From positions 620,001 to 684,000 of the forward strand of contig NZ_JABBYJ010000001.1 in the NCBI RefSeq assembly GCF_012932565.1: 64,000 bases of DNA, given 5' to 3'. Each line of letters starts with the position of its first letter. The first letter of the stretch is position 1. Of this stretch, positions 1 to 64,000 are shown in pieces. The notes below the pieces were generated by a model. The model saw only the letters and a list, made by a program, of their open reading frames with translations. It was not told where the DNA came from and did not search any database. The position numbers and the translations under genes were made by a program. The DNA comes from Sneathiella limimaris. GTDB lineage: Bacteria > Pseudomonadota > Alphaproteobacteria > Sneathiellales > Sneathiellaceae.

Positions 1-867
1 ATTGCTGAAACAGGCGCTGGTCAGCATGGGGTGGCAACGGCCACAGTGGCTGCCCGTTTTGGCCTTCCCTGCACAATTTACATGGGTGAGACAGATATTG
101 AGCGGCAAAAGCCCAACGTCTTCCGCATGAAACTCATGGGCGCTGAGGTTGTCCCGGTTGTCTCCGGCTCTCGCACCCTTAAAGATGCCATGAACGAAGC
201 GCTTCGTGACTGGGTCACCAATGTGGAAGATACCTTCTACATCATCGGTACCGTCGCGGGACCTCACCCCTATCCGACACTTGTTCGGGACTTCCAGAAC
301 GTGATTGGCGAAGAAGTCCGCCGTCAGATGATGGAAGCCGAAGGGCGTCTGCCTGACAGCCTTGTTGCTTGCATCGGCGGTGGCTCTAACGCGATGGGCT
401 TATTCCACCCCTTCCTCGATGATGAGGACGTGGAAATCTATGGTGTTGAAGCTGCCGGATATGGTCTGGATACCGATAAACATGCCGCTTCTCTTAAAGG
501 TGGTCGCCCTGGTGTTCTCCATGGCAACCGAACTTATTTGCTGCAAGATGATGACGGACAGATCATTGAAGCGCATTCCATTTCCGCCGGTCTTGATTAC
601 CCCGGTATCGGTCCTGAACATGCTTGGCTAAATGATATTGGCCGGGTCAATTATGTCAGTGCAACCGATCAGGAAGCGCTGGATGCATTTCAGCTATGCT
701 GTGAGCTCGAAGGTATTATTCCAGCGCTCGAATCCAGTCATGCGCTTGCCTACCTAAAACATTATGCTCCGGACCTGCCAAAAGATCATATCATTGTGGT
801 CAACCTTTCTGGTCGAGGGGACAAGGATATTTTTACTGTTGCTGATGCCCTGGGAGTAGAGCTTTGA
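1..867 (+). CDS. trpB: Tryptophan synthase beta chain, 5'-truncated by the window
   Basis: The reading frame is open from base 1, so this is the C-terminal part of TrpB, the PLP enzyme that joins indole and serine to give tryptophan. The visible part begins in the conserved AETGAGQHG stretch, so the PLP-binding lysine, which lies before it in the family, is outside the window. The PLP phosphate-binding loop GGGSNA is present, as are [20 protein letters not shown] and the C-terminal NLSGRGDKD motif. The stop overlaps the trpA start by four bases (TTGA), which suggests translational coupling of the two subunits that form the alpha2-beta2 complex. Confidence 0.97.
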
Positions 868-1679
868 TTGAAACCCGTATTGATCGTCGCTTCAAGGCCT
901 TGAAAGATCAGGGACGTGCCGCCTTTGTTAGTTTTGTTATGGCCGGGGATCCGGATCATGACACGTCTCTTCGGATTTTGGAGGGTTTACCTAAGGCGGG
1001 AGCAGATATTATTGAAATCGGCATGCCCTTTACGGATCCAATGGCCGATGGACCTGCCGTTCAACAGGCAGGGCTTCGGGCACTTGCTGCAGGCACAACG
1101 CTCAAGTCCACACTGGAGCTAATCAGGTCCTTCCGAAAAACCGATAACGATACGCCGATCATTCTGATGGGTTACTACAATCCAATCTACTCATATGGCG
1201 TTGACAAATTTCTTGGTGACGCCAAAGAAGCCGGTGTTGATGGTTTAATTGTGGTAGATCTTCCTTCCGAAGAGGATGCAGAGCTTTGCCTCCCTGCAAA
1301 AGAGGCTGGCATCAATTTTATTCGATTGGCGACACCAACCACAGATGACAAACGCCTACCTTCTGTTTTGCAAAACAGCTCAGGTTTCCTTTATTATGTC
1401 TCCATTGCCGGAACGACAGGCGCCGCAGCGCCAAAAGCCAGCGATGTAGATGTTGCCTTGAAACGTATTCGGGCTGCAACGGACCTTCCTATTGCCGTCG
1501 GTTTTGGGATCCGGTCTGGTCAACAGGCTGCAGAAATCGCTGAAATCGCTGATGGAGCTGTTGTCGGCAGTGCTTTGGTCGAATGCATCGCCAACGCTAA
1601 AACAAAGGATGAAGCTGTCAGTTCCTTGCTAAAACTGGCATCTGAACTCTCTGCCGGTGTGCAGAGCGTTTCCAAATAA
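864..1679 (+). CDS. trpA: Tryptophan synthase alpha chain
   Basis: TrpA (271 aa) cleaves indole-3-glycerol phosphate and channels indole to TrpB. It is a TIM barrel; the catalytic pair seen in the E. coli enzyme (Glu49/Asp60) corresponds to Glu51 and Asp62 here, in [14 protein letters not shown]. The phosphate-binding motifs [11 protein letters not shown] and VGFGI are both present. The start is a TTG overlapping the trpB stop; no better ATG exists before the conserved N-terminus. Length is normal for the family. It is followed after 15 bases by accD, the usual alphaproteobacterial order. Confidence 0.97.
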
Positions 1680-1694
1680 CAACAGGACTTATTC

Positions 1695-2687
1695 ATGAAC
1701 TGGCTGACAAATAAAGTTCTTCCAAAGATCCGCAATCTGACGAAATCGAGTGATACGCCTGATAATCTCTGGGTAAAATGCCCCGAATGTGGCCAGATGC
1801 TGTTTCACAGCGAACTTGCCCAGAACCAAAGCGTCTGCAGTCACTGTGACCATCACATGCGTTTAGGCCCCAAAGAACGGTTTGAAGCTTTATTTGATGG
1901 GGGAAAATACGACGTTATCGAACTGCCAGACGTGCAGGTTGATCCTCTGAAGTTCCGCGATTCCAAAAAATATCTCGACCGACTGAAGGACGCTCGTAAC
2001 AAAACCGGCGACAAAGACGCCATGATTGTTGCCCATGGTAAGCTCAAAGGCAATACGGCTGTCGTTGGTGTGCAGAACTTCAACTTTATGGGTGGTTCCC
2101 TTGGAATGGCAGTGGGAGAGGCAATTATTGCAGCCGCCAAACTGGCGATACTCCAAAAAGCACCGCTGATCCTCTTTACCTCAGCCGGTGGCGCTCGCAT
2201 GCAGGAAGGTATTCTGTCCCTCATGCAAATGCCCAGAACAACTGTCGCAATCCAGCGCCTGAAAGAGGCAAAGCTGCCTTTTATCGTGGTGCTGACGGAT
2301 CCAACAACTGGCGGCGTAACCGCGTCTTATGCGATGCTTGGCGATATCCAGATTTCAGAGCCTGGAGCGCTCATCTGTTTTGCTGGCCCCCGTGTGATTG
2401 AGGAAACCATTCGTGAGAAACTGCCAGAGGGCTTCCAGCGGGCTGAGTTTTTGCTAGAAAAAGGCATGCTGGACATGGTTGTCCATCGGCATGAACTGAA
2501 AGATACGCTTGCCCGGATTGTCGATCTCACCAGTAATAAGCTGAAAACCGTGCAGCCGGAAATTCCAAAAGCTTTAAAAGAACCCAAAAAGTCTGAAAAA
2601 AGCGAAACAAAAAGCACTGAAAAGCCTGCTGAAGAGGACAAAAAAGTCGAGCCTGCAAAAGCAGACGAGATAAAGACTGAAAAATAA
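1695..2687 (+). CDS. accD: Acetyl-CoA carboxylase carboxyltransferase beta subunit
   Basis: AccD is the beta subunit of the carboxyltransferase that makes malonyl-CoA for fatty-acid synthesis. The N-terminal zinc ribbon is intact: Cys29, Cys32, Cys48 and Cys51 in a CX2C-X15-CX2C arrangement. The crotonase-like core follows, with [10 protein letters not shown] and the glycine-rich [17 protein letters not shown]. The last 40 or so residues (about 289-330) are a low-complexity Lys/Glu-rich tail that is absent from shorter AccD proteins such as the E. coli one and is probably disordered. The gene sits between trpA and folC on the same strand with short gaps, so it is likely in the same transcript. 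Confidence 0.96.
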
Positions 2688-2699
2688 GGGTATTCCAGT

Positions 2700-4004
2700 T
2701 TGCCGGGACTGCATAGTGACGTGATCCTGAAGCGCCTTATGGCGCTTCACCCCAAGGTAATTGACCTGTCTCTGGACAGAATGCATTCCATACTGGAAAA
2801 GCTGGACCACCCGGAAAAACGCCTTCCACCGGTTGTTCATGTGGCCGGTACCAATGGGAAAGGCTCCCTAATTGCCTACCTGAAAGCCATACTTGAGGCG
2901 GCCGGGTATCGGGTACATGTCTATACATCACCTCATCTGGTGAAATTTGCCGAAAGAATTGTCTTGGGCGGCAATATTATTCCGGAAGCGAAATTATCAG
3001 ACCTGCTTCTCGCCTGTGAAGAGGCAAATGGCGAAGATCCCATCACCTATTTTGAGATTACCACAGCGGCAGCCTTCAAGGCTTTCAGCGAAAATCCGGC
3101 CGATATCCTTCTCCTGGAAACCGGTCTCGGAGGAAGGCTCGATGCCACAAATATGGTGGAAAAACCAGCGGCAACAGCCATTACCCCGGTCAGTCATGAC
3201 CATGAGCAGTTCCTCGGAAGTGATCTCGCTGGCATTGCACGGGAAAAAGCCGGGATCATCAAAAAAGAAAGTCCGCTTATTCTCGGACCCCAAACCGAGG
3301 TGGCAAAATCAGCCATTCTGCAAAGAGCTGCTGAGCTGAATGTTTCAACAGCTGTTTTTGGAGATGACTGGTCTGCCAACCGCATCGACGATGAATACTG
3401 GACCTTTAAGGGAGAGCGCTATAGCGGTACCTATAGCTTACCCAGCCTAAACGGCCCTCATCAGGTTCCAAATGCAGGAACAGCCCTTGCTGTGCTGGAG
3501 ACGTTGAAAGACTTCCCCGTTACGCCGGCAAATATCGAAGCAGGTTTGAAATCCGTTTACTGGCCAGCCCGTATGCAGCATCTGGAACATGGAAATCTGG
3601 CTCAACGGCTGCCAGATAATGTCGATATCTGGCTGGATGGTGGCCATAACGAAGCTGCTGCAGAGCGGATTGCTGAGTGTTTCCTGGAATGGGAAACAAA
3701 AGATGACAAACCGACCTATCTGATCTGTGGCATGCTGGAGACGAAAGACCAGCTCAATTACCTGCGTCACATGCAGAAATTTGCGCAAAAGGCCATCATG
3801 GTTCCAGTTCCAGGGGAGCCTGCCTCAACTCCTGAGAAAAAGCTGGCAGAGCTTGGGCGGGCTGCCGGCCTGGATTGTGAATATGCAGTCAGTGTAGAAG
3901 ATGCCGCCGACAATTTAATCCCATACCTGATGCGAAAGCCCTGTCGGCTGCTGATTGCTGGCAGTCTCTATCTTGCTGGAACCGTCCTTAGAACCAACGG
4001 CTAA
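2700..4004 (+). CDS. folC: Bifunctional folylpolyglutamate synthase/dihydrofolate synthase
   Basis: FolC adds glutamate to dihydropteroate and to folates (Mur-ligase fold). Visible motifs are the P-loop GTNGKGS (residues 50-56), YTSPHL, the metal/substrate region LLETGLGGRLDATN, SHDHEQFLG followed by GIAREKAGI, and the C-terminal DGGHN. The chosen start is TTG, ten bases after an AAGGG ribosome-binding site that overlaps the accD stop; the next in-frame ATG would remove part of the N-terminal helix. The gene is 12 bases from accD and ends the trpBA-accD-folC cluster, converging on the regulator gene that follows. Confidence 0.95.
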   Translation: MPGLHSDVILKRLMALHPKVIDLSLDRMHSILEKLDHPEKRLPPVVHVAGTNGKGSLIAYLKAILEAAGYRVHVYTSPHLVKFAERIVLGGNIIPEAKLSDLLLACEEANGEDPITYFEITTAAAFKAFSENPADILLLETGLGGRLDATNMVEKPAATAITPVSHDHEQFLGSDLAGIAREKAGIIKKESPLILGPQTEVAKSAILQRAAELNVSTAVFGDDWSANRIDDEYWTFKGERYSGTYSLPSLNGPHQVPNAGTALAVLETLKDFPVTPANIEAGLKSVYWPARMQHLEHGNLAQRLPDNVDIWLDGGHNEAAAERIAECFLEWETKDDKPTYLICGMLETKDQLNYLRHMQKFAQKAIMVPVPGEPASTPEKKLAELGRAAGLDCEYAVSVEDAADNLIPYLMRKPCRLLIAGSLYLAGTVLRTNG

Positions 4005-4021
4005 GCCCCATTTTAAGGGGC
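4005..4021. terminator. Short GC hairpin between convergent folC and regulator genes
   Basis: GCCCC and GGGGC form a 5-bp stem around a TTTTAA-containing loop. The hairpin spans the last bases of both convergent genes. No long T-run follows on either strand, so it would be at best a weak terminator. Confidence 0.3.
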
Positions 4022-4702
4022 CAAGCGATAACCACCTGTTTCAGTTACTAGGATTGCGGCTGAGGATGGGTCTTCTTCGATCTTTTGGCGTAACCGATAG
4101 ATATGGGTCTCCAAGGTATGCGTGGTGACACCCGCATTATATCCCCAGACTTCATTCAGCAGGATATCCCGAGAAACAACCTTCTGGCCGGCCCGGTATA
4201 AATATTTCAGGATATTTGTTTCCTTCTCTGTCAGGCGGATTTTCTCGTCCTTATCCTCGTTGAGAAGAAGTTTCTTTGACGGCTGAAAACTGTAGGGGCC
4301 AATGGCAAAAACGGCATCTTCACTCTGCTCATGCTGCCGCAGTTGAGCCCGGATCCGGGCCAGCAAAACCCCAATCCGAAACGGTTTTGAGACATAATCA
4401 TTGGCACCGGATTCCAGTCCGAGGATCTGATCACTATCGCTATCTTGTGCGGTCAGCATTATGACCGGTGCGCGCGAGCCATTTCGTCTCAAAATCTTGC
4501 AGGCTTCACGTCCATCCATATCCGGCAAGCCAACATCCAACAGCACAAGATCAAAATGGTTCTGCTTCAAGAGTTCGAGCCCCTCGGAAGCTGTTCCAGC
4601 CTGTTCTGTCTCAAATTCTTCATGGAGATCCAGTTGCTCTGCAAGTGTTTGACGCAATGTTACGTCATCATCCACCAGCAGAATTTTACGAGTTCCAGAC
4701 AT
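4013..4702 (-). CDS. OmpR/PhoB-family response regulator (orphan)
   Basis: A 229-aa two-domain regulator. The receiver domain (about residues 5-120) has the acidic cluster Asp11-13, phospho-acceptor Asp56 in LLDVGLPDMDG, and Lys106 in NDYVSKPF. The C-terminal winged helix (about 130-229) ends in the typical THTLETHIYRLRQKIE and VTETGGYRL. No histidine kinase gene is adjacent, so it is an orphan here; its cognate kinase and target genes cannot be read from the sequence. It converges on folC and starts 277-292 bases from the divergent ribA gene. Confidence 0.93.
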   Translation of the reverse strand: MSGTRKILLVDDDVTLRQTLAEQLDLHEEFETEQAGTASEGLELLKQNHFDLVLLDVGLPDMDGREACKILRRNGSRAPVIMLTAQDSDSDQILGLESGANDYVSKPFRIGVLLARIRAQLRQHEQSEDAVFAIGPYSFQPSKKLLLNEDKDEKIRLTEKETNILKYLYRAGQKVVSRDILLNEVWGYNAGVTTHTLETHIYRLRQKIEEDPSSAAILVTETGGYRLAP

Positions 4703-4878
4703 CCTATGCTCCCGTTACGCTCGATTGTTTAGACAACCCAGTACAAATTAAGCGCCCTTGTAATCAGCTTACAGATTTGACCTATTTATCCATATTCAAG
4801 TCGTTTTGATAGACTTTCCCCAAAAGCTCACAGACTTGTTACCCAACGCGAGCTGTCGTGTTTAGCCAGTCCCATCTC

Positions 4879-4907
4879 GTCACAAAGGCTGCTTAATATT
4901 CTATAAT
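4879..4907 (+). promoter_or_regulatory. Candidate promoter for ribA
   Basis: A perfect TATAAT (4902-4907) lies 17 bases downstream of GTCACA (a 4/6 match to TTGACA), about 90 bases before the ribA ATG. This is a pattern match only. The rest of the 277-base gap shows no RNA element that I recognise; in particular, no FMN-riboswitch-like conserved core is evident. Confidence 0.3.
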
Positions 4908-4994
4908 GTGGTGATATTCACACTTTTACAATTGGTAAAAGGGATATAGGACTGCTACAAAGCAAAGAAAAACCACTCTTTGATACCTGAAACC

Positions 4995-6116
4995 ATGACA
5001 AATCCGGCAGCTTTACCAGACGCCTCTAAAAGCCTTCGAAATGTGGATAGAGCTCTCGCTGATCTTAGGCGGGCTCTTTGTGTAATCATTACAGATAATG
5101 AAAGCGCTGCTCTTATCCTCTCAACCGAAACAGTTTTTGCCGGTGCCCTCCAGCATTTAGAGAGCCTTGCAGGCACTCCAGCTCGTCTTGCTCTGACCGC
5201 TCATCGGGCGAATGTGCTGCATATCATGCCAACGGGTGATGATACCATTTTGCTCTCCATCGAAGACTGGATGAAACCCGAACTTCTTCGCTCTCTTGCA
5301 GATGCGACACATGATCTGGACCAGCCGTTTCGGGGGCCTTTTAACCGGATTAAGGAAATGGCTCCTAACACGGCCAAGGCAGGTATCAAGCTAGCAAAAT
5401 TGGGGCGGCTCCTGCCCTCCGTACTCATCGCGGATCTGGACCCTGCAAAAGTTGAAACATTAAAGGCAGAAGCAGACCTTCTGGCTGTCTCTGTTGATGA
5501 AATCTTTGGCTATGACGATCAAGCCGCCCGCCAACTGAAGCCTGTCGCTATCGCCAACGTACCGTTGCAAGCTTCCGAGAATACAAAGATTCAAGCCTTT
5601 CGTCCGCTTGATGGCGGCATAGAGCACCTGGCTATAATCATCGGTGATCCGAAACGGCACGAACCGGTTCTCGCCCGTCTACATTCGGAATGTTTTACAG
5701 GTGATCTCGTGGGATCCCTCAAATGTGACTGCGGAGAGCAACTTCGCGGTGCAATCAAAGCAATTTCCGATCAAGGTTCAGGTGTTCTTCTGTATCTGGC
5801 TCAGGAAGGGCGCGGGATCGGCCTTATCAACAAGCTAAGAGCCTACAAACTCCAAGGGGATGGATTTGATACCATCGACTCCAACGAACGGCTCGGCTTT
5901 GATGCGGATGAACGGATATTCCGGCCCGCTGCAGAAATGCTAAAGCATATGGGCTTCGACAGCGTTCGCCTTATGACCAACAACCCTGAAAAAATCGAAG
6001 GGATGGAGCGCTCTGGCATCAAGGTCGTTGAGCGGGTTTCCCATAAATTTCCCTCCAATACCCATAATGAGCTTTATCTGGCAACAAAACGCAAGAAGAG
6101 TGGCCATTATCTCTAA
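4995..6116 (+). CDS. ribA: GTP cyclohydrolase II with a long uncharacterised N-terminal domain
   Basis: The C-terminal half (about residues 190-373) is GTP cyclohydrolase II, which opens the GTP ring in the first step of riboflavin synthesis. Zinc ligands Cys233, Cys244 and Cys246 (HSECFTGDL and CDCGEQ), the catalytic region AQEGRGIGLINKLRAY and the GTP-binding LMTNNPEKIEG are all present. The N-terminal 190 residues occupy the place that DHBP synthase has in RibBA fusions, but I cannot find RibB active-site motifs there; E. coli RibA lacks such a domain altogether. ATG 4995 is preferred; an in-frame TTG at 4980 would add five residues. Neither start has a strong Shine-Dalgarno. Confidence 0.93.
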   Translation: MTNPAALPDASKSLRNVDRALADLRRALCVIITDNESAALILSTETVFAGALQHLESLAGTPARLALTAHRANVLHIMPTGDDTILLSIEDWMKPELLRSLADATHDLDQPFRGPFNRIKEMAPNTAKAGIKLAKLGRLLPSVLIADLDPAKVETLKAEADLLAVSVDEIFGYDDQAARQLKPVAIANVPLQASENTKIQAFRPLDGGIEHLAIIIGDPKRHEPVLARLHSECFTGDLVGSLKCDCGEQLRGAIKAISDQGSGVLLYLAQEGRGIGLINKLRAYKLQGDGFDTIDSNERLGFDADERIFRPAAEMLKHMGFDSVRLMTNNPEKIEGMERSGIKVVERVSHKFPSNTHNELYLATKRKKSGHYL

Positions 6117-6143
6117 CTTGTGAATAGGTCAAAAAGGCTAATG

Positions 6144-6180
6144 GCTCCGGAAAATTCTGCCGGGCTGGCTTTTATCTTTT
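6144..6180 (+). terminator. Weak candidate terminator after ribA
   Basis: GCTCCGG (6144-6150) can pair with CCGGGC (6160-6165) with one bulge, and a T-rich stretch follows about six bases later. The stem is imperfect and short, so this is a low-confidence call. Confidence 0.3.
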
Positions 6181-6264
6181 CCCCCAAGCATCTGAGAATG
6201 GCAGAAATCTGCGACTCTTTTCTGGCATAGACTTTGCTTAATTACTAGCGAAGGAGAAATTTTG

Positions 6265-7254
6265 ATGTCAGTCAGTACCGTAACCGAAAGCCAATTTGCC
6301 TATATGGACCGCATGATTGAAGGCGGCGCTCAACATACTTACGCGCAAAAATCGGCCTCAGTTACGGAAGCGACATCATCAGCATCCAGCGAAGGTGAAG
6401 AGTTTTCCTTCTTCGGCAAAGATGGTTTTGGCTTTGATGATTTTCTCGATATCATCAACCCTCTTCAACATATCCCAGTTGTTTCAACTATTTACCGCGA
6501 AATTACAGGCGATGAACTTGCACCTGGAGCTCGTCTCATCGGAGGTGGCCTTTTTGGTGGCGCCATTGGTCTCGCATCTTCTGTTGTAAACACAGTTGTT
6601 GAGGTGGAGAGTGGAAAAGATATTGGGGAACATGTGGCCTCCCTCTTCTCGGATGACGCGGTAACAGACACTGTTCAGGTTGCGGCAACGCCCGAGGCTT
6701 CAGCTGCGCCATCGCCGCTTGTTGACGCCCAAGCTGCTAAAAATATTGCGGCTGAGCAAGCCCCTACCGTTCAAAAAGCTTCTGCAGAACAATTAGCCGC
6801 AGCCCAGATGATGGCAGCTGCCATGCGATCCACACCGGTGACCACACAAAAAGATACTGATCAATCAGCTCAAGTTGAAAGCATCACCCAGACAAGCGCT
6901 GCAACACCTGACACAGCAAAACCAGCGCCCACGCTCGCTATGGGACTGGAATGGAAAACACAGCCTCCAAATTTGCAAAAAACAATCGACAAAATTCAGA
7001 CCCAGCATGGTGTTGAACTAAGTGCCAGCCAGATTTCTCAGCTCATGAATTCTTTGGGCAAAGCACCAGGCTTAACCCCAAAAACGGAACAGCCAAATCA
7101 GGCAGTAAAATCAACCGCCCCTGAAATCGTCAGTGACGCAACTCCAGTAACGCGACACAAGGCCTCCAGCGCTTATGATAAAGGCGTTGATCTCGCAGCA
7201 AGTCTCAGCGCTTCACAAAACCCATACGCCTATATGAACCAGTCTGTTCGCTAA
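6265..7254 (+). CDS. Hypothetical Ala/Gln-rich protein with a glycine-rich hydrophobic segment
   Basis: I do not recognise this 329-aa protein. It starts at ATG 6265, eight bases after a good AAGGAG site. Residues about 85-110 hold a small, glycine-rich hydrophobic stretch (LIGGGLFGGAIGLASSVVN), which could be a membrane-associated hairpin; there is no N-terminal signal peptide. The rest is rich in Ala, Ser, Thr, Gln and Pro and looks disordered. The N-terminus (SQFAYMDRMI) and C-terminus (NPYAYMNQSV) both carry a YM motif in a similar setting. It stands alone downstream of ribA and overlaps the end of the convergent transporter gene by four bases. A flagellar or surface role could be imagined, but nothing here shows it. 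Confidence 0.7.
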   Translation: MSVSTVTESQFAYMDRMIEGGAQHTYAQKSASVTEATSSASSEGEEFSFFGKDGFGFDDFLDIINPLQHIPVVSTIYREITGDELAPGARLIGGGLFGGAIGLASSVVNTVVEVESGKDIGEHVASLFSDDAVTDTVQVAATPEASAAPSPLVDAQAAKNIAAEQAPTVQKASAEQLAAAQMMAAAMRSTPVTTQKDTDQSAQVESITQTSAATPDTAKPAPTLAMGLEWKTQPPNLQKTIDKIQTQHGVELSASQISQLMNSLGKAPGLTPKTEQPNQAVKSTAPEIVSDATPVTRHKASSAYDKGVDLAASLSASQNPYAYMNQSVR

Positions 7255-8156
7255 GATTGAGGACGTATGATTAGGTGGGATAATTTTAGTTGAGTAAAAA
7301 TCATCCCTGCGAGAATTAGGCCGAGCCCCATATAGGTTTGCGAGGTGGGAATCTCCGCCGCAAACAAGACACCCCACAGAACACCCAAAACCGGGTTCAG
7401 GTAGTTATTCAACGCGACAAAAGTCGCTCCAACTCGCATAATCACGAAGTAGAGAACCATCGTTGCAATCGCGGTTGGGAATATCCCAAGCACTACCAGC
7501 GCGCCCAAAGATTCCATTGAGGGTGTCAGTGTCCATGGCTCATCTACATAGATGGCGATTGGAACAGCTATGATACTGGCCACTAAAAGCACCCCCGCTG
7601 CCCGAGCGAACGAATCCATAGGCGGCATAGCCCGTGTGATAAAGCCAGCGGTTACATAACAAGTTGCCCCTGCCACAATAGCAAGTTGACTGACCGCATT
7701 GGTTCCAAGCTGCAAAATCGCTTCTGGTCCGATCAGCACAATGAGCCCGATAAACCCTACCAGAACGCCAAAAACCCGGTCTGGGGTCAGCTTCTCATCC
7801 TCAGTCAATAGATGCCCCAATACAAAACCGATTAACGGGGCAGTCCCGATTAGGATAGACGCCACTGAGCTTGGTGTTGTCAGCTGTGCCCAGCTAATCA
7901 TATTAAAGGGCAACACATTACCGACAATGCCCACGGCAATGAAAAACAGCCAACTTCGCCGATCCCGAGGTAGCTCTGCTCCCCTAATCCGCATAACCAG
8001 ATAAAGGACAACTGCCGCAATTAGGATCCGGCCCGCGGCCACTGATTGCGGCGGCAATGTATCAACGGCGAACTTGATAAACAAGAAGCTGGAGCTCCAC
8101 ATTATAGACAGAGAGAGGAGTGCCAGGAAGTCGACAGATTGGGGTTTCGTTGACAT
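7251..8156 (-). CDS. EamA/DMT-family transporter
   Basis: A 301-aa integral inner-membrane protein with about ten hydrophobic segments arranged as two EamA repeats, the pattern of the drug/metabolite transporter superfamily. The first repeat begins with SLSIMWSSSFLFIKFAV and the second with VAGATCYVTAGFI. Substrate cannot be predicted; family members export amino acids, metabolites or drugs. The ATG is the first in the frame and the length is typical. It is transcribed divergently from the L,D-transpeptidase gene. Confidence 0.9.
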   Translation of the reverse strand: MSTKPQSVDFLALLSLSIMWSSSFLFIKFAVDTLPPQSVAAGRILIAAVVLYLVMRIRGAELPRDRRSWLFFIAVGIVGNVLPFNMISWAQLTTPSSVASILIGTAPLIGFVLGHLLTEDEKLTPDRVFGVLVGFIGLIVLIGPEAILQLGTNAVSQLAIVAGATCYVTAGFITRAMPPMDSFARAAGVLLVASIIAVPIAIYVDEPWTLTPSMESLGALVVLGIFPTAIATMVLYFVIMRVGATFVALNNYLNPVLGVLWGVLFAAEIPTSQTYMGLGLILAGMIFTQLKLSHLIIRPQS

Positions 8157-8209
8157 GATGGGGACTTTTCAGTGTGACAATCTAGGCAAACAGATTTACA
8201 TCTGAGGGT

Positions 8210-8725
8210 ATGCATATTCAAGTGAAAGCGATCAATGGTCACAAAGGTATTCTCTTATTCAGAGAGAAAAGGTATGACTGCGCTCTTGGTAAAGCCGGGG
8301 TAACGCACCTTAAGAAGGAAGGTGATCACGCTAGCCCGATTGGTACTTTTCCGCTTCGGTCAGTCTACTACCGCCAGGATCGGTTGCCGGAACCGCCAGA
8401 AACGCACCTTCCGCTGCATCCAATATCCCAAACTGATGGCTGGTGTGATGACCCACAACTTCCAGAATATAACCGTAAAGTAAGTTTACCCTTCACAGGC
8501 AGCCATGAGGTTATGGCGAGGGAAGACCATCTCTACGACATCGTTGTCATTCTGGGTCACAATGATAATCCCCCTGTTCCTGGAGAAGGTAGCTGTATTT
8601 TCATGCATGTTGCCACTGAAGAGTATAGCGGAACCGAGGGGTGTGTTGCCCTGGCAAAGGCAGATCTACTGGAATTACTGAAAACTGTAAGCACCGACAC
8701 ACTTATTGAGATTTTACCAAATTAG
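8210..8725 (+). CDS. L,D-transpeptidase (YkuD) domain protein without signal peptide
   Basis: A 171-aa protein that is essentially one YkuD domain. The catalytic pair is visible: His133 in IFMHVA and nucleophile Cys145 in SGTEGCVAL, spaced as in YkuD enzymes that make 3-3 crosslinks or attach proteins to peptidoglycan. The usual SHGC is changed to GTEGC. ASPIGTFPLR and LGHNDNP are further family features. Unlike most exported YkuD proteins it has no signal peptide or membrane segment, so either export is unconventional or it acts elsewhere. A GAGGG lies only a few bases before the ATG. Confidence 0.85.
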   Translation: MHIQVKAINGHKGILLFREKRYDCALGKAGVTHLKKEGDHASPIGTFPLRSVYYRQDRLPEPPETHLPLHPISQTDGWCDDPQLPEYNRKVSLPFTGSHEVMAREDHLYDIVVILGHNDNPPVPGEGSCIFMHVATEEYSGTEGCVALAKADLLELLKTVSTDTLIEILPN

Positions 8726-8825
8726 TCTTTCATTTTTTTCGATAGCCGGTCTATTCTATTTCTTGAATGTCGGGCGGGCCACATTTCTCACTTAATATTT
8801 CAATCCCCTAAGTTGTGAGTTTTCC

Positions 8826-10226
8826 ATGACTGACCCAACTTCTTTTCCCGAAAAGAACGCTTACCTAACGGCTTCCCTGCCCTCCCTATTTTTGAAAACA
8901 GCCGCGCCAATCATATTGGTGACTTTTACAAACGGTTTGTACACAGTTGTCGATGGGTGGTTTATTGGCCGATATGTAGGCCCTGATGCCCTCTCCGCTG
9001 TGACAATGGTGTTCCCACTATTCATGATGATTATCGCTCTTGGAACCCTCGTTTCAAGCGGCTTTGCAAGTGTGTTTTCACGTTATTTCGGTGCCGGAAA
9101 GAAAGAGCTGGGAGAGCAATCAATGCTCAGCGCCTTACTTCTTTCGTTTTTCATCTGCTTGATCCTTATTCTTCTTTATCAGGCATGGGGTTTTCAACTG
9201 GTTCAGGCGATTGCTAATGGCATCGATCCACTCGCAGAGATGGGAGATATCTATCTCAGCCTGACCATCGCCTATAGTCCACTCTTCTTTTTGGTTGCTT
9301 TGCTTTCAGACAGCCTGCGTTGCCAAGGCAAGGTGGGCATGATGGCCCTCATCTCTATTCTGGCGAACGTATTTAACATCACCTGCAACTACATTCTGAT
9401 TGTCGGGCTGGATATGGGGGTGGCCGGCAGTGCCTATGGTACAGCCCTTGCCCAGGGCGGCGCATCACTCATATGCCTAATCTATTTCTACACGCGAAAA
9501 GATACGGCTCGCTTCAGATTTACGGGGTTCAAAAACCTCACTTTAAACTGGGGGCAGTTTCTTGCGCTTGGCGCACCGATAAGTCTGACATATGTCGGCG
9601 TATCAATAATTACCGGCGCAAATATCTATCAAATCCAACAGTGGCATACCGGAGAGTATGAAGTCTCTGTGGCAGCCTACGGTATTGTGACCAGACTCTT
9701 GACCTTTGGCTATATGCCGCTTCTAGGTCTAACCCTTGCGCAGCAGGCAATTGTCGGTAATAACTATGGGGCAGGATTATGGGACCGGACCTACAGCTGT
9801 CTTCGCCTGACAGTAACCATAGCTTTCGTCTATTGTGCCACGCTACAGATCCTCTTTATGGTTTTTCCATCAGAAATCGCTGGAATTTTCGTACAGGATC
9901 CAGCTGTCATTGCAGAAACAAACAGAATCCTGAGCCTGTTTGCTATTCTTTATGTTCTTTTTGGACCCTTGCTAATGTTTCCGGGATTTTTCCAAGCCAT
10001 TGGAGATGCCCCAAAAGCCGCGACACTTAGCCTGACAAAAATTTACCTGATTAGTCTCCCGATGATCATGGGACTGCCCCACTTAATGGGGGAAGTTGGA
10101 ATTTGGTACGCAGCGCCCGTTACTGAGGCTGCCGCCCTGATCGTCACGCTGATCGTCGTCAGTCGAGTTGTCAGGCATCAACAAGGGTTGCGCGGATGGA
10201 TGCAAGCCAGAAGCAGCTCCACTTAG
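8826..10226 (+). CDS. MATE-family efflux transporter
   Basis: A 466-aa protein with about twelve membrane segments in two related halves, as in the MATE (NorM/DinF) cation-antiporter family. Each half starts with the characteristic pattern: LKTAAPIILVTFTNGLYTVVDGWFIGR in effect (residues about 24-50) and LGAPISLTYVGVSIITGANI in the second half. It probably exports organic cations or related compounds at the cost of Na+ or H+; the substrate is unknown. It stands alone and converges on yggS, with only 13 bases between the stops. Confidence 0.9.
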   Translation: MTDPTSFPEKNAYLTASLPSLFLKTAAPIILVTFTNGLYTVVDGWFIGRYVGPDALSAVTMVFPLFMMIIALGTLVSSGFASVFSRYFGAGKKELGEQSMLSALLLSFFICLILILLYQAWGFQLVQAIANGIDPLAEMGDIYLSLTIAYSPLFFLVALLSDSLRCQGKVGMMALISILANVFNITCNYILIVGLDMGVAGSAYGTALAQGGASLICLIYFYTRKDTARFRFTGFKNLTLNWGQFLALGAPISLTYVGVSIITGANIYQIQQWHTGEYEVSVAAYGIVTRLLTFGYMPLLGLTLAQQAIVGNNYGAGLWDRTYSCLRLTVTIAFVYCATLQILFMVFPSEIAGIFVQDPAVIAETNRILSLFAILYVLFGPLLMFPGFFQAIGDAPKAATLSLTKIYLISLPMIMGLPHLMGEVGIWYAAPVTEAAALIVTLIVVSRVVRHQQGLRGWMQARSSST

Positions 10227-10239
10227 GCTGAAGTTAAAA

Positions 10240-10911
10240 TTATCTGGGGGACCGGGCGCCAAAAACGCCTGTGCCCACCCTCACATAGCGAGCGCCAAAC
10301 TGTACCGCGTATTCATAATCACTGCTCATACCCATGGACAGCTTCTCAAGACCATTTCGGACTGCAATCTTGCCAAGCAAAACAAAATAGGGCGCTGGCT
10401 GTTCTTCTACAGGAGGAATACACATTAACCCCTGAACATCCAGTTTATGAACATCCCGACATTCAGCAACAAAAGCGTCTGTGTCCTCAATGGCAATGCC
10501 TGATTTCTGAGGTTCCGCCCCAATATTGACCTGAATATAAACCGGAACTCTTTTCCCTTGCTTTTCCATTTCTGAAGCAAGGGCTTTGGCAATTTTAGGT
10601 CGATCAACGGTCTGGATCACATCAAACAACTCTACAGCCTCTTTCGCCTTATTACTTTGAAGAGGTCCGATCAGGTGGAGCTCCACACCTTCATATTTCC
10701 TTTTAAGCTCTGGCCATTTGCCTTGTGCTTCCTGAACTCGGTTCTCCCCAAATACTCGATGTCCTGCTTCCAGCGCCTCAATGACGCGCTCGATAGGTTG
10801 TTGCTTGGAAACAGCTATTAAAGAGACTTTAGCCGGGTCCTGACCCCATTTTTCTGCTCTTTTCTTGATCCGGGCCTTGATATCCTGAAGATTAGCGGCA
10901 ACGTCCGACAT
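10240..10911 (-). CDS. YggS/PROSC-family pyridoxal phosphate homeostasis protein
   Basis: A 223-aa single-domain PLP-binding TIM barrel of the YggS/PLPBP family, which buffers free pyridoxal phosphate and affects amino-acid pools; no catalytic reaction is known. The PLP lysine is Lys36 in LIAVSKQQP. Other family motifs are FGENRVQEAQ, LHLIGPLQSNK, QVNIGAEPQKSG, and LSMGMSSDYEYAVQFGA near the C-terminus. I use ATG 10911 because it has an AGAAAGG ribosome-binding site and gives the family length; the frame extends further upstream without conserved sequence. It is divergent from the ThiE-like gene. Confidence 0.94.
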   Translation of the reverse strand: MSDVAANLQDIKARIKKRAEKWGQDPAKVSLIAVSKQQPIERVIEALEAGHRVFGENRVQEAQGKWPELKRKYEGVELHLIGPLQSNKAKEAVELFDVIQTVDRPKIAKALASEMEKQGKRVPVYIQVNIGAEPQKSGIAIEDTDAFVAECRDVHKLDVQGLMCIPPVEEQPAPYFVLLGKIAVRNGLEKLSMGMSSDYEYAVQFGARYVRVGTGVFGARSPR

Positions 10912-10986
10912 TTGAGACCTTTCTACGTGATTGGCTGATCCATTCTGCAGATAGCAGAGAATGGACATAAAAAAAACAGGTAGCTC

Positions 10987-11574
10987 ATGTTTTTACAGCG
11001 ATCTTCTGAAACGATAGACCCATTATTTCCAAGTGCTTTCTATTTCACTGATGACAACCGGTCCACGGATCTGCCCTCTGTCATCGCCCGCTTGCCCAGT
11101 GATACAGGTGTGATTTTTCGCCACTACGACCATCCAAAAAGAAAAGAGCTAGCAGCAGTCATCCTAAACCAATGTGCAAGAAGACAATTACCATGCTTCA
11201 TCGCAAAAGATGCAGCCGTAGCCTATCTGATGGGAGCTGACGGCGTGCATTTACCAGAGTATATGATCCCAAGGATTCCGCTCCTAAAGCATCGTTATCA
11301 TGGCCTTCTCATCAGTGTCGCCTGTCATAATAGGCGGTCCCTCCTGACAGCCGAGAGGCTCGGCGCTGATCTTGCTTTCCTCTCCCCCCTATTTCCCACC
11401 AAGAGCCACCCGGGCGCACGAACCCTGTCTCCAATTAAGGCTTCAACATCAATTAACTTATTGAAAAATATGCCAGTTTATGGACTTGGCGGCGTGACAG
11501 CAAATAAGCTTAAACGCCTAAAACTGGCTGGCTTTAAGGGCTTTGGAGCGATTTCACTTTTTGAGGAAAGTTAG
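10987..11574 (+). CDS. ThiE/TenI-like thiamine phosphate synthase superfamily protein
   Basis: A 195-aa TIM-barrel protein resembling thiamine phosphate synthase. GADGVHLPE, LSPLFPTKSHPGARTL and VYGLGGV match the phosphate- and pyrophosphate-handling loops of ThiE/TenI. The early RxK-type motif of true ThiE is replaced by FRHYDHPKRK, and the GISTH motif by ISVACHN, so it may be a diverged or TenI-like member and not the working thiamine enzyme. No other thiamine gene is near. No TPP-riboswitch-like leader is seen in the 75-base gap to yggS. Confidence 0.8.
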   Translation: MFLQRSSETIDPLFPSAFYFTDDNRSTDLPSVIARLPSDTGVIFRHYDHPKRKELAAVILNQCARRQLPCFIAKDAAVAYLMGADGVHLPEYMIPRIPLLKHRYHGLLISVACHNRRSLLTAERLGADLAFLSPLFPTKSHPGARTLSPIKASTSINLLKNMPVYGLGGVTANKLKRLKLAGFKGFGAISLFEES

Positions 11575-12407
11575 TAGCCTTCTGGTAAATAACCAAAATG
11601 CTGCATCAAGGGACGGTTGGTCGAAATGATACGATCGACTTGTTCAGAAGTCAGCTTGGATCGCCATTGTCCAGTTTTACCGCTTCGGAAGAAGCTTTTG
11701 CTATGTTGCGACCTTTCCGCAAATCCATCTTTCTTTTCCATAGCCTTTAATGACTTAAAAGATGACTGACGAATGGCTCTTTGAAGCATTTTCTCATCGA
11801 GATTTACGCCTAGAAATTTCAGTGCATTGCCCATGGTTTTGGTAGGATCGGCATGAAGATCTTCATACCGAATTACCCAAACCGGAAAAGGAGGACGCTG
11901 CGTCCAACTCGCGATGTTATTAGCCCAGGAGCTAAAGACTTGCCGGACCATAGTCTCGTTAGGTGCAGTACTTCCACTTTGGTTATTCATAAACTCTATA
12001 GCCTGATCAAGAGAGAGCCCGAAATGATCGGCTACAGAAATTACGGTATCCAGTGGATTTCGGAGAATGTAAAACGCTGATCTCGTGACTTCAGGCGTGA
12101 TGAGTGGCACCCCGTGCAATGTATTCAAAAGGTTATGAGTTTTTACAAACTTCAGCCCTGCCCCTCTGGACGCAATAAAAGCATGGGCTTTTGGGGTCAG
12201 CTTCATAATGTCTGGATCAGTCAGTTTATCCACATCTTCGTCAGTCACGGCCCGGTATGAAGATTTGCTAGAACCTCCAAAAGTAGACAAATCCAGACTA
12301 TTTAGATCCTGTCGGTTTTCTCCGCCGAGAAAATAGTTATTTAATAGCATCCGAACCCAGGTATTCCCGGATTTTGGATAGGATGCAATCCAAACAATCG
12401 AAGGCAT
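11571..12407 (-). CDS. Sulfotransferase domain protein (copy 1)
   Basis: A 278-aa cytosolic-type sulfotransferase, expected to move sulfate from PAPS to an acceptor. The 5'-phosphosulfate loop is YPKSGNTW (residues 10-17) and the 3'-phosphate motif is RNPLDTVISVADHFG. The C-terminal GKTGQWRSKLTSEQ is the family's RKGxxGDWK-like PAPS contact. The acceptor is unknown; aryl or small-molecule alcohols, or a surface glycan, are possible. Its ATG directly follows the stop of the upstream paralogue (TAGATG), so the two are almost certainly translated from one transcript. Confidence 0.92.
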   Translation of the reverse strand: MPSIVWIASYPKSGNTWVRMLLNNYFLGGENRQDLNSLDLSTFGGSSKSSYRAVTDEDVDKLTDPDIMKLTPKAHAFIASRGAGLKFVKTHNLLNTLHGVPLITPEVTRSAFYILRNPLDTVISVADHFGLSLDQAIEFMNNQSGSTAPNETMVRQVFSSWANNIASWTQRPPFPVWVIRYEDLHADPTKTMGNALKFLGVNLDEKMLQRAIRQSSFKSLKAMEKKDGFAERSQHSKSFFRSGKTGQWRSKLTSEQVDRIISTNRPLMQHFGYLPEGY

Positions 12408-13247
12408 CTAGACTTTAACCCCCTTTAAGTAGCCATATTCTGCCATTTTCTCTCCGTGCACATCGACAACACGCTTGACCTGCTCCTCTGTCAATTCCTG
12501 CCGCCAGCCACCCGCCTTGCCAGACCTAAAAAAACTCTCTGCCTTATCAGATCTTTCTATAAAGCCATCCTTTTTCTCCTGCTCTTTTAGAGACTTGAAG
12601 GAGGAGTTCTTAATGGCCTTGGCGAGAATATTTTTTGGGGGGTTTATGCCCAAAAATTTTGCCAGTTTTGAAAATGTCGCCCCAGGTTTAAAAAGCATAT
12701 CTTCGTATCGCATACGGTGCAGATACTGGGGATTGAACTTCTCCCAACTGGCCACATGGCTGGACCAGGTTCCATAAACTTGCGCTAGTTTATAGTCATC
12801 TTCCGGGGTTTGTGCGTCTGGGTTGTTCATGAAATCAATGGCTTCATCGATCGAGAAGCCGAAATGATGTGCAAGGCTGATGGATACATCTAACGGATTT
12901 CGCACAATATGGATCGCGCCCGCCGTTTCTTCGGCTGTAATAAAAGGCACATCCCAATTTTTACCGAGAAAGTTGTGGGTTTTAACGAATACGGATTGAG
13001 GTCTGGAGCGGGTCATCAAATGATGAGCTTTCGGGGTCAACTTCATGACCTCTTCGGGACTAAGTCCATCAAGCTTTCCGCCAGCAGCCTGTTCATACCA
13101 ATATTTCTGGCCATCCCCATAGGCAAACTGAGATAGCTCGTTGATATGGACAGATTTTGCTGGGTTTAAAATCAGGTTCTGCAAAAAAGACCGAACCCAA
13201 GTATTTCCTGATTTCGGATACGATGCCAGCCAGATGATACCACCCAT
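12408..13247 (-). CDS. Sulfotransferase domain protein (copy 2)
   Basis: A 279-aa paralogue of the next gene downstream, with the same architecture: PAPS loop YPKSGNTW near residue 10, RNPLDVSISLAHHFG, and C-terminal GKAGGWRQELTEEQ. Both also share SSFKSLK and a KKDGFxERS segment. The two proteins are clearly related along their whole length, which indicates a tandem duplication. It is first in the two-gene operon. Acceptor specificity cannot be read from sequence; differences between the copies lie mainly in the middle of the proteins. Confidence 0.92.
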   Translation of the reverse strand: MGGIIWLASYPKSGNTWVRSFLQNLILNPAKSVHINELSQFAYGDGQKYWYEQAAGGKLDGLSPEEVMKLTPKAHHLMTRSRPQSVFVKTHNFLGKNWDVPFITAEETAGAIHIVRNPLDVSISLAHHFGFSIDEAIDFMNNPDAQTPEDDYKLAQVYGTWSSHVASWEKFNPQYLHRMRYEDMLFKPGATFSKLAKFLGINPPKNILAKAIKNSSFKSLKEQEKKDGFIERSDKAESFFRSGKAGGWRQELTEEQVKRVVDVHGEKMAEYGYLKGVKV

Positions 13248-13302
13248 AAAACTCTCCCTTTGAACCTGGACAACTTAAGGGAAAAGCCGGCACTGCTTCA
13301 AT

Positions 13303-13330
13303 AAAAAAGGGGCGGCGAAATCGCCACCCC
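13303..13330 (-). terminator. Rho-independent terminator of the porin gene
   Basis: On the minus strand a GC-rich stem (GGGGTGGCGA pairing with TCGCCGCCCC, one wobble) with a tiny loop is followed at once by six T. It lies about 27 bases after the porin stop. Confidence 0.85.
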
Positions 13331-13357
13331 TCAAAGTCTCAACTTGTACTTCTAAGA

Positions 13358-14407
13358 TTAGAAGGACAGAGATGTACCTACGAAGAAGATCGTAGCGCCA
13401 TCACCAACAGTTGCGCTTTCAAGATCGTCTTCTGCATCCCAGAACTGTACACCACCGAATGCAGTGATTCCTGGGCCAAGAACGTACTGACCACCGACTA
13501 CTACTGAGTCAAGGTGTCCGTCAGAAGCGTCGTCAAGATCTACACCAGCGTACTGTACGCCGATTTTCCATGGGCCCTGACCATAAGTCAGACCAACGTT
13601 GTAGTCATGACGTTCTTCGTCATCAACGTTACCGTCGTTGTCTGTGAATTTGTATGCAGCACCGACAGAGAAACCTGCAACATCAATAACGATACCACCA
13701 GCGATTTCGTCCTGATCTTCAGCAGTGTCGCTTGTTACCAGTTCGTAACCGAGAGAAGCTGCTACACCAACGCTTGAGAATTTGCCTGTGTAGTTAGCAG
13801 CAATAGAGAAACCTTCGTCAGATGCGCCTTCGTCTTTGATGACTGCGTAAGGAGATGCACCTGTACCTGTTTCTTCGTCAGAGTCTGGAGTGTAAGAAAC
13901 ACCCAGCTGGAAGCCGGAGAAGCGTGGTGTGAAGTATGTGATTTTGTCAGCGTCGCTGATGTCGTTGATGTATGTGGATGGGTTAATGCCCAAGCCAGAT
14001 GCATCAGCGTTAGGAGATACCAAGCCCCAAGCTGGAACTGGTGATGGTGATGCATAATGCATCAGGTAAGCAGCTGAGTTTTCAGAACCAACCAGAACAC
14101 GACCAAAAGAACCGTCGATGTACATGTAAGTTTCGTCAACCTGGTCGCCTGTTGCACGAGCTTCCAACTGAACGTTGACACCGAAAGTCAGGCCGTTGTC
14201 CAGAGTTGTTGAACCCATGAAGAAGACTTCGCCTTCGTGACGGATGTCTGTTGGCAGCTGATCGCCATCATCGTAGTCAGCAACTACGAATGAAGTCTGC
14301 AGGTAACCACCGAGGCCGAGTTTGATTTTTTCAGCAGCAGAAGCTGTGCCTGCTGTGAGTGCACTAGCAGCTACCAAAGCTGTTGTGCCCAAGATTACTT
14401 TTTTCAT
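13358..14407 (-). CDS. Gram-negative outer-membrane porin
   Basis: A 349-aa porin of the alphaproteobacterial/Porin_4 type. A clear signal peptide (MKKVILGTTALVAASALTA, cleavage near ASA-AEK at about residue 23) is followed by an Asp/Gly/Thr-rich chain with alternating beta-strand character and a C-terminal phenylalanine (VGTSLSF), the outer-membrane assembly signal. The frame stays open 171 bases upstream, but ATG 14407 is correct because it has a strong GAGGGGAGA site and begins the signal peptide. It has its own terminator and a 436-base upstream region to the next divergent gene, suggesting a strong, separately controlled gene for solute uptake. Confidence 0.93.
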   Translation of the reverse strand: MKKVILGTTALVAASALTAGTASAAEKIKLGLGGYLQTSFVVADYDDGDQLPTDIRHEGEVFFMGSTTLDNGLTFGVNVQLEARATGDQVDETYMYIDGSFGRVLVGSENSAAYLMHYASPSPVPAWGLVSPNADASGLGINPSTYINDISDADKITYFTPRFSGFQLGVSYTPDSDEETGTGASPYAVIKDEGASDEGFSIAANYTGKFSSVGVAASLGYELVTSDTAEDQDEIAGGIVIDVAGFSVGAAYKFTDNDGNVDDEERHDYNVGLTYGQGPWKIGVQYAGVDLDDASDGHLDSVVVGGQYVLGPGITAFGGVQFWDAEDDLESATVGDGATIFFVGTSLSF

Positions 14408-14843
14408 TTTGTCTCCCCTCTGCTCATGAAAGCTAGAGAAAATAAAGTTTGAAATAAACGACGCAAGGCACGGTGGCCTTGTTAGCCAAGTGAAATAAAA
14501 GACTTTAACCCCCGAACGGTCAAGCAATGGACCTTCTGGGTTTTTCCTGTTTTGGATGAACTGTGCTGAAAAAGTCACAAAGTGCGAACCAGAAAGGGGG
14601 TCCTTAATCGATAGTTTTTAGTCAAAACCTCTAAAGAATGTGTTTCTGAGCTGAAAAGCACCTATATTTTGTGTTATGTGGCCAAAATTTGGAAAAACAA
14701 CGAAAAGTCGCTCTTTCGGTTATTGTCGTTGCCTATAACCTGCTTTAGACTGGCGCAGCTTTTGAATCCATTGATTTTTGGGGCCACAAAATGACCGGCT
14801 TCCAAATTTGGATTAAACGAAGGAAACGAGGGATCCGACCATA

Positions 14844-15401
14844 ATGAAATCGAAGACGCAGAAATGCAGTTTTAAATTTGCAGCTTTCGGGTTTTTAAGC
14901 CTTTTTCTGCTTTCCAGCTGCAGCAGTAATCTAGGTACGGATTCATCCTTTCCTGAATCTGGTGCTTCTGGTCAGGTTTTTCCCGCAGGTCGCCCGAAAG
15001 AACGTGAAACCATTTTCGGAGAGGGTGGGATTCTCGGTGGTGGAAAATCACTTGAAGAAAACCAAGGTGGAAGTGGTATTGGCGTAAATGGGTATTTGTG
15101 GCGGGCATCTCTCGATACACTCTCCTTTATGCCTTTAAGTTCCGCGGATCCGTTTGGCGGTGTGATTATCACAGACTGGTACACACCCGCTGAGTCTCCA
15201 GGAGAACGTTTTAAAGTGACCGTTTATATTCTGGATCGCCGGCTTCGTGCTGATGGGATCAGAGTTTCTGCGTTCAAGCAAAATCTTGACAGCACTAATA
15301 ACTGGGTCCCGGTAGAGCTCACCCCCAAAACAATCACAAACCTGGAAAATGCAATTCTTCGGCGTGCGCGCGAACTTCGGATCACTCGCGAAGGCGAATA
15401 A
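14844..15401 (+). CDS. DUF3576-family lipoprotein
   Basis: A 185-aa lipoprotein: basic N-terminus, hydrophobic stretch [11 protein letters not shown] and lipobox LLSSC with lipidated Cys26. The mature part has [31 protein letters not shown] in essence (about residues 85-115), which matches my recollection of the DUF3576 family found upstream of leuS in alphaproteobacteria. Function is unknown; position before leuS, lptE and holA and its lipid anchor suggest an envelope role. It is divergent from the porin gene. About 265 bases upstream of the porin frame limit hold no gene. Confidence 0.85.
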
Positions 15402-15477
15402 ACATTCCTTTTCAGCTGAGTTAAATCCTCAGAATTATAGAGACAGTATAAATAGAGATACGGACCCGATAATACAG

Positions 15478-18036
15478 ATGTCCCGGTACAATGCGAAAGA
15501 GGTTGAAGCCAAATGGCAATCAACCTGGGAAACCAAACAGACCTTCAAATCTGAAACAGATAAATCTCGGCCCAAATATTACGTGCTGGAGATGTTCCCA
15601 TATCCGTCTGGCAATATTCATATCGGACATGTCCGAAATTATACCATGGGTGATGTTGTTGCCCGCTTTAAACGAGCGCGCGGATTTAATGTTCTTCATC
15701 CGATGGGTTGGGACGCATTTGGCCTTCCGGCTGAAAATGCAGCGCGGGATAAGAAGATCCATCCAGCAGAATGGACTTATGCCAATATCGCAAACATGCG
15801 AAGAGAGCTGAAATCTATGGGTCTTTCCCTGGATTGGAGCAAAGAGCTTGCGACCTGTCATCCAGGCTATTATGGCAAACAACAGAAACTCTTCTTGGAT
15901 TTTCTGGACAAAGGTTTGGTTTATCGAAAAGAAAGCTGGGTCAATTGGGATCCTGTCGATATGACAGTTCTTGCCAATGAGCAGGTTATCGATGGTCGAG
16001 GGTGGCGCTCTGGCGCCTTAGTTGAAAAACGCAAATTAAATCAATGGATGTTCCGCATTTCTGACTATAGTGAAGAATTGCTGGAAAGCCTGAAAACCCT
16101 CGATCGTTGGCCTGAGCGTGTTCGCCTAATGCAGGAAAACTGGATTGGCAAATCCTCAGGTGCCCGCATCAATTTCAAGATCACAGATCGGGATGATGCA
16201 CTTGAAATTTACACAACGCGCCCAGACACCCTTTTTGGTGCCAGCTTCATGGCCGTTGCAGCTGACCACCCATTGACTCAGGAACTGGCGAAAGAAAATC
16301 CAGCGATCGCGGAATTTGTCGCAGAATGTCACCGCATGGGGACTAGCGAAGAAGCGATCGAAAAAGCTGAGAAAAAAGGCGTTGATACGGGTCTGACAAC
16401 AGATCATCCTTTCATTCCCGGCAAAACCTTACCCATCTATGTGGCCAACTTTGTCTTGATGGATTACGGAACTGGCGCCATTTTCGGCTGTCCTGGCCAT
16501 GACCAGCGCGACTATGAGTTCGCTACAAAATATGGTCTCGATATCACCCGAGTAGTTGCCGGCCCTGATGGGGAAACCGGCCCGCTAAGCAATGAGCCCT
16601 ATATTGGGCCTGGTGAGATCATCAATTCGGAATTCCTCAATGGGTTGGATGTTGAGGCCGCCAAGAAAGCTGCAATTTCAAAACTTTCTGAAGATGATAT
16701 CGGATCCGAAACGATTAATTACCGTCTTCGAGACTGGGGAATTTCCCGTCAGCGCTATTGGGGCTGCCCAATTCCGGTTGTCCATTGCCCCTCTTGCGGC
16801 ACTGTTCCAGAAAAGGCAGAGAACCTTCCAGTTGAGCTGCCTGAGGACGTTACCTTCGATAAGCCGGGGAACCCGCTGGATCATCATCCTACCTGGAAAC
16901 AAACATCCTGTCCGTCTTGCGGCGCAGACGCAACACGTGAGACAGACACTATGGACACCTTTGTTGACAGCTCCTGGTACTTTGCCCGCTTCTGTGCTCC
17001 TCGGGATGAGGATCCAGTTAATCGGGAGGATGTAGATTACTGGCTACCGGTGGATCAGTATATTGGCGGTATCGAGCATGCGATCCTTCATTTGCTCTAT
17101 TCCCGCTTCTTCACCCGCGCGATGACAGAAACTGGCGCTATTGACCTGGCAGAGCCGTTCGCTGGTCTCTTTACGCAAGGCATGGTGACACATGAAACCT
17201 ATCGAAGCGCATCTGGTGAATGGCTTTTCCCTCAGGATGTTGTGACCAACGATGCTGGTGAGTTTGTTCATGTGGAAACAGGCGAAAAAGTAACCGTTGG
17301 CGGCGTCGAAAAGATGTCCAAATCCAAGAAAAACGTTGTCGACCCTGCGGAAATTATCGACAAATTCGGTGCGGATGCGGCCCGCTGGTTTGTTCTATCA
17401 GACAGCCCGCCTGATCGGGATATGGAATGGACTGATGCTGGTGCAACAGGCGCCTGGCGCTTCAAACAGCGTCTTTATCGCTTTGTTACAGAAAATCTTG
17501 ATAAAGCTGCTCCGGTTGGAAGCGAAGCCCCATCAACTATCGACGGTGATGCGCTTACCCTCCGTAAAGAGACCCATAAAACATTGAGTCTCGTGACAGA
17601 CAGTATTGAAAAGCTTCACTTCAATACAGCGATCGCCAGAATTTATGAGTATATGAAAGCTCTCGCTGAATTTGTTCCCTCTGATGAAGGCGGTGCCTGG
17701 GCATTGAGAGAGGCTATGGAAGTCATGGTGTCCATGGTTGGACCAATGATGCCCCATTTGGCAGAAGAACTTTGGGAAATCCTGGGTCATTCAACCTTAT
17801 TGGCTGACACAACCTGGCCAACGGCAATTCCAGAGCTGACGGTCGACGATACGGTTACAGTAGCTGTTCAGGTCAAAGGTAAGCTAAGGGGTACTCTTGA
17901 GGTTGCCAAAGACGAAGACAAGGATAAGGTGGAAGCACTCGCACTTGAAATTGAGTCGGTTCAACGCGCTATCGGCGATAACCAAATCCGTAAAGTCATT
18001 GTGGTTCCAAACCGGATTGTAAACATTGTTATCTAG
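15478..18036 (+). CDS. leuS: Leucyl-tRNA synthetase
   Basis: LeuRS (852 aa) charges tRNA-Leu. The class I signatures are present: a HIGH-type motif in [14 protein letters not shown] (near residue 42) and KMSKS in [11 protein letters not shown] (about 618). The CP1 editing domain has TTRPDTLFG and the conserved [15 protein letters not shown]; a zinc-ribbon-like CPSCG...CPSCG pair lies between. ATG 15478 is chosen because it starts the conserved [14 protein letters not shown]; the frame runs upstream into the DUF3576 gene. No T-box-like leader is seen. The stop overlaps the lptE start by 11 bases. Confidence 0.97.
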
Positions 18037-18520
18037 ACTTGCGATACTCTTTGTAATACTCCTTTCGGTTGCAGCTTGCGGCTTTCAGCCCTTGTACGGT
18101 CGGCAAACGCAAAATGCCAAAGTCACAGCTGCACTCGATCAAACTTATGTACTTCCCATAGAAGGCAGGGTGGGTCAAATTGTTCGCAATGAACTTCTCG
18201 ATCGCGTCAGCCCCAAAGGGTTGCCAAGCCGCTCACTTTACCAGCTGAAGGTTAAATTACGTGAGGTAAAGCAAGGTCTAGCGATTGACAAGTCTGACTC
18301 GACAAACCGTTATAACCTTACCCTCATCGGACAGTACACCCTCCTCGATTCTTCCGGGAAAACAGCTGTCTATAAAGGAAGTGCACAATCTGTCGCCTCT
18401 TACAATGTGGTTGATTCCGATTTTGCAAACCTGGCTGCAGAAAAAAATGCGCAGAAGCGTTCAGCAATCGTTGTCGCCGAAGAAATCCACCGCCAGTTGT
18501 CTGTATTCCTGTCCCGGTAA
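18026..18520 (+). CDS. lptE: LPS-assembly lipoprotein LptE
   Basis: LptE is the outer-membrane lipoprotein plug of the LptD translocon that inserts LPS. The 164-aa product has a short signal sequence and lipobox [12 protein letters not shown] with lipidated Cys18, the typical LptE start. The downstream part is a small alpha/beta domain with low conservation. Translation begins at a TTG inside the end of leuS; no ATG precedes the signal sequence. It is in the usual place between leuS and holA. Confidence 0.9.
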
Positions 18521-18526
18521 GATGAG

Positions 18527-19546
18527 ATGGAATTCAAAACTGGTCAACTGAACAGCTTTTTGAAGTCCCCAGACAAGTCTCTTCGGGTTTTTCTTTTCTA
18601 CGGACAGGACGATGGGTTGGTAAGAGAAAGCGGCAAGAAGATTGCGCTTACCGTTCTTGACAGTCTTGATGATCCCTTTGCCTACAGTGAGCTTGATGCC
18701 ACTCAATTGGAAGGTGATCCAGCCCGAATTCGCGACGAAATAGAGGCAATTTCCATGATGGGCGGGGAGCGGGTCGTCCGTCTGCGGGCTGTCTCAAATA
18801 CCCATGCCAAAATGATCCAGGCCACATTGGATGCCGATTTTTCCAATACCCTCTTTATCATCGAGGCCGGAGATTTAAAGAAAACGGCAGCACTCGTTAA
18901 ATCAATAGGGGCCCTTAAATTTGGGGTCACTATGGCCTGCTACCATGACCGAGCACAGGACATTGGCAGTCTTATCACCGAGGTTCTTGGAAAAGCGCAA
19001 ATTACTGCTTCGCCAGACGTTCAGGAATATTTGAGGTCCTCCCTTGGGAACGATCGTGCCATATCCCGTCAGGAATTGGACAAGCTTGTTCTCTATAAAG
19101 GGAAGGATAAAACCCCCCTACTCCTTGAAGAAGTCCGCCAGGTTATCGGAGATAGTTCTGCTGAGAGCGTCTTCGACGTTCTGGATGCCACCCTCCTTGG
19201 GAATCTGGCCGGGCTGGAGAAATCAATCGATAAAGCTTTTTTTGCAGGCGAGTCCCCAATTACTTTCCTTCGTTTGCTGCAGGGGCAGATAAAACAGCTT
19301 CATAAGGCAGCTGCCCTAAAGGAAAAGGGAAACCCGCTTAATATTGCTGTCAAAAAAGCTGGGATTGCACCTTTCAATCAGAATAAGGCACAAAGCCAAA
19401 TTGGAAACCGGCCCAGTCTGCATTTTGCCAAATGCCTTGAAATCATTCTACAAGCAGAAATAGAATGTAAAAAAACAGGCGCACCAGCAGAAACTTTATG
19501 CAGACGCGCCTTAATGCGGGTATCTATGGCAAATAGAAATCGGTAA
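18527..19546 (+). CDS. holA: DNA polymerase III delta subunit
   Basis: HolA (339 aa) is the clamp-loader subunit that opens the beta ring. It has the family layout: an AAA+-like N-terminal domain starting LRVFLFYGQDDGLVRE, the LFIIEAGDLKK strand and a helical C-terminal collar. As usual for delta it lacks a working Walker A. ATG 18527 lies six bases after the lptE stop. It converges on parB with an 11-base gap. Known partners (DnaX, HolB, beta clamp) are not in the window. Confidence 0.93.
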   Translation: MEFKTGQLNSFLKSPDKSLRVFLFYGQDDGLVRESGKKIALTVLDSLDDPFAYSELDATQLEGDPARIRDEIEAISMMGGERVVRLRAVSNTHAKMIQATLDADFSNTLFIIEAGDLKKTAALVKSIGALKFGVTMACYHDRAQDIGSLITEVLGKAQITASPDVQEYLRSSLGNDRAISRQELDKLVLYKGKDKTPLLLEEVRQVIGDSSAESVFDVLDATLLGNLAGLEKSIDKAFFAGESPITFLRLLQGQIKQLHKAAALKEKGNPLNIAVKKAGIAPFNQNKAQSQIGNRPSLHFAKCLEIILQAEIECKKTGAPAETLCRRALMRVSMANRNR

Positions 19547-19557
19547 CTATTTGAAAA

Positions 19558-20520
19558 TTAATGAAAATCCTCATCTAGAGCGGAAGATGGATCCTCATCA
19601 AACTCATCCTCCTCATAAAGTTCATTTACCGTATTACGGGTAAGTCTTCGACATATATCATCAAGCTGATCGAGATGATCGTAAGCAATTGTGATCTGAC
19701 CGACACCACTTTGCTTATGAGAAATGGAAACTCTCATGCCAATTGCAGCAGATAAATCCCCTTCTAGAGCGAGCGTATCTTGATCTTTCGTACTCCGGGA
19801 CGGTGAGCTCGCTCTATTTGAGGGTTTTTTACTGACGATTTTCTCAATTTCACGAACAGATAACCCTTCCTGAATAACTTTCCGGGCCAATGCCTCTGGA
19901 TTATCAGCCATTAAAATGGAACGGGCAGCACCTGCGCTGAGTTCTTTTTGATTGACCATCTCCTGAACGCTGGCTGGCAATGAAAGAAGACGCATCGTAT
20001 TGGCAATATGTGATCGGCTCTTACCGAGATGTTTGGCCATTTGATCTTGAGTATAGCCATATTCATCGATCAAACGCTTATATCCTTCTGCCTCTTCGAT
20101 AGAAGACAGGTCTTCACGCTGGATATTCTCAATGATCGCGATTTCCATACTGTCGGAATCGCTAAGATCCTTGATAATAACCGGAACTTCATGAAGCTGA
20201 GCGATTTGCGCTGCACGCCAGCGTCGTTCACCAGCAATAATTTCAAAAGTTCCATTACCGCTCGGGTCCCGCCGCACCAAAATGGGCTGTAACATCCCTT
20301 TTTCAGCTATCGAATCCGCCAGGCTCTCCAGCGCTTCCTGATCCCAAAGCTGGCGGGGCTGAAACGGGCTCGGATGAAGCTGTTCGACCGGAACTTCCTT
20401 AGAAGTCCTGATTTTATCCAGTTCAGTGTAATCTGCAGCGACATCATCGCCTAGCAGAGCCGATAAACCGCGTCCCAATTTCTTTTTTCCTGCATCTTCA
20501 GACATGAAAATTCGATCCAT
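19558..20520 (-). CDS. parB: Chromosome-partitioning protein ParB
   Basis: ParB (320 aa) binds parS, spreads as a CTP-dependent clamp and links the origin region to ParA. It starts with the ParA-interaction segment KKKLGRGLSALLGDD, then has the CTP-binding boxes (FQPRQLWD, GERRWRAAQIA, ENIQREDLS), the helix-turn-helix around TQDQMAKHLGKSRSHIANTMRLL and a C-terminal dimer domain ending in an acidic tail. ATG 20520 gives the full frame; ATG 20505 (MSEDAGKKK) is an equally plausible start. It lies three bases after parA. Its candidate targets, four parS sites, are nearby. Confidence 0.96.
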   Translation of the reverse strand: MDRIFMSEDAGKKKLGRGLSALLGDDVAADYTELDKIRTSKEVPVEQLHPSPFQPRQLWDQEALESLADSIAEKGMLQPILVRRDPSGNGTFEIIAGERRWRAAQIAQLHEVPVIIKDLSDSDSMEIAIIENIQREDLSSIEEAEGYKRLIDEYGYTQDQMAKHLGKSRSHIANTMRLLSLPASVQEMVNQKELSAGAARSILMADNPEALARKVIQEGLSVREIEKIVSKKPSNRASSPSRSTKDQDTLALEGDLSAAIGMRVSISHKQSGVGQITIAYDHLDQLDDICRRLTRNTVNELYEEDEFDEDPSSALDEDFH

Positions 20521-20523
20521 TTA

Positions 20524-21327
20524 TCAAGCAGCGAACTGACTTTTTTCCCGTTTTATCACTTCACTGGCCAGTTTGATATAAGCCTGGCTACCAGCGCATC
20601 TGTGATCGTAGATCAAGGCTGGCTTTCCATGACTTGGAGCCTCAGAAACCCTCACATTTCGGGGAATAACAGTCTGATAGACCTTATCTCCCAGATAATC
20701 GCGAACATCCTGGGCCACCTGATCAGATAATCTGTTGCGTTTATCGAACATGGTCAAGACCACGCCTTGAATTTCAAGCTCTGGATTAAGGGTAGATTTG
20801 ACGCGCTCTATTGTCTTCATCAACAGGCTCAAACCTTCCAACGCGAAAAATTCGCATTGCAGTGGAACAATGACGGACTGTACCGCAACCAAGGCATTAA
20901 GTGTTAGAAGGTTCAAGGAGGGCGGACAATCGATCAGGATATAGTCATAATCCGATTTAACAGCCTGCAGAGCCATCGTTAGACGGTGGCTGCGATGTGG
21001 CATCTCAATCAGTTCCAGTTCCGCCCCTGTCAGATCTGCGGTCGAAGGAACCAGGTCCAGGTTGGGGATGACGCTCTTACAAATAGCCGTTTTCATAGGA
21101 ATATCGCCCATGATCACGTCGTAAACGTTTTTCTCTCGCGCATGACGATCAATACCAAGGCCCGTGCTGGCATTTCCCTGCGGATCAATATCAATGATCA
21201 GGACGGTTTTTCCAACCGCTGCCAAGGCTGTTGCCAGATTGATAGCAGTTGTTGTTTTACCAACCCCGCCCTTCTGATTGGCAATTGCCAGAATTCTTGA
21301 GGATCCAACGATGCGAAGTTCTTCCAT
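20524..21327 (-). CDS. parA: Chromosome-partitioning ATPase ParA
   Basis: ParA (267 aa) is the Walker-type ATPase that moves ParB-parS complexes across the nucleoid. The deviant Walker A KGGVGKTT is at residues 19-26, followed by DIDPQGNASTGLG and the Walker B-like DYILIDCPPSLN. The N-terminus lacks the extra DNA-binding domain of plasmid ParA, fitting a chromosomal type Ib protein. It follows rsmG on the minus strand by 14 bases and probably shares its transcript. Confidence 0.97.
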   Translation of the reverse strand: MEELRIVGSSRILAIANQKGGVGKTTTAINLATALAAVGKTVLIIDIDPQGNASTGLGIDRHAREKNVYDVIMGDIPMKTAICKSVIPNLDLVPSTADLTGAELELIEMPHRSHRLTMALQAVKSDYDYILIDCPPSLNLLTLNALVAVQSVIVPLQCEFFALEGLSLLMKTIERVKSTLNPELEIQGVVLTMFDKRNRLSDQVAQDVRDYLGDKVYQTVIPRNVRVSEAPSHGKPALIYDHRCAGSQAYIKLASEVIKREKSQFAA

Positions 21328-21341
21328 ACTCGCCCCCTGTG

Positions 21342-21947
21342 CTAAAGCGGGCGGACATTCCTCAATTGCAGAACGCAGCCCTCAGAACTGGATAAACTGG
21401 AGTGTTTAACAGCGTCCATATTCCAACATTTTGCGGCATTGGTCAATTCCGCATCTACATCTTGTCCCTTTAAAAACAAAAATGTTGTTTTTTCGGTCGC
21501 AAATTTATGACCCAGATCTAGCAGTTTTTCGAGTGAGGCAAGCGCTCTAGCAGAGATAACATTAGCCTTAAACGGCTCAATTGCCTCAATTCTTTTGGTA
21601 TGAACTGTAATTGGCGTGGATGTTTCACGTGAAACTTCACGCATGAATTGACACTTCCGAAGATCACTTTCAATGACATGAACATCGTGATCTGTTGCCA
21701 TGGCTACCACTAATGCTGGAAACCCAGCCCCACTTCCCAAATCCACCCAGATGGATTTTTCTTTGGGTCCGTATTGAATAACCTGATAGCTATCCAGAAT
21801 ATGTCGGATCCAAACATCGGGAAGTGTAGATTTACTGACCAAGTTGATCGCCTTCTGCCACTTGTTCAGAAGCGCAACATAGGTTTCCAGTTTTTCCAGT
21901 GTTTCACGTGAAACACCAGTCAACTGTTGGAATTCCTGTTTAGACAT
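21342..21947 (-). CDS. rsmG: 16S rRNA (guanine(527)-N7)-methyltransferase
   Basis: RsmG (GidB, 201 aa) methylates G527 of 16S rRNA with SAM. The SAM motif is DLGSGAGFPALVVAM, the acidic motif is VIESDLRKCQFMREV, and SARALASLEKLL follows; all are standard. The gene is nine bases after mnmG. Two parS-type palindromes lie within it: one falls in the codons around MREVSRETSTP and one in GVSRETLEK, both encoding a VSRET peptide. This explains the repeated peptide. Confidence 0.96.
   Translation of the reverse strand: MSKQEFQQLTGVSRETLEKLETYVALLNKWQKAINLVSKSTLPDVWIRHILDSYQVIQYGPKEKSIWVDLGSGAGFPALVVAMATDHDVHVIESDLRKCQFMREVSRETSTPITVHTKRIEAIEPFKANVISARALASLEKLLDLGHKFATEKTTFLFLKGQDVDAELTNAAKCWNMDAVKHSSLSSSEGCVLQLRNVRPL
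21621..21636. promoter_or_regulatory. parS site 1 (15/16 match)
   Basis: TGTTTCACGTGAAACT matches the bacterial chromosomal parS consensus TGTTTCACGTGAAACA at 15 of 16 positions. It lies in the middle of rsmG. ParB is expected to bind it. Confidence 0.93.
21900..21915. promoter_or_regulatory. parS site 2 (perfect)
   Basis: TGTTTCACGTGAAACA is a perfect parS palindrome, in the 5' end of rsmG, 279 bases from site 1. Confidence 0.97.
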
Positions 21948-21956
21948 GTTTAGTAG

Positions 21957-23822
21957 TTATCCAGCGATTTTCCGATGGTCGCCCCGTTTGACGTAGGACA
22001 ACAAGGCCGTAAGAGCTGCAGGGGTGACACCTGAAATTCGGGCCGCCTGACCTAAAGTGTCTGGTCGGGTGTCTTTTAGCTTCTGACGAACCTCTGATGA
22101 CAGCCCACCGATTTTATCATAGTCCAGATTGGTTGGCAGGATCAGGGCTTCATCCTTTCGGAATTCCCGAATGTCAGCCTTCTGTCGGTCCAGATACCCC
22201 TTATACTGAGCATCGATTGCAACCTGCTCCAATATGGTTTTATCAAACTGCGTAGTCTCTGGCCAAATCTCAGCGATCATTTCAAGATCAATATCCGGAT
22301 AGGCAAGCAAATCAGAAGCAGATCTTCTCACACCATCCTGATTAACATTGAGCCCTTTCGCACGGGCCTCATTCGGTGTCAGCGTTAGATCTCCGAACAG
22401 AGTTTTAGCTTTTGCCAAATCAGCCTGTTTAGCTTCGAAGGCTCTTTTGCGATCCAAGCCAACACAGCCGATTTCTAAACCCAGATTTGTCAGCCGACTA
22501 TCAGCATTATCTGCCCTGAGGACGAGACGATATTCAGCCCGGGAGGTAAACATCCGATAAGGCTCCTGCGTGCCACGGGTCACCAAGTCATCAATCATGA
22601 CCCCCATATAGGCATCTGCCCGATCCAGGATAAAGGCCCCATCACCACCAGCAGCACGGGCTGCGTTGATCCCCGCCAACAGACCTTGTGCGGCCGCCTC
22701 TTCATAGCCGGTCGTTCCGTTTATCTGTCCCGCTAGATAAAGGTTTTTCAGACGCCGGGTTTCCAGCGTATGACGCAGTTCACGTGGGTCAACAAAGTCA
22801 TACTCAATGGCGTAACCAGCCTGATAAAATTCAACTTTTTCCAATCCGGGAATTGAACGGAGGAATGCGACCTGAACATCAGCCGGTAAGGATGTGGACA
22901 TACCATTCGGATAAATCGTATCCACATCCAGCCCTTCTGGCTCCAGAAAAATCTGGTGACTAGACTTATCCGCAAAGCGTACAACTTTGTCTTCAATTGA
23001 AGGACAATAGCGCGGACCCGTTCCTGTAATCTCACCTGAATACATCGGCGCCCGATGTAGATTATCACGGATAACCTGATGGGTTTTTTCCGTCGTGTAA
23101 GTGATATGACAACAAATCTGAGGGGTCGTAATTTCCTTCGTCAGGAAAGAAAATGGAACTGGTTCATCATCCCCCGGCTGTTCTTCCAGAACGGACCAAT
23201 TGATAGTTTTCCCATCCAGTCGTGCGGGTGTCCCTGTTTTCAACCGACCCAGTTCAAATCCAGCCCGCTCAAGTGTCACCGATAGTCCATTTGACGGATC
23301 ATCACCTATCCGGCCTGCCGGGATCTTTTTCTCACCCATATGGATCAGACCCCGAAGGAAGGTACCAGTGGTGAGGATAACTTTACCTGAGCGGATTTCG
23401 GTTCCATCAGCCGTAATCGCCCCCAGAACTTCTCCATTTTCGACAATAAGATCCTCAACAGCCGCAGCCTTGATCGTCAAGTTATCCTGCCCATTAAGAG
23501 CATCTTGCATAGCGGCTTTGTAAAGCTTCCGATCTGATTGTGCCCGGGGACCGCGAACGGCTGGACCCTTCCGACGATTAAGCAGACGAAATTGAATACC
23601 GGCAGCATCAGCGACCCGGCCCATAACCCCATCAAGCGCATCAATTTCACGCACAAGGTGACCCTTGCCCAAACCTCCGATCGCAGGGTTACAGGACATG
23701 GCACCAATGGTATCAAGCTTGTGGGTCAGTAAAAGGGTATTTGCCCCCATACGGGCAGAAGCGGCAGCGGCCTCACAGCCAGCATGTCCACCCCCAATTA
23801 CAATTACGTCATATACAGTCAT
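21957..23822 (-). CDS. mnmG: tRNA uridine-5-carboxymethylaminomethyl modification enzyme MnmG
   Basis: MnmG (GidA, 621 aa) is the FAD protein that works with MnmE to build cmnm5U at the wobble position of several tRNAs. The FAD-binding [10 protein letters not shown] is at the N-terminus; other family motifs are [45 protein letters not shown] and the C-terminal tRNA-binding helices. ATG 23822 ([11 protein letters not shown]) is preferred over a TTG nine bases upstream. The partner mnmE is just upstream on the same strand. Confidence 0.97.
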
Positions 23823-23889
23823 GAGCGCCAATTTAGGAATAGAAATTCAAATGTCAAAACAATAATGGGAGGGATAAAGAATTGGTCAC

Positions 23890-23905
23890 TGTTTCACGTG
23901 AAACA
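23890..23905. promoter_or_regulatory. parS site 3 (perfect)
   Basis: TGTTTCACGTGAAACA, a perfect parS, sits in the 96-base gap between mnmE and mnmG. Confidence 0.97.
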
Positions 23906-23918
23906 GAATAAAAAACCC

Positions 23919-25244
23919 CTATTTTCCAATACAAAAATCCCCAAAAACCACGTCCAGAATATCTTCCACATCAACCCGTCCCGTGATTCTACCCAGCGCC
24001 CGAACCGCAAGTCGCACATCCTCCGCCGCCAACTCCGGATCAGGCGCCTGGTCAAAACGATCCAGAGCCTCAATACAGTCTTCAAGTGACTGACGATGAC
24101 GAAGACGTGTTAAAGATGGTGCCCCCGAAACATCCAAGCGGTTAACCACATCTTCTTCCAGTTGCTGAAGGAAGAGATCTAATCCCTCCTCGGTCTTCAC
24201 GGATAAATAAAAATGGCGAGGGTGATCCGTAGGTCCCGGTTTTTGAGCCCCCAGATCTGCCTTATTGTAAATCCGGTAACTTTCATCTGTCATCAGATCG
24301 GAAAATTCAACCGGTGCATCAGATCCCATTGCGGCCTCTGTCATGAAAATCAGAATATCCGCCGCTTCAGCACGAGCACGGGCACGGCGCACGCCTTCAC
24401 GCTCCACCAAATCAGTAGCATCACGAATACCTGCGGTATCAGCTATTGTCACAGGATATCCAGCTAGGTCCAAATGAACTTCCACAATGTCCCGGGTTGT
24501 TCCTGCTTGTTCAGAAACAATAGCCGCTTCTTTTCGCGCCAGTTTATTCAATAAACTGGATTTCCCGATATTCGGAGCGCCCAAAATAACAACATCCAGA
24601 CCTTCCCGAATTTTTTCACCCCTATGGCCATCGGCAAGATGCTGTTTCATCTCCCCTTTCAGCCGGTCAATCTTGGGACGAATAGCGCTGGCTACCCCTT
24701 CAGGCAGATCCTCATCCGGAAAATCAATGTCCGCTTCCAGATGCGCAAGGCTTTGAATGAGTTCTTCTCTCCATGCTGTGTAAATAGCTCCCAGTTCACC
24801 CCGCATTTGACGTAGGGCCTGCTGATGCTGGGCATGGGTCTCAGCATTGACAAGATCGCCAATACCCTCCGCTTCTGTCAGGTCAAGCTTACCATTCTCA
24901 AATGCACGACGGGTGAATTCCCCTGGGTCAGCTGGGCGAAAGTCTTCTAAACCGCTCAAATTATCAAAAAGGGCAGTTACCAGGGCTGGACCGCCATGAA
25001 GATGGATCTCGACCACATCTTCACCCGTGAAGCTTTCCGGCCCCTTAAATAGAAGAACGAGTGCCTCGTCGATCAAATAAGATCCATCCAGCGACCAAAT
25101 TTCCCTGACTGATGCCATTCGAATGGCAGGCAGAGTTTTTTTGGTGAGCTTTTCAAGAGCCGTAAAAGCAGAAGGCCCTGAAATCCGGATGACAGATACA
25201 CCCGCCCGGCCCCGGCCACTGGCCAGTGCAAAAATTGTATCCAT
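23919..25244 (-). CDS. mnmE: tRNA modification GTPase MnmE
   Basis: MnmE (TrmE, 441 aa) is the GTPase partner of MnmG. The N-terminal tetrahydrofolate-binding domain opens with DTIFALASGRGRAGVSVIRISG in part, the G domain has the P-loop GAPNIGKSS, the G3 motif DTAGIRD and the G4-type NKADL, and the protein ends with the conserved FCIGK whose cysteine is functionally required in the family. In the P-loop GAPNIGKSSL the family's GxPNxGKS pattern is kept. Confidence 0.97.
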   Translation of the reverse strand: MDTIFALASGRGRAGVSVIRISGPSAFTALEKLTKKTLPAIRMASVREIWSLDGSYLIDEALVLLFKGPESFTGEDVVEIHLHGGPALVTALFDNLSGLEDFRPADPGEFTRRAFENGKLDLTEAEGIGDLVNAETHAQHQQALRQMRGELGAIYTAWREELIQSLAHLEADIDFPDEDLPEGVASAIRPKIDRLKGEMKQHLADGHRGEKIREGLDVVILGAPNIGKSSLLNKLARKEAAIVSEQAGTTRDIVEVHLDLAGYPVTIADTAGIRDATDLVEREGVRRARARAEAADILIFMTEAAMGSDAPVEFSDLMTDESYRIYNKADLGAQKPGPTDHPRHFYLSVKTEEGLDLFLQQLEEDVVNRLDVSGAPSLTRLRHRQSLEDCIEALDRFDQAPDPELAAEDVRLAVRALGRITGRVDVEDILDVVFGDFCIGK

Positions 25245-25263
25245 AAGGTATCAGATCCGTTTT

Positions 25264-25512
25264 TTAATCTTCAGACTTGTCTTTCGAACCCGAAAAGGAA
25301 TTCCAGAACATATTTTGCATCTGATCAAATCCCTTCATTCCTGCTGGGAACCAGGTCTTCATCATGTTTTCTGGATCCATGCGGGAAATATTTTCCATCA
25401 TCTTTCTCTGGATCTCATCCATCACGGCCTTTTGCATGGGTTCCACATCGGGCAGACCAAAAAATTTCCTTGCTTCCTCTGGTGTACACTCAATATCAAC
25501 GTTAACCTTCAT
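25264..25512 (-). CDS. Small DUF6489-type alphaproteobacterial protein
   Basis: An 82-aa protein starting MKVNVDIECTPEEARKFFGLPDV, which fits my recollection of the small DUF6489 family of alphaproteobacteria. It is acidic and methionine-rich, with no signal peptide or membrane segment. ATG 25512 has a GGAG site eight bases upstream; the frame runs further upstream without conserved sequence. It lies 19 bases before mnmE on the same strand and is probably co-transcribed. The phrase PEEARKFFGLPDV and the phasin-like spacing MQNMFWNSF suggest a possible granule- or protein-binding role, but function is unknown. Confidence 0.75.
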   Translation of the reverse strand: MKVNVDIECTPEEARKFFGLPDVEPMQKAVMDEIQRKMMENISRMDPENMMKTWFPAGMKGFDQMQNMFWNSFSGSKDKSED

Positions 25513-25621
25513 GGACAGGACTCCTTGTATTGTCCGCAAGAGAACGATATTGAAGGTAAGTGAAAATCTGAGGTGGATCAATCAGATGGATGTGTTTCAC
25601 CCAAAATAAATAGGAAAACCC

Positions 25622-27646
25622 ATGGAAAATGTCCTGGATCAGGAAACAAGCCCCTATTTGCTGCAACACAAAGACAACCCAGTCCACTGGCAGCCGTGGG
25701 GAGACAAAGCCCTGGATCAGGCAAAACGAGAGGGAAAGCCCATTCTTCTGAGTGTGGGTTACGCAGCCTGTCACTGGTGCCATGTCATGGCCCATGAAAG
25801 TTTTGAGGATCCAGAAGTCGCTGCGGTAATGAATGACCTCTTTGTCAATATCAAGGTGGACCGAGAAGAGCGTCCAGATATTGATAACATTTATCAGACT
25901 GCCCTCGCCCTTCTTGGAGAGCAAGGCGGTTGGCCGCTCACCATGTTCCTTAATTCAAAGGGAGAGCCTTTTTGGGGCGGAACCTATTTTCCAAAGGAAA
26001 GTGCTTATGGACGGCCAGGTTTTATCCATGTCTTGAATTCTGTCTCTGAGATTTTTAAGAACGAGCCTGAAAAAGTCACCAAAAACCGCGATATTCTGAA
26101 AGAAGCGCTGAAAAATCAAAATAGTATACCGGATGGAGATCGCCCAAAACTCAATTCTGAGGTTCTGGATCGCATAGCGCTCCGATATGCGGATGAAGCT
26201 GACTTAGAGCATGGTGGAATAGGTTCAGCTCCTAAATTTCCTCAGACCTATGTTCTTGAAAACCTGTGGCGGAGCTATGTCCGTACCCAAAATGAGACCC
26301 TTGCTGATATTGTCATAAAGGCCCTCACCCATATGTCCCAAGGGGGTATTTACGATCATCTTGGAGGTGGTTACGCCCGCTATTCAACTGATCAGGAGTG
26401 GCTTGTCCCACATTTTGAGAAGATGCTCTATGACAATGCATTAATCCTGGATCTGATGCTTCTGGTTCATCAGGAAACGAAGAGCGATCTGTTTAAAGAG
26501 CGTATCTATGAGACTGCTGATTGGCTAATTCGAGAAATGATCGGAGAAAATGGGGCTTTCAGTGCCACCATCGATGCCGACAGTGAAGGTGTTGAAGGAA
26601 AGTTTTATGTCTGGGATCTAGAGGAAATCACTGAAATCCTTGGGGATCAAGCGGCCCAGTTTGCAGAAATCTATGGGATTGAGGCTGAAGGAAATTGGGA
26701 AGGCAAGAACATTCTTCACCGGCTTCACTATCCCACCTATATGGACCCAGAGACTGAAGCCGCACTGCTGCCTTTGCGAGAAAAATTGTTTGAAGTCCGG
26801 AAAACCCGGATTGCGCCAGGACTTGATACCAAAATCCTGACAGATTGGAATGGGTTAATGATAGCAACCCTTGCCAAGGCTGGGGATTATTTTTCTGAAG
26901 TTCGCTGGGTGGAACAGGCTGAAAACGCCTTTACCGCCATCACCACAACCAGCATGAACGATGATGGACGCCTTTTTCATAGTTACCGCTTGGGCCAAGC
27001 CAAGCATACCGGCATGCTGGAAGATTACACCAATATGGCGCGAGCCGCCCTCACCCTATTTGAGATTACGGGTAAAACCTTTTATATGGAGCGGGCCATC
27101 ACCTGGGTTGAAGTGCTCAACACTCATTTCTGGGATGATAAAGAAGGTGGTTATTACCAAACAGCAGATGATGCCTCCGATTTGATTATCAGAGCCAAGT
27201 CCGCATTTGATAATGCTGTTCCCTCTGGCAATGGAACAATCCTAGAAGTTCTTGCCAAACTCCATTACCTGACAGGCGAACGGGCTTATTTTGAAAAGGC
27301 GACCGACATTGTTCGCGCGTTTTCCATTCAACTTGGACGGAATTTCTTCCCACTTGCCACTTTCCTCAATAATTTTGAAACCCTCGTCGAAGGGAAGCAA
27401 ATCATTATTGTTGGAGGACGTGAAGAAGCTGAAGTCCAAGATTTACTTAAAGAAATTCGAAATTTCAGTCTGCCGGCAAAAGTTCTCAATATCATTCCAG
27501 ATACAGAGAACCTGCCTTTTGACCATCCAGCCAAAGGGAAAACTCGAATTGATGGAAAGCCTGCCGCATATGTCTGTACAGGTCCAGTATGCTCACTCCC
27601 GGCAACAACGCCTGTTGATCTCAGTAATATCCTGAAAGGGAATTAA
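25622..27646 (+). CDS. Thioredoxin domain-containing protein, YyaL/SSP411 family (DUF255)
   Basis: A 674-aa cytosolic protein. The N-terminal DUF255 thioredoxin-like domain opens with SPYLLQHKDNPVHW and carries CHWCHVM with Cys50 and Cys53. The rest is an (alpha/alpha)6 barrel like N-acyl-glucosamine 2-epimerase or glycosidases, with HLGGGYARYSTDQEWLVPHFEKM in essence (about 255-280). Members occur from bacteria to humans (SPATA20), with no settled reaction. It leads a plus-strand trio with the methyltransferase (4-base gap) and the quinone oxidoreductase. Confidence 0.92.
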   Translation: MENVLDQETSPYLLQHKDNPVHWQPWGDKALDQAKREGKPILLSVGYAACHWCHVMAHESFEDPEVAAVMNDLFVNIKVDREERPDIDNIYQTALALLGEQGGWPLTMFLNSKGEPFWGGTYFPKESAYGRPGFIHVLNSVSEIFKNEPEKVTKNRDILKEALKNQNSIPDGDRPKLNSEVLDRIALRYADEADLEHGGIGSAPKFPQTYVLENLWRSYVRTQNETLADIVIKALTHMSQGGIYDHLGGGYARYSTDQEWLVPHFEKMLYDNALILDLMLLVHQETKSDLFKERIYETADWLIREMIGENGAFSATIDADSEGVEGKFYVWDLEEITEILGDQAAQFAEIYGIEAEGNWEGKNILHRLHYPTYMDPETEAALLPLREKLFEVRKTRIAPGLDTKILTDWNGLMIATLAKAGDYFSEVRWVEQAENAFTAITTTSMNDDGRLFHSYRLGQAKHTGMLEDYTNMARAALTLFEITGKTFYMERAITWVEVLNTHFWDDKEGGYYQTADDASDLIIRAKSAFDNAVPSGNGTILEVLAKLHYLTGERAYFEKATDIVRAFSIQLGRNFFPLATFLNNFETLVEGKQIIIVGGREEAEVQDLLKEIRNFSLPAKVLNIIPDTENLPFDHPAKGKTRIDGKPAAYVCTGPVCSLPATTPVDLSNILKGN

Positions 27647-27650
27647 ACAA

Positions 27651-28130
27651 ATGGCTCAGCTTTCCATGCATAGCCCTGTTGGGGATCTCACAATTACTGA
27701 AGAGGACGGCGAGATCATTTCCCTGGATTGGGGTTGGATCCCTGCGGAATGGCAAAGCGAAACACCCTTGCTGAGGGAAGCTATCGAACAACTAAATGAC
27801 TATTTCGATGGCAATCGCGTGGATTTCGATCTTCCCTTCAATCCCCCCGGAACCCCTTTTCAGAAGGCGGTCTGCGCAGCTATGTTGAAAATTCCCGGTG
27901 GGTCGACCAAATCCTATGGAGAGCTCGCCGAAGAACTCGATAGCTCTGCACAAGCCGTCGGGAATGCTTGCGGACATAATCCCATTCCCATCCTAATCCC
28001 CTGCCACCGTGTGTTGGCTGCAGGACGAGAAATGGGAGGCTATTCCGGTGACGGAGGCCTGCAAACCAAAAAATGGCTATTGGCCCTTGAAAAGGCCTTG
28101 CCGCCACAACAAGAAGAGCTCAATCTTTAA
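27651..28130 (+). CDS. ogt: Methylated-DNA--protein-cysteine S-methyltransferase
   Basis: A 159-aa suicide repair protein that removes alkyl groups from O6-alkylguanine. The acceptor cysteine is Cys118 in IPCHRVL, preceded by GNACGHNPIPI, and the helix-turn-helix region STKSYGELAEEL is present. It consists of the N-terminal ribonuclease-H-like part and the active-site domain only, without the Ada regulatory domain, so it matches Ogt-type enzymes. Four bases separate it from the upstream gene. Confidence 0.93.
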   Translation: MAQLSMHSPVGDLTITEEDGEIISLDWGWIPAEWQSETPLLREAIEQLNDYFDGNRVDFDLPFNPPGTPFQKAVCAAMLKIPGGSTKSYGELAEELDSSAQAVGNACGHNPIPILIPCHRVLAAGREMGGYSGDGGLQTKKWLLALEKALPPQQEELNL

Positions 28131-28174
28131 ATCATATTTTTAGGGCGCATCCTATAGTCAACAAAGGTATCAAA

Positions 28175-29149
28175 ATGACAAAAGCCATTACATTTAAAGA
28201 ACCAGGAGGACCGGAAGTTCTAAAATGGGAGGACGTGGAAGTTGGAAAACCGGGACCTGGTGAAGTCCGGATAAAACATTCCGCTGTTGGCCTCAATTAC
28301 ATTGATGTCTATTTCAGAACCGGTCTCTATCCAGCCCCCCTCCCCAATGTTCCTGGTATGGAAGCTGTTGGAATTGTTCAAGAAATCGGCGAAGGTGTTA
28401 AATATGTAAAGGTTGGTGACCGGGTCGCTTATGCGGGACGTCCTATCGGGGCTTACGCCGAAGAACGTGTGATGCCAGAAGATGGACTGGTACAAATTCC
28501 TGATACTATTGATGATGAAACTGCAGCAGCCATGATGTTGCAAGGAATGACCGTCGAATATCTTCTACAGCGAACGTTTCACGTGAAACAAGGCGACACG
28601 ATCCTCTTTCATGCCGCAGCCGGTGGTGTTGGACTGATTGCCTGCCAATGGGCAAAACATATTGGTGCAACTGTCATAGGAACTGTCGGATCAGAAGAAA
28701 AAGCTGAACTTGCGAAGGCTCATGGCTGTGACCACACCATTAATTATCGCACAGAAGACTTTCAAAAGCGGGTAATGGAGATAACCGATGGTAAAGGTGT
28801 ACCGGTCGTTTATGACAGTATTGGCAAAGACACTTTTATGAGCTCTCTGGACTGTCTGCAACCTCGAGGACTGATGGTTTCCTTCGGAAATGCAACAGGT
28901 CCTGTTGATAATCTGGACCTTGGAACATTGGCTGCTAAAGGCTCACTTTATGTCACCCGGCCTACACTGATGACTTATAACGCTGAGCGTCCAGACCTCG
29001 AAAAATCAGCAGCTGATCTGATCAAATTGGTCAGTGACGGGACTCTAAAAATCAGCATTGGACAACGGTATCATCTGTCAGAAGCTGCAAAAGCGCATGA
29101 AGATCTGGAAGCCCGGAAGACTACAGGATCCACGATTTTCACACTCTAA
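28175..29149 (+). CDS. qor: NADPH:quinone oxidoreductase
   Basis: A 324-aa zinc-free medium-chain dehydrogenase/reductase of the QOR type. The nucleotide-binding motif is AAAGGVGLIACQWAKHIGA (about residues 147-165), and the N-terminal GLNYIDVYFRTGLYP and VPGMEAVGIV are standard for quinone oxidoreductase. It reduces quinones or other carbonyls with NADPH. Its codons for the segment TFHVKQGD overlap a parS-type site. Confidence 0.94.
   Translation: MTKAITFKEPGGPEVLKWEDVEVGKPGPGEVRIKHSAVGLNYIDVYFRTGLYPAPLPNVPGMEAVGIVQEIGEGVKYVKVGDRVAYAGRPIGAYAEERVMPEDGLVQIPDTIDDETAAAMMLQGMTVEYLLQRTFHVKQGDTILFHAAAGGVGLIACQWAKHIGATVIGTVGSEEKAELAKAHGCDHTINYRTEDFQKRVMEITDGKGVPVVYDSIGKDTFMSSLDCLQPRGLMVSFGNATGPVDNLDLGTLAAKGSLYVTRPTLMTYNAERPDLEKSAADLIKLVSDGTLKISIGQRYHLSEAAKAHEDLEARKTTGSTIFTL
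28575..28590. promoter_or_regulatory. parS site 4 (15/16 match)
   Basis: CGTTTCACGTGAAACA matches parS at 15 of 16 positions. It lies inside qor, about 4.7 kb from site 3 and 6.4-6.8 kb from the probable oriC. Confidence 0.92.
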
Positions 29150-29172
29150 TTTAAAAAACAGAGTAAAATCTG

Positions 29173-29206
29173 AAAAAGCATCTCCATATTTTGGAGATGC
29201 TTTTTT
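29173..29206 (+). terminator. Rho-independent terminator after qor
   Basis: A perfect 14-bp stem built on GCATCTCCA and TGGAGATGC, with a 5-base loop and flanked by A5 and T6, lies 24 bases after the qor stop. It separates the core genes from the AT-rich islet that follows. Confidence 0.9.
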
Positions 29207-29232
29207 GTATTAATAAATTCAACTACTTAGTA

Positions 29233-29264
29233 TTTAGTAATTACATAAATAATAACTAAAATTT
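29233..29264. repeat. AT-rich repeat A (candidate operator)
   Basis: An imperfect dyad with 11-base arms TTTAGTAATTA and TAATAACTAAA around a 6-base centre. Bases 29237-29264 match repeat B at 26 of 28 positions, in the same orientation. It lies upstream of the nucleotidyltransferase gene, directly next to a TTGACA hexamer (29263-29268) that could be part of a promoter. Confidence 0.7.
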
Positions 29265-29381
29265 GACACCTATTATCGACCAATTTTTGTCAATTTATTC
29301 ATAGGCAATTTTCTAATCAGAATTCAGTGAGTTACATGAAGTTAGCTTTCGATCTAAATCCAGTTACAGGAATTATATTCC

Positions 29382-29948
29382 ATGAAAACAAAGGATGATT
29401 TGATTTCATTTCTGAAGACCCATCAGACCCTGTTCCCGCTTTTAAGACAGGTCGCTTCTGTGAAGAGAGTGAACTGTTGGATTAGCGCAGGTGTTATTCG
29501 AAATGCAGTTTGGGATCATCTTTTCGAAACTAACGAAATCTCTTCAGCAAGATCAGATGTAGACGTGATTTATTTTGATCCGAAAAAAACCGAACCTCTC
29601 CAAGATCGAGAAATTGAGGTCCAACAGAAAACTGAATATCCAGGTGTTAATTGGTCAGTCCGTAACCAAGCTCGTATGCATCTTAAAAATCAGGATCCAG
29701 CCTATCAAAGTTTGGAGAACGCCCTGGAGTATTGGCCTGAAACAGCAACCGCTATAGCAGCCCGCTATGAAGATAGAGATATAGAGATTATTGCGCCTTT
29801 TGGAGTTGAGGATCTATTGTCTGGGATCCTTCGCGTAAATCCGCTACATCCTTTGAAAAGAACAGATTTTGAAGCAAGAAAAAGGTCCAAAAACTGGCAA
29901 AAACGATGGCCTGACCTAATTTATAGGGATTCTTGTGACGATGCCTAA
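29382..29948 (+). CDS. Nucleotidyltransferase-family protein (DUF925-like)
   Basis: A 188-aa protein that resembles the DUF925 (NTP_transf_6) nucleotidyltransferases. Residues about 30-60 have WISAGVIRNAVWDHL followed by SDVDVIYFD, the GxxRN and DxD arrangement that would hold nucleotide and metal. The later part has ALEYWPETATAIAARYEDRD and GVEDLLSGILRVNP, also family-like. The target is unknown. It stands alone in an AT-rich stretch, flanked on both sides by copies of the same 28-base repeat, next to an AbrB/Doc-like pair. That setting suggests an accessory gene, but it may simply be a metabolic or tRNA-type NTase. Confidence 0.82.
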   Translation: MKTKDDLISFLKTHQTLFPLLRQVASVKRVNCWISAGVIRNAVWDHLFETNEISSARSDVDVIYFDPKKTEPLQDREIEVQQKTEYPGVNWSVRNQARMHLKNQDPAYQSLENALEYWPETATAIAARYEDRDIEIIAPFGVEDLLSGILRVNPLHPLKRTDFEARKRSKNWQKRWPDLIYRDSCDDA

Positions 29949-29988
29949 CAAGAAGTATTAATTCCATAAAATCAGTTATTTAACATAT

Positions 29989-30016
29989 GTAATTACATAA
30001 ATTATTACTAAAATTT
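29989..30016. repeat. AT-rich repeat B
   Basis: A 28-base element matching repeat A at 26 of 28 positions and, as reverse complement, repeat C at 23 of 26. It lies between the stops of the nucleotidyltransferase gene and the Doc-like gene. It keeps the half-site TTTAGTAATAA on the minus strand. Confidence 0.7.
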
Positions 30017-30092
30017 ATGGATAAAAAAGCACTCAATTTCAGCATATCTGCTTCAATTTTTAAGCTTAACCATATTTGGAATGTAAAGCCGG

Positions 30093-30500
30093 CTAAACAG
30101 TGGACTTAAACTGAAACGGAATGGCATTTTTCTGGAAATAGCCAATTAGAGACTGTTCCGTATGTTGCTCTGTAGCAAGGTCATTAAAAAACTCTGCCAC
30201 TTCCTCATTTGAAACATCCAGCATTAAACCATTCCGCCGAAGTGTAATCATGGCAAGCGCCATCGCAAGAGATGCATTTCCTTTTGGCGCAGGTTGCTCT
30301 GATAGGACACCTGTAAAAAGCGATGACACAAGTTCAAAAAGATCGACTGATTTATTTGCTGTGATCATCATTCGAGGCCAGGCGAGTGCCGCCCCCAATT
30401 TCACATCATCAAGATCCAGATTCTGATCAGCCTCAGATCCATACTGACGGAGCTGCCGCCGGTAAACTTCCCGGATAACTGATCGTGTTGGCAAATGCAT
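30093..30500 (-). CDS. Doc/Fido-like protein lacking the catalytic motif (putative toxin)
   Basis: A 135-aa protein that I align by eye to death-on-curing (Doc) proteins. The N-terminus IREVYRRQLRQYGSEADQN followed by LDLDDVKLGAALAWP mimics Doc's YGG...Gl.dlglLesAlarP, and ASLAMALAMITLRRNGLML mimics RTALAAALxFLxLNGxxL. At the Doc/Fic active site, where HxFxDGNKR is expected, residues 69-77 read QPAPKGNAS: only Gly-Asn remains, and the His, Asp, Lys and Arg are gone. It is 10 bases downstream of an AbrB-type gene, the usual place for a toxin. It may be an inactive or altered-function relative; the family call is an inference from weak similarity. Confidence 0.6.
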   Translation of the reverse strand: MHLPTRSVIREVYRRQLRQYGSEADQNLDLDDVKLGAALAWPRMMITANKSVDLFELVSSLFTGVLSEQPAPKGNASLAMALAMITLRRNGLMLDVSNEEVAEFFNDLATEQHTEQSLIGYFQKNAIPFQFKSTV

Positions 30501-30510
30501 CAGTTAAGCC

Positions 30511-30756
30511 TCATCGGAACAAGCGTTTCAGGGATGGTTGATAGTGAACTGCAATTTGATCATAGAGTGCCATGAAGTCATCAAATTCAGGATCGATTTT
30601 TCGAATGGCCAAACCATCCCCATCAATGGTCACCCGCAACGTGTCTCCTATCTCATAACCAAGATGACGAAGAAATTCTGCCGGGATAGTCACACCAGCT
30701 GCGCTCCCGGTTTTGCGGAGTTTGGTCTCAAATGGATTGAGATCCTTTTTCACCAT
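30511..30756 (-). CDS. AbrB/SpoVT/MazE-type antitoxin-like DNA-binding protein
   Basis: An 81-aa protein with a swapped-hairpin AbrB domain: residues about 11-52 read LRKTGSAAGVTIPAEFLRHL then GYEIGDTLRVTIDGDGLAIRKI. The C-terminal 30 residues (FDDFMALYDQIAVHYQPSLKRLF) form a likely helix that would bind a partner, as in antitoxins. It is upstream of, and 10 bases from, the Doc-like gene. Repeat C lies 28 bases before its ATG, overlapping a TATAAT on the minus strand, so autoregulation is likely. Confidence 0.82.
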   Translation of the reverse strand: MVKKDLNPFETKLRKTGSAAGVTIPAEFLRHLGYEIGDTLRVTIDGDGLAIRKIDPEFDDFMALYDQIAVHYQPSLKRLFR

Positions 30757-30783
30757 TGTCTCTAATCCCTAAATTTAAAGGAT

Positions 30784-30809
30784 AATTTTAGTAATAACAT
30801 ACGTAATTA
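30784..30809. repeat. AT-rich repeat C, inverted copy, at the abrB promoter
   Basis: A 26-base element whose reverse complement matches repeat B at 23 of 26 positions. It holds the half-site TTTAGTAATAA. It overlaps ATTATA (30806-30811), which reads TATAAT on the minus strand, a candidate -10 for the abrB-like gene. Confidence 0.7.
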
Positions 30810-30860
30810 TAAACATATAGCCTTAATCTTGATATGATCTAAGGAATTGAAAATGCAAAT

Positions 30861-30891
30861 AAAAAGGCGCCAGCCAAAAAAGCTGACGCCT
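30861..30891 (-). terminator. Rho-independent terminator of the rho gene
   Basis: On the minus strand AGGCGTCAGC and GCTGGCGCCT form a 10-bp stem with one mismatch or wobble pair, loop of T-rich seven bases, followed by five T. It lies just after the rho stop. Confidence 0.83.
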
Positions 30892-30918
30892 ATAAAAATT
30901 AAGATTTTTGAGGAATCA

Positions 30919-32175
30919 CTAGGTATTCATACTATCGAAGAAATCATCGTTCGTTTTACTACCGCGTAGTTTATCGAGCAGGAATTCCATCGCATCCGTG
31001 GTACCCATTGGATTAAGAATACGGCGAAGAACCCACATTTTCTGCAAGGTTGGTTTATCGACCAGCAGTTCCTCTTTCCGGGTACCGGATTTGGTAATAT
31101 CGATAGCTGGGAAGACCCTCTTATCAGAGAGTTTCCGATCCAGAATAATCTCGGAGTTACCAGTGCCTTTAAATTCTTCAAAGATCACTTCATCCATACG
31201 AGAGCCTGTATCAATCAGAGCTGTCGCCACAATTGTAAGAGATCCACCCTCTTCAATATTCCGGGCAGCACCGAAGAAGCGCTTAGGGCGTTGCAGGGCG
31301 TTGGCATCCACACCACCGGTCAAAACCTTACCACTGGACGGAACAACCGTGTTATAGGCGCGGGCAAGACGGGTAATACTATCCAGGAGGATCACAACAT
31401 CCCGTTTATGTTCTACCAGGCGCTTAGCCTTTTCAATCACCATTTCTGCGACTTGTACGTGACGGGCAGCTGGCTCATCAAAGGTTGAGGAAATAACCTC
31501 TCCTTTCACGGAGCGCTTCATATCCGTCACCTCTTCCGGACGTTCATCGATAAGAAGAACGATCAAATAGACTTCCGGATTATTTGTGGTGATGGAATTG
31601 GCGATATTTTGAAGGAGAACGGTTTTACCGGTTCTTGGCGGCGCTACAATCAAAGATCGCTGCCCCTTGCCTTGCGGCGATACCAGGTCAATAACCCTGG
31701 CAGAACTGATTTCTTTGGTTGGATCTGGTGTTTCGAGCTGAATTCTCTCTTCTGGATAGAGAGGTGTCAGATTATCAAAATTAATTTTATGACGGGCTTT
31801 TTCTGGGTCTTCAAAGTTAATTTTTTGAACCTTCAGAAGGGCAAAATACCTTTCACCGTCTTTAGGGCTTCGAATTTCACCTTCAACTGTATCCCCTGTT
31901 CGAAGGGAAAATTTTCGGATCTGGCTTGGGGAGACATAAATATCATCCGGTCCTGCCAGATAGTTAGCATCCGGTGATCTCAAGAAACCAAACCCGTCCT
32001 GCAGAATTTCAAGAACACCACCACCGGTGATCTCTTCCCCCTTGTCAGCTTCGTGTTTCAAGATGGCAAACAGAAGTTCCTGTTTACGCATGGTGGAGGC
32101 ATTTTCAATATCGAGAGCTTCTGCTGCTGCGAGAAGTTCTGGGGGAGTTTTCTTTTTCAGTTCTTGAAGATTCAT
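30919..32175 (-). CDS. rho: Transcription termination factor Rho
   Basis: Rho (418 aa) is the hexameric RNA-dependent ATPase that ends transcripts. The N-terminal cold-shock-like RNA-binding domain has [18 protein letters not shown], the Walker A is [21 protein letters not shown] follows, and the Q- and R-loop regions ([19 protein letters not shown]) are present. It stands after hemJ on the minus strand, with a 245-base leader that could be long enough for autoregulation by attenuation, as is known for rho in other bacteria. Confidence 0.97.
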
Positions 32176-32316
32176 GTAAATCTCTGAGGATTAATTAGAC
32201 ACAATTGAAATAGGAAAGGTAAATATTCTTACGAAGGAAAAGTAAGGATAACGCTGATTTTCAAGCGATTAAGATGTTTCTATTGAGTGGAACCAATTAG
32301 GTTGAAACAACAGGTC

Positions 32317-32338
32317 CCGATGATAGGGAGATCATCGG
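32317..32338 (-). other. Hairpin in the leader between hemJ and rho
   Basis: CCGATGAT and ATCATCGG form a perfect 8-bp stem with a 6-base loop in the 245-base gap upstream of rho. No T-run follows it on the transcribed strand, so it is not an obvious terminator; it could be an RNA structure in the rho leader or a hemJ 3' end stabiliser. Confidence 0.35.
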
Positions 32339-32420
32339 TTGAGGAAAAGAAATGCCAGCATACTCCTGGCAAGTCAACAGGCTAAAGTGAAAAAAGATCA
32401 AATATTTCAAAAAAATCACA

Positions 32421-32867
32421 TTAAAAGGGCTTCACCACAACCATCACGACAATAATGATCATCAATACCGTCGGAATTTCATTCACATATCGATAAAATT
32501 TGGCTGACCGCGTGTTGGAATCGCTTTCAAACAGCCGGCGCCACTTGGATAAAGACCCATGAAAACCGCCCATGACGAACAACATGGCAAGTTTGATCCA
32601 AATCCAGGCGGAAGACCAATCCACAATCCCTGGAATACTGAGCAACAATCCCCCAAACAGGAAGGTCATAAACATTGCAGGGTTAATAATGCCCCGAAGC
32701 AGGCGCCGCTCCATGATTTTGAATGTTTCAGACTGAACTGAACCGGGCTCTGCATCAGCATGATAAACGTATAACCGTGGCAGATAAAACATACCTGCCA
32801 TCCAGGCAATCACAGACATAATATGCAGCGCTTTGATCCAGAGATAGTAATCAGCGAGAAAATCCAA
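32421..32867 (-). CDS. hemJ: Protoporphyrinogen IX oxidase HemJ
   Basis: A 148-aa integral membrane protein with four hydrophobic segments that oxidises protoporphyrinogen IX to protoporphyrin IX, the step before iron insertion. The N-terminus YLWIKALHIMSVIAWMAGMF contains the conserved His15, and RRLLRGIINPAM holds a conserved basic region. It sits directly after hemH and hemE, so the last three haem-synthesis steps shown here (decarboxylation, oxidation, iron insertion) are encoded together. Confidence 0.94.
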   Translation of the reverse strand: MDFLADYYLWIKALHIMSVIAWMAGMFYLPRLYVYHADAEPGSVQSETFKIMERRLLRGIINPAMFMTFLFGGLLLSIPGIVDWSSAWIWIKLAMLFVMGGFHGSLSKWRRLFESDSNTRSAKFYRYVNEIPTVLMIIIVVMVVVKPF

Positions 32868-32885
32868 AATAGTCCCCCAAATATC

Positions 32886-33917
32886 TTATTTGCCGGCAAT
32901 CAGTGGGCAGCCGATAGACCCGGATGGACAGATAATTTGCCCCTCACTACTCGTCATCTGTCCTTTTTTCCGGTTCTTTACCAGATTTGACAAACCTTCG
33001 ATAAATCGATCATGAACTGTCACAGTAGGAACTCGTTTATATTCGGGTACCCCTGCCTCGCTGGCAAGTTCCCCATATTCGATATCCAACTCAACCAGGG
33101 TCTCTGAATGCTCGGACACAAACGCGACCGGAATAACAACAAGCGGTTTTTTCTCCAATCCCGCTCGTTTGATCTCTTCTTCTGTATCCGGCCCGATCCA
33201 TTCAAGTGGACCCACTCGGCTCTGATAACAAACAAGATGCTCCAGATCGGGACGGTTCAGTTTCTTGACAATGGCAGCTACCGATTTTTCTACCTGAAAC
33301 GGATAAGGATCACCCCCATCCACAATCTTTTTCGGTAACCCATGTGCAGAAAAAAGAAGCCTTGGCGCTTCGCTTGTCATTTCTTGTAAAGACAACTCAA
33401 TGAGACTTGTATAGGCATGTACAAACCCTTCCTCAGCTGGATAACAGCAAATAGAGGAAGCTGGAGCTGTCAGGCCTTCTTTTTTGGAAGCTTCCTGCCA
33501 TTCTTTTAATGATGACGCACTTGTAGTCGTGGAAAACTGGGGATAAAGCGGCAGAAGTATAACTTCATCTGGAGCAAATGCTTTAACCTTCTTCACAACA
33601 TCAGAGGCCCGCGGATGCCAATAGCGCATCGTGATAAAAACTTCGTACTCATCGTCTTCAGTTGATAACAGGTTCTGAAGTTTTTCAGCCTGGCTCTCTG
33701 TTTGCTCGAGAAGCGGAGATTTTCCGCCAAGATGTCCATAAATCTCGCGAGCGGTCGGTCCCCGACGGCGCGAAATCAGTTTAGCAATTAAATATCTAAA
33801 TGGTTTGGGCAATCGGATAATCGCCGGATCATAGAAAAGATTGAATAAAAAGGGCTCTACCGCTTCAAAACTGTCTGGTCCGCCCAGGTTAAACAAAACG
33901 ATTGCTTTGCGAGCCAT
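32886..33917 (-). CDS. hemH: Ferrochelatase
   Basis: HemH (343 aa) inserts Fe2+ into protoporphyrin IX at the inner face of the membrane. LFSAHGLPKK carries the catalytic histidine, and LLPLYPQFSTTTSAS and VAFVSEHSETLVELDIEY are standard family motifs. A C-terminal extension ends with CPSGSIGC, with cysteines that might bind an iron-sulfur cluster as in some bacterial ferrochelatases; this is inferred from spacing only. It lies 13 bases from hemE. Confidence 0.95.
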   Translation of the reverse strand: MARKAIVLFNLGGPDSFEAVEPFLFNLFYDPAIIRLPKPFRYLIAKLISRRRGPTAREIYGHLGGKSPLLEQTESQAEKLQNLLSTEDDEYEVFITMRYWHPRASDVVKKVKAFAPDEVILLPLYPQFSTTTSASSLKEWQEASKKEGLTAPASSICCYPAEEGFVHAYTSLIELSLQEMTSEAPRLLFSAHGLPKKIVDGGDPYPFQVEKSVAAIVKKLNRPDLEHLVCYQSRVGPLEWIGPDTEEEIKRAGLEKKPLVVIPVAFVSEHSETLVELDIEYGELASEAGVPEYKRVPTVTVHDRFIEGLSNLVKNRKKGQMTSSEGQIICPSGSIGCPLIAGK

Positions 33918-33930
33918 TGTTATATTCTCC

Positions 33931-34968
33931 TCAAGCTTTCCAATTCTTTATGGTTTCTGCCAGTTTAGCTACATTTTCCGGCGGGGTTTGGGGAATTATG
34001 CCATGCCCGAGATTGAAAATATGGGGTCCCTCACCCAGCATCTTCAAAATGTGATGAATGCGATCAACCATTGCATCACCACCGGCAACCAACAGGATTG
34101 GATCCAGATTACCCTGAACAACGACCTTGGGCTGAATTTCCTTTGCAGCCCAACTCAACGATTGGGCTGTATCCAGACTGACCGCAGTAACACCAGTCTT
34201 ATCAACAAAACTCAACAGATTGGCACCAACCCCCTTTGGAAAGCCAATAATTGGAAAGCCTGGATGAATATGGCGAATTTTTTCAACAATCTTGGCAGTC
34301 GGTTTGGTTACCCATCTTTCAAACTTGTCATCGGGAAGCACACCTGCCCAAGTATCAAATAATTGTACTGTTTCGGCACCTGCTTCAATCTGCTTCAGAA
34401 GATATTGAACGGTTGCCTCAACCAACAGATCGATTAATTGATCAAACCCTTCAGGATCAGAATAAGCCCATTTCTTGGTTTCTACATAATCTTTGGACCC
34501 TTTTCCTTCCACCATATAGGTCGCTACGGTCCAGGGAGACCCAGCAAAGCCAATTAAGGAACAATGAGCTGGGATGGAGCTGCTCAGACGATTAACGGTC
34601 TCATAGACAGGCTCCAGTCGATTATGAAGTGTCTCCAGTTTGAAAGAGGATAACTCTTTTGCCGAGCGAACAGGATCTAAGACAGGTCCCTCGCCCTCTT
34701 TGTATGCAAGAGGCTGACCTAAGGCATCTGGGATCAATAGGATATCAGCAAAGAGAATTGCAGCATCCATATCATATCGGCGAAGCGGTTGAAGGGTGAC
34801 TTCTTCTGCAAGCTTTGGGGAGTAGCAAAGATCTAGGAAAGATCCTGCATCTTTTCGGGTTTGGCGATATTCAGGGAGATATCGACCTGCCTGACGCATT
34901 AGCCAAAAAGGTGGCCTGTCCAGTTTTTCTCGGTTTAGGGCTTTTAGAAATCGCTTGTCAGATGACAT
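33931..34968 (-). CDS. hemE: Uroporphyrinogen decarboxylase
   Basis: HemE (345 aa) converts uroporphyrinogen III to coproporphyrinogen III in the cytosol. The signature [18 protein letters not shown] and [16 protein letters not shown] are present, with the conserved DTWAG later. It starts the hemE-hemH-hemJ set and borders the probable replication origin, the same placement as hemE beside Cori in Caulobacter. Confidence 0.97.
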
Positions 34969-35375
34969 TGGAACTGGTCCTGCCTTTTCTCAAAAAGTTA
35001 TCCCTCCCAATATATATTTATAAATAAAAGGAGGTAGTAGTTGTTTATCCCTGTGAATAACGGGGATCCTATTTCTTTCACAGCGAAAATTCAAAATTTG
35101 TGGAAAAAAACTGGTGAAGTGAGTGACTAGGGATAAATACGGTATATCGCCAAAATTAGATCGCCTGAATTATGGGGATTATGGGGATAACTTCAGAAAG
35201 AAGACATAAATTTTGTTTTATCCCCACTTTCAGATGAGCTTGTCTACACATGTCCAGAGGTGTGTGACAATCTTGTAAGAACAGGAATAAACATGAGTAA
35301 AGTTTCTGGAAGTCATGAAAAGCTCGTGTTATCCCTGTTATCCACATTTTCCACAGGCAAAACGGGATGATCTAA
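34969..35375. other. Probable chromosomal replication origin (oriC)
   Basis: A 407-base gene-free, AT-rich stretch between hemE and ppsR. It holds one perfect DnaA box TTATCCACA (35338-35346), a TTATNCACA-type box TGTGAATAA (35052-35060, minus), and near-matches TGTGGAAAA (35099-35107), TGGGGATAA (35182-35190), TTATCCCCA (35218-35226), TTTTCCACA (35347-35355) and several TTATCCCTN. An AT-only run (about 35009-35026) could be the unwinding element. Genes on both sides read away from it, parS sites are 6-14 kb off, and hemE flanks the origin in Caulobacter. No clear CtrA site (TTAAN7TTAA) or GATC/GANTC cluster was seen. Confidence 0.85.
35329..35355 (+). promoter_or_regulatory. Three abutting DnaA-box-like 9-mers
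   Basis: TTATCCCTG, TTATCCACA and TTTTCCACA follow each other without a gap: a weak, a perfect and an 8/9 DnaA box. They end 20 bases before the ppsR start, so DnaA binding here could also affect that promoter. Confidence 0.85.
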
Positions 35376-36206
35376 ATGGGGGATCTTCATCTTCATCTGG
35401 TATCAGATTCAACGGGTGAAACTTTGCAGTCAATTACCAAGGCAGCGCTGGTTCAGTTTGAGGCAAAAGATCCGGTTGAGCATGTCTGGTCAATGACACG
35501 AACAATCCGTCAAATTGATGATATCATTGATTCTATTCAGAAAAATCCTGGTCTTGTTTTATTTACTGTTGTGAATAAGGAACTTAGGGCAGCATTGGAA
35601 AAAGGTTGCCGTAAGGCCAATGTTCCTTGTGTATCAATTCTGGATCCGGTAATGGCCTCACTCTCTCAGTATCTGGGACAGGAAAGCCGGGGTTTACCAG
35701 GTCGTCAGCATATGCTTGATCAACAGTATTTTGCCCGGATTGAAGCCTTGAATTACACAATGGCGCATGATGATGGCCAAATGCCTGATGGTCTGGAAGA
35801 TGCAGATATTATTCTTGTTGGGGTTTCCAGAACCTCTAAAACACCGACTTCCTTCTATTTATCCCATCGCGGGATTAAGACTGCGAATATCCCCATTGTT
35901 GTTGGATGCCCCCTACCGCCGCAGCTTTTTGAAGTAAAAAAACCCTTTGTGGTTGGGCTAACCTCCAGTCCGGATCGGTTGTCGCAAATTCGTAAAAACA
36001 GACTTCTATCGCTCAAAGAGACCCATGATACAAACTATGTAGATATGGAAGGGATCAAGAATGAAGTTCTGGAAGCTCGGAAGCTGTGTACGAAACATAA
36101 ATGGCCGGTAATTGATGTTACCCGGCGGTCAGTTGAAGAGACAGCAGCACAGATCATTACGTTATTCCATAAGCGCCATCAAAAAGAAGAAAGTCGCATT
36201 ATATGA
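35376..36206 (+). CDS. ppsR: PPDK/PEP synthase regulatory protein (DUF299)
   Basis: A 276-aa bifunctional kinase/phosphorylase that inactivates and reactivates pyruvate phosphate dikinase or PEP synthase by ADP-dependent phosphorylation and Pi-dependent dephosphorylation. HLVSDSTGET and the P-loop GVSRTSKTPTSFYLSHRG are the family signatures. No ppdK or ppsA gene is in the window, so the target enzyme is undetermined. The stop overlaps the maf start by four bases (ATGA), the first of four tightly linked joins in this operon. Confidence 0.93.
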   Translation: MGDLHLHLVSDSTGETLQSITKAALVQFEAKDPVEHVWSMTRTIRQIDDIIDSIQKNPGLVLFTVVNKELRAALEKGCRKANVPCVSILDPVMASLSQYLGQESRGLPGRQHMLDQQYFARIEALNYTMAHDDGQMPDGLEDADIILVGVSRTSKTPTSFYLSHRGIKTANIPIVVGCPLPPQLFEVKKPFVVGLTSSPDRLSQIRKNRLLSLKETHDTNYVDMEGIKNEVLEARKLCTKHKWPVIDVTRRSVEETAAQIITLFHKRHQKEESRII

Positions 36207-36814
36207 GCGAACAGGATAAGCCACTGGTTATTCTGGCCTCAGCCAGCCAGTCACGGAAAATGCTGCTGGAAAATGCTGGTCTTCAGTTTGAAACAAAAGC
36301 TGCAAACGTGGATGAAAGTGAACTGAAACATTCTCTTCAGGCTTCGGGTGCGAACGCCAAAGACACAGCAGTTGCACTTGCTGAATTAAAGGCGCTGCGA
36401 ATTTCGAAGGAATTTCCCAATGCACTGATCATTGGGGCGGATCAAATGCTTGAATGTAATGGGGTCTGGTTCGACAAGCCTGCAGATATGAGTCATGCCA
36501 GAGCTCATCTTTTATCCCTGAAGGGGAAAAATCATCACTTACAAACAGCAGTTTGTGTCGCTAAAGCAAATACAATTATTTGGCACTATACACAAACAGC
36601 GACGCTGGAAATGCGGAGTTTTAGTGATGAATTTCTGGATCAGTATCTAGATCAAGCGGGGGAGGAAATCTTGCAATCTGTCGGCGCTTATCAACTGGAA
36701 GGACTTGGTGCCCAGCTTTTCAATAAGATTGAGGGTGATTTCTTTTCAATCCTCGGGTTGCCCTTGTTGCCGTTGGTTGATTTTTTGCGGGGTCATAAGG
36801 TTTTTAAGTCATGA
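36203..36814 (+). CDS. maf: Maf-family nucleotide pyrophosphatase
   Basis: A 203-aa Maf protein that hydrolyses non-canonical or modified NTPs to NMP and PPi. LASASQSRKMLLENAGL is the N-terminal phosphate-binding signature, followed by GADQML and the C-terminal VGAYQLEGLGAQLFNKIEGD. Which substrate class (dTTP/UTP or 7-methyl-GTP) is used cannot be fixed. Four-base overlaps on both sides indicate translational coupling with ppsR and aroE. Confidence 0.93.
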   Translation: MSEQDKPLVILASASQSRKMLLENAGLQFETKAANVDESELKHSLQASGANAKDTAVALAELKALRISKEFPNALIIGADQMLECNGVWFDKPADMSHARAHLLSLKGKNHHLQTAVCVAKANTIIWHYTQTATLEMRSFSDEFLDQYLDQAGEEILQSVGAYQLEGLGAQLFNKIEGDFFSILGLPLLPLVDFLRGHKVFKS

Positions 36815-37662
36815 CGAAATGTGCTGGTTTATTGGGGTATCCTGTTTCTCATTCGTCCTCTCCTCGCCTTCACGGGTTTTGGATTCAAAAATATGGTTTG
36901 GATGCCAGTTATGAAGCGCATGAAGTTCAGCCAGACGAACTAATGTCTCAAATTGCTGATCTCAAATCGCACATAGAGCAAACTGGAAATGAATTTCGGG
37001 GATGTAATCTGACACTCCCTTTGAAGGAAACCATTATTCCCTATATTGATCAGCTTGAGCAGGCTGCATCGGAAATCGGGGCGGTAAATACGCTGGTTAT
37101 CAGTGAAAATGGCGAGCTTCAGGGAAAAAATACAGATTGGATTGGATTTAGGGACAGTCTAGGAGACCATCTTAATTTAGATCGTTTCGTTAACGGAACA
37201 GCTTTGGTCCTAGGCGCTGGAGGTGCCGCCCGTGCTATTCTTTATGCGTTGAAATCAATGGGGTTTTCAAAAATATTTCTTACTAATCGTACCCAAGCTC
37301 GTGCCCAGCACTTAGCAAACGAAATGAAGAATATCCCTATTGAAGTCGTTCCTTGGGATGAAAAGGAACAAATGCTTTCAAAGACCGATTTACTTGTGAA
37401 CACGACCAGTCTTGGCATGAAAGGGCAACCACCCCTGATACTGGATCTTACAGATCTAAAGAAAACCGCTGTGGTAACTGATATTGTTTATGCCCCTCTT
37501 GAGACAGAACTCTTGAAACAGGCGCGTTTGAAAGGCCATAGTGTGGTGGATGGTCTTGGAATGCTGCTTCATCAGGCAAAAGCCGGATTTGAAGCCTGGT
37601 TTGGGGTCTATCCTGAAGTGGATAAAGACTTGCGTCATCATGTCTTGGAAGGACTGAAGTAA
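36811..37662 (+). CDS. aroE: Shikimate dehydrogenase
   Basis: AroE (283 aa) reduces 3-dehydroshikimate with NADPH in aromatic amino-acid synthesis. The substrate site begins GYPVSHSSSPRLHGFW, the catalytic lysine is in LTLPLKETI, the product-side motif is GAVNTL then NTDWIGF, and the nucleotide-binding loop is LGAGGAARAILYAL. Length is normal. It overlaps maf by four bases and is two bases from coaE. Confidence 0.95.
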   Translation: MTKCAGLLGYPVSHSSSPRLHGFWIQKYGLDASYEAHEVQPDELMSQIADLKSHIEQTGNEFRGCNLTLPLKETIIPYIDQLEQAASEIGAVNTLVISENGELQGKNTDWIGFRDSLGDHLNLDRFVNGTALVLGAGGAARAILYALKSMGFSKIFLTNRTQARAQHLANEMKNIPIEVVPWDEKEQMLSKTDLLVNTTSLGMKGQPPLILDLTDLKKTAVVTDIVYAPLETELLKQARLKGHSVVDGLGMLLHQAKAGFEAWFGVYPEVDKDLRHHVLEGLK

Positions 37663-37664
37663 AA

Positions 37665-38264
37665 ATGGGTCTAAAAATAATTGGACTGACGGGTTCCATC
37701 GGGATGGGAAAATCAACCGTTGGCAAAATGTTCGAGGCGGAAGGGATCCCCGTCTATAATGTGGATGCGGAAATTCATAAATTTTATCAACGGGGTGGCC
37801 GGGCTGTTGATGCCATCCGCGAAGCCTTTCCAGATGCAATCGTTGATGACCAGGTGGACCGGCCAAAGCTGAGCAAACTGGTTGTGGGTAACGAAGACGC
37901 TATTCGTCGGCTGGAAAAAATTGTTCATCCCATGGTTGGTGCCCACCGGGCAGAGTTTTTGGCTGAGGCTGAAAAAGATGGTCATGACATGGTTGTTTTG
38001 GATGTACCTCTGATTTTTGAAACCAATGGGGAAAGTAATTTCGACACGATTGTAGTTGTGAGTGCCCCAGCTCATTTACAGCGGGCAAGAGTTTTGGCCC
38101 GGGATGACATGACGGAAGAAAAGCTGGATACTATTTTATCCCGGCAGCTACCTGATGAACATAAACGGCAAAAAGCCCATCATGTGATTGAAACTGGCTG
38201 TCCCGAAGAAGAAACACGGATGCAGGTAAAGACCTTGATCAAAAGCTTGAAGGAAGAGATCTAG
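37665..38264 (+). CDS. coaE: Dephospho-CoA kinase
   Basis: CoaE (199 aa) phosphorylates dephospho-CoA, the last step of coenzyme A synthesis. The P-loop is GLTGSIGMGKST at residues about 5-16; the substrate-binding VDAEIHK and the lid motif RILVHPMV-like RRLEKIVHPMVG are present, as is VPLIFE. The stop is directly followed by the dnaQ ATG. Confidence 0.95.
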   Translation: MGLKIIGLTGSIGMGKSTVGKMFEAEGIPVYNVDAEIHKFYQRGGRAVDAIREAFPDAIVDDQVDRPKLSKLVVGNEDAIRRLEKIVHPMVGAHRAEFLAEAEKDGHDMVVLDVPLIFETNGESNFDTIVVVSAPAHLQRARVLARDDMTEEKLDTILSRQLPDEHKRQKAHHVIETGCPEEETRMQVKTLIKSLKEEI

Positions 38265-38933
38265 ATGCGGGAAATTGTCCTGGATACGGAAACAACAGGT
38301 TTTGATCCTTCGTCAGGTGATCGGATTGTTGAGATTGGCTGTGTTGAGGTTGAAAACTATGTCGCCACGGGTCGGGTCTATCATGTCTATATTAATCCAG
38401 AACGGGATATGCCTGAAGCGGCGTTTAAAGTTCATGGTCTGAGTGAGGAGTTTCTGAAAAACCACCCGGTCATGGCAGAAGAGATTGATAACTTTATGAA
38501 TTTTATTGGTGATGCCAATCTGGTGATCCATAACGCTGAATTCGACATGAAGTTTATCAATGCGGAACTTATCCGTTTAAAGCGTAAACCCCTGCCCATG
38601 AGCCGTTCAATTGATACGGTGGCAATGGCCCGCAAAATGTTTCCAGGTGCTCAGGCAAACTTGGATGCGCTCTGTCGCCGGTTTAAGATCGATAACTCAG
38701 CCCGAACCAAGCATGGTGCGCTTCTTGATGCGGAATTGCTTGCAGAGGTTTATCTGGAGCTTCGCGGTGGACGCCAAACCGGGTTCTCTCTTGCAGCTGA
38801 AATTGATGATGAAACCATCAGTCAGAAGCGGATAGAAGTTCGTCCCCCCCGGCCACATGCGCCAACAGACGAAGAACTAGCAGCGCATACTGCTTTTCTG
38901 AATAAAATCTCCGATCCTATTTGGAATAGCTAG
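38265..38933 (+). CDS. dnaQ: DNA polymerase III epsilon subunit (3'-5' proofreading exonuclease)
   Basis: DnaQ (222 aa) is the proofreading nuclease of the replicative polymerase. The DEDDh residues are visible: Asp7 and Glu9 in VLDTETTG (Exo I), HNAEFDMKFI (Exo II) and HGALLDAELLAEVYL (Exo III). The C-terminal tail (about 180-222) would bind the alpha subunit. It closes the ppsR-maf-aroE-coaE-dnaQ operon, all reading away from oriC, and is followed by a strong symmetrical terminator. Confidence 0.96.
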   Translation: MREIVLDTETTGFDPSSGDRIVEIGCVEVENYVATGRVYHVYINPERDMPEAAFKVHGLSEEFLKNHPVMAEEIDNFMNFIGDANLVIHNAEFDMKFINAELIRLKRKPLPMSRSIDTVAMARKMFPGAQANLDALCRRFKIDNSARTKHGALLDAELLAEVYLELRGGRQTGFSLAAEIDDETISQKRIEVRPPRPHAPTDEELAAHTAFLNKISDPIWNS

Positions 38934-38951
38934 ACATTATCGAGAGATAAA

Positions 38952-38979
38952 AAAAGCCTCCGAAATTTCGGAGGCTTTT
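38952..38979. terminator. Bidirectional terminator between dnaQ and secB
   Basis: A perfect 28-base palindrome with AAAAGCCTCCGAAA as one arm. A-runs and T-runs on both sides make it work for either strand. It lies between the convergent dnaQ and secB stops. Confidence 0.9.
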
Positions 38980-38998
38980 GCATAAGTTCATTTTGCTG

Positions 38999-39496
38999 TT
39001 AGGCGTTGCCAGCAGCTCCATTTTGGCTTTCCTGTGCTTTGTGCGCTTTGTAAAGACCAGCAAAGTCGATTGGATCAAGCTGCAGCGGGGAAAAACCGCC
39101 ATCGCGAGTTGCATCCGCGATTACCCGACGAGCAAATGGAAAAATCAACCGTGGGCATTCAATCATACAGATCTGTTCCAAAGCTTCCGCTGGGAAGTTT
39201 TTCAGAAGGAACAAACCGCCATAAACCAGCTCCAGAATAAAGGCAGTATTATCATCATGCTTGGCATTCGCCTGAACCCTTAGCTCAATCTCATAGTTTT
39301 CAGGGGTCAGAGCTTTGGCCTGAACATTGACAGCCAATTCGACAGATGGCTGGGATAATTCCGGGTTCAAACTGGCCGGAGCATTTGGATTTTCAAAGGA
39401 AATATCTTTCACATATTGCGTAATAATAGACAGAATAGGACCCTGTTCCGCATTGGCGGCCTCATGGGCATCAATATCCACTTCGTTTTCAGCCAT
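38999..39496 (-). CDS. secB: Protein-export chaperone SecB
   Basis: SecB (165 aa) keeps preproteins unfolded and brings them to SecA. Family features: ILSIITQYVKDISFENPNAP near the N-terminus, FILELVYGGLFLL and CPRLIFPFARRVIADATRDGGF. ATG 39496 (MAENEVDI) gives the family length; the frame runs 45 bases further upstream without conservation. It is the downstream partner of fxsA on the minus strand. Confidence 0.95.
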   Translation of the reverse strand: MAENEVDIDAHEAANAEQGPILSIITQYVKDISFENPNAPASLNPELSQPSVELAVNVQAKALTPENYEIELRVQANAKHDDNTAFILELVYGGLFLLKNFPAEALEQICMIECPRLIFPFARRVIADATRDGGFSPLQLDPIDFAGLYKAHKAQESQNGAAGNA

Positions 39497-39582
39497 AATA
39501 AAGCGTGTCTCCTGACGAGTTTGTTTGGCAAATTTATCCACTGGCTAGCACGGTTTATCGCGCTGAACAAGCCGCAAGGATA

Positions 39583-40098
39583 TTAGTCGTCCTTGTTTTT
39601 TGACCACGGACTGCTTGAATTGGGATCTTTTGGACCACTTTCCAAGTCATCGGCGTCCTCAACCACATGATATTCGCCTTCTATGATCGGCTCACTTCGG
39701 TATTGACCATCAGAGTGATGAGAAAAAACGGTCTCACTCCGGACGAAACGGCTACTGGAAGCCAGTTGATTGGCGATTAGACTGCGAAGGGGCGGAAGAA
39801 ACAGCAAAAATCCAATTGTATCTGTTACAAATCCTGGGATGAGAAGAAATAAACCCGCAAGTGCCAGCATGATCCCGCTAAAGATTTCGCGAACCGGGGA
39901 CTCCCCTGCATTGAGACGGGCTTGCGCCTGGGTTAGAACAGATATCCCTTGATAGCGCAGCAGTGCCATACCGATAATAGCGGTTAATATTGTCAGCCCG
40001 ATCGTATTGAACGCACCAATTTCGCCGCCAATTTCGATAAAAACAGCGATTTCAACAACAGGAATCCCTATTAAAAGGGCAAAAAACAACAATGGCAA
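39583..40098 (-). CDS. fxsA: FxsA-family membrane protein
   Basis: A 171-aa protein with three to four membrane segments in the first 115 residues (LLFFALLIGIPVVEIAVFIEI at the start) and a charged, Ser/Asp-rich cytoplasmic tail. FxsA overexpression in E. coli relieves F-exclusion of phage T7; its normal role is unknown. IPVVEIAVFIEIGG and GALLLIPGF-like GLFLLIPGFVTDTIGFLL are family signatures. Next to secB, as commonly in alphaproteobacteria. Confidence 0.9.
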   Translation of the reverse strand: MPLLFFALLIGIPVVEIAVFIEIGGEIGAFNTIGLTILTAIIGMALLRYQGISVLTQAQARLNAGESPVREIFSGIMLALAGLFLLIPGFVTDTIGFLLFLPPLRSLIANQLASSSRFVRSETVFSHHSDGQYRSEPIIEGEYHVVEDADDLESGPKDPNSSSPWSKNKDD

Positions 40099-40266
40099 AC
40101 TTGTTTATCCTTCTTTGAGTTTCTATCTACGTATATGCAGGCAAATAAACTTCAAGCTTTTAGAAAGCTTCTAGACCTGACCTCCTATTGAGGTTACGGT
40201 TGATTAATTGCCTGTTCAAGAGCGGGTTTTGGCATTTTTTAACAAGAGTGGTGCGATTTACTAATT

Positions 40267-40962
40267 ATGGGAAATGGGTTCGAGTTCCTGGATATTATTT
40301 TATTGGTAATGATTGCAGCCTTCATTTTCCTGAGGCTGAGAAGTGTTCTTGGTCGCCGTATGGGACATGAACAATCTCCCCGTGAAGATATATCCCGCAA
40401 AGAATTTAAAAAACCGGAAGCCAAGTCTATTGATGATAGTGGCGATAATATCGTTCCGATGAACAACGATATTGATTTCAATCGAGATGACATCCTGTTT
40501 CAGGCGGATACTCCTTTGGCAGCAACTTTGCGAAATATTCACGCTATTGATGCCAGTTTCGATCCGTCTGCTTTTCCGTCTCAAGCTGAAATGGCTTATG
40601 AAGCGATTGTTCAAGCCTATGCAAATGGGGATCGATCAACGCTGAAAGATCTGCTGTCAGAGGATGTATACAATAACTTTGTATCTGCCATTGAATCTCG
40701 GGAAAAGGCGAACGAGGTTATGCATACCGATATTCTGAGTGTAAAATCCTCTGAGATTGTGGGTGCAGTGCTCAATGGCAAGGATGCAGAAGTCACAGTT
40801 CGTTTTGAAACAGAAATGATTTCTATGACGAAAGATGAAGACGGTGTTGTGGTTCAGGGTGATCCTCATCCCCACACAGTCCGTGAGGAATGGACTTTCG
40901 CACGTCGCTTGAAATCCAGAAATCCAAACTGGCTGCTGATTACCACTAAAAGCGCAGAATAA
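40267..40962 (+). CDS. Tim44/TimA-family protein
   Basis: A 231-aa protein with one N-terminal membrane anchor (EFLDIILLVMIAAFIFLRLR) and a C-terminal Tim44-like domain (about 90-231) starting with YEAIVQAYANGDRSTLKDLL and ending in WTFARRLKSRNPNWLLI, the family's closing motif. Bacterial relatives of mitochondrial Tim44 (TimA) occur in alphaproteobacteria beside mltA. A membrane-linked chaperone or transport role is assumed from the family, not shown. It is divergent from fxsA; the 168-base gap holds no other feature that I can support. Confidence 0.9.
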   Translation: MGNGFEFLDIILLVMIAAFIFLRLRSVLGRRMGHEQSPREDISRKEFKKPEAKSIDDSGDNIVPMNNDIDFNRDDILFQADTPLAATLRNIHAIDASFDPSAFPSQAEMAYEAIVQAYANGDRSTLKDLLSEDVYNNFVSAIESREKANEVMHTDILSVKSSEIVGAVLNGKDAEVTVRFETEMISMTKDEDGVVVQGDPHPHTVREEWTFARRLKSRNPNWLLITTKSAE

Positions 40963-40983
40963 AAGTAAGCACCGGGGGCAAAA

Positions 40984-42213
40984 TTGCGAAGCTGGGAACG
41001 GATCTGGGTCACCTGTCTGGCAGGTCTTGTTTTGTTGTCAGGCGTTGGCGTCTGGTATTTCTTCTACTTTGAAAAGGAAGCGCTTGAGGATCAACGGATC
41101 CTGAAGATATCTACCTATTCGGATCTACCGGGTTGGCAGACAGAAAACTTTTCTGGCTTCATGGCGGCACTTTCGAAATCCTGTAATAAACTCAGTACTT
41201 TACCAGATAATAGATCATTAGGTGCAGGGGGTATAGCTGGGGCTGTAAGTGACTGGAAGCCTATCTGTGAAATCGCGCTGGATCTGTTCGATGATCCAGA
41301 CCAGATCCGTAGCTTTTTTGAAAGCCAAATGATACCTGTGCAGGTTTTGAATAACGAAGATGAAACGGGTCTTTTCACGGGTTATTATGAGGCCAGCCTA
41401 AAAGGGAGCCGGACAAAGTCCGACCGCTATCATACGCCGTTATATATGCGTCCCGACGAGTTGGTCATGGTGCATCTTGGTCGTTTTCGGGAAAGCCTGA
41501 AGGGCCAGCGAATTGCCGGACTTGTTAAAAATGGAGAGCTTTATCCTTTCGCAGATCGCAAAGAGATTGATGATGGCGCTCTTGCTGGCCGCGATCTGGA
41601 AATCGTCTGGGTTGATAGCGCCGTTGATGCCTTTTTCCTTCATATCCAGGGGTCTGGTTATGTGGAACTCGACGATGGATCATCCTTGAGAGTTGGATAT
41701 GCTGGGCAAAATGGGCATCCCTATTATGCGATTGGGAAGACACTGATTGAATCTGGGGCTGTTCTTCGGGAGGATATGTCCATGCAGGCGATCCGCAGCT
41801 GGCTGGAGACGAACCCTGATAAAGCGGAAGCCCTAATGCAGGAAAACGCGTCCTATATCTTTTTCCGGGAACTGGAAAAATCAGGTCCTGTTGGTGCTCA
41901 AGGGGTTGAGTTGACCCCGGGCCGCTCTCTTGCGGTGGATCGAAAATGGATGCCCCTTGGGGTGCCGATTTGGCTGGCAACAGAGGCTCAGGAAGAAACC
42001 ACAACTGCAGATATTGGTCCCATTCAGAGGCTTTTTATGGCACAGGATACAGGCGGGGCCATTCGAGGACCTGTTCGCGGTGATGTGTTTTGGGGTCATG
42101 GGGATGAAGCTTATGAAAAAGCGGGTGCCATGAAATCCAAGGGACAATATTGGATGCTGCTGCCTATTGGGGTTGCTGAGCGACTGAAATCTCAAAACAA
42201 TTCATCAAGCTGA
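40984..42213 (+). CDS. mltA: Membrane-bound lytic murein transglycosylase A
   Basis: MltA (409 aa) cleaves peptidoglycan glycan strands to 1,6-anhydro-muropeptides. An N-terminal hydrophobic segment (LAGLVLLSGVGVWYFFYF) anchors or exports it; there is no lipobox. The MltA domain has GYYEASLKGSR and the C-terminal 3D domain has MAQDTGGAIRGPVRGDVFWG with the catalytic Asp. The start is TTG with GGGGG upstream. The gene follows timA by 21 bases. Confidence 0.92.
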   Translation: MRSWERIWVTCLAGLVLLSGVGVWYFFYFEKEALEDQRILKISTYSDLPGWQTENFSGFMAALSKSCNKLSTLPDNRSLGAGGIAGAVSDWKPICEIALDLFDDPDQIRSFFESQMIPVQVLNNEDETGLFTGYYEASLKGSRTKSDRYHTPLYMRPDELVMVHLGRFRESLKGQRIAGLVKNGELYPFADRKEIDDGALAGRDLEIVWVDSAVDAFFLHIQGSGYVELDDGSSLRVGYAGQNGHPYYAIGKTLIESGAVLREDMSMQAIRSWLETNPDKAEALMQENASYIFFRELEKSGPVGAQGVELTPGRSLAVDRKWMPLGVPIWLATEAQEETTTADIGPIQRLFMAQDTGGAIRGPVRGDVFWGHGDEAYEKAGAMKSKGQYWMLLPIGVAERLKSQNNSSS

Positions 42214-42272
42214 CTGGCGAAGCGATAAAAGGTCCAGTATAGTCCTTCCACTGAGCTTGGGAGAACGTATAC

Positions 42273-43046
42273 ATGTCCAATGAGACAGACAAAATCGAAG
42301 TCGCTTTATTCGTCACCTGTCTGGTGGATATCAACCGACCTTCCGTCGGATTTGCCACCGTAAAATTATTGGAACAGACGGGTTGTAAGGTCGTTGTGCC
42401 GGATGCCCAGACCTGTTGTGGTCAGCCAGCCTATAATTCAGGGGATCGCCGGACAACCAAACAAATCGCTGCAGATGTCATCAAGGCATTTAAGGGGTTT
42501 CGGTATGTGGTTGCGCCGTCTGGCTCCTGCGCCGGTATGATTAAGAAGCATTATCCCGAATTATTTGCTGATGATCCTGACATGTTGCTGGAAGCTGAAG
42601 ATCTGGCTGCTCGTACCCATGAGTTGGTCTCCTTCCTGGCAGATGTACGGAAGTTCAAAGTGGATGACGTGGAATTTGAAAAGAAGGTGACCTATCACGA
42701 TAGTTGCTCAAGTCTCAGGGAAATGAAGGTTAAGGATCAGCCGCGGTCCCTTCTTGCAGGTGTTGAGGATCTGGAACTCATTGAAGCTGAGGATCGGGAG
42801 GCTTGTTGCGGGTTTGGCGGAACCTTCTGCATCAAATATTCAGAAGTTTCAGAAGAAATGGTCGATCGGAAAATTGATAATCTTCGGGCGACAGGCGCAG
42901 AAGTGGTCACAGCCGGGGATCTGGGTTGTTTGATGAATATCGCCGGGCGGCTCTATCGTCAGGGCCATAAAATGAAGGTTTTACATATCGCAGAGATCCT
43001 TGCTGATATGGGTGATAAACCAGGAATTGGGGAGGAGCGTCGCTAA
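42273..43046 (+). CDS. lutA: L-lactate utilisation protein LutA, CCG-domain Fe-S oxidoreductase
   Basis: A 257-aa protein with two cysteine-rich CCG domains: QTCCGQPAYNSGD near residue 48 and CCGFGGTFCIKYSEVSEEM near 180, plus a CSSLRE cysteine. With LutB and LutC it forms the iron-sulfur complex that oxidises L-lactate to pyruvate (Bacillus LutABC, Shewanella LldEFG). The last base of its TAA stop is the first base of the lutB ATG. No lactate permease or LutR-type regulator is adjacent. Confidence 0.92.
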   Translation: MSNETDKIEVALFVTCLVDINRPSVGFATVKLLEQTGCKVVVPDAQTCCGQPAYNSGDRRTTKQIAADVIKAFKGFRYVVAPSGSCAGMIKKHYPELFADDPDMLLEAEDLAARTHELVSFLADVRKFKVDDVEFEKKVTYHDSCSSLREMKVKDQPRSLLAGVEDLELIEAEDREACCGFGGTFCIKYSEVSEEMVDRKIDNLRATGAEVVTAGDLGCLMNIAGRLYRQGHKMKVLHIAEILADMGDKPGIGEERR

Positions 43047-44470
43047 TGGAAGTCACGAGCCGCCAGTTTAAGGAAAATGCCCATGAGGCCATGCAGGATG
43101 AAAACCTGCGGGCAGCCCTTGGTCGCGTAAAGACGGGTTTTACGACTGCCCGCCGGACGGCAGCGGACGCCTTGCCGGAATTTGAGGATTTGCGGGATCA
43201 GGCCCGGGACATCAAAAACCATGTCCTAGATAACCTGGATTATTACCTGGAATATTTTGAGGATCAGGTCACTCAACAGGGCGGACATGTGCACTGGTGC
43301 TCAACTCATAAAGAAGCCCGGGATGCGATCCTGAAAATTTGCCGGGATGTGGATGCCAAAACCGTGACCAAGGGTAAATCCATGATCACGGAGGAAATAG
43401 CGCTCAATAAATTTCTCGCTGCAGAAGGTATTGAACCCATCGAAACAGATCTGGGGGAATATATCATTCAGCTAGCAGATGAACCGCCAAGTCACATTAT
43501 TGGACCGGCTGTTCACAAAACCAAGGATCAGGTTACCGAGCTGTTCCACGAGCATCATCAGAAATACGGGTATACCGAGCGGGAAGAAGATGCGGAAAAA
43601 CTGGTCGGGGAAGCCCGGGCCGTTCTTCGGCATAAATATGTAACCGCGGATGTTGGGATTACGGGTGCCAATTTCCTTGTGGCTGAAACCGGATCTACAG
43701 TCATTGTGACTAACGAAGGGAACGGGGATTTGACTCAATCACTTCCCAAGACCCACATCGTTGTCGCAAGTCTGGAAAAGGTGATCCCGACCCTTGAAGA
43801 TGTCAGTACGGTGATGCGAGTGCTTGCCCGCTCCGCCACTGGTCAGGAAATGTCAGTCTACACAACCTTCTCAACAGGCCCAAAACGGTCAGACGATATT
43901 GATGGACCGGAAAATTTCCACGTTGTTTTACTCGACGGTGGCCGGTCTGAAATGATTGGAACTGAGCTGCAGGAGCTTTTGCGGTGTATTCGCTGCGGTG
44001 CCTGTATGAACCATTGCCCGGTTTATCACGCTGTTGGTGGTCACAGTTATGGCTGGGTGTATCCAGGGCCAATTGGTGCTGCGCTTAATCCCCAGATGGT
44101 CGGGCTGGAAGAGGCTTATCATCTACCGAATGCCTCCAGTTTCTGTGGCCGCTGTGAAGAAGTATGTCCGGTTCGTATTCCAATTCCCAAAATACTTCGC
44201 CACTGGCGGGAAAAGGCTTTTGAGCAACAAATCGGACCGAAACCGGACCGCTGGGGGATTGAAATATGGGGCTTTTTTGCCAAGCGCCCAGCTCTCTATC
44301 GGTTGATGACTAAGATCGGTGCTCGGGTTCTTTCAAGTCTGTCTGGTAAGAAAGGTCGGCTGAAAAAGCTACCGTTTAATAATGGATGGACCCGTTGTCG
44401 CGATTTACCGGCACCACAGGGCAAGACATTTATGGAACAATGGGCAGCTAAAGGCGGACGAGGAGATTGA
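43046..44470 (+). CDS. lutB: L-lactate utilisation protein LutB, 4Fe-4S ferredoxin-like
   Basis: A 474-aa LutB/YkgF. The N-terminal DUF162-like part ends near residue 300; then two 4Fe-4S motifs appear, CIRCGACMNHCPVY and CGRCEEVCPVRIPIPKIL (about 313-380), and a C-terminal LutB domain. It passes electrons from lactate oxidation. It overlaps lutA by one base and lutC by four bases, so the three subunits are translationally coupled. Confidence 0.93.
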   Translation: MEVTSRQFKENAHEAMQDENLRAALGRVKTGFTTARRTAADALPEFEDLRDQARDIKNHVLDNLDYYLEYFEDQVTQQGGHVHWCSTHKEARDAILKICRDVDAKTVTKGKSMITEEIALNKFLAAEGIEPIETDLGEYIIQLADEPPSHIIGPAVHKTKDQVTELFHEHHQKYGYTEREEDAEKLVGEARAVLRHKYVTADVGITGANFLVAETGSTVIVTNEGNGDLTQSLPKTHIVVASLEKVIPTLEDVSTVMRVLARSATGQEMSVYTTFSTGPKRSDDIDGPENFHVVLLDGGRSEMIGTELQELLRCIRCGACMNHCPVYHAVGGHSYGWVYPGPIGAALNPQMVGLEEAYHLPNASSFCGRCEEVCPVRIPIPKILRHWREKAFEQQIGPKPDRWGIEIWGFFAKRPALYRLMTKIGARVLSSLSGKKGRLKKLPFNNGWTRCRDLPAPQGKTFMEQWAAKGGRGD

Positions 44471-45159
44471 CCATGGATGCAAGAACAAAAATCCTTGGCC
44501 GGATCCGCGCCCAGAAAAACCGGGATAGCCTTTCAGCTGATGAAAAGAACCTTCTGGAAACCCGTATAAAAAGCCATCAGAAAAATCTGATCCCTAAACG
44601 TGGACAAATCCCGTTGGAAGATCAGATCTCCCTTTTTGTCGAGAAAATTGAAGGCTTACAGGCAACTGTCGATCGTGTGAAAGACCCCTCTGAAATTCCG
44701 GAAAAGATCCGTGATTACCTGAAAGGGCGAAACCTGCCAGGACGGATCAAGGTTACCCCATCCAAAGAAGTTTCAGGTCTGGACTGGTCTAAAACACCGA
44801 ACCTGGAGCTGATTGAAGGGGCTGGTGCTGAGGAGGATGAAGTTGGTCTCTCCCCAGCCTTTGCAGCGATCGCAGAAAGTGGAACCTTGATGATGGCATC
44901 AGGTCCGGATACACCCTCAACCGTGAATTTTCTGCCGGAAAACCATATTGTCGTCTTGGATATCTCCAGAATGCGGGGCTCTTACGAGGAGGCTTGGGAT
45001 CTACTTCGGGAGAAAACTGCGGACAAAGGAATGCCTCGCACTGTGAATTTTATTTCGGGTCCGTCACGAACTGCGGATATTGAGCAAACCTTGATTATGG
45101 GTGCTCATGGTCCAAAAAGTCTGCATGTGATATTGGTGGGTGATGGCGCGAAAGGGTAA
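44467..45159 (+). CDS. lutC: L-lactate utilisation protein LutC (DUF162)
   Basis: A 230-aa DUF162/LUD-domain protein, third subunit of the LutABC complex. The core motifs are FAAIAESGTLMMASG, LPENHIVVLDISRM and FISGPSRTADIEQTLIMGAHGPKSLHV in part. GTG or ATG choices at the N-terminus are similar; I keep the first start, which overlaps lutB. Its last 17-20 bases overlap the start of the Smr gene, so the downstream genes seem to be read through from the lut operon. Confidence 0.92.
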   Translation: MTMDARTKILGRIRAQKNRDSLSADEKNLLETRIKSHQKNLIPKRGQIPLEDQISLFVEKIEGLQATVDRVKDPSEIPEKIRDYLKGRNLPGRIKVTPSKEVSGLDWSKTPNLELIEGAGAEEDEVGLSPAFAAIAESGTLMMASGPDTPSTVNFLPENHIVVLDISRMRGSYEEAWDLLREKTADKGMPRTVNFISGPSRTADIEQTLIMGAHGPKSLHVILVGDGAKG

Positions 45160-45841
45160 AATATCTGGATCGGGATCAGGCAGCAGACGAGATAGAAGCA
45201 AGTCTTTGTCATCTGAAGACCAAAAACTTTGGCAGCATGTGACCGGTGAGATTCAACCTATTTCCAGCAATCGATATACCCCCTTTGAAGATGAGCTAAA
45301 ATCTACGACGGCAGTTCCAAAAAAAGTGGCAGGAGCCAAAAAAGCCGGTGAAAAAGAGGTTCAGAAGCTATTAAAAAAGCGATTGGGCTCTGGTGGAAAG
45401 GCCAGCACTGCCCTTTACAGAGGCCTTGAAGAGGCGCTTGAAGGTCATAGTGCACGCAAAACGGTAGATGGCATTGATCGCAACACCTCTGAGCGCCTTC
45501 GCCGTGGTAGGATGGAGATTGAAGGTCGGATTGATCTACATGGTCATACCCGAAAAGAGGCTCATAGCCGGCTGAAATTTTTCCTTCATAGCTCCCATCG
45601 GCAGGGTAAAAGATGTGTTTTGGTGATAACCGGAAAAGGGTCTTCTCTTCGCCAGACTGACGATGCGGATTATATGGGTGGAAATCGTAAAGGTGTGCTT
45701 CGACAGGAGTTTCCCAGATGGCTGAAAGAGCCGGATCTGGCCAGATATATTCTGGATGTTCGCCCAGCCCAACCCCGCCATGGTGGCGGTGGTGCTTTTT
45801 ATGTATTGTTAAGACGAAACAGGCAATCGGGGAGTAGTTAG
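45143..45841 (+). CDS. Smr/MutS2-domain protein
   Basis: A 232-aa stand-alone Smr protein. After a basic, Ser-rich N-terminus, the Smr domain (about 125-232) has RIDLHGHTRKEAHSRL and VLVITGKGSS, the LDLHGxT and HGxGxG-type motifs of a DNA- or RNA-acting nuclease fold. A role in nucleic-acid processing is known for the family; the substrate here is not. ATG 45143 is preferred over a GTG three bases before. It overlaps lutC by 17 bases. Confidence 0.9.
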   Translation: MARKGKISGSGSGSRRDRSKSLSSEDQKLWQHVTGEIQPISSNRYTPFEDELKSTTAVPKKVAGAKKAGEKEVQKLLKKRLGSGGKASTALYRGLEEALEGHSARKTVDGIDRNTSERLRRGRMEIEGRIDLHGHTRKEAHSRLKFFLHSSHRQGKRCVLVITGKGSSLRQTDDADYMGGNRKGVLRQEFPRWLKEPDLARYILDVRPAQPRHGGGGAFYVLLRRNRQSGSS

Positions 45842-45842
45842 G

Positions 45843-46211
45843 ATGACACCCTTCGGCGTTCGGGTCAGAGCCTTGCGCGAGGCACAGAATGTGTCCCTAA
45901 AAAAGATGGCAGAAGACTTACAGATCAGTTCTGCATATCTTTCAGCGCTGGAACATGGACATCGGGGACAGCCTTCCTGGTCTCTTGTTGAACAGATTTG
46001 TTCTTATTTCAATATTATTTGGGACGAGGCGGAAGATCTTCATCGGCTGGCAGCCCTGTCCCACCCTAAAGTAACCCTGGACACAAGTGGACTTTCCCCT
46101 ACCGCCACTGAGTACGCTAACCTGTTGGCCAGGGAAATCCGTAACCTTTCAGAGCCCCGACTTGGGGAAATGCTGGAATATTTGAAAAGTTCTACCCCTG
46201 TTCGATCATGA
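45843..46211 (+). CDS. XRE-family helix-turn-helix regulator
   Basis: A 122-aa regulator with a Cro/CI-type helix-turn-helix at residues about 7-55 (LREAQNVSLKKMAEDLQISS and AYLSALEHGHRG) and a short C-terminal helical domain. The targets are unknown. It starts one base after the Smr stop and overlaps mmcB by four bases, so it may control this operon or the DNA-repair response. Confidence 0.9.
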   Translation: MTPFGVRVRALREAQNVSLKKMAEDLQISSAYLSALEHGHRGQPSWSLVEQICSYFNIIWDEAEDLHRLAALSHPKVTLDTSGLSPTATEYANLLAREIRNLSEPRLGEMLEYLKSSTPVRS

Positions 46212-46648
46212 CAGTTGAGCGTTCAGATAAAGGTATCCGGCTCGCTCGAGGCGTACAAACCTTGTTTGAGGCCATGGGCTATGCCGTGATGACAGAGGTC
46301 AAACTTCGAATTCGCAGGCGCGTTGACGTCATGGGAATAAACGACAAAGGTCATATCCTGATTGCGGAAGTCAAAAGCGGCGCTGCCGATTTTCGCAGTG
46401 ATTCCAAATGGATGGAGTATTTGGACTTTTGCGATGGGTATTATTTCGCTGTGGATGAAACTTTCCCGACAGATCTACTTCCAGAAGATCAGGGTCTGAT
46501 AATTGCAGATGAATTTCACGGGGAAATCATTCGTCCCAGTCAGGATTTTAAGCTGAACGCTAGTCGCCGTCGGAATGTTACCTTGCGGTTTGCCCGGCAA
46601 GCAGCTTTACGCCTTTCTCAAAGTTCCAAGCCGGAACTGTTGTTCTAG
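46208..46648 (+). CDS. mmcB: MmcB-family DNA repair protein
   Basis: A 146-aa MmcB/DUF1052 protein. The nuclease-like core reads VKLRIRRRVDVMGINDKGHI and LIAEVKSGAADFRSDSKW, giving the D...ExK arrangement of PD-(D/E)XK enzymes. In Caulobacter mmcB is part of the damage-inducible mutagenesis regulon with imuAB-dnaE2; those are not in the window. No LexA box (GTTC-N7-GTTC) was noticed upstream, which is expected if it is read from the upstream operon. Confidence 0.88.
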   Translation: MTVERSDKGIRLARGVQTLFEAMGYAVMTEVKLRIRRRVDVMGINDKGHILIAEVKSGAADFRSDSKWMEYLDFCDGYYFAVDETFPTDLLPEDQGLIIADEFHGEIIRPSQDFKLNASRRRNVTLRFARQAALRLSQSSKPELLF

Positions 46649-47043
46649 TCTAGCTCTGGATGACCTGCGAACTGTTTCGCCCCATCTGAAATCTCATACC
46701 AGGATGGTTTCTCACGCACAAACTCATGAAACTGGACCGTTAATTCAATATCGCCATCAAGCAGATTAGCCGGAATTGGAAAACTGTCCTCCTCAGAACC
46801 AATCTCTCCAAGAGACGATCCACAAGTTTTGCAAAAGGATCTTGTGTATTTATATCCTTCTTCCGGCACGTATTGGGAAATATTATCTTTTCCCTGAAGC
46901 AGTTTGAAGTCTTTACGCTTAACAAAAGCGATAGTACTAGCGCCAACTTTTCGGCAGCGACTGCAATGACATGTACCGACAAGTGAGGGTGGTTCGCTTA
47001 GTTCAAACTTCACAGCGCCACAACAACAGCTTCCTGAAACCAT
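46645..47043 (-). CDS. GFA-family protein (glutathione-dependent formaldehyde-activating fold)
   Basis: A 132-aa zinc protein. The cysteine set is CCCGAVKFEL near the start, CHCSRCRKVGAS, and SFCKTCGSSLG, the two zinc sites of the GFA/CENP-V fold. Most members have no proven substrate, and the original formaldehyde role is in doubt for many. It converges on mmcB with a four-base overlap. Confidence 0.92.
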   Translation of the reverse strand: MVSGSCCCGAVKFELSEPPSLVGTCHCSRCRKVGASTIAFVKRKDFKLLQGKDNISQYVPEEGYKYTRSFCKTCGSSLGEIGSEEDSFPIPANLLDGDIELTVQFHEFVREKPSWYEISDGAKQFAGHPELD

Positions 47044-47137
47044 TTTGTTCTCCTTATGTTCTTATTTGAGAATAGGAGTAAGAGTGTTGAGTAGTCAACA
47101 GGAGATTGAAGCTTAGGTAGATTGGCAGTCGTTTTCG

Positions 47138-47980
47138 TTACTTGTTGAGCTGCCAGCCATAGCTGTGATCAGAAATGGTGTTCCGGCTGGATAATTGAGT
47201 TTTTAGAGGCTCTTTTGCGTATTTTATCATGTGGTTAAGGATCGACTGATCTGAGTTGCCAAAGTCTTCGCTGAACCAAGAATAGATGCTGGAGACAATT
47301 ACGTCCCCATCAACAATACGAACAGCACGGGGGTGATTGATGAAATCTGATGCTGCTTGGTCTAAGGTTTCATCCAATTTTTTTGGATCAATAGCGGTCG
47401 CGGGTAAGTTCGGACACCCGAGAGAGGCACAGTTGACAACATAATGAATTCGGGGGTCCTTCCAGATAGGCCTAAGGATACCGTGCTCAATATCATCCAG
47501 TGATAAGTCGAACCCTTCAATTGTGATCAGTTTGGCGCCCCATGGACCCGTGGAGAGAAAGCCGGGAGAGATATTAATCTCCCGGATTGTGTTCACTGGA
47601 AAGTAGTCCAGTACGACCTTAAGGGTGAGGCTGTTATAGAGGTTGACCCAAAATGCAAATTGCTGGTCTCGATCCAGTTTTGAGACTTTAACTTGCTGCA
47701 AGCTTTCGAGGTAATTGGCTAAGTTTTGTTTGTCGTCTTCAGTAACTTGATCATAGGCAAACCGGGCAACCCCATCTTTCCCCATAGTTCTATATGTTCT
47801 GAGGAGTTTTGTGAGCCCTGAATGGTCAATATGAATGTTATTACTTATGTTATTACTAATCCAATGAGCATTATGAAGTTTGGCTTCCGGTGCAGCTTTA
47901 GCCAATAGGGGAAATAACCCTAATAGGATGATAAATAGTAGAAATTTTAAAAGTTGCGTCACGGTGCCAAAACTTCTCAA
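47138..47980 (-). CDS. DUF547-family exported protein
   Basis: A 280-aa protein with a signal peptide (LKFLLFIILLGLFPLLAKA, cleavage near AKA-AP) and a DUF547 domain: FAFWVNLYNSLTLKVVLDYF, GFDLSLDDIEHGILRP and HYVVNCASLGCPNLP. The last motif holds conserved His and Cys residues suggestive of a transglutaminase- or peptidase-like fold, but family function is not established. It stands alone, 76 bases downstream of hldD and in the same orientation. Confidence 0.88.
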   Translation of the reverse strand: MRSFGTVTQLLKFLLFIILLGLFPLLAKAAPEAKLHNAHWISNNISNNIHIDHSGLTKLLRTYRTMGKDGVARFAYDQVTEDDKQNLANYLESLQQVKVSKLDRDQQFAFWVNLYNSLTLKVVLDYFPVNTIREINISPGFLSTGPWGAKLITIEGFDLSLDDIEHGILRPIWKDPRIHYVVNCASLGCPNLPATAIDPKKLDETLDQAASDFINHPRAVRIVDGDVIVSSIYSWFSEDFGNSDQSILNHMIKYAKEPLKTQLSSRNTISDHSYGWQLNK

Positions 47981-48056
47981 TAAGATACCTGCTTCTATAG
48001 ACTTATAAATCTATTGGCGGATTAGAAGTGACGTTTGTTCACAATTTCAGGAGCGG

Positions 48057-49055
48057 TTAGAGATAGGGGTCTTCCTTGGCCAGATAGCTTTGGACATAGT
48101 CAGCGATCCCATCTTCGAGTGAATAAAAATTGCCGCCATAACCGGCAGCCCGGAGTTTTTGCATGTTGGCTTCAGTGAAATACTGATATTTGTCCCGAAT
48201 GCTAACAGGCGTGTCGATATACTGGATATTTGGATCTTTTCCTGCGGCCTTATAGGTTGCAAGGGCAAGATCTTTGAAGCTTCTTGCGCTTCCTGTTCCC
48301 AAGTTGAAAAGACCACTAACCGAAGGTGTTTCCAAAAGCCATAGGATGACTTTTACGCAGTCTTTTACATAGACAAAATCTCGAAGTTGCCCCCCATCTT
48401 CATAATCCGGATGATGGGATTTAAAGAGAGTTACAGGCTCTCCTTTCGCAACTTTGGGATAGGCTTGGGCAATTACACTTTTCATATTGCCCTTGTGGTA
48501 TTCGTTGGGGCCATAAACATTGAAGAACTTCAAGCCCGCCCACTGTGGTGGTGTCGGTCCAGATTTAGCCTCTACCTGTGCCACAAACTTGTCGAAGGCA
48601 TGTTTGCTATAGCCATAGAGGTTCAAAGGCTGCAGATTAGCTAGTGCATCGCTTGACTGATCATCATCAAATCCACAATTGCCATCCCCATAAGTGGCGG
48701 CGGAAGACGCATATATAAAGCTGATCTTATGGGCCGTGCACCAATCCCATAATAGCCGAGTTGGCCGAAAATTCCGTTTCAGGATTAAATCCCCGTCTGT
48801 TTCCGTTGTGGCGGAAATAGCCCCCATATGGATGACGGCATCAAGCTTGTCTGATTTTTTAAGCCAAGCTTCCAGATCGTCAGGATCGACAAAATCGGTT
48901 ACCACATGCTTGGCCAGATTTTTCCATTTATCCTCAGTTTCCAGCCAATCACAGACGATAACCTCATCCCCTCTATCGGAAAGGGCTGCAACTATATTGG
49001 AGCCTATAAAGCCTGCTCCGCCGGTTACCAGAATACGCCGTGAAGAACTAGTCAT
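48057..49055 (-). CDS. hldD: ADP-L-glycero-D-manno-heptose 6-epimerase
   Basis: HldD (RfaD, 332 aa) epimerises ADP-D-glycero-D-manno-heptose to the L,D form used for the LPS inner core. The NADP-binding loop TGGAGFIGSNIVAA, active-site YGYSKHAFDK and GLKFFNVYGPNEYHKG are the SDR-family signatures. It overlaps hldE by eight bases. Together with hldE and gmhA upstream the window encodes most of the ADP-heptose pathway; the GmhB phosphatase is not seen. Confidence 0.94.
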   Translation of the reverse strand: MTSSSRRILVTGGAGFIGSNIVAALSDRGDEVIVCDWLETEDKWKNLAKHVVTDFVDPDDLEAWLKKSDKLDAVIHMGAISATTETDGDLILKRNFRPTRLLWDWCTAHKISFIYASSAATYGDGNCGFDDDQSSDALANLQPLNLYGYSKHAFDKFVAQVEAKSGPTPPQWAGLKFFNVYGPNEYHKGNMKSVIAQAYPKVAKGEPVTLFKSHHPDYEDGGQLRDFVYVKDCVKVILWLLETPSVSGLFNLGTGSARSFKDLALATYKAAGKDPNIQYIDTPVSIRDKYQYFTEANMQKLRAAGYGGNFYSLEDGIADYVQSYLAKEDPYL

Positions 49056-50526
49056 GGGTTGTTTTGTCCATATCCAGAAGTTTTTGTATGGTGCGGGTCG
49101 TGCTGTAACCTTCTTTCAGTTCAGCAAGGAAAACTCTGCCTCCGTAAGCCTGTACAATATCTGCACCAACTACGGTTTCAATTGTATAGTCAGCCCCTTT
49201 TACCAAAACATCCGGTTCCAGGTTTTGAATAAGGTTGATGGGTGTATCTTCTGCAAATGGTACCACAAGCGATACATCTTCAAGGCTGGCCAGAACAATA
49301 GCTCTTGAGGTTTCGTTGGTGACAGGTCGGTCAGGACCTTTTAAGCGCTTGATACTCTCATCTGTATTCAAGCCAACGATTAACCGATCACATTCCGCTC
49401 TGGCTTGCCGGATTAGGGAGATGTGTCCAGGGTGAACCAGATCGAAACAGCCGTTGGTAAAACCTACTTTAAGGCCCCTAGCACGCCAACCATCAACAAT
49501 TGATCTTGCCTCGCCGAGTGAAGTGATTTTTGTATCTGCGCTCTGGATTTCAACATTATGGAGGGCTGCGATCATTTCATCCTTTTTAACCGCAGCAGTT
49601 CCTGTTTTAGCAACAACGATGCTGCCAGCTAGATTGGCAAGGAAGGTTGCGTCTTTGGCTTCGCCCCCTGCTCCAATAGCCAAGGAAAGACAGGCAATGA
49701 CACTGTCTCCTGCTCCTGAAACGTCAAAGACCTCTCTGGCTTGTGCCGGTACATGATGAAATTCAGTTCGGGTTGCCAAACTCATTCCGGCTTCGGAACG
49801 GGTTATGAGCAGTCCGTCAATCTGGGTGTCTTTAAAAATCTTAAGGGCAGCTTCTTCTACTTCGCGATCTGTCTCGCATGGGGACCCTGCAGCCGCGCTC
49901 ATTTCCTTGCGGTTAGGGGTTAGTAGGGTTACCCCTTCATACCGGGAGAAATCCGTAGATTTTGGATCTGCGATTACAGGAATATTTGCTGCACGTGCAA
50001 GGTCTATAACGGTTTTCAATACTTCGTCGTTAAGAACACCTTTCGCATAATCTGAAAGAATAACAACATTTGCTTCATGCAGAGCGTTTTTGAAATTCTT
50101 TATTAATTTGGCAGCTGTGTCTGAAGCCACATCATGATTTACCTCAGCATCAGCCCGAAGAAGCTGCTGACTGTCTGCAATAAAGCGGGTCTTTACTGTG
50201 GTTGGCCGCCGACCTGAATTGACAAGCGCTGAAGTCAGGTTTGGTTCAGCAGCTAGTAGCTTCTCGACCTCACCACCTTCGCTATCCTCCCCGATGAGTG
50301 CAACGAGGGTCGCCTTTCCACCGAGGGAGAGAATGTTTCTAACCACGTTTCCAGCACCTCCAAGCATGGCTTGCTGGTGGGAGATGCTGATCACTGGAAT
50401 GGGGGCTTCCGGCGAAATTCGTGAGGCGGAGCCGTAAACAAACCGATCCAGCATGACATCACCGATACACAGAACATGAATGTCAGAAAACCTGTCCAGT
50501 AAGGCGTTAAGTGAATTCGGGTTCAT
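49048..50526 (-). CDS. hldE: Bifunctional heptose 7-phosphate kinase/heptose 1-phosphate adenylyltransferase
   Basis: HldE (RfaE, 492 aa). The N-terminal ribokinase-like domain (about 1-330) has GGAGNVVRNILSLGG and DVSGAGDSVIACL with the catalytic Asp; the C-terminal nucleotidyltransferase domain (about 350-492) has FTNGCFDLVHPGHISLI with the HxGH motif. Both catalytic domains are complete. ATG 50526 (MNPNSLNALLDRF) is used; the frame extends 48 bases upstream into the gap to gmhA. Confidence 0.95.
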   Translation of the reverse strand: MNPNSLNALLDRFSDIHVLCIGDVMLDRFVYGSASRISPEAPIPVISISHQQAMLGGAGNVVRNILSLGGKATLVALIGEDSEGGEVEKLLAAEPNLTSALVNSGRRPTTVKTRFIADSQQLLRADAEVNHDVASDTAAKLIKNFKNALHEANVVILSDYAKGVLNDEVLKTVIDLARAANIPVIADPKSTDFSRYEGVTLLTPNRKEMSAAAGSPCETDREVEEAALKIFKDTQIDGLLITRSEAGMSLATRTEFHHVPAQAREVFDVSGAGDSVIACLSLAIGAGGEAKDATFLANLAGSIVVAKTGTAAVKKDEMIAALHNVEIQSADTKITSLGEARSIVDGWRARGLKVGFTNGCFDLVHPGHISLIRQARAECDRLIVGLNTDESIKRLKGPDRPVTNETSRAIVLASLEDVSLVVPFAEDTPINLIQNLEPDVLVKGADYTIETVVGADIVQAYGGRVFLAELKEGYSTTRTIQKLLDMDKTTHD

Positions 50527-50537
50527 TAAATAGCCTT

Positions 50538-51116
50538 TTATACCAGCTTGAGGCGTTGCTCTAACGCACCGCAAAGCATGTGTCCTAAAGTGATATGCAT
50601 TTCCTGAATGCGGCGGGTTGAGTTTGCGGGCACGATCAACACCGGATCAGCCAGATCTTTCATAACACCGCCGTCTCTTCCGGTTAGAGCGGTTGCAATA
50701 AGACCTTTTGATTTGGCCATTTCCAGGGCCTTCACGACATTGGGGCTTGTTCCGGAAGTACTGATCCCCACCACCACATCACCAGGCTTGCCAAGCGCTT
50801 CAACTTGCCGGGCAAAGACATCATCATATCCAAAGTCGTTAGCACCTGCTGTTAAGGCGGACGTATCTGTATTAAGGGCAATAGCAGCTATCGGGGCGCG
50901 ATCATCGATAAAGCGGACAACCAATTCCGCCGCAAGATGCTGTGCATCCGCAGCACTACCACCATTGCCAAAAAAGAGGATTTTACCCCCATTTGTGACA
51001 CAGTCAGACCACACATCCAGCATTTTCAAAAACGGGGTTAGCAGGGTCTCTCGGGTTGCCGCTAACACTTCAGCATGATCTTGCAATTCAGTGTCAAAAT
51101 AGGTTTTTGGATCCAA
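50538..51116 (-). CDS. gmhA: Sedoheptulose 7-phosphate isomerase
   Basis: GmhA (192 aa) makes D-glycero-D-manno-heptose 7-phosphate, the first step to ADP-heptose. It is one SIS domain with FGNGGSAADAQHLAAELVVR and ISTSGTSPNVVKAL; HxxE-type metal ligands (MHITLGHMLCG) follow. It heads the gmhA-hldE-hldD set, 11 bases before hldE. Confidence 0.95.
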   Translation of the reverse strand: MDPKTYFDTELQDHAEVLAATRETLLTPFLKMLDVWSDCVTNGGKILFFGNGGSAADAQHLAAELVVRFIDDRAPIAAIALNTDTSALTAGANDFGYDDVFARQVEALGKPGDVVVGISTSGTSPNVVKALEMAKSKGLIATALTGRDGGVMKDLADPVLIVPANSTRRIQEMHITLGHMLCGALEQRLKLV

Positions 51117-51208
51117 AACAGGAGTTTCCTTGTTCGAAAGGACGGTTTGACAGGTATTACCGGAATAAGAGGCCTTCTGTAAACCAACTGTTGTCGATTG
51201 AGACCTTG

Positions 51209-52450
51209 TTATTCGACAAGAATACCTTCTTTGGGTGGAAGGATACCGTTTGCGACATCCTGGATCAAGCGCACTTGCCGAGGCAGCAGGTCTTTCAGTG
51301 CATAGTTTTGAACGACCGTTTCTCGAGCTGCTTTTCGAATGCCTTCAAGCTCTTTTTGATGATCAAGCGCATAGGAAATTCGGTCTGCCAGCGCATCTAC
51401 ATCAAAAAAGTCAGTAAGATAGCCGTTTTGGCCATCTTTTATTACTTCTCGAACTGGTGCTGTATCAGAAGCCACAACCAACGCTCCGCAGGAAAGGGAC
51501 TCAATTAGTGACCAGGAAAGGACAAAGGGGACAGTTAGATAGGCTTGAACCGTTGAGGCTTGAAGAACTTTTACATAATCCTTGTAGGGCAGAAGACCTG
51601 TGAAATGCAGACGGCTTTCATCAAAATCGAGTTCTTCAAGCATTCTTTTTTTGTAGCTCTCCCCTTCTGGGAGTTTTTTGCCATAAGCAACCCGATCTTC
51701 ACCGACAACGACAACCTGAAGGTTTGGGCGCTCTTTCATAAGGCGTGCAGCTGCCCGCATAAATTCTGGAAACCCTCGATAGGGCTCCATACCCCGCGTG
51801 GCGTATGTCAGGATTTCGTCAGCCTCTGACAGGTTAAGTTTTTCCAGTTTTAACCTGGCGTTAGGATCGGGCTTAAAATAGTCCGTATCAACGCCATCAT
51901 GCAGAACGGACATTTTTGATTTAAAGACATCCGGAAACTGGGACTGTTGGAACCGTGTTGGGACCTGCCCCCAGTCACAATGGGCAAGATCCATTAAGAC
52001 AGGCAGGTTTTTGGTGCGGATCCGAGATTGATCATCGAAACTGATTTTCGCTTCTTTCAAGAAATCTGCATCGCTTCCCAAGGCGTGATAATACCATTCG
52101 AAATAGCTCAATAGGCGACAATTGGGAAAAACGTCTTTTATATATAAAGAAGGTCCCCATCCAGAATGGGCACAAACAATATCAGGAATAAACCCTTTCT
52201 GCTTCAACTCTAATGCGGCGCGAAACAGAGACTGACCGTTAATGACGGCAGTTTCTGTTGATCTTAAATAGTGGTGGGTTTCTTTTCGGGTTTGCCGATG
52301 GGGCTTGTAGACTAGATTGGCAACTCCTGGAATGCGCTCGACAGCCCTGTGGGATGCGAAAACAACCTGATTGGACTTATCGCGTGCAAGTGCACGAGCG
52401 ACATGTCGATATTGTGCTGGAAAATTATTATGTAAAAACAGGACTTTCAT
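51209..52450 (-). CDS. Family 4-like glycosyltransferase
   Basis: A 413-aa GT-B glycosyltransferase. It begins MKVLFLHNNFPAQYRHVARA, has ILTYATRGMEPYRGFPEFMRAA at the start of the C-terminal domain, and the donor-site LSWSLIESLSCGALVVASDTAPVREVI in part with the E...E-like motif. Sugar donor and acceptor are unknown; beside the heptose genes, an LPS or capsule role is likely. ATG 52450 with a GAGGGG site is preferred over a GTG six bases earlier. Confidence 0.9.
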   Translation of the reverse strand: MKVLFLHNNFPAQYRHVARALARDKSNQVVFASHRAVERIPGVANLVYKPHRQTRKETHHYLRSTETAVINGQSLFRAALELKQKGFIPDIVCAHSGWGPSLYIKDVFPNCRLLSYFEWYYHALGSDADFLKEAKISFDDQSRIRTKNLPVLMDLAHCDWGQVPTRFQQSQFPDVFKSKMSVLHDGVDTDYFKPDPNARLKLEKLNLSEADEILTYATRGMEPYRGFPEFMRAAARLMKERPNLQVVVVGEDRVAYGKKLPEGESYKKRMLEELDFDESRLHFTGLLPYKDYVKVLQASTVQAYLTVPFVLSWSLIESLSCGALVVASDTAPVREVIKDGQNGYLTDFFDVDALADRISYALDHQKELEGIRKAARETVVQNYALKDLLPRQVRLIQDVANGILPPKEGILVE

Positions 52451-52456
52451 GCCCAC

Positions 52457-52853
52457 CCCTCATACAGCCCCAGTTTGCTATGAAATCTTTATAAGTCCAA
52501 CTCTTTAAAACAGTTTTAAGATTTAAGTGTTTATAATTTTAGTCAAATTTTCGCAAAAACTGATTCGCAATTTCTCATTTTTTTCTCATACCTCAAATGA
52601 GGTATATTTGAATCCCTTCATAGCCGTATTTAACTCTATTAATAAGTCAGTTTTTGCAGATATTTTACAGCTATTTTCAATATTATCCTTAAAAATCAAT
52701 ATTTTACGTGAATAAATAAACTTTGCCGAAAATTGAACCAAAATTTTTGGCTTGCGACTAAAGACGGGAGAGAGATACTTGCCTCAAATGTTAAGTCGCG
52801 TATCAACAAGTCTCTCCAGAAAGTCTCCTTTGGAAGGACGGGATGGTTAAAAA
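52457..52853. other. AT-rich intergenic region between glycosyltransferase and VPLPA-CTERM gene
   Basis: About 400 bases without a supportable gene, lying between divergent genes. It contains one striking 18-base perfect palindrome (listed separately) and is otherwise very AT-rich. It is likely a two-way promoter region. Confidence 0.6.
52588..52605. promoter_or_regulatory. Perfect 8-2-8 palindrome, candidate operator
   Basis: ATACCTCAAATGAGGTAT: two 8-base arms around AA. It lies about 138 bases from the glycosyltransferase start and 249 from the VPLPA gene start. No T-run makes it a terminator, so a dimeric regulator site is the simplest reading. Confidence 0.5.
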
Positions 52854-53453
52854 ATGATGAATAGCGTATTTAAAGTAATTATCGGTATTTTCCTACTGAC
52901 AGTCTTGAGTGCTCAATCGACCCGAGCTGCTACATTCAGCTTGGATTTCAATGAGCCAACAACAATTACGCCGATGATTTCCTACACATCGGCGTCTGGT
53001 ACAGTTCAAGAAAATCTTGTTGGATCTGACCTTGTGGATTCTTTCTACAAGTCACCATGGGATAATACATCTACTCCAGACGAAGAATTTACAGCTGTTC
53101 GTCGTAACTCAACAGCGGTTTACGAGTTCTCCGAAACCTACACGAACGTAAGCTTCCTGTGGGGATCTGTTGATGCGAACCAAATGATTGGCTTCTTCCT
53201 GGGTGATACTGCAGTTGATTTCCTGAACAGTAATGATGTTTTGGATGCTGGCGCCACAGAAGGCGATGGCTTTGTGCAGATTGCTATCCTGGCGGCTGCC
53301 TTCGATACAATTAAGTTCATGTCACCGAACAATTCATTTGAAATTGCCAACCTCAGCGTATCGGCTGTACCGCTTCCTGCTGCTCTTCCACTTTACGCAG
53401 CTGGCATCCTGGTACTTGGCTGGGTTGGGCGTATGCGTCGCGTAAAAAGGTAA
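52854..53453 (+). CDS. VPLPA-CTERM secreted protein (copy 1)
   Basis: A 199-aa protein with an N-terminal signal peptide (VFKVIIGIFLLTVLSAQSTRA) and a C-terminal sorting signal: VPLPAALPLYAAGILVLGWV then RMRRVKR. This is the VPLPA-CTERM pattern, recognised by an XrtD-type exosortase that removes or transfers the tail. The middle is a small beta-rich domain; FLWGSVDANQMIGFF and NSFEIANLSVSAV are shared with copy 2. Function is unknown; a surface or exopolysaccharide-associated role is typical of the class. No exosortase is in the window. Confidence 0.88.
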   Translation: MMNSVFKVIIGIFLLTVLSAQSTRAATFSLDFNEPTTITPMISYTSASGTVQENLVGSDLVDSFYKSPWDNTSTPDEEFTAVRRNSTAVYEFSETYTNVSFLWGSVDANQMIGFFLGDTAVDFLNSNDVLDAGATEGDGFVQIAILAAAFDTIKFMSPNNSFEIANLSVSAVPLPAALPLYAAGILVLGWVGRMRRVKR

Positions 53454-53538
53454 GATTTTTTACCTGCGTAACAGAGTAGCGTAAATTGTAGAAAGTAGCG
53501 TAAGTCGTAAAATCTGTTTACCAGCTATTTCGATTATA

Positions 53539-53566
53539 AGGCGGTCGGTTTCGACCGCCTTTTTCT
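53539..53566 (+). terminator. Rho-independent terminator between the VPLPA-CTERM genes
   Basis: AGGCGGTCG pairs with CGACCGCCT over a 4-base loop and T5 follows. It separates the two paralogues, so each probably has its own promoter. Just upstream (53467-53510) are three copies of GCGTAA in 30-odd bases, of unknown meaning. Confidence 0.88.
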
Positions 53567-53646
53567 TTGTCTTTTTCTGACACAAAAATTTTGATCACAA
53601 TTTTTTCAGCCAGCGGTCTTTGAAGGAAAGGCTGGAGGGCTTGAAA

Positions 53647-54270
53647 ATGATCAAAAGCATATTGAAGTTGGGACTTTGTGTTGCAGGTCTGGGCGTGATA
53701 CTTGCAAGACCGGCTGTGTCTGCAACGTTTGACTTCAGCACGACTCTACCAAAACCGATAGACATGCTGCAGGCATCATCGATTAAGGATGGACAAGATG
53801 GTGGTCAAGTTCGTGAGCGAATAACAGTGACAGATGGAGTGGACTCCAAGTTTCTGTCCCCTTGGTTTGAAACAGCTTATTGGGAGGGTGGCTTGGGTCC
53901 GGAATATACAGCTGTCGGCAAAGGGGCTTCGGCGGCATACGAGTTTAGTGATTTGTATTCGAGTGTTTCTTTTTTGTGGGGTTCTGTTGATGAGAAGCAG
54001 CAGGTAAGGTTTTTCCAGGGAGATGAACCGGTATATGTTTTGAACAGCGATTTACTTCTTAAAAATGGGGCACCAGAGAAAACAGGATTTGTTCAGATCA
54101 CGATCTTTACACAGCCTTTTAATAGGATTGAATTCTACTCTCAGAACAACTCGTTTGAATTTGCAAATTTACGGGTGTCTGCTGTACCGCTTCCTGCAGC
54201 GCTTCCCCTTTATGCAGCTGGGCTTTTAGTTCTTGGTCTCATTGGGCGGTTTCGCAAATTTGCGAAATGA
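53647..54270 (+). CDS. VPLPA-CTERM secreted protein (copy 2)
   Basis: A 207-aa paralogue of copy 1. Signal peptide MIKSILKLGLCVAGLGVILA with cleavage near VSA-TF; the same core (YEFSDLYSSVSFLWGSVD, NSFEFANLRVSAV) and the same C-terminal signal VPLPAALPLYAAGLLVLGLI followed by RFRKFAK. ATG 53647 has a good GGAGGG site 7 bases before. It is clearly a tandem duplicate, with the N-terminal third most changed. It converges on the methyltransferase gene, six bases apart. Confidence 0.88.
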   Translation: MIKSILKLGLCVAGLGVILARPAVSATFDFSTTLPKPIDMLQASSIKDGQDGGQVRERITVTDGVDSKFLSPWFETAYWEGGLGPEYTAVGKGASAAYEFSDLYSSVSFLWGSVDEKQQVRFFQGDEPVYVLNSDLLLKNGAPEKTGFVQITIFTQPFNRIEFYSQNNSFEFANLRVSAVPLPAALPLYAAGLLVLGLIGRFRKFAK

Positions 54271-54275
54271 AGCTT

Positions 54276-55079
54276 TTAGACGGGTTCAGTTTTGGCGCTG
54301 GGTAGATCTTTGGGTGCCCGATCTTTTCTGGGATCCACGCTGTCAAACCCTTGAAAGGGTTCTGCGAGCCTCGCCTTTGCCATTTCGATATAGTCTGGAT
54401 TGATATCCATCCCAATAGAGTTCCTGCCAAGGACTTGAGCAACGCGGGATGTGGTTCCGCTTCCAAGGAAGGGATCAAGAACCAGATCCCCTGGGCTTGA
54501 TGCCGCAGCAATAATGCGTTCAATCAGAGCCTCTGGTTTTTGCGTTGGATGTGGTTGACGCTCCGCCGCACAATAATGGACGTGACTGAATTGCCAGACA
54601 TCCCCGGGGTTGGCTCCCTGCATATTATTGCGCTTTCGGTAATATTTTTGGGGAATTCGAACGTCATCCAGGTTAAACGTCGCATCCAAATTTTTAGAAA
54701 ACCAGAGGATATCCTCATGACGAGGAGAAAACCCACGTTTTCGGCCCATTCCTTGTGTATAGTGCCATGTGATCCACCCTTGCGGCACCATTGTCAGGTC
54801 TTCTTCAAGCGTTACATATAGCCGAGCGATATATTTAACGCCCATGAAGCAGAAAAGTGAGCCATTGGGTTTCAGGATCCGTTTGGCTTCCTTCAGCCAC
54901 GTATTTGTGAAGCTGTGGTAGTCTTCCCGCTCCTTCAGGTCCACATTATTTCCGTAATTTTTACCGAGGTTATAGGGGGGATCCGCAACAATCAGATCAA
55001 TTGACTCATCTGCCAGTTCTGAAAGTTTTTCTGTTGCGTCCGCGCATATCAGCTCATGATTGGTTTGATCGGTGCTCAT
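54276..55079 (-). CDS. Orphan DNA methyltransferase, YhdJ-like (DPPY, beta-class order)
   Basis: A 267-aa SAM-dependent methyltransferase. The catalytic DPPY is at residues 33-36 and the SAM motif LDPFLGSGTT at 201-210; catalytic motif before SAM motif is the beta-class order of CcrM and YhdJ. DPPY favours N6-adenine. The middle has PGDVWQFSHVHYC and PHPTQKPEALIERII, which resemble E. coli YhdJ closely. It is shorter than CcrM and lacks its C-terminal extension. No restriction enzyme or specificity gene is adjacent. Its ATG overlaps the RegA stop by one base, so it is in the RegA transcript. Confidence 0.9.
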   Translation of the reverse strand: MSTDQTNHELICADATEKLSELADESIDLIVADPPYNLGKNYGNNVDLKEREDYHSFTNTWLKEAKRILKPNGSLFCFMGVKYIARLYVTLEEDLTMVPQGWITWHYTQGMGRKRGFSPRHEDILWFSKNLDATFNLDDVRIPQKYYRKRNNMQGANPGDVWQFSHVHYCAAERQPHPTQKPEALIERIIAAASSPGDLVLDPFLGSGTTSRVAQVLGRNSIGMDINPDYIEMAKARLAEPFQGFDSVDPRKDRAPKDLPSAKTEPV

Positions 55080-55606
55080 TATTGAGGAGATCTCTTGGCC
55101 ATGATCCTCTGTAAGGTTCGGCGATGCATGTTAAGCCGCCGCGCCGTTTCGGAGATGTTCCGGTCGCAAAGCTCGTATACGCGCTGGATATGTTCCCAGC
55201 GAACCCGATCAGCGGACATGGGGTTTTCAGGTGGTTCTGGTTTTTCCCCTTTGCGGGCGTAAAGGGCGTTCACGATGTCATCCACATTGGCCGGTTTTGC
55301 CAGGTAATCAATGGCACCAGCTTTAACTGCTGCCACCGCAGAGGCAATATTACCGTAACCAGTCAACATCACGATTTGAGCTTCCGGATTGACCTTTCGG
55401 ATGGCTTCCACAATTTCCAGGCCATTTCCATCTTCAAGCCGTAGATCAACTACAGCGAACTGTGGGTTTACAGAAGCCGTTAGACGGCGCCCTTCCTCAA
55501 CACTATTGGCCAGGGTCGTTGTAAAACCCTTTTTTTCAAGTGACCGACCCAGACGATTGAGAAAGATCTCGTCATCATCGACAATCAGCAGGCGGTTTTC
55601 TTCCAT
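55079..55606 (-). CDS. regA: RegA/PrrA/ActR-family redox response regulator
   Basis: A 175-aa regulator. The receiver domain has phospho-acceptor Asp54 in FAVVDLRLEDGNGLEIV and the conserved LTGYGNIASAVAAVKAGA; the C-terminal Fis-type helix-turn-helix is NISETARRLNMHRRTLQRI, nearly invariant in RegA/ActR/PrrA. With RegB it controls respiration, carbon and nitrogen use in response to the quinone pool. ATG 55606 is used over a GTG three bases upstream. The kinase gene is 71 bases upstream. Confidence 0.93.
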   Translation of the reverse strand: MEENRLLIVDDDEIFLNRLGRSLEKKGFTTTLANSVEEGRRLTASVNPQFAVVDLRLEDGNGLEIVEAIRKVNPEAQIVMLTGYGNIASAVAAVKAGAIDYLAKPANVDDIVNALYARKGEKPEPPENPMSADRVRWEHIQRVYELCDRNISETARRLNMHRRTLQRIMAKRSPQ

Positions 55607-55680
55607 CACATCAGAACTCCATAGAGCGCCAGATCGCTTTTCCGCATCAATCTAGCATATAAACGCCTCATAAATGCAAT

Positions 55681-57003
55681 CTATAGGTAGGGATTAGCCT
55701 TTTCAAGACGACTGCGGGGCCAGGTAATGATCACACGCGCCCCCCCAGATTTAGCATTGCCTATATTCAGATGCCCGCCGGAGTGGGTGATCAGCATGTC
55801 GGATATGAACACACCTAACCCCATTCCACCATGGCCGCTGCGGCTCGAGGTGTAGGGCTCTCCCAGTTGGTTTAGGATTTCATCGCTAAAGCCAGGTCCA
55901 TCATCCTGAATAGTGATCTCAACCTGCTTGTCAGACCATTCGAGCTTAATTGTGACAAGTTTTCGCGCAAATTCTGCAGCATTACTGACCAGATTGCCCA
56001 GTCCATAAAGCAGTTCCGGGGTCGCGTACAGTTTTGGCTGTTCTGCCGTATCACCGTGCACATTGATTTGGATTTCGGTGCCATTGTCCTTTAAACGTTC
56101 TGCTACCAGCTCAATCAAGCTCTGCAGGGGCAGATAGTTATGATAGGCGTCGGTTTGCAAGAAGCGGTTTGTATCCGGTTTTGTCGAGAGTTGCTCTAGA
56201 ACTTCTGCACATTTTTTTGCTTGGGTGTGAAGGAGTTTTGCATCTTCTGCCTGGTCGCTACCTTCTGGCAGGTCTTTAGATAATTCTTCCGATACCAACA
56301 GGATTGTATTGAGTGGTGTTCCAAGCTCATGGGCCGCCGCAGCCGCAATTCCGCCAATAGCGGAGAGTTGCTGTTCGCGGGCCAGCGCGAAACGGGCAGC
56401 TGTTAGTGCTTCAGTCATTCGCCGGCTATCAGAGGATATTCGCCAGGCATAGGTTGTCAGGAACAGCGTTCCCAGAATGAGTGCTGACCAAATAGCCAGT
56501 ATATATGTGTCCGAAAGGATAATTTCGCCAGGCGGCAGGGGAAGGGGTTCATGAAAAAGGGCCAGAACTGAAATTGCAACGATTGTCGTCAAACCAAGAA
56601 AAATAGTTCCCTTAAAGGATAGGTTTGTCGCTGAAATTGTAACTGGAACCAGAAAGAGAAGTGAGAACGGGTTTGTAAGGCCCCCTGTCAGGTATAAAAG
56701 ACCCGTCAATTGCAGAGCATCGTAAAAGAGATAAAGGATTGCCCCTCTATCAGATAGTCGGGTTGCTGGACGGGAATTTATGGAAACAAGAACATTTAAA
56801 ATGGCACTTGCACTAACGAGTAGCGAGGCTGGGACAATTGGTAGCTCATAGCCCAGACCTACATGGACCAAGAAAATTGCAAATGCCTGCCCTAAGATAG
56901 CTAGCCAGCGAATATAGACCAGAGATTGAAGGCGAACGCCTCCGGATGCTGTCAGTAGAGTTTTTTGCTCTGCCTGATCTTCCAGCGGTGTTGATACTGA
57001 CAT
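55681..57003 (-). CDS. regB: RegB/PrrB/ActS-family redox sensor histidine kinase
   Basis: A 440-aa membrane kinase. About six hydrophobic segments fill residues 25-185. GGLTNPF at 107-113 is the quinone-binding heptapeptide of RegB, His225 in AAHELGTPLN is the phosphorylated residue and Cys265 in QAKKCAEVLEQLS lies where the redox cysteine of Rhodobacter capsulatus RegB (also Cys265) is placed. The ATPase domain closes with GLGVFISDMLITHSGG. Both redox-sensing elements are intact, so it should sense the quinone pool and oxygen. Confidence 0.94.
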   Translation of the reverse strand: MSVSTPLEDQAEQKTLLTASGGVRLQSLVYIRWLAILGQAFAIFLVHVGLGYELPIVPASLLVSASAILNVLVSINSRPATRLSDRGAILYLFYDALQLTGLLYLTGGLTNPFSLLFLVPVTISATNLSFKGTIFLGLTTIVAISVLALFHEPLPLPPGEIILSDTYILAIWSALILGTLFLTTYAWRISSDSRRMTEALTAARFALAREQQLSAIGGIAAAAAHELGTPLNTILLVSEELSKDLPEGSDQAEDAKLLHTQAKKCAEVLEQLSTKPDTNRFLQTDAYHNYLPLQSLIELVAERLKDNGTEIQINVHGDTAEQPKLYATPELLYGLGNLVSNAAEFARKLVTIKLEWSDKQVEITIQDDGPGFSDEILNQLGEPYTSSRSGHGGMGLGVFISDMLITHSGGHLNIGNAKSGGARVIITWPRSRLEKANPYL

Positions 57004-57021
57004 GTTGTATAATTCGGTCGG

Positions 57022-58050
57022 TCAGCCCTCAGTAGGACTGAGTATTCGACTCTCTCCGATGCTCATGATCCAAGTTTTATCAGCATCATAGCCTTCTTTT
57101 TCAGCGGCTTGCAAGAAACGTCCTGGCGGTTCGAAGAGAGGTTCATCGGTGAGCCTGACCGTGCCCCAATGCATGCCCACAAGATGTTTACTTCTGACAT
57201 CCTTTCCAATCTGAACAGCCTCTTCCGGATTGGTGTGATGGGCCTTCATAATTTCTCGAGGCTCATAAGCTCCAATTCCAACAAGGGTGTAGTCAAAAGG
57301 ACCATATTTTTCGCCAATTTCTTGAAAGAGTGGGCCATATCCTGTGTCTCCTGTAAAAAAGACCCGGTTCTGGCTGCCGTGAAACGCAAATGAGGCCCAT
57401 AAACTTTTATTTCGGTCAAATGGGGTACGTTTTGACCAGTGCTGCGAAGGAAGAGCCGTAATTTTCAAATCTTCTAAATGAAATTCATCCCACCAGTCCA
57501 TCTCCACAACATTCTTAAATCCCCGCCGATGGAAGTAACGACCAAGATTGAGAGGAACAATGACTGTCATGTTCTCTTGATGGCGTAACTTCTGGATTGT
57601 CCGGCTGTCTAGATGATCATAATGATTATGAGATAAAACTAGATAATCAATATCTGGTAAATCGTTTAGCCTGATCCCAGAGCTCACAAAGCGTTTAGGT
57701 CCCGCAATACGAGTTGGAGAGGCATGACTGGACAGGTAGGGATCAGTGAGGATCGTTTTTCCTTCAATCCTCAGCAGAAAGCAGGCTTGGCCCAGCCAGG
57801 TCAAAGTATCATCCTGACTGTTGTGGGCTTGTCGCATATGCAAGGCCGCTTTATCTGGTTCGATGACGTGACCCTCAGGAATATTCACAACTTCCCGGCT
57901 GTAGCGCATCATACGGAGAATAAACGACACGTAGGATTTCCGACGTGGACGCGTGAGATCATGATTGGGTAAGTTTCGGAACCGACCCTTATGATGATGA
58001 TAAGGGCGCTCTCCCCTCAGGTGGTTATGTCTTTCGCTTTTTTTCAGCAA
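57022..58050 (-). CDS. MBL-fold metallo-hydrolase, NAPE-PLD/UlaG-like
   Basis: A 342-aa metallo-beta-lactamase-fold protein. The zinc site HNHYDHLD (HxHxDH), FFTGDTGYG and GMHWGTVRL are visible; the N-terminal HHHKGRFRNLPN is typical of the NAPE-phospholipase D-like group. It may hydrolyse a phosphodiester or lactone. The TTG start is chosen because the conserved HHxxGRFRN precedes any ATG in the frame. It lies 18 bases upstream of regB on the same strand, so could be part of the same transcript. Confidence 0.87.
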   Translation of the reverse strand: MLKKSERHNHLRGERPYHHHKGRFRNLPNHDLTRPRRKSYVSFILRMMRYSREVVNIPEGHVIEPDKAALHMRQAHNSQDDTLTWLGQACFLLRIEGKTILTDPYLSSHASPTRIAGPKRFVSSGIRLNDLPDIDYLVLSHNHYDHLDSRTIQKLRHQENMTVIVPLNLGRYFHRRGFKNVVEMDWWDEFHLEDLKITALPSQHWSKRTPFDRNKSLWASFAFHGSQNRVFFTGDTGYGPLFQEIGEKYGPFDYTLVGIGAYEPREIMKAHHTNPEEAVQIGKDVRSKHLVGMHWGTVRLTDEPLFEPPGRFLQAAEKEGYDADKTWIMSIGESRILSPTEG

Positions 58051-58286
58051 TCAATTACCCCGAACCCGAACTGTATATCTTGTCACAAGCGTATCTTAAT
58101 AAGGTCACATTTATGAGATTGAGTCGAAATTACAACGAAAATGTTGGCTGATGTGACTATTTGGGAAACATCAGTATACAAGTTAGAAGAGACACGTAGA
58201 ATAGTTTGGCCTCACTTAAAGGTGAGCCAGGACAGGCGAGAGAACAGTTTTCGGCAGTTAGCTGATAAACGGACAAAGGCGTTAAA

Positions 58287-58967
58287 ATGAAAAGACTTAT
58301 AGCAGGTTTGATCGTGGGAGCTCTCACACTGCTCCCTATCATGTCGGCACAGGCGGCAAATGAGCAGCAACAGGTTGTTGATAAAGCCAAGTTGACCATT
58401 GAAGCCATGAAAGATATGACAGAAATGTCAGAGTTTAGAAAACTTCTGGCTGTTGCCAAAGGTGTGGTTATATTTCCACAGTTTCTGAAAGCGGGTTTCA
58501 TTGTCGGTGGAGCAGGTGGCACCGGTGTTTTGCTGGGTCGAAATGATCAGGGAATGTGGAGTTCGCCAGCTTTTTATACCATGGGTCAGGCCAGTGTTGG
58601 CTTGCAAATTGGTGCTGAAGCTAAAGAACTTGTCCTTCTGATCATGACGGACAAAGGTCTTGATGCAATTATCAAAAATCAGGTGAAGCTGGGTGGTGAT
58701 CTAAGCGCTGCAGTTGGCCCGGTTGGAAAAAATGTAGGGGCATCCTCTACCACGAACATGGATGTGGATGTTTTCTCTTTCGCGAAGACAGCAGGCCTAT
58801 TTATAGGTGCCTCTGTTGAAGGTTCGCTTCTTGATGCCAAGGATGATTGGCAGGAGGCTTATTATGGGAAACCAGTTACAGCGCGGAATATTGTCATTCT
58901 TCGTAGCGTAGATACACCAGCTGCACAAGGCCTGAAGGATGCACTGAAGAACGCAGAAGCTCCGTAA
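58287..58967 (+). CDS. SYLF-domain (YSC84-type) lipid-binding protein, exported
   Basis: A 226-aa protein with a signal peptide (cleavage near AQA-AN, residue 23) and a SYLF domain: AKGVVIFPQFLKAGFIVGGA, GVLLGRND and AVGPVGKNV. SYLF domains bind phosphoinositides in eukaryotes; in bacteria the exported form is probably periplasmic and binds lipids. The gene stands alone. The 236 bases before it hold no other feature that I can support. Confidence 0.9.
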   Translation: MKRLIAGLIVGALTLLPIMSAQAANEQQQVVDKAKLTIEAMKDMTEMSEFRKLLAVAKGVVIFPQFLKAGFIVGGAGGTGVLLGRNDQGMWSSPAFYTMGQASVGLQIGAEAKELVLLIMTDKGLDAIIKNQVKLGGDLSAAVGPVGKNVGASSTTNMDVDVFSFAKTAGLFIGASVEGSLLDAKDDWQEAYYGKPVTARNIVILRSVDTPAAQGLKDALKNAEAP

Positions 58968-58987
58968 GATAAGAGATTTTGAAAAAA

Positions 58988-59524
58988 TTACCGGCTTAGG
59001 AGCTTTTCGATGCTTCTTTGCCGGTTTTCTTTTGCGTGATCCAGAGCAGTCCGGCCCGTAAAGTCAGTCCGGTTTCTGTCAGCTTCAAATTGGAGCAGGA
59101 TTTTGACCACGTCCAGATTACCTTCCTTAGAAGCCTTAATCAGCGGGGTTTCGCCTTGATTATTCTCGTCATTAACCTTGGCGCCTGCTTTTATGAGCAA
59201 TTCAACAATATCGGGATACCCCTGAACTGCAGCATGCATCAGCGGTGAGTTTCCCAGTTTGTCTGTCAAATTTACATTTGCACCATTGTGAATGAGGCTT
59301 TCAACAACTCCGGCAGAACCAGATTCTGCTGCCCGTGTAATCAATGGAACTTTCGATCTGTCCCTGATGTTGGCATTTTCCCCTTTAAGAAGATAGGATT
59401 CTACGCCTTCAACGTCATTTTCAATAGCAGCATCAAAGACTTCATGCTCACCGAACAGCGAAGCAGCATGTGCTTGTACCGTCAAGAATGTGAGTAGAAA
59501 AAGCCCTGCAATTAAGCGGGTCAT
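58988..59524 (-). CDS. Exported ankyrin-repeat protein
   Basis: A 178-aa protein: signal peptide LIAGLFLLTFLTVQAHA, then four ankyrin repeats (about 30-175), with TPLIKASKEGNLDVVKILLQ and NSPLMHAAVQGYPDIVELLI as consensus helices. Such periplasmic ankyrin proteins usually bind another protein; the partner is unknown. It converges on the SYLF gene; the terminator-like hairpin between them overlaps its stop. Confidence 0.9.
   Translation of the reverse strand: MTRLIAGLFLLTFLTVQAHAASLFGEHEVFDAAIENDVEGVESYLLKGENANIRDRSKVPLITRAAESGSAGVVESLIHNGANVNLTDKLGNSPLMHAAVQGYPDIVELLIKAGAKVNDENNQGETPLIKASKEGNLDVVKILLQFEADRNRTDFTGRTALDHAKENRQRSIEKLLSR
58990..59033 (+). terminator. Weak candidate terminator after the SYLF gene
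   Basis: ACCGGC (58990-58995) can pair with GCCGGT (59020-59025), and a T-rich run follows. The 24-base loop is long and the stem short, so support is low. Confidence 0.3.
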
Positions 59525-59586
59525 CCTTTTTTCGTCTCCATTGAAAATCCAAAATCACCTGTATTTTAGCATTTTACTGGAAATAG

Positions 59587-59617
59587 TTGCAAATAATTAA
59601 CTGAAATTTTGTATAAA
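59587..59617 (+). promoter_or_regulatory. Candidate promoter for the PHA depolymerase gene
   Basis: TTGCAA (59587-59592) and TATAAA (59612-59617) are 19 bases apart, about 90 bases before the start codon. A pattern match only. Confidence 0.25.
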
Positions 59618-59628
59618 ATGGAGTTATG

Positions 59629-59639
59629 TTGCAATGCAG
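59629..59639. promoter_or_regulatory. Candidate PhaR-type operator
   Basis: TTGCAATGCAG is one base away from CTGC-N3-GCAG, the PhaR recognition pattern described for Paracoccus. It lies about 12 bases downstream of the candidate -10, near the expected transcription start, which would suit repression. Confidence 0.4.
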
Positions 59640-59704
59640 CGTAATTAAGCGTAGACTGACGTCTGTCTAGAGATTTTCCCCTTTGAGGGGCAGGAGTTCC
59701 TTCC

Positions 59705-60928
59705 ATGTTGTACCACTTTAACGAACTACAAAGACTTGCTTTGTCACCTGTTCGTATGGCCGCGCAGTTTCAGTCGCAGATCCTGCGAAGCCCTTTCAAT
59801 CCATTGTCGGAAACTCCTCAAGCCCGCACTTTGGCTGCCGCTTACGACCTTTTTGCTGAAACAACCCAGTATCATGGGAAGCCGGCTTTTGGTCTTCATG
59901 AGACGATTATTGACGGCAAAACTGTTCCGGTGGCGGAACAGATTGTGCACCGCCTGCCGTTTGGCCAACTGAAACATTTCAAGCGGGAAACCGATCGAAA
60001 AGATCCCAAAATTCTGATGGTTGCTCCCATGTCAGGTCACTTTGCGACCTTGCTCCGCGGAACAGTTGAAACCCTGTTGCCAGATCATGAGATCTACATC
60101 ACTGATTGGCGGGACGCATCCTCTGTGCCTTTGGCCGAGGGAGGGTTCGATCTGGATGATTATATTGATTATCTTCGTGAATTTATGAGCGTTTTGGGCC
60201 CTGATACCCATGTTATGGGGGTTTGCCAGCCTGGTGTGCCAGTGCTGGCCGCAATAGCGCTGATGTCAGAGGATAAAGATCCGAACACACCACGCTCTAT
60301 GACTTTAATGGGAAGCCCGATTGATACACGTCGTCATCCTACGGTTCCCTGCAAACTTGCCATGGATCATTCTCTCGACTGGTTTGAAAGAACAGTGATT
60401 TATTCGGTACCTGTCGGGTATCCGGGTGCTTTCCGTCGGGTTTATCCGGGCTTTTTGCAGTTAGGCGGGTTTGTCTCCATGAATCTGGAACGGCACATGG
60501 ATGCTCACATCCAGCAGTTCGAGCATCTTGTAGAGGGTGATGGGGATAGTGCTGACAAGCATCGTGCTTTCTATGCAGAATATAATGCGGTTATGGACTT
60601 AAGCGCCGAATATTATCTGCAGACCATTGAAACTGTGTTTCAGAAGCAAAGTCTTGCAAAAGGCGAGATGATGTATCGGGGTGATCGCCTTGTGGACACA
60701 GGTGCAATCGAGAAAACTGCCTTGATGACGGTCGAGGGAGAGCTTGATGACATTTCTGGTATTGGTCAGACTGTTGCCGCCCACGATATCTGCGTAAATT
60801 TGAAAGATGGCTTGAAAGAGCATTATGAGCAGAAAGGTGTTGGGCACTATGGTGTGTTTAACGGCTCCAAATTCCAGAAATTTATTGCGCCGCGTATTGC
60901 GAAATTCATCCGCAAGCATGATAAGTAA
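59705..60928 (+). CDS. phaZ: Intracellular polyhydroxyalkanoate depolymerase
   Basis: A 407-aa intracellular PHB depolymerase of the PhaZa1 type, which mobilises stored polyester granules. The nucleophile is a cysteine, Cys174 in GVCQPGVPV, in place of the lipase-box serine, as known for this family. The N-terminal YDLFAETTQYHGKPAFG and oxyanion region MSGHFATLLRGTVE are further markers. ELDDIS and a C-terminal GHYGVFNG supply the Asp and His of the triad. No PHA synthase is in the window. Confidence 0.92.
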   Translation: MLYHFNELQRLALSPVRMAAQFQSQILRSPFNPLSETPQARTLAAAYDLFAETTQYHGKPAFGLHETIIDGKTVPVAEQIVHRLPFGQLKHFKRETDRKDPKILMVAPMSGHFATLLRGTVETLLPDHEIYITDWRDASSVPLAEGGFDLDDYIDYLREFMSVLGPDTHVMGVCQPGVPVLAAIALMSEDKDPNTPRSMTLMGSPIDTRRHPTVPCKLAMDHSLDWFERTVIYSVPVGYPGAFRRVYPGFLQLGGFVSMNLERHMDAHIQQFEHLVEGDGDSADKHRAFYAEYNAVMDLSAEYYLQTIETVFQKQSLAKGEMMYRGDRLVDTGAIEKTALMTVEGELDDISGIGQTVAAHDICVNLKDGLKEHYEQKGVGHYGVFNGSKFQKFIAPRIAKFIRKHDK

Positions 60929-60960
60929 GACCTGACGGGAAAAACCGACAAAGGTCTGAG

Positions 60961-61407
60961 ATGGAAAAACCCTTTTGGGAAACGGTTCCACTTGAGGAAA
61001 TGACACAGCAGCAGTGGGAGTCACTCTGTGATGGCTGCGCGAAATGTTGTCTTCTCAAGTTGGAAGACGAAGATACGCTTGAAATCGCGTATACAGATGT
61101 CGCGTGTCGCCAGCTGGATATTGGAAATTGCCGCTGTATGAATTATGCAGAACGTAGTCGTCTTGTTCCGGATTGCGTCACCTTGACACCGAAGAAAATT
61201 CCAGATTTGGCCTGGATGCCAAAAACATGTGCTTATCGGCGAATTTCTGAAGGAAAGGGGCTGGCTTGGTGGCACCCCTTGGTATCTGGATCAGCAGATA
61301 CAGTTCATGAGGCGGGAATTTCCGCCCGTGGAAGAGTTATTTCTGAACGAAAAGCCGGTGATCTTGAGGACCACATTGTTGACTGGCCAGAGGAGGATTT
61401 CTCCTGA
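60961..61407 (+). CDS. YcgN-family cysteine-cluster protein (UPF0260)
   Basis: A 148-aa protein with the UPF0260 cysteine pattern: LCDGCAKCCLLKLED, TDVACRQLD, CRCMNY and MPKTCAYR. The clustered cysteines probably bind zinc or an iron-sulfur centre; function is unknown. It follows phaZ by 32 bases and ends two bases before the next gene's TTG, so probably shares a transcript with it. Confidence 0.9.
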   Translation: MEKPFWETVPLEEMTQQQWESLCDGCAKCCLLKLEDEDTLEIAYTDVACRQLDIGNCRCMNYAERSRLVPDCVTLTPKKIPDLAWMPKTCAYRRISEGKGLAWWHPLVSGSADTVHEAGISARGRVISERKAGDLEDHIVDWPEEDFS

Positions 61408-61409
61408 TT

Positions 61410-62147
61410 TTGCCAGGTTTTCTAAATCCCGTCGTCTCAAGACCGGACCGATTTAAGATTCAGCATCTTAAAAATGAAACTGCTGTTGATGTCTGGCTGG
61501 TTCACTCCCCTCGCGCAAAAAGATTAAAGTTGAAAGTTCGGCATAATGGACGTGTCGAATTAGTGATGCCAAGAGGCGTCTCGATTTCCCGTGCACAAAA
61601 ATTCGTTGAAGCGGAAGCGCATTGGGTGTTAGAGACACTGGAAAACGTCGAAGATCCTGTCTTTTTTGAGCCTGGGGCGATCATTCCAATTTTAGGAGAT
61701 GACCATTTGATTTGTCATTCTCCTAATGGCGACAGGCCTGTGTGGCAGGAAGCGAACCGTTTACATGTATCTGGTCGTAAAGAGCATCTGGCGCGACGTG
61801 TCCGGGATTGGTTGAAACAGGAAGCCCGCAAGAAGCTGTTGTTAGAAGCTGAGCTATTTTCCAAAAAAAGTGGTTTGAAATTTGGTCGGGTGACTATTCG
61901 AGATCAGAAAAGCCGGTGGGGGAGTTGTTCTGTTTCTGGAAACCTAAATTTCTCTTGGCGATTGATTTTAATGCCCGAAGAAGCATTGAAGTATGTTGTT
62001 GCTCATGAAATTGCTCATTTGAAACATATGGATCACAGTCCGCAATTTTGGCGATTTCTTGCTGAAATATACCCTGAATTTGAAGATCCTTTTCAATGGA
62101 TGAAAAAAAATGCAGGTAGATTCCACAAATATGATGCAACTATTTAG
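61410..62147 (+). CDS. YgjP-like metallopeptidase (DUF45/SprT-like)
   Basis: A 245-aa YgjP/DUF45 protein. The zinc site is VVAHEIAHLKHMDHSPQFW (HExxH plus the third ligand His further on), preceded by QKSRWGSCSVSGNLNFSWRL. Members resemble SprT/WSS1 metallopeptidases; substrates are unknown. The TTG start is 12 bases after an AGGAGGA site that lies in the end of the previous gene. Confidence 0.9.
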   Translation: MPGFLNPVVSRPDRFKIQHLKNETAVDVWLVHSPRAKRLKLKVRHNGRVELVMPRGVSISRAQKFVEAEAHWVLETLENVEDPVFFEPGAIIPILGDDHLICHSPNGDRPVWQEANRLHVSGRKEHLARRVRDWLKQEARKKLLLEAELFSKKSGLKFGRVTIRDQKSRWGSCSVSGNLNFSWRLILMPEEALKYVVAHEIAHLKHMDHSPQFWRFLAEIYPEFEDPFQWMKKNAGRFHKYDATI

Positions 62148-62193
62148 CGTAAACTGTAAGTTAAATTTGCACATTTTGGGAGTGACCATTTGA

Positions 62194-63399
62194 ATGAGAT
62201 ACTTGGGTAAGAATAGTATCTGGTTTACCGTCTTTTTATCTTCAGCCGTAGCTCTTGGTCCTTTGGCTACGGATATGTATTTGCCTACTTTTCCCGTCTT
62301 AGAGACTCTTTTTTCGGTTTCGGTTTCAAAAGTCCAATGGACGCTGAGTGTGTTCATGATAGGGCTAGCATGTTTTCAGCTCATTGTTGGCCCGTTGTCT
62401 GATCGGTTTGGCAGGAAACCTGTTCTTTTTATCGGTTTACTCATCTTTGTCGCTTCCAGTTACGCAGCCGCACAAGCAACCTCTATCGAAGGCCTCACAA
62501 TCGCTCGGTTTTTTCAATCCATAGGCGTGTGTACAGGGGTTGTTATTCCAAGGGCAATGATCCGTGATCTTTTTGAGCGTGAAATGGCGGCAAGAAAATT
62601 ATCCCGAATGGGAAGTATTATGGGTTTGGCACCAGCGATAGCGCCGGTTATTGGCGGCTATGTTGCAGTGCACACAGGATGGCCAGGTATCTTTTTATTG
62701 CTGATGATATACGGAGTGCTGGTTTTAATTCTCAGCACCTTACTGATAGAAGAATCTCTAAAAAATAAAGATCATAAGGCTATTCATCCTGCCCATATTC
62801 TAAGAAATTACAGTGATCTATTATCCTCGTGGCCTTTCATGGGATATGCGCTTACCTGTGCGTTTTGCTTTTCAGGGTTTTTTGCATTTATTTCAGTCTC
62901 TTCCCATGTTCTGGTCTCGGTTATGAACGTTCCGATAGAGCAGTTTGGGTATTATTTTGGATGCGTGGTCGTTGGATATATTTCGGGAACCTTGCTGGGC
63001 CCTATTCTGACCTCCCGATTTGGACTGGATACAGCATTATTGTTGGGAACAATTGCCTCTCTCCTCGGTGCGTTTTTACTATGCTTGTTCTTCTACGTGG
63101 ATTTCCAGGTTCCACTCGCCATCATTTTACCTATGATCCTATATGATGTGGGGGTTGGAATCGTCATGCCGCAATCACAGGCGGCCGCAATTCACCCTTT
63201 TCCGGAAAAAGCCGGAGCGGCATCCGCTTTAAGTGGATTCCTGCTGCTAGGATTGGCTTCTTTGACGGGGTTTTTGACGGCGCATTTCTTTACGGGTTCA
63301 GCTTTCTCCCTCACCGTAGCCGTTAGTGTGATGGGGTTGATGGCTTTCGTGATCTGTCGTCTTGCCAGTCGAAAAGTCGTAAAACGGGCGGTCGAATAA
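62194..63399 (+). CDS. Bcr/CflA-family drug exporter (MFS)
   Basis: A 401-aa major-facilitator protein with twelve membrane segments. The loop-2/3 motif GPLSDRFGRKPVLFIGL and N-terminal LGPLATDMYLPTFPVL are standard for Bcr/CflA exporters (bicyclomycin, sulfonamides, other drugs, dipeptides). The exact substrate is not predictable. ATG 62194 has GGGAG upstream. Confidence 0.91.
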   Translation: MRYLGKNSIWFTVFLSSAVALGPLATDMYLPTFPVLETLFSVSVSKVQWTLSVFMIGLACFQLIVGPLSDRFGRKPVLFIGLLIFVASSYAAAQATSIEGLTIARFFQSIGVCTGVVIPRAMIRDLFEREMAARKLSRMGSIMGLAPAIAPVIGGYVAVHTGWPGIFLLLMIYGVLVLILSTLLIEESLKNKDHKAIHPAHILRNYSDLLSSWPFMGYALTCAFCFSGFFAFISVSSHVLVSVMNVPIEQFGYYFGCVVVGYISGTLLGPILTSRFGLDTALLLGTIASLLGAFLLCLFFYVDFQVPLAIILPMILYDVGVGIVMPQSQAAAIHPFPEKAGAASALSGFLLLGLASLTGFLTAHFFTGSAFSLTVAVSVMGLMAFVICRLASRKVVKRAVE

Positions 63400-63493
63400 A
63401 AAAGTTGAAGGACTTTCCGTTACGATAATCTTGTCGGGGGTAGTTTCATGCGGCACATTACCTTTAGTAATGAGATAATAAGAGGATCCCCAG

Positions 63494-64000
63494 ATGCCGT
63501 TTCATGCCCCGATGAGTGGACTACCAACCCATGAGGTTGAAAATCAGCCAGCAGCGATGGGTGATCTCAATTATTTAGACATTGACCCTGCATTGAGGGA
63601 AATGATTGATCGTGAAGGCGCTGGATGGGCTTTGGATCATATCCGTAACTTTGCTGCAGACATGGGAACTGCGGAAAGCAGGGAGTTGGCACGGCTGGCT
63701 GACCGGCATTCACCGGAAATTAAACCCTTTGATCCATATGGTCGTCGCGTGAATGAAGTGGAGTTTCATCCCGCCTATCATGAACTGATGAAAAAAGCGA
63801 TGAAAGGCCGCATCCACAATTTTGCCTGGGTGAACGACGGGAAACAGGGCGCTCATGCGGCGCAAATGGCACTTGCCTATATTTTCAGTCAAACCGAAGG
63901 CGGTGTTGCCTGTCCTATGGCGATGACATATGCGGTTTATCCGGCGTTAAAAGCCCAGGAGAATCTCCGTAAAGAATTGGAAGACTTGCTTTTGTCGGAT
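63494..64000 (+). CDS. AidB-like acyl-CoA dehydrogenase, 3'-truncated by the window
   Basis: The frame is open from ATG 63494 to the window end (169 codons). An AGAGGA site lies eight bases upstream. The visible part matches the N-terminus of AidB-type acyl-CoA dehydrogenases: DPALREMIDREGAGW, VNEVEFHPAYHELM, and SQTEGGVACPMAMTYA. AidB is an FAD protein linked to the alkylation response in E. coli; others act on isovaleryl-CoA-like substrates. Catalytic residues lie beyond the window end. Confidence 0.88.
   Translation, partial: MPFHAPMSGLPTHEVENQPAAMGDLNYLDIDPALREMIDREGAGWALDHIRNFAADMGTAESRELARLADRHSPEIKPFDPYGRRVNEVEFHPAYHELMKKAMKGRIHNFAWVNDGKQGAHAAQMALAYIFSQTEGGVACPMAMTYAVYPALKAQENLRKELEDLLLSD

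Follow-up and report, generated by a model that had tools for sequence, protein, structure and literature searches.

A predicted replication origin between hemE and ppsR in Sneathiella limimaris and the conservation of its W-type DnaA boxes

The 407-bp intergenic gap between hemE and ppsR (positions 34969-35375) is, with very little room for doubt, the single replication origin (oriC) of the main chromosome of Sneathiella limimaris. Four independent lines of evidence lead to this assignment, namely the change of sign of the GC skew, the cluster of parS sites, a skew minimum at the same gap in a second species, and the length and anatomy of the gap, which are kept within the genus. Together with synteny they all agree with the first-pass annotation, where an origin had been proposed at this place from the letters of the DNA. 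Positions refer to the window, that is, the whole stretch of 64,000 nucleotides that was analyzed (C1:620001-684000), taken from a 3.66-Mb genome in three contigs (C1 to C3).

The gap carries no gene, and its flanking genes read outwards, as had been noted earlier. On its left lies hemE, encoding uroporphyrinogen decarboxylase (33931-34968, minus strand; PF01208, E=1.7e-120), and on its right the gene of a ppsR-type kinase/pyrophosphorylase (35376-36206, plus strand; PF03618, E=3e-96), a member of COG1806 and counterpart of the RP001/CC_0001 neighbor. COG1806 is a known origin neighbor, and the hemE/COG1806 pair marks the origin locus of Caulobacter (PMC1914354), in line with the earlier remark that hemE adjoins the origin there. 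The two genes are divergent in all 24 members of the genus that have both at the locus, and in 84 of the 85 loci examined in the class (seven of these again from Sneathiella). The gap measures 399-427 bp and keeps its anatomy in 24 Sneathiella species, within the range of about 300-450 bp used to recognize divergent hemE/COG1806 origins; its A+T content is 63%, versus approximately 52% in the sampled genome stretches.

The location itself is not new, being the classical origin locus of α-proteobacteria (Caulobacter, Rickettsia), and the origin is otherwise ordinary. What is added here is a detailed map of its elements and the finding that its W-type boxes are strongly conserved. A literature search found no paper on both Sneathiella and a replication origin; the genus now gains a mapped origin with a fine anatomy followed across 24 species.

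Canonical and W-type DnaA boxes

The DnaA protein of S. limimaris gives a match of 5e-28 to structure 1j1v (domain IV of E. coli DnaA), and its box-binding helix contains GRDHTTV, as in B. subtilis DnaA. The boxes listed in the first-pass annotation are all present: a perfect box TTATCCACA at 35338-35346 (plus strand), a box TTATTCACA on the opposite strand at 35052-35060, and, where at least four boxes with one mismatch had been claimed, exactly four, namely TTTTCCACA at 35099-35107 (minus) and 35347-35355 (plus), and TTATCCCCA at 35182-35190 (minus) and 35218-35226 (plus). Boxes within one mismatch of TTATNCACA occur on average 0.31 times per 407 bp in 864 kb of the genome, versus six in the gap (by hand arithmetic, a Poisson estimate of about 1e-6 per gap), which is thus the densest cluster of the sample, the runner-up having four.

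Most boxes in the left part of the gap point to hemE, and the right-hand boxes are directed towards ppsR. The R1-like box TTATTCACA, which lies beside the probable unwinding element, is canonical in 12 of 24 species. The site homologous to 35099-35107 reads TTATCCCCA/G in 17 of 24 species and TTWTNCACA in five. The right, R4-like array (35329-35355, plus strand) consists of three contiguous 9-mers, TTATCCCTG-TTATCCACA-TTTTCCACA, and ends 20 bp before ppsR; its first unit is TTATCCC(T/C)G in 24 of 24 species, the second is canonical in 17 and the third in 12. A search of 16 Sneathiella genomes recovered the pattern of this array in every one, mostly once.

The dominant element of the gap, absent from the earlier list, is TTATCCC. 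It is present in six copies, versus 0.047 expected per 407 bp from its 424 occurrences in the whole 3.66-Mb genome, with two copies at most in any other cluster of the 864-kb sample. The leftmost copy (S1; 34998-35004, plus) lies on the hemE side at the left edge of the unwinding element, and is TTATCCY in 22 of 24 species with a mean column identity of 0.99. The W-type half site GGATCCCCG (35061-35069, minus) abuts the R1-like box, and its ATCCCC is invariant in all 24 species. A further TTATCCC at 35130-35136 (minus) is weakly conserved. It is followed by tandem W-type boxes TTATCCCCA-TAATCCCCA at 35173-35190 (minus), where 35182-35190 is TTATCCCC(A/G) in every species, and by the W-type box at 35218-35226, which is of W type in nine species and canonical in three of the 24. 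At 35182 and 35329, all 24 species have TTATCCC, and no canonical site is canonical in more than 17; weak-type sites are thus kept more strictly than canonical boxes across the 24 species. Mean column identity amounts to 0.95-1.00 in the invariant units versus 0.63 outside the elements.

The two types of boxes share one register. In the gaps of the genus, the distances of box-like 9-mers from TTATCC on the same strand peak at 9 or 18 bp, far above all other distances. Moreover, the aligned site 35099-35107 is occupied in different species by TTTTCCACA, TTATCCACA or TTATCCCCA, and therefore canonical and W-type boxes replace each other. The W-box of Caulobacter, which binds DnaA weakly, has the consensus TCCCCA (PMC4285127). 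The same hexamer occurs at 35173, 35182, and 35221, inside TAATCCCCA and TTATCCCCA, and in TTATCCCCA it is extended by the TTA half that a full box has. At 35329 the invariant unit TTATCCCTG deviates from TCCCCA in the last two letters. We considered TTATCCC as a possibly new motif and dropped this idea, since it is a variant of the known W-box class (TCCCCA; PMC4285127). A literature search on TTATCCC in connection with DnaA yielded nothing relevant.

The element extends beyond the genus. In 76 hemE/COG1806 gaps from other α-proteobacteria, a sample skewed towards Sphingomonadales, we counted 47 copies of TTATCCC versus 5 expected and 49 of TTATCCA versus 4 expected, TTATCCG and TTATCCT being far rarer. 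The complete unit TTATCCCTG, in contrast, has 29 copies in the 24 Sneathiella gaps versus none in these 76. Such confinement to the genus could suggest a separate reader, and so could the invariance of two TTATCCC sites set against at most 17 of 24 for canonical boxes; the TTATCCC sites would then be recognized by another origin regulator, which may exclude or help DnaA. We regard this as unlikely, as the sites share TTATCC with the DnaA box, hold the 9-bp register, alternate with canonical boxes at a single aligned position, and fit the W-box of Caulobacter. Recognition of the TTATCCC sites by DnaA itself is the reading adopted below.

GC skew, parS sites and neighboring loci

GC skew was computed for the window, for 31 20-kb segments of C1, and for nine of C2 and C3. 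On C1 it has a negative sign over 1-652 kb, turns positive at 652-654 kb, and stays so until at least 2.40 Mb; from 2.55 Mb onwards, and on every segment of C2 and C3, the sign is negative. The minimum of the cumulative skew, calculated over C1 600-704 kb, falls at window position 34513, less than 500 bp from the gap; on the assumption of one circle made up of the three contigs, the replication arms are approximately 1.82 and 1.84 Mb long. In a relative with a single-contig assembly (G012), the local skew minimum (37234) lies just past the respective hemE/ppsR gap (about 36560-36970; the ppsR match ends at 36562, where the gap begins). The skew plot suggested in the first-pass annotation thus places both the sign change and the minimum at the hemE/ppsR gap, and the minimum is there in the second species too.

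Four parS sites, at 21621, 21900, 23890, and 28575 (span 21621-28590), are situated 6-14 kb from the origin. Two of them are perfect and two have one mismatch, and they are the sole sites with zero or one mismatch in the genome. All lie inside or near a parB-parA-gidB-gidA-trmE cluster, the gene names being read from protein sequences.

In many bacteria the origin is located next to dnaA. Applied to Sneathiella, this would make the hemE/ppsR cluster a DnaA-titrating or regulatory site, and indeed the dnaA-dnaN operon is 38 kb off (dnaA, C1:692953-694383) and is preceded by a 437-bp gap with one perfect TTATCCACA. However, this box stands alone in that gap, outside any cluster, the skew reaches its minimum at 34513 and not near 73000, and the minimum in G012 is also at its hemE/ppsR gap. 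An origin at dnaA, for which a skew minimum beside that gene had been named in advance as the telling sign, was therefore ruled out by skew and box counts, and we hold it to be very improbable.

We also looked for the tandem-box pattern of Sneathiella in other genomes of the class, and obtained three matches in about 285. The tandem matches in loci L177 and L182, which lack hemE and ppsR, were taken as chance. An origin-like gap of about 420 bp was observed in a genome of another family (G092:C1 near 155005; L176, 1230-1652), between rho and maf-aroE. It contains the tandem box, AT-rich DNA, TTGTT repeats, and CCTGTGGATAA in the Sneathiella order, and the 3-kb locus is devoid of hemE and ppsR (rho, maf, and aroE being read from protein sequences). 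Since rho and maf come next, going outwards, after the heme genes and ppsR in Sneathiella, this gap looks like the same origin after its border genes were lost or moved. Near rho in the Sneathiella window there is also an open frame of 135 aa (30093-30500, minus strand), for which a Pfam search gave no match.

Divergent hemE and ppsR must have promoters in or near the gap, but the idea that it is merely their promoter region, with the conserved elements serving transcription, is extremely improbable, because it leaves the skew, the parS sites, and the box cluster unexplained, no sigma-70-like promoter was found in the gap (α-proteobacterial promoters may differ), and the matching anatomy in G092 stands between rho and maf. 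The one terminator-like stem in the gap is the box palindrome at 35047-35067, and an Rfam search of the gap gave no match.

Unwinding side and proposed initiation

The AT-only run noticed in the first-pass annotation is present at 35009-35029 and is the probable DNA unwinding element. Stability within the gap is lowest for the 30 bp starting at 35009, at -29.6 versus a window mean of -41.4 (standard deviation 3.1) kcal/mol. Three AT-rich spots located 4-6 kb to the left (29203-29260, 29977-30026, and 30770-30820) equal or exceed it in instability.

The run is followed by the tract TAGTAGTTGTT (35030-35044, plus strand), in which TAG trios give way to TTG and which is probably a single-strand DnaA-binding element. 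It has three or more TWG units in 22 of 24 species, with a mean column identity of 0.91, and TTGTT in 22 of 24. TAG/TTG repeats of at least three units were found in 22 of 24 gaps of the genus versus 7 of 77 others. Trinucleotide repeats thus separate the AT-rich element from a nearby DnaA box, and the strand and side of the tract fit a DnaA-trio element, with 5'-TAG-3' read towards the box. The DnaA-trio rule calls for three or more trios (PMC8287927). In its strict form (at least three NAN trios within 16 bp of a box), the window falls short with two perfect trios, and 2 of 24 species comply; a strict DnaA-trio element was rejected, as it fails in the 22 others, and the unwinding step is therefore the weakest link of the scheme given below. 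Within the TTG units next to the box lies TTGT, and E. coli DnaA depends on this sequence and one other in its single-stranded element (PMC5742627). The simplest reading is that of a mixed TAG/TTG capture tract.

From the location, anatomy, conservation, and register computed here, we infer binding of DnaA to the TTATCCC sites, unwinding on the left side, and an order of assembly; the detailed mechanism as a whole is one that we moderately favor. DnaA would first bind at the canonical boxes on either end, namely the R1-like TTATTCACA towards hemE and the R4-like triple box towards ppsR. From these anchors it would spread over the adjoining weaker W-type TTATCCC boxes, arranged head-to-tail at 9 bp. 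ATP-DnaA on the left array could then open the AT-rich run 35009-35029 and hold the plus strand at the TAG/TTG repeat, allowing the helicase to load, after which two forks would depart, one via hemE and the other via ppsR.

Regulatory sites and comparison with known origins

The scan for CtrA and IHF motifs proposed earlier revealed neither beyond chance in the gap, whether full or half CtrA sites were considered. The CtrA motif TTAA-N7-TTAA does not occur in the gap at up to one mismatch (1.6 expected) and is missing from the gaps of 22 of 24 species; the IHF motif WATCAANNNNTTR has no exact match in the gap and one site with one mismatch (0.9 expected). The absence of CtrA sites claimed in the first-pass annotation is thus borne out by the motif scan. 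As a departure from the Caulobacter model it is no novelty, since origins without CtrA sites are the rule outside Caulobacter (Marczynski et al.; PMC4468827). The genome does encode CtrA (81% identity to a Caulobacter CtrA query), GcrA, and a CcrM-like methylase (L155) of 359 aa with a RAMA domain, adjoining a mutY-like gene.

GANTC is represented in the Sneathiella gaps by 26 strand counts versus 56 expected, and in the gaps of other α-proteobacteria by 700 versus 271 expected, an approximately 2.6-fold enrichment; the depletion in Sneathiella is observed though the CcrM-like gene is present. Separately, the full TTAA-N7-TTAA occurs in 6 of the 76 non-Sneathiella gaps (L047, L087, L090, L108, L142, and L144), with 12 strand counts versus 0.5 expected. 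Three of these gaps are from Methylobacterium, and the six could represent repeated independent gain.

We tentatively propose, at somewhat less than an even chance, that W-type boxes with the full TTAT half (TTATCCC), set head-to-tail at 9 bp with canonical boxes, constitute the constrained core of α-proteobacterial origins rather than a peculiarity of Caulobacter, and that in Sneathiella they and the mixed TAG/TTG capture tract govern when initiation takes place via weak ATP-DnaA sites, with no recourse to CtrA, IHF, or dense GANTC methylation sites. The strict conservation of weak-type sites and the enrichment of the W-type motif in gaps of the class bear on how origins without CtrA action time initiation through low-affinity DnaA sites.

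Among known origins, Cori of Caulobacter crescentus resembles the Sneathiella gap in its flanking genes, its length of about 400 bp, and its few strong and several weak TCCCCA (W) boxes (PMC1914354, PMC4285127, PMC4468827). It differs in having the G-box TGATCCACA as the strong box in place of TTATNCACA, weak sites that lack the 5' TTA half found in Sneathiella (TTATCCC), and five CtrA sites versus none. Origins of the Rickettsia/Wolbachia type likewise adjoin hemE, are AT-rich, and contain DnaA boxes (PMC1914354), but they were called by CtrA and IHF motifs, neither of which is matched in the Sneathiella gap. Similarities to oriC of E. coli include the unwinding element with an R1-like box facing it, an intervening set of weak boxes, an opposite end with R4-like boxes on the other strand, and TTGT on the putative DnaA-binding strand (PMC5742627); the Sneathiella gap is distinguished by another location, contiguous 9-bp boxes, and the lack of an IHF site. 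Finally, the box-proximal repeats of Sneathiella are TTG and not TAG as in the DnaA-trio system of Bacillus subtilis, Helicobacter, and Thermotoga, with which the gap nevertheless shares tandem boxes, a G-rich spacer, TAG on the fitting strand, and an AT-rich stretch (PMC8287927, PMC10316083).
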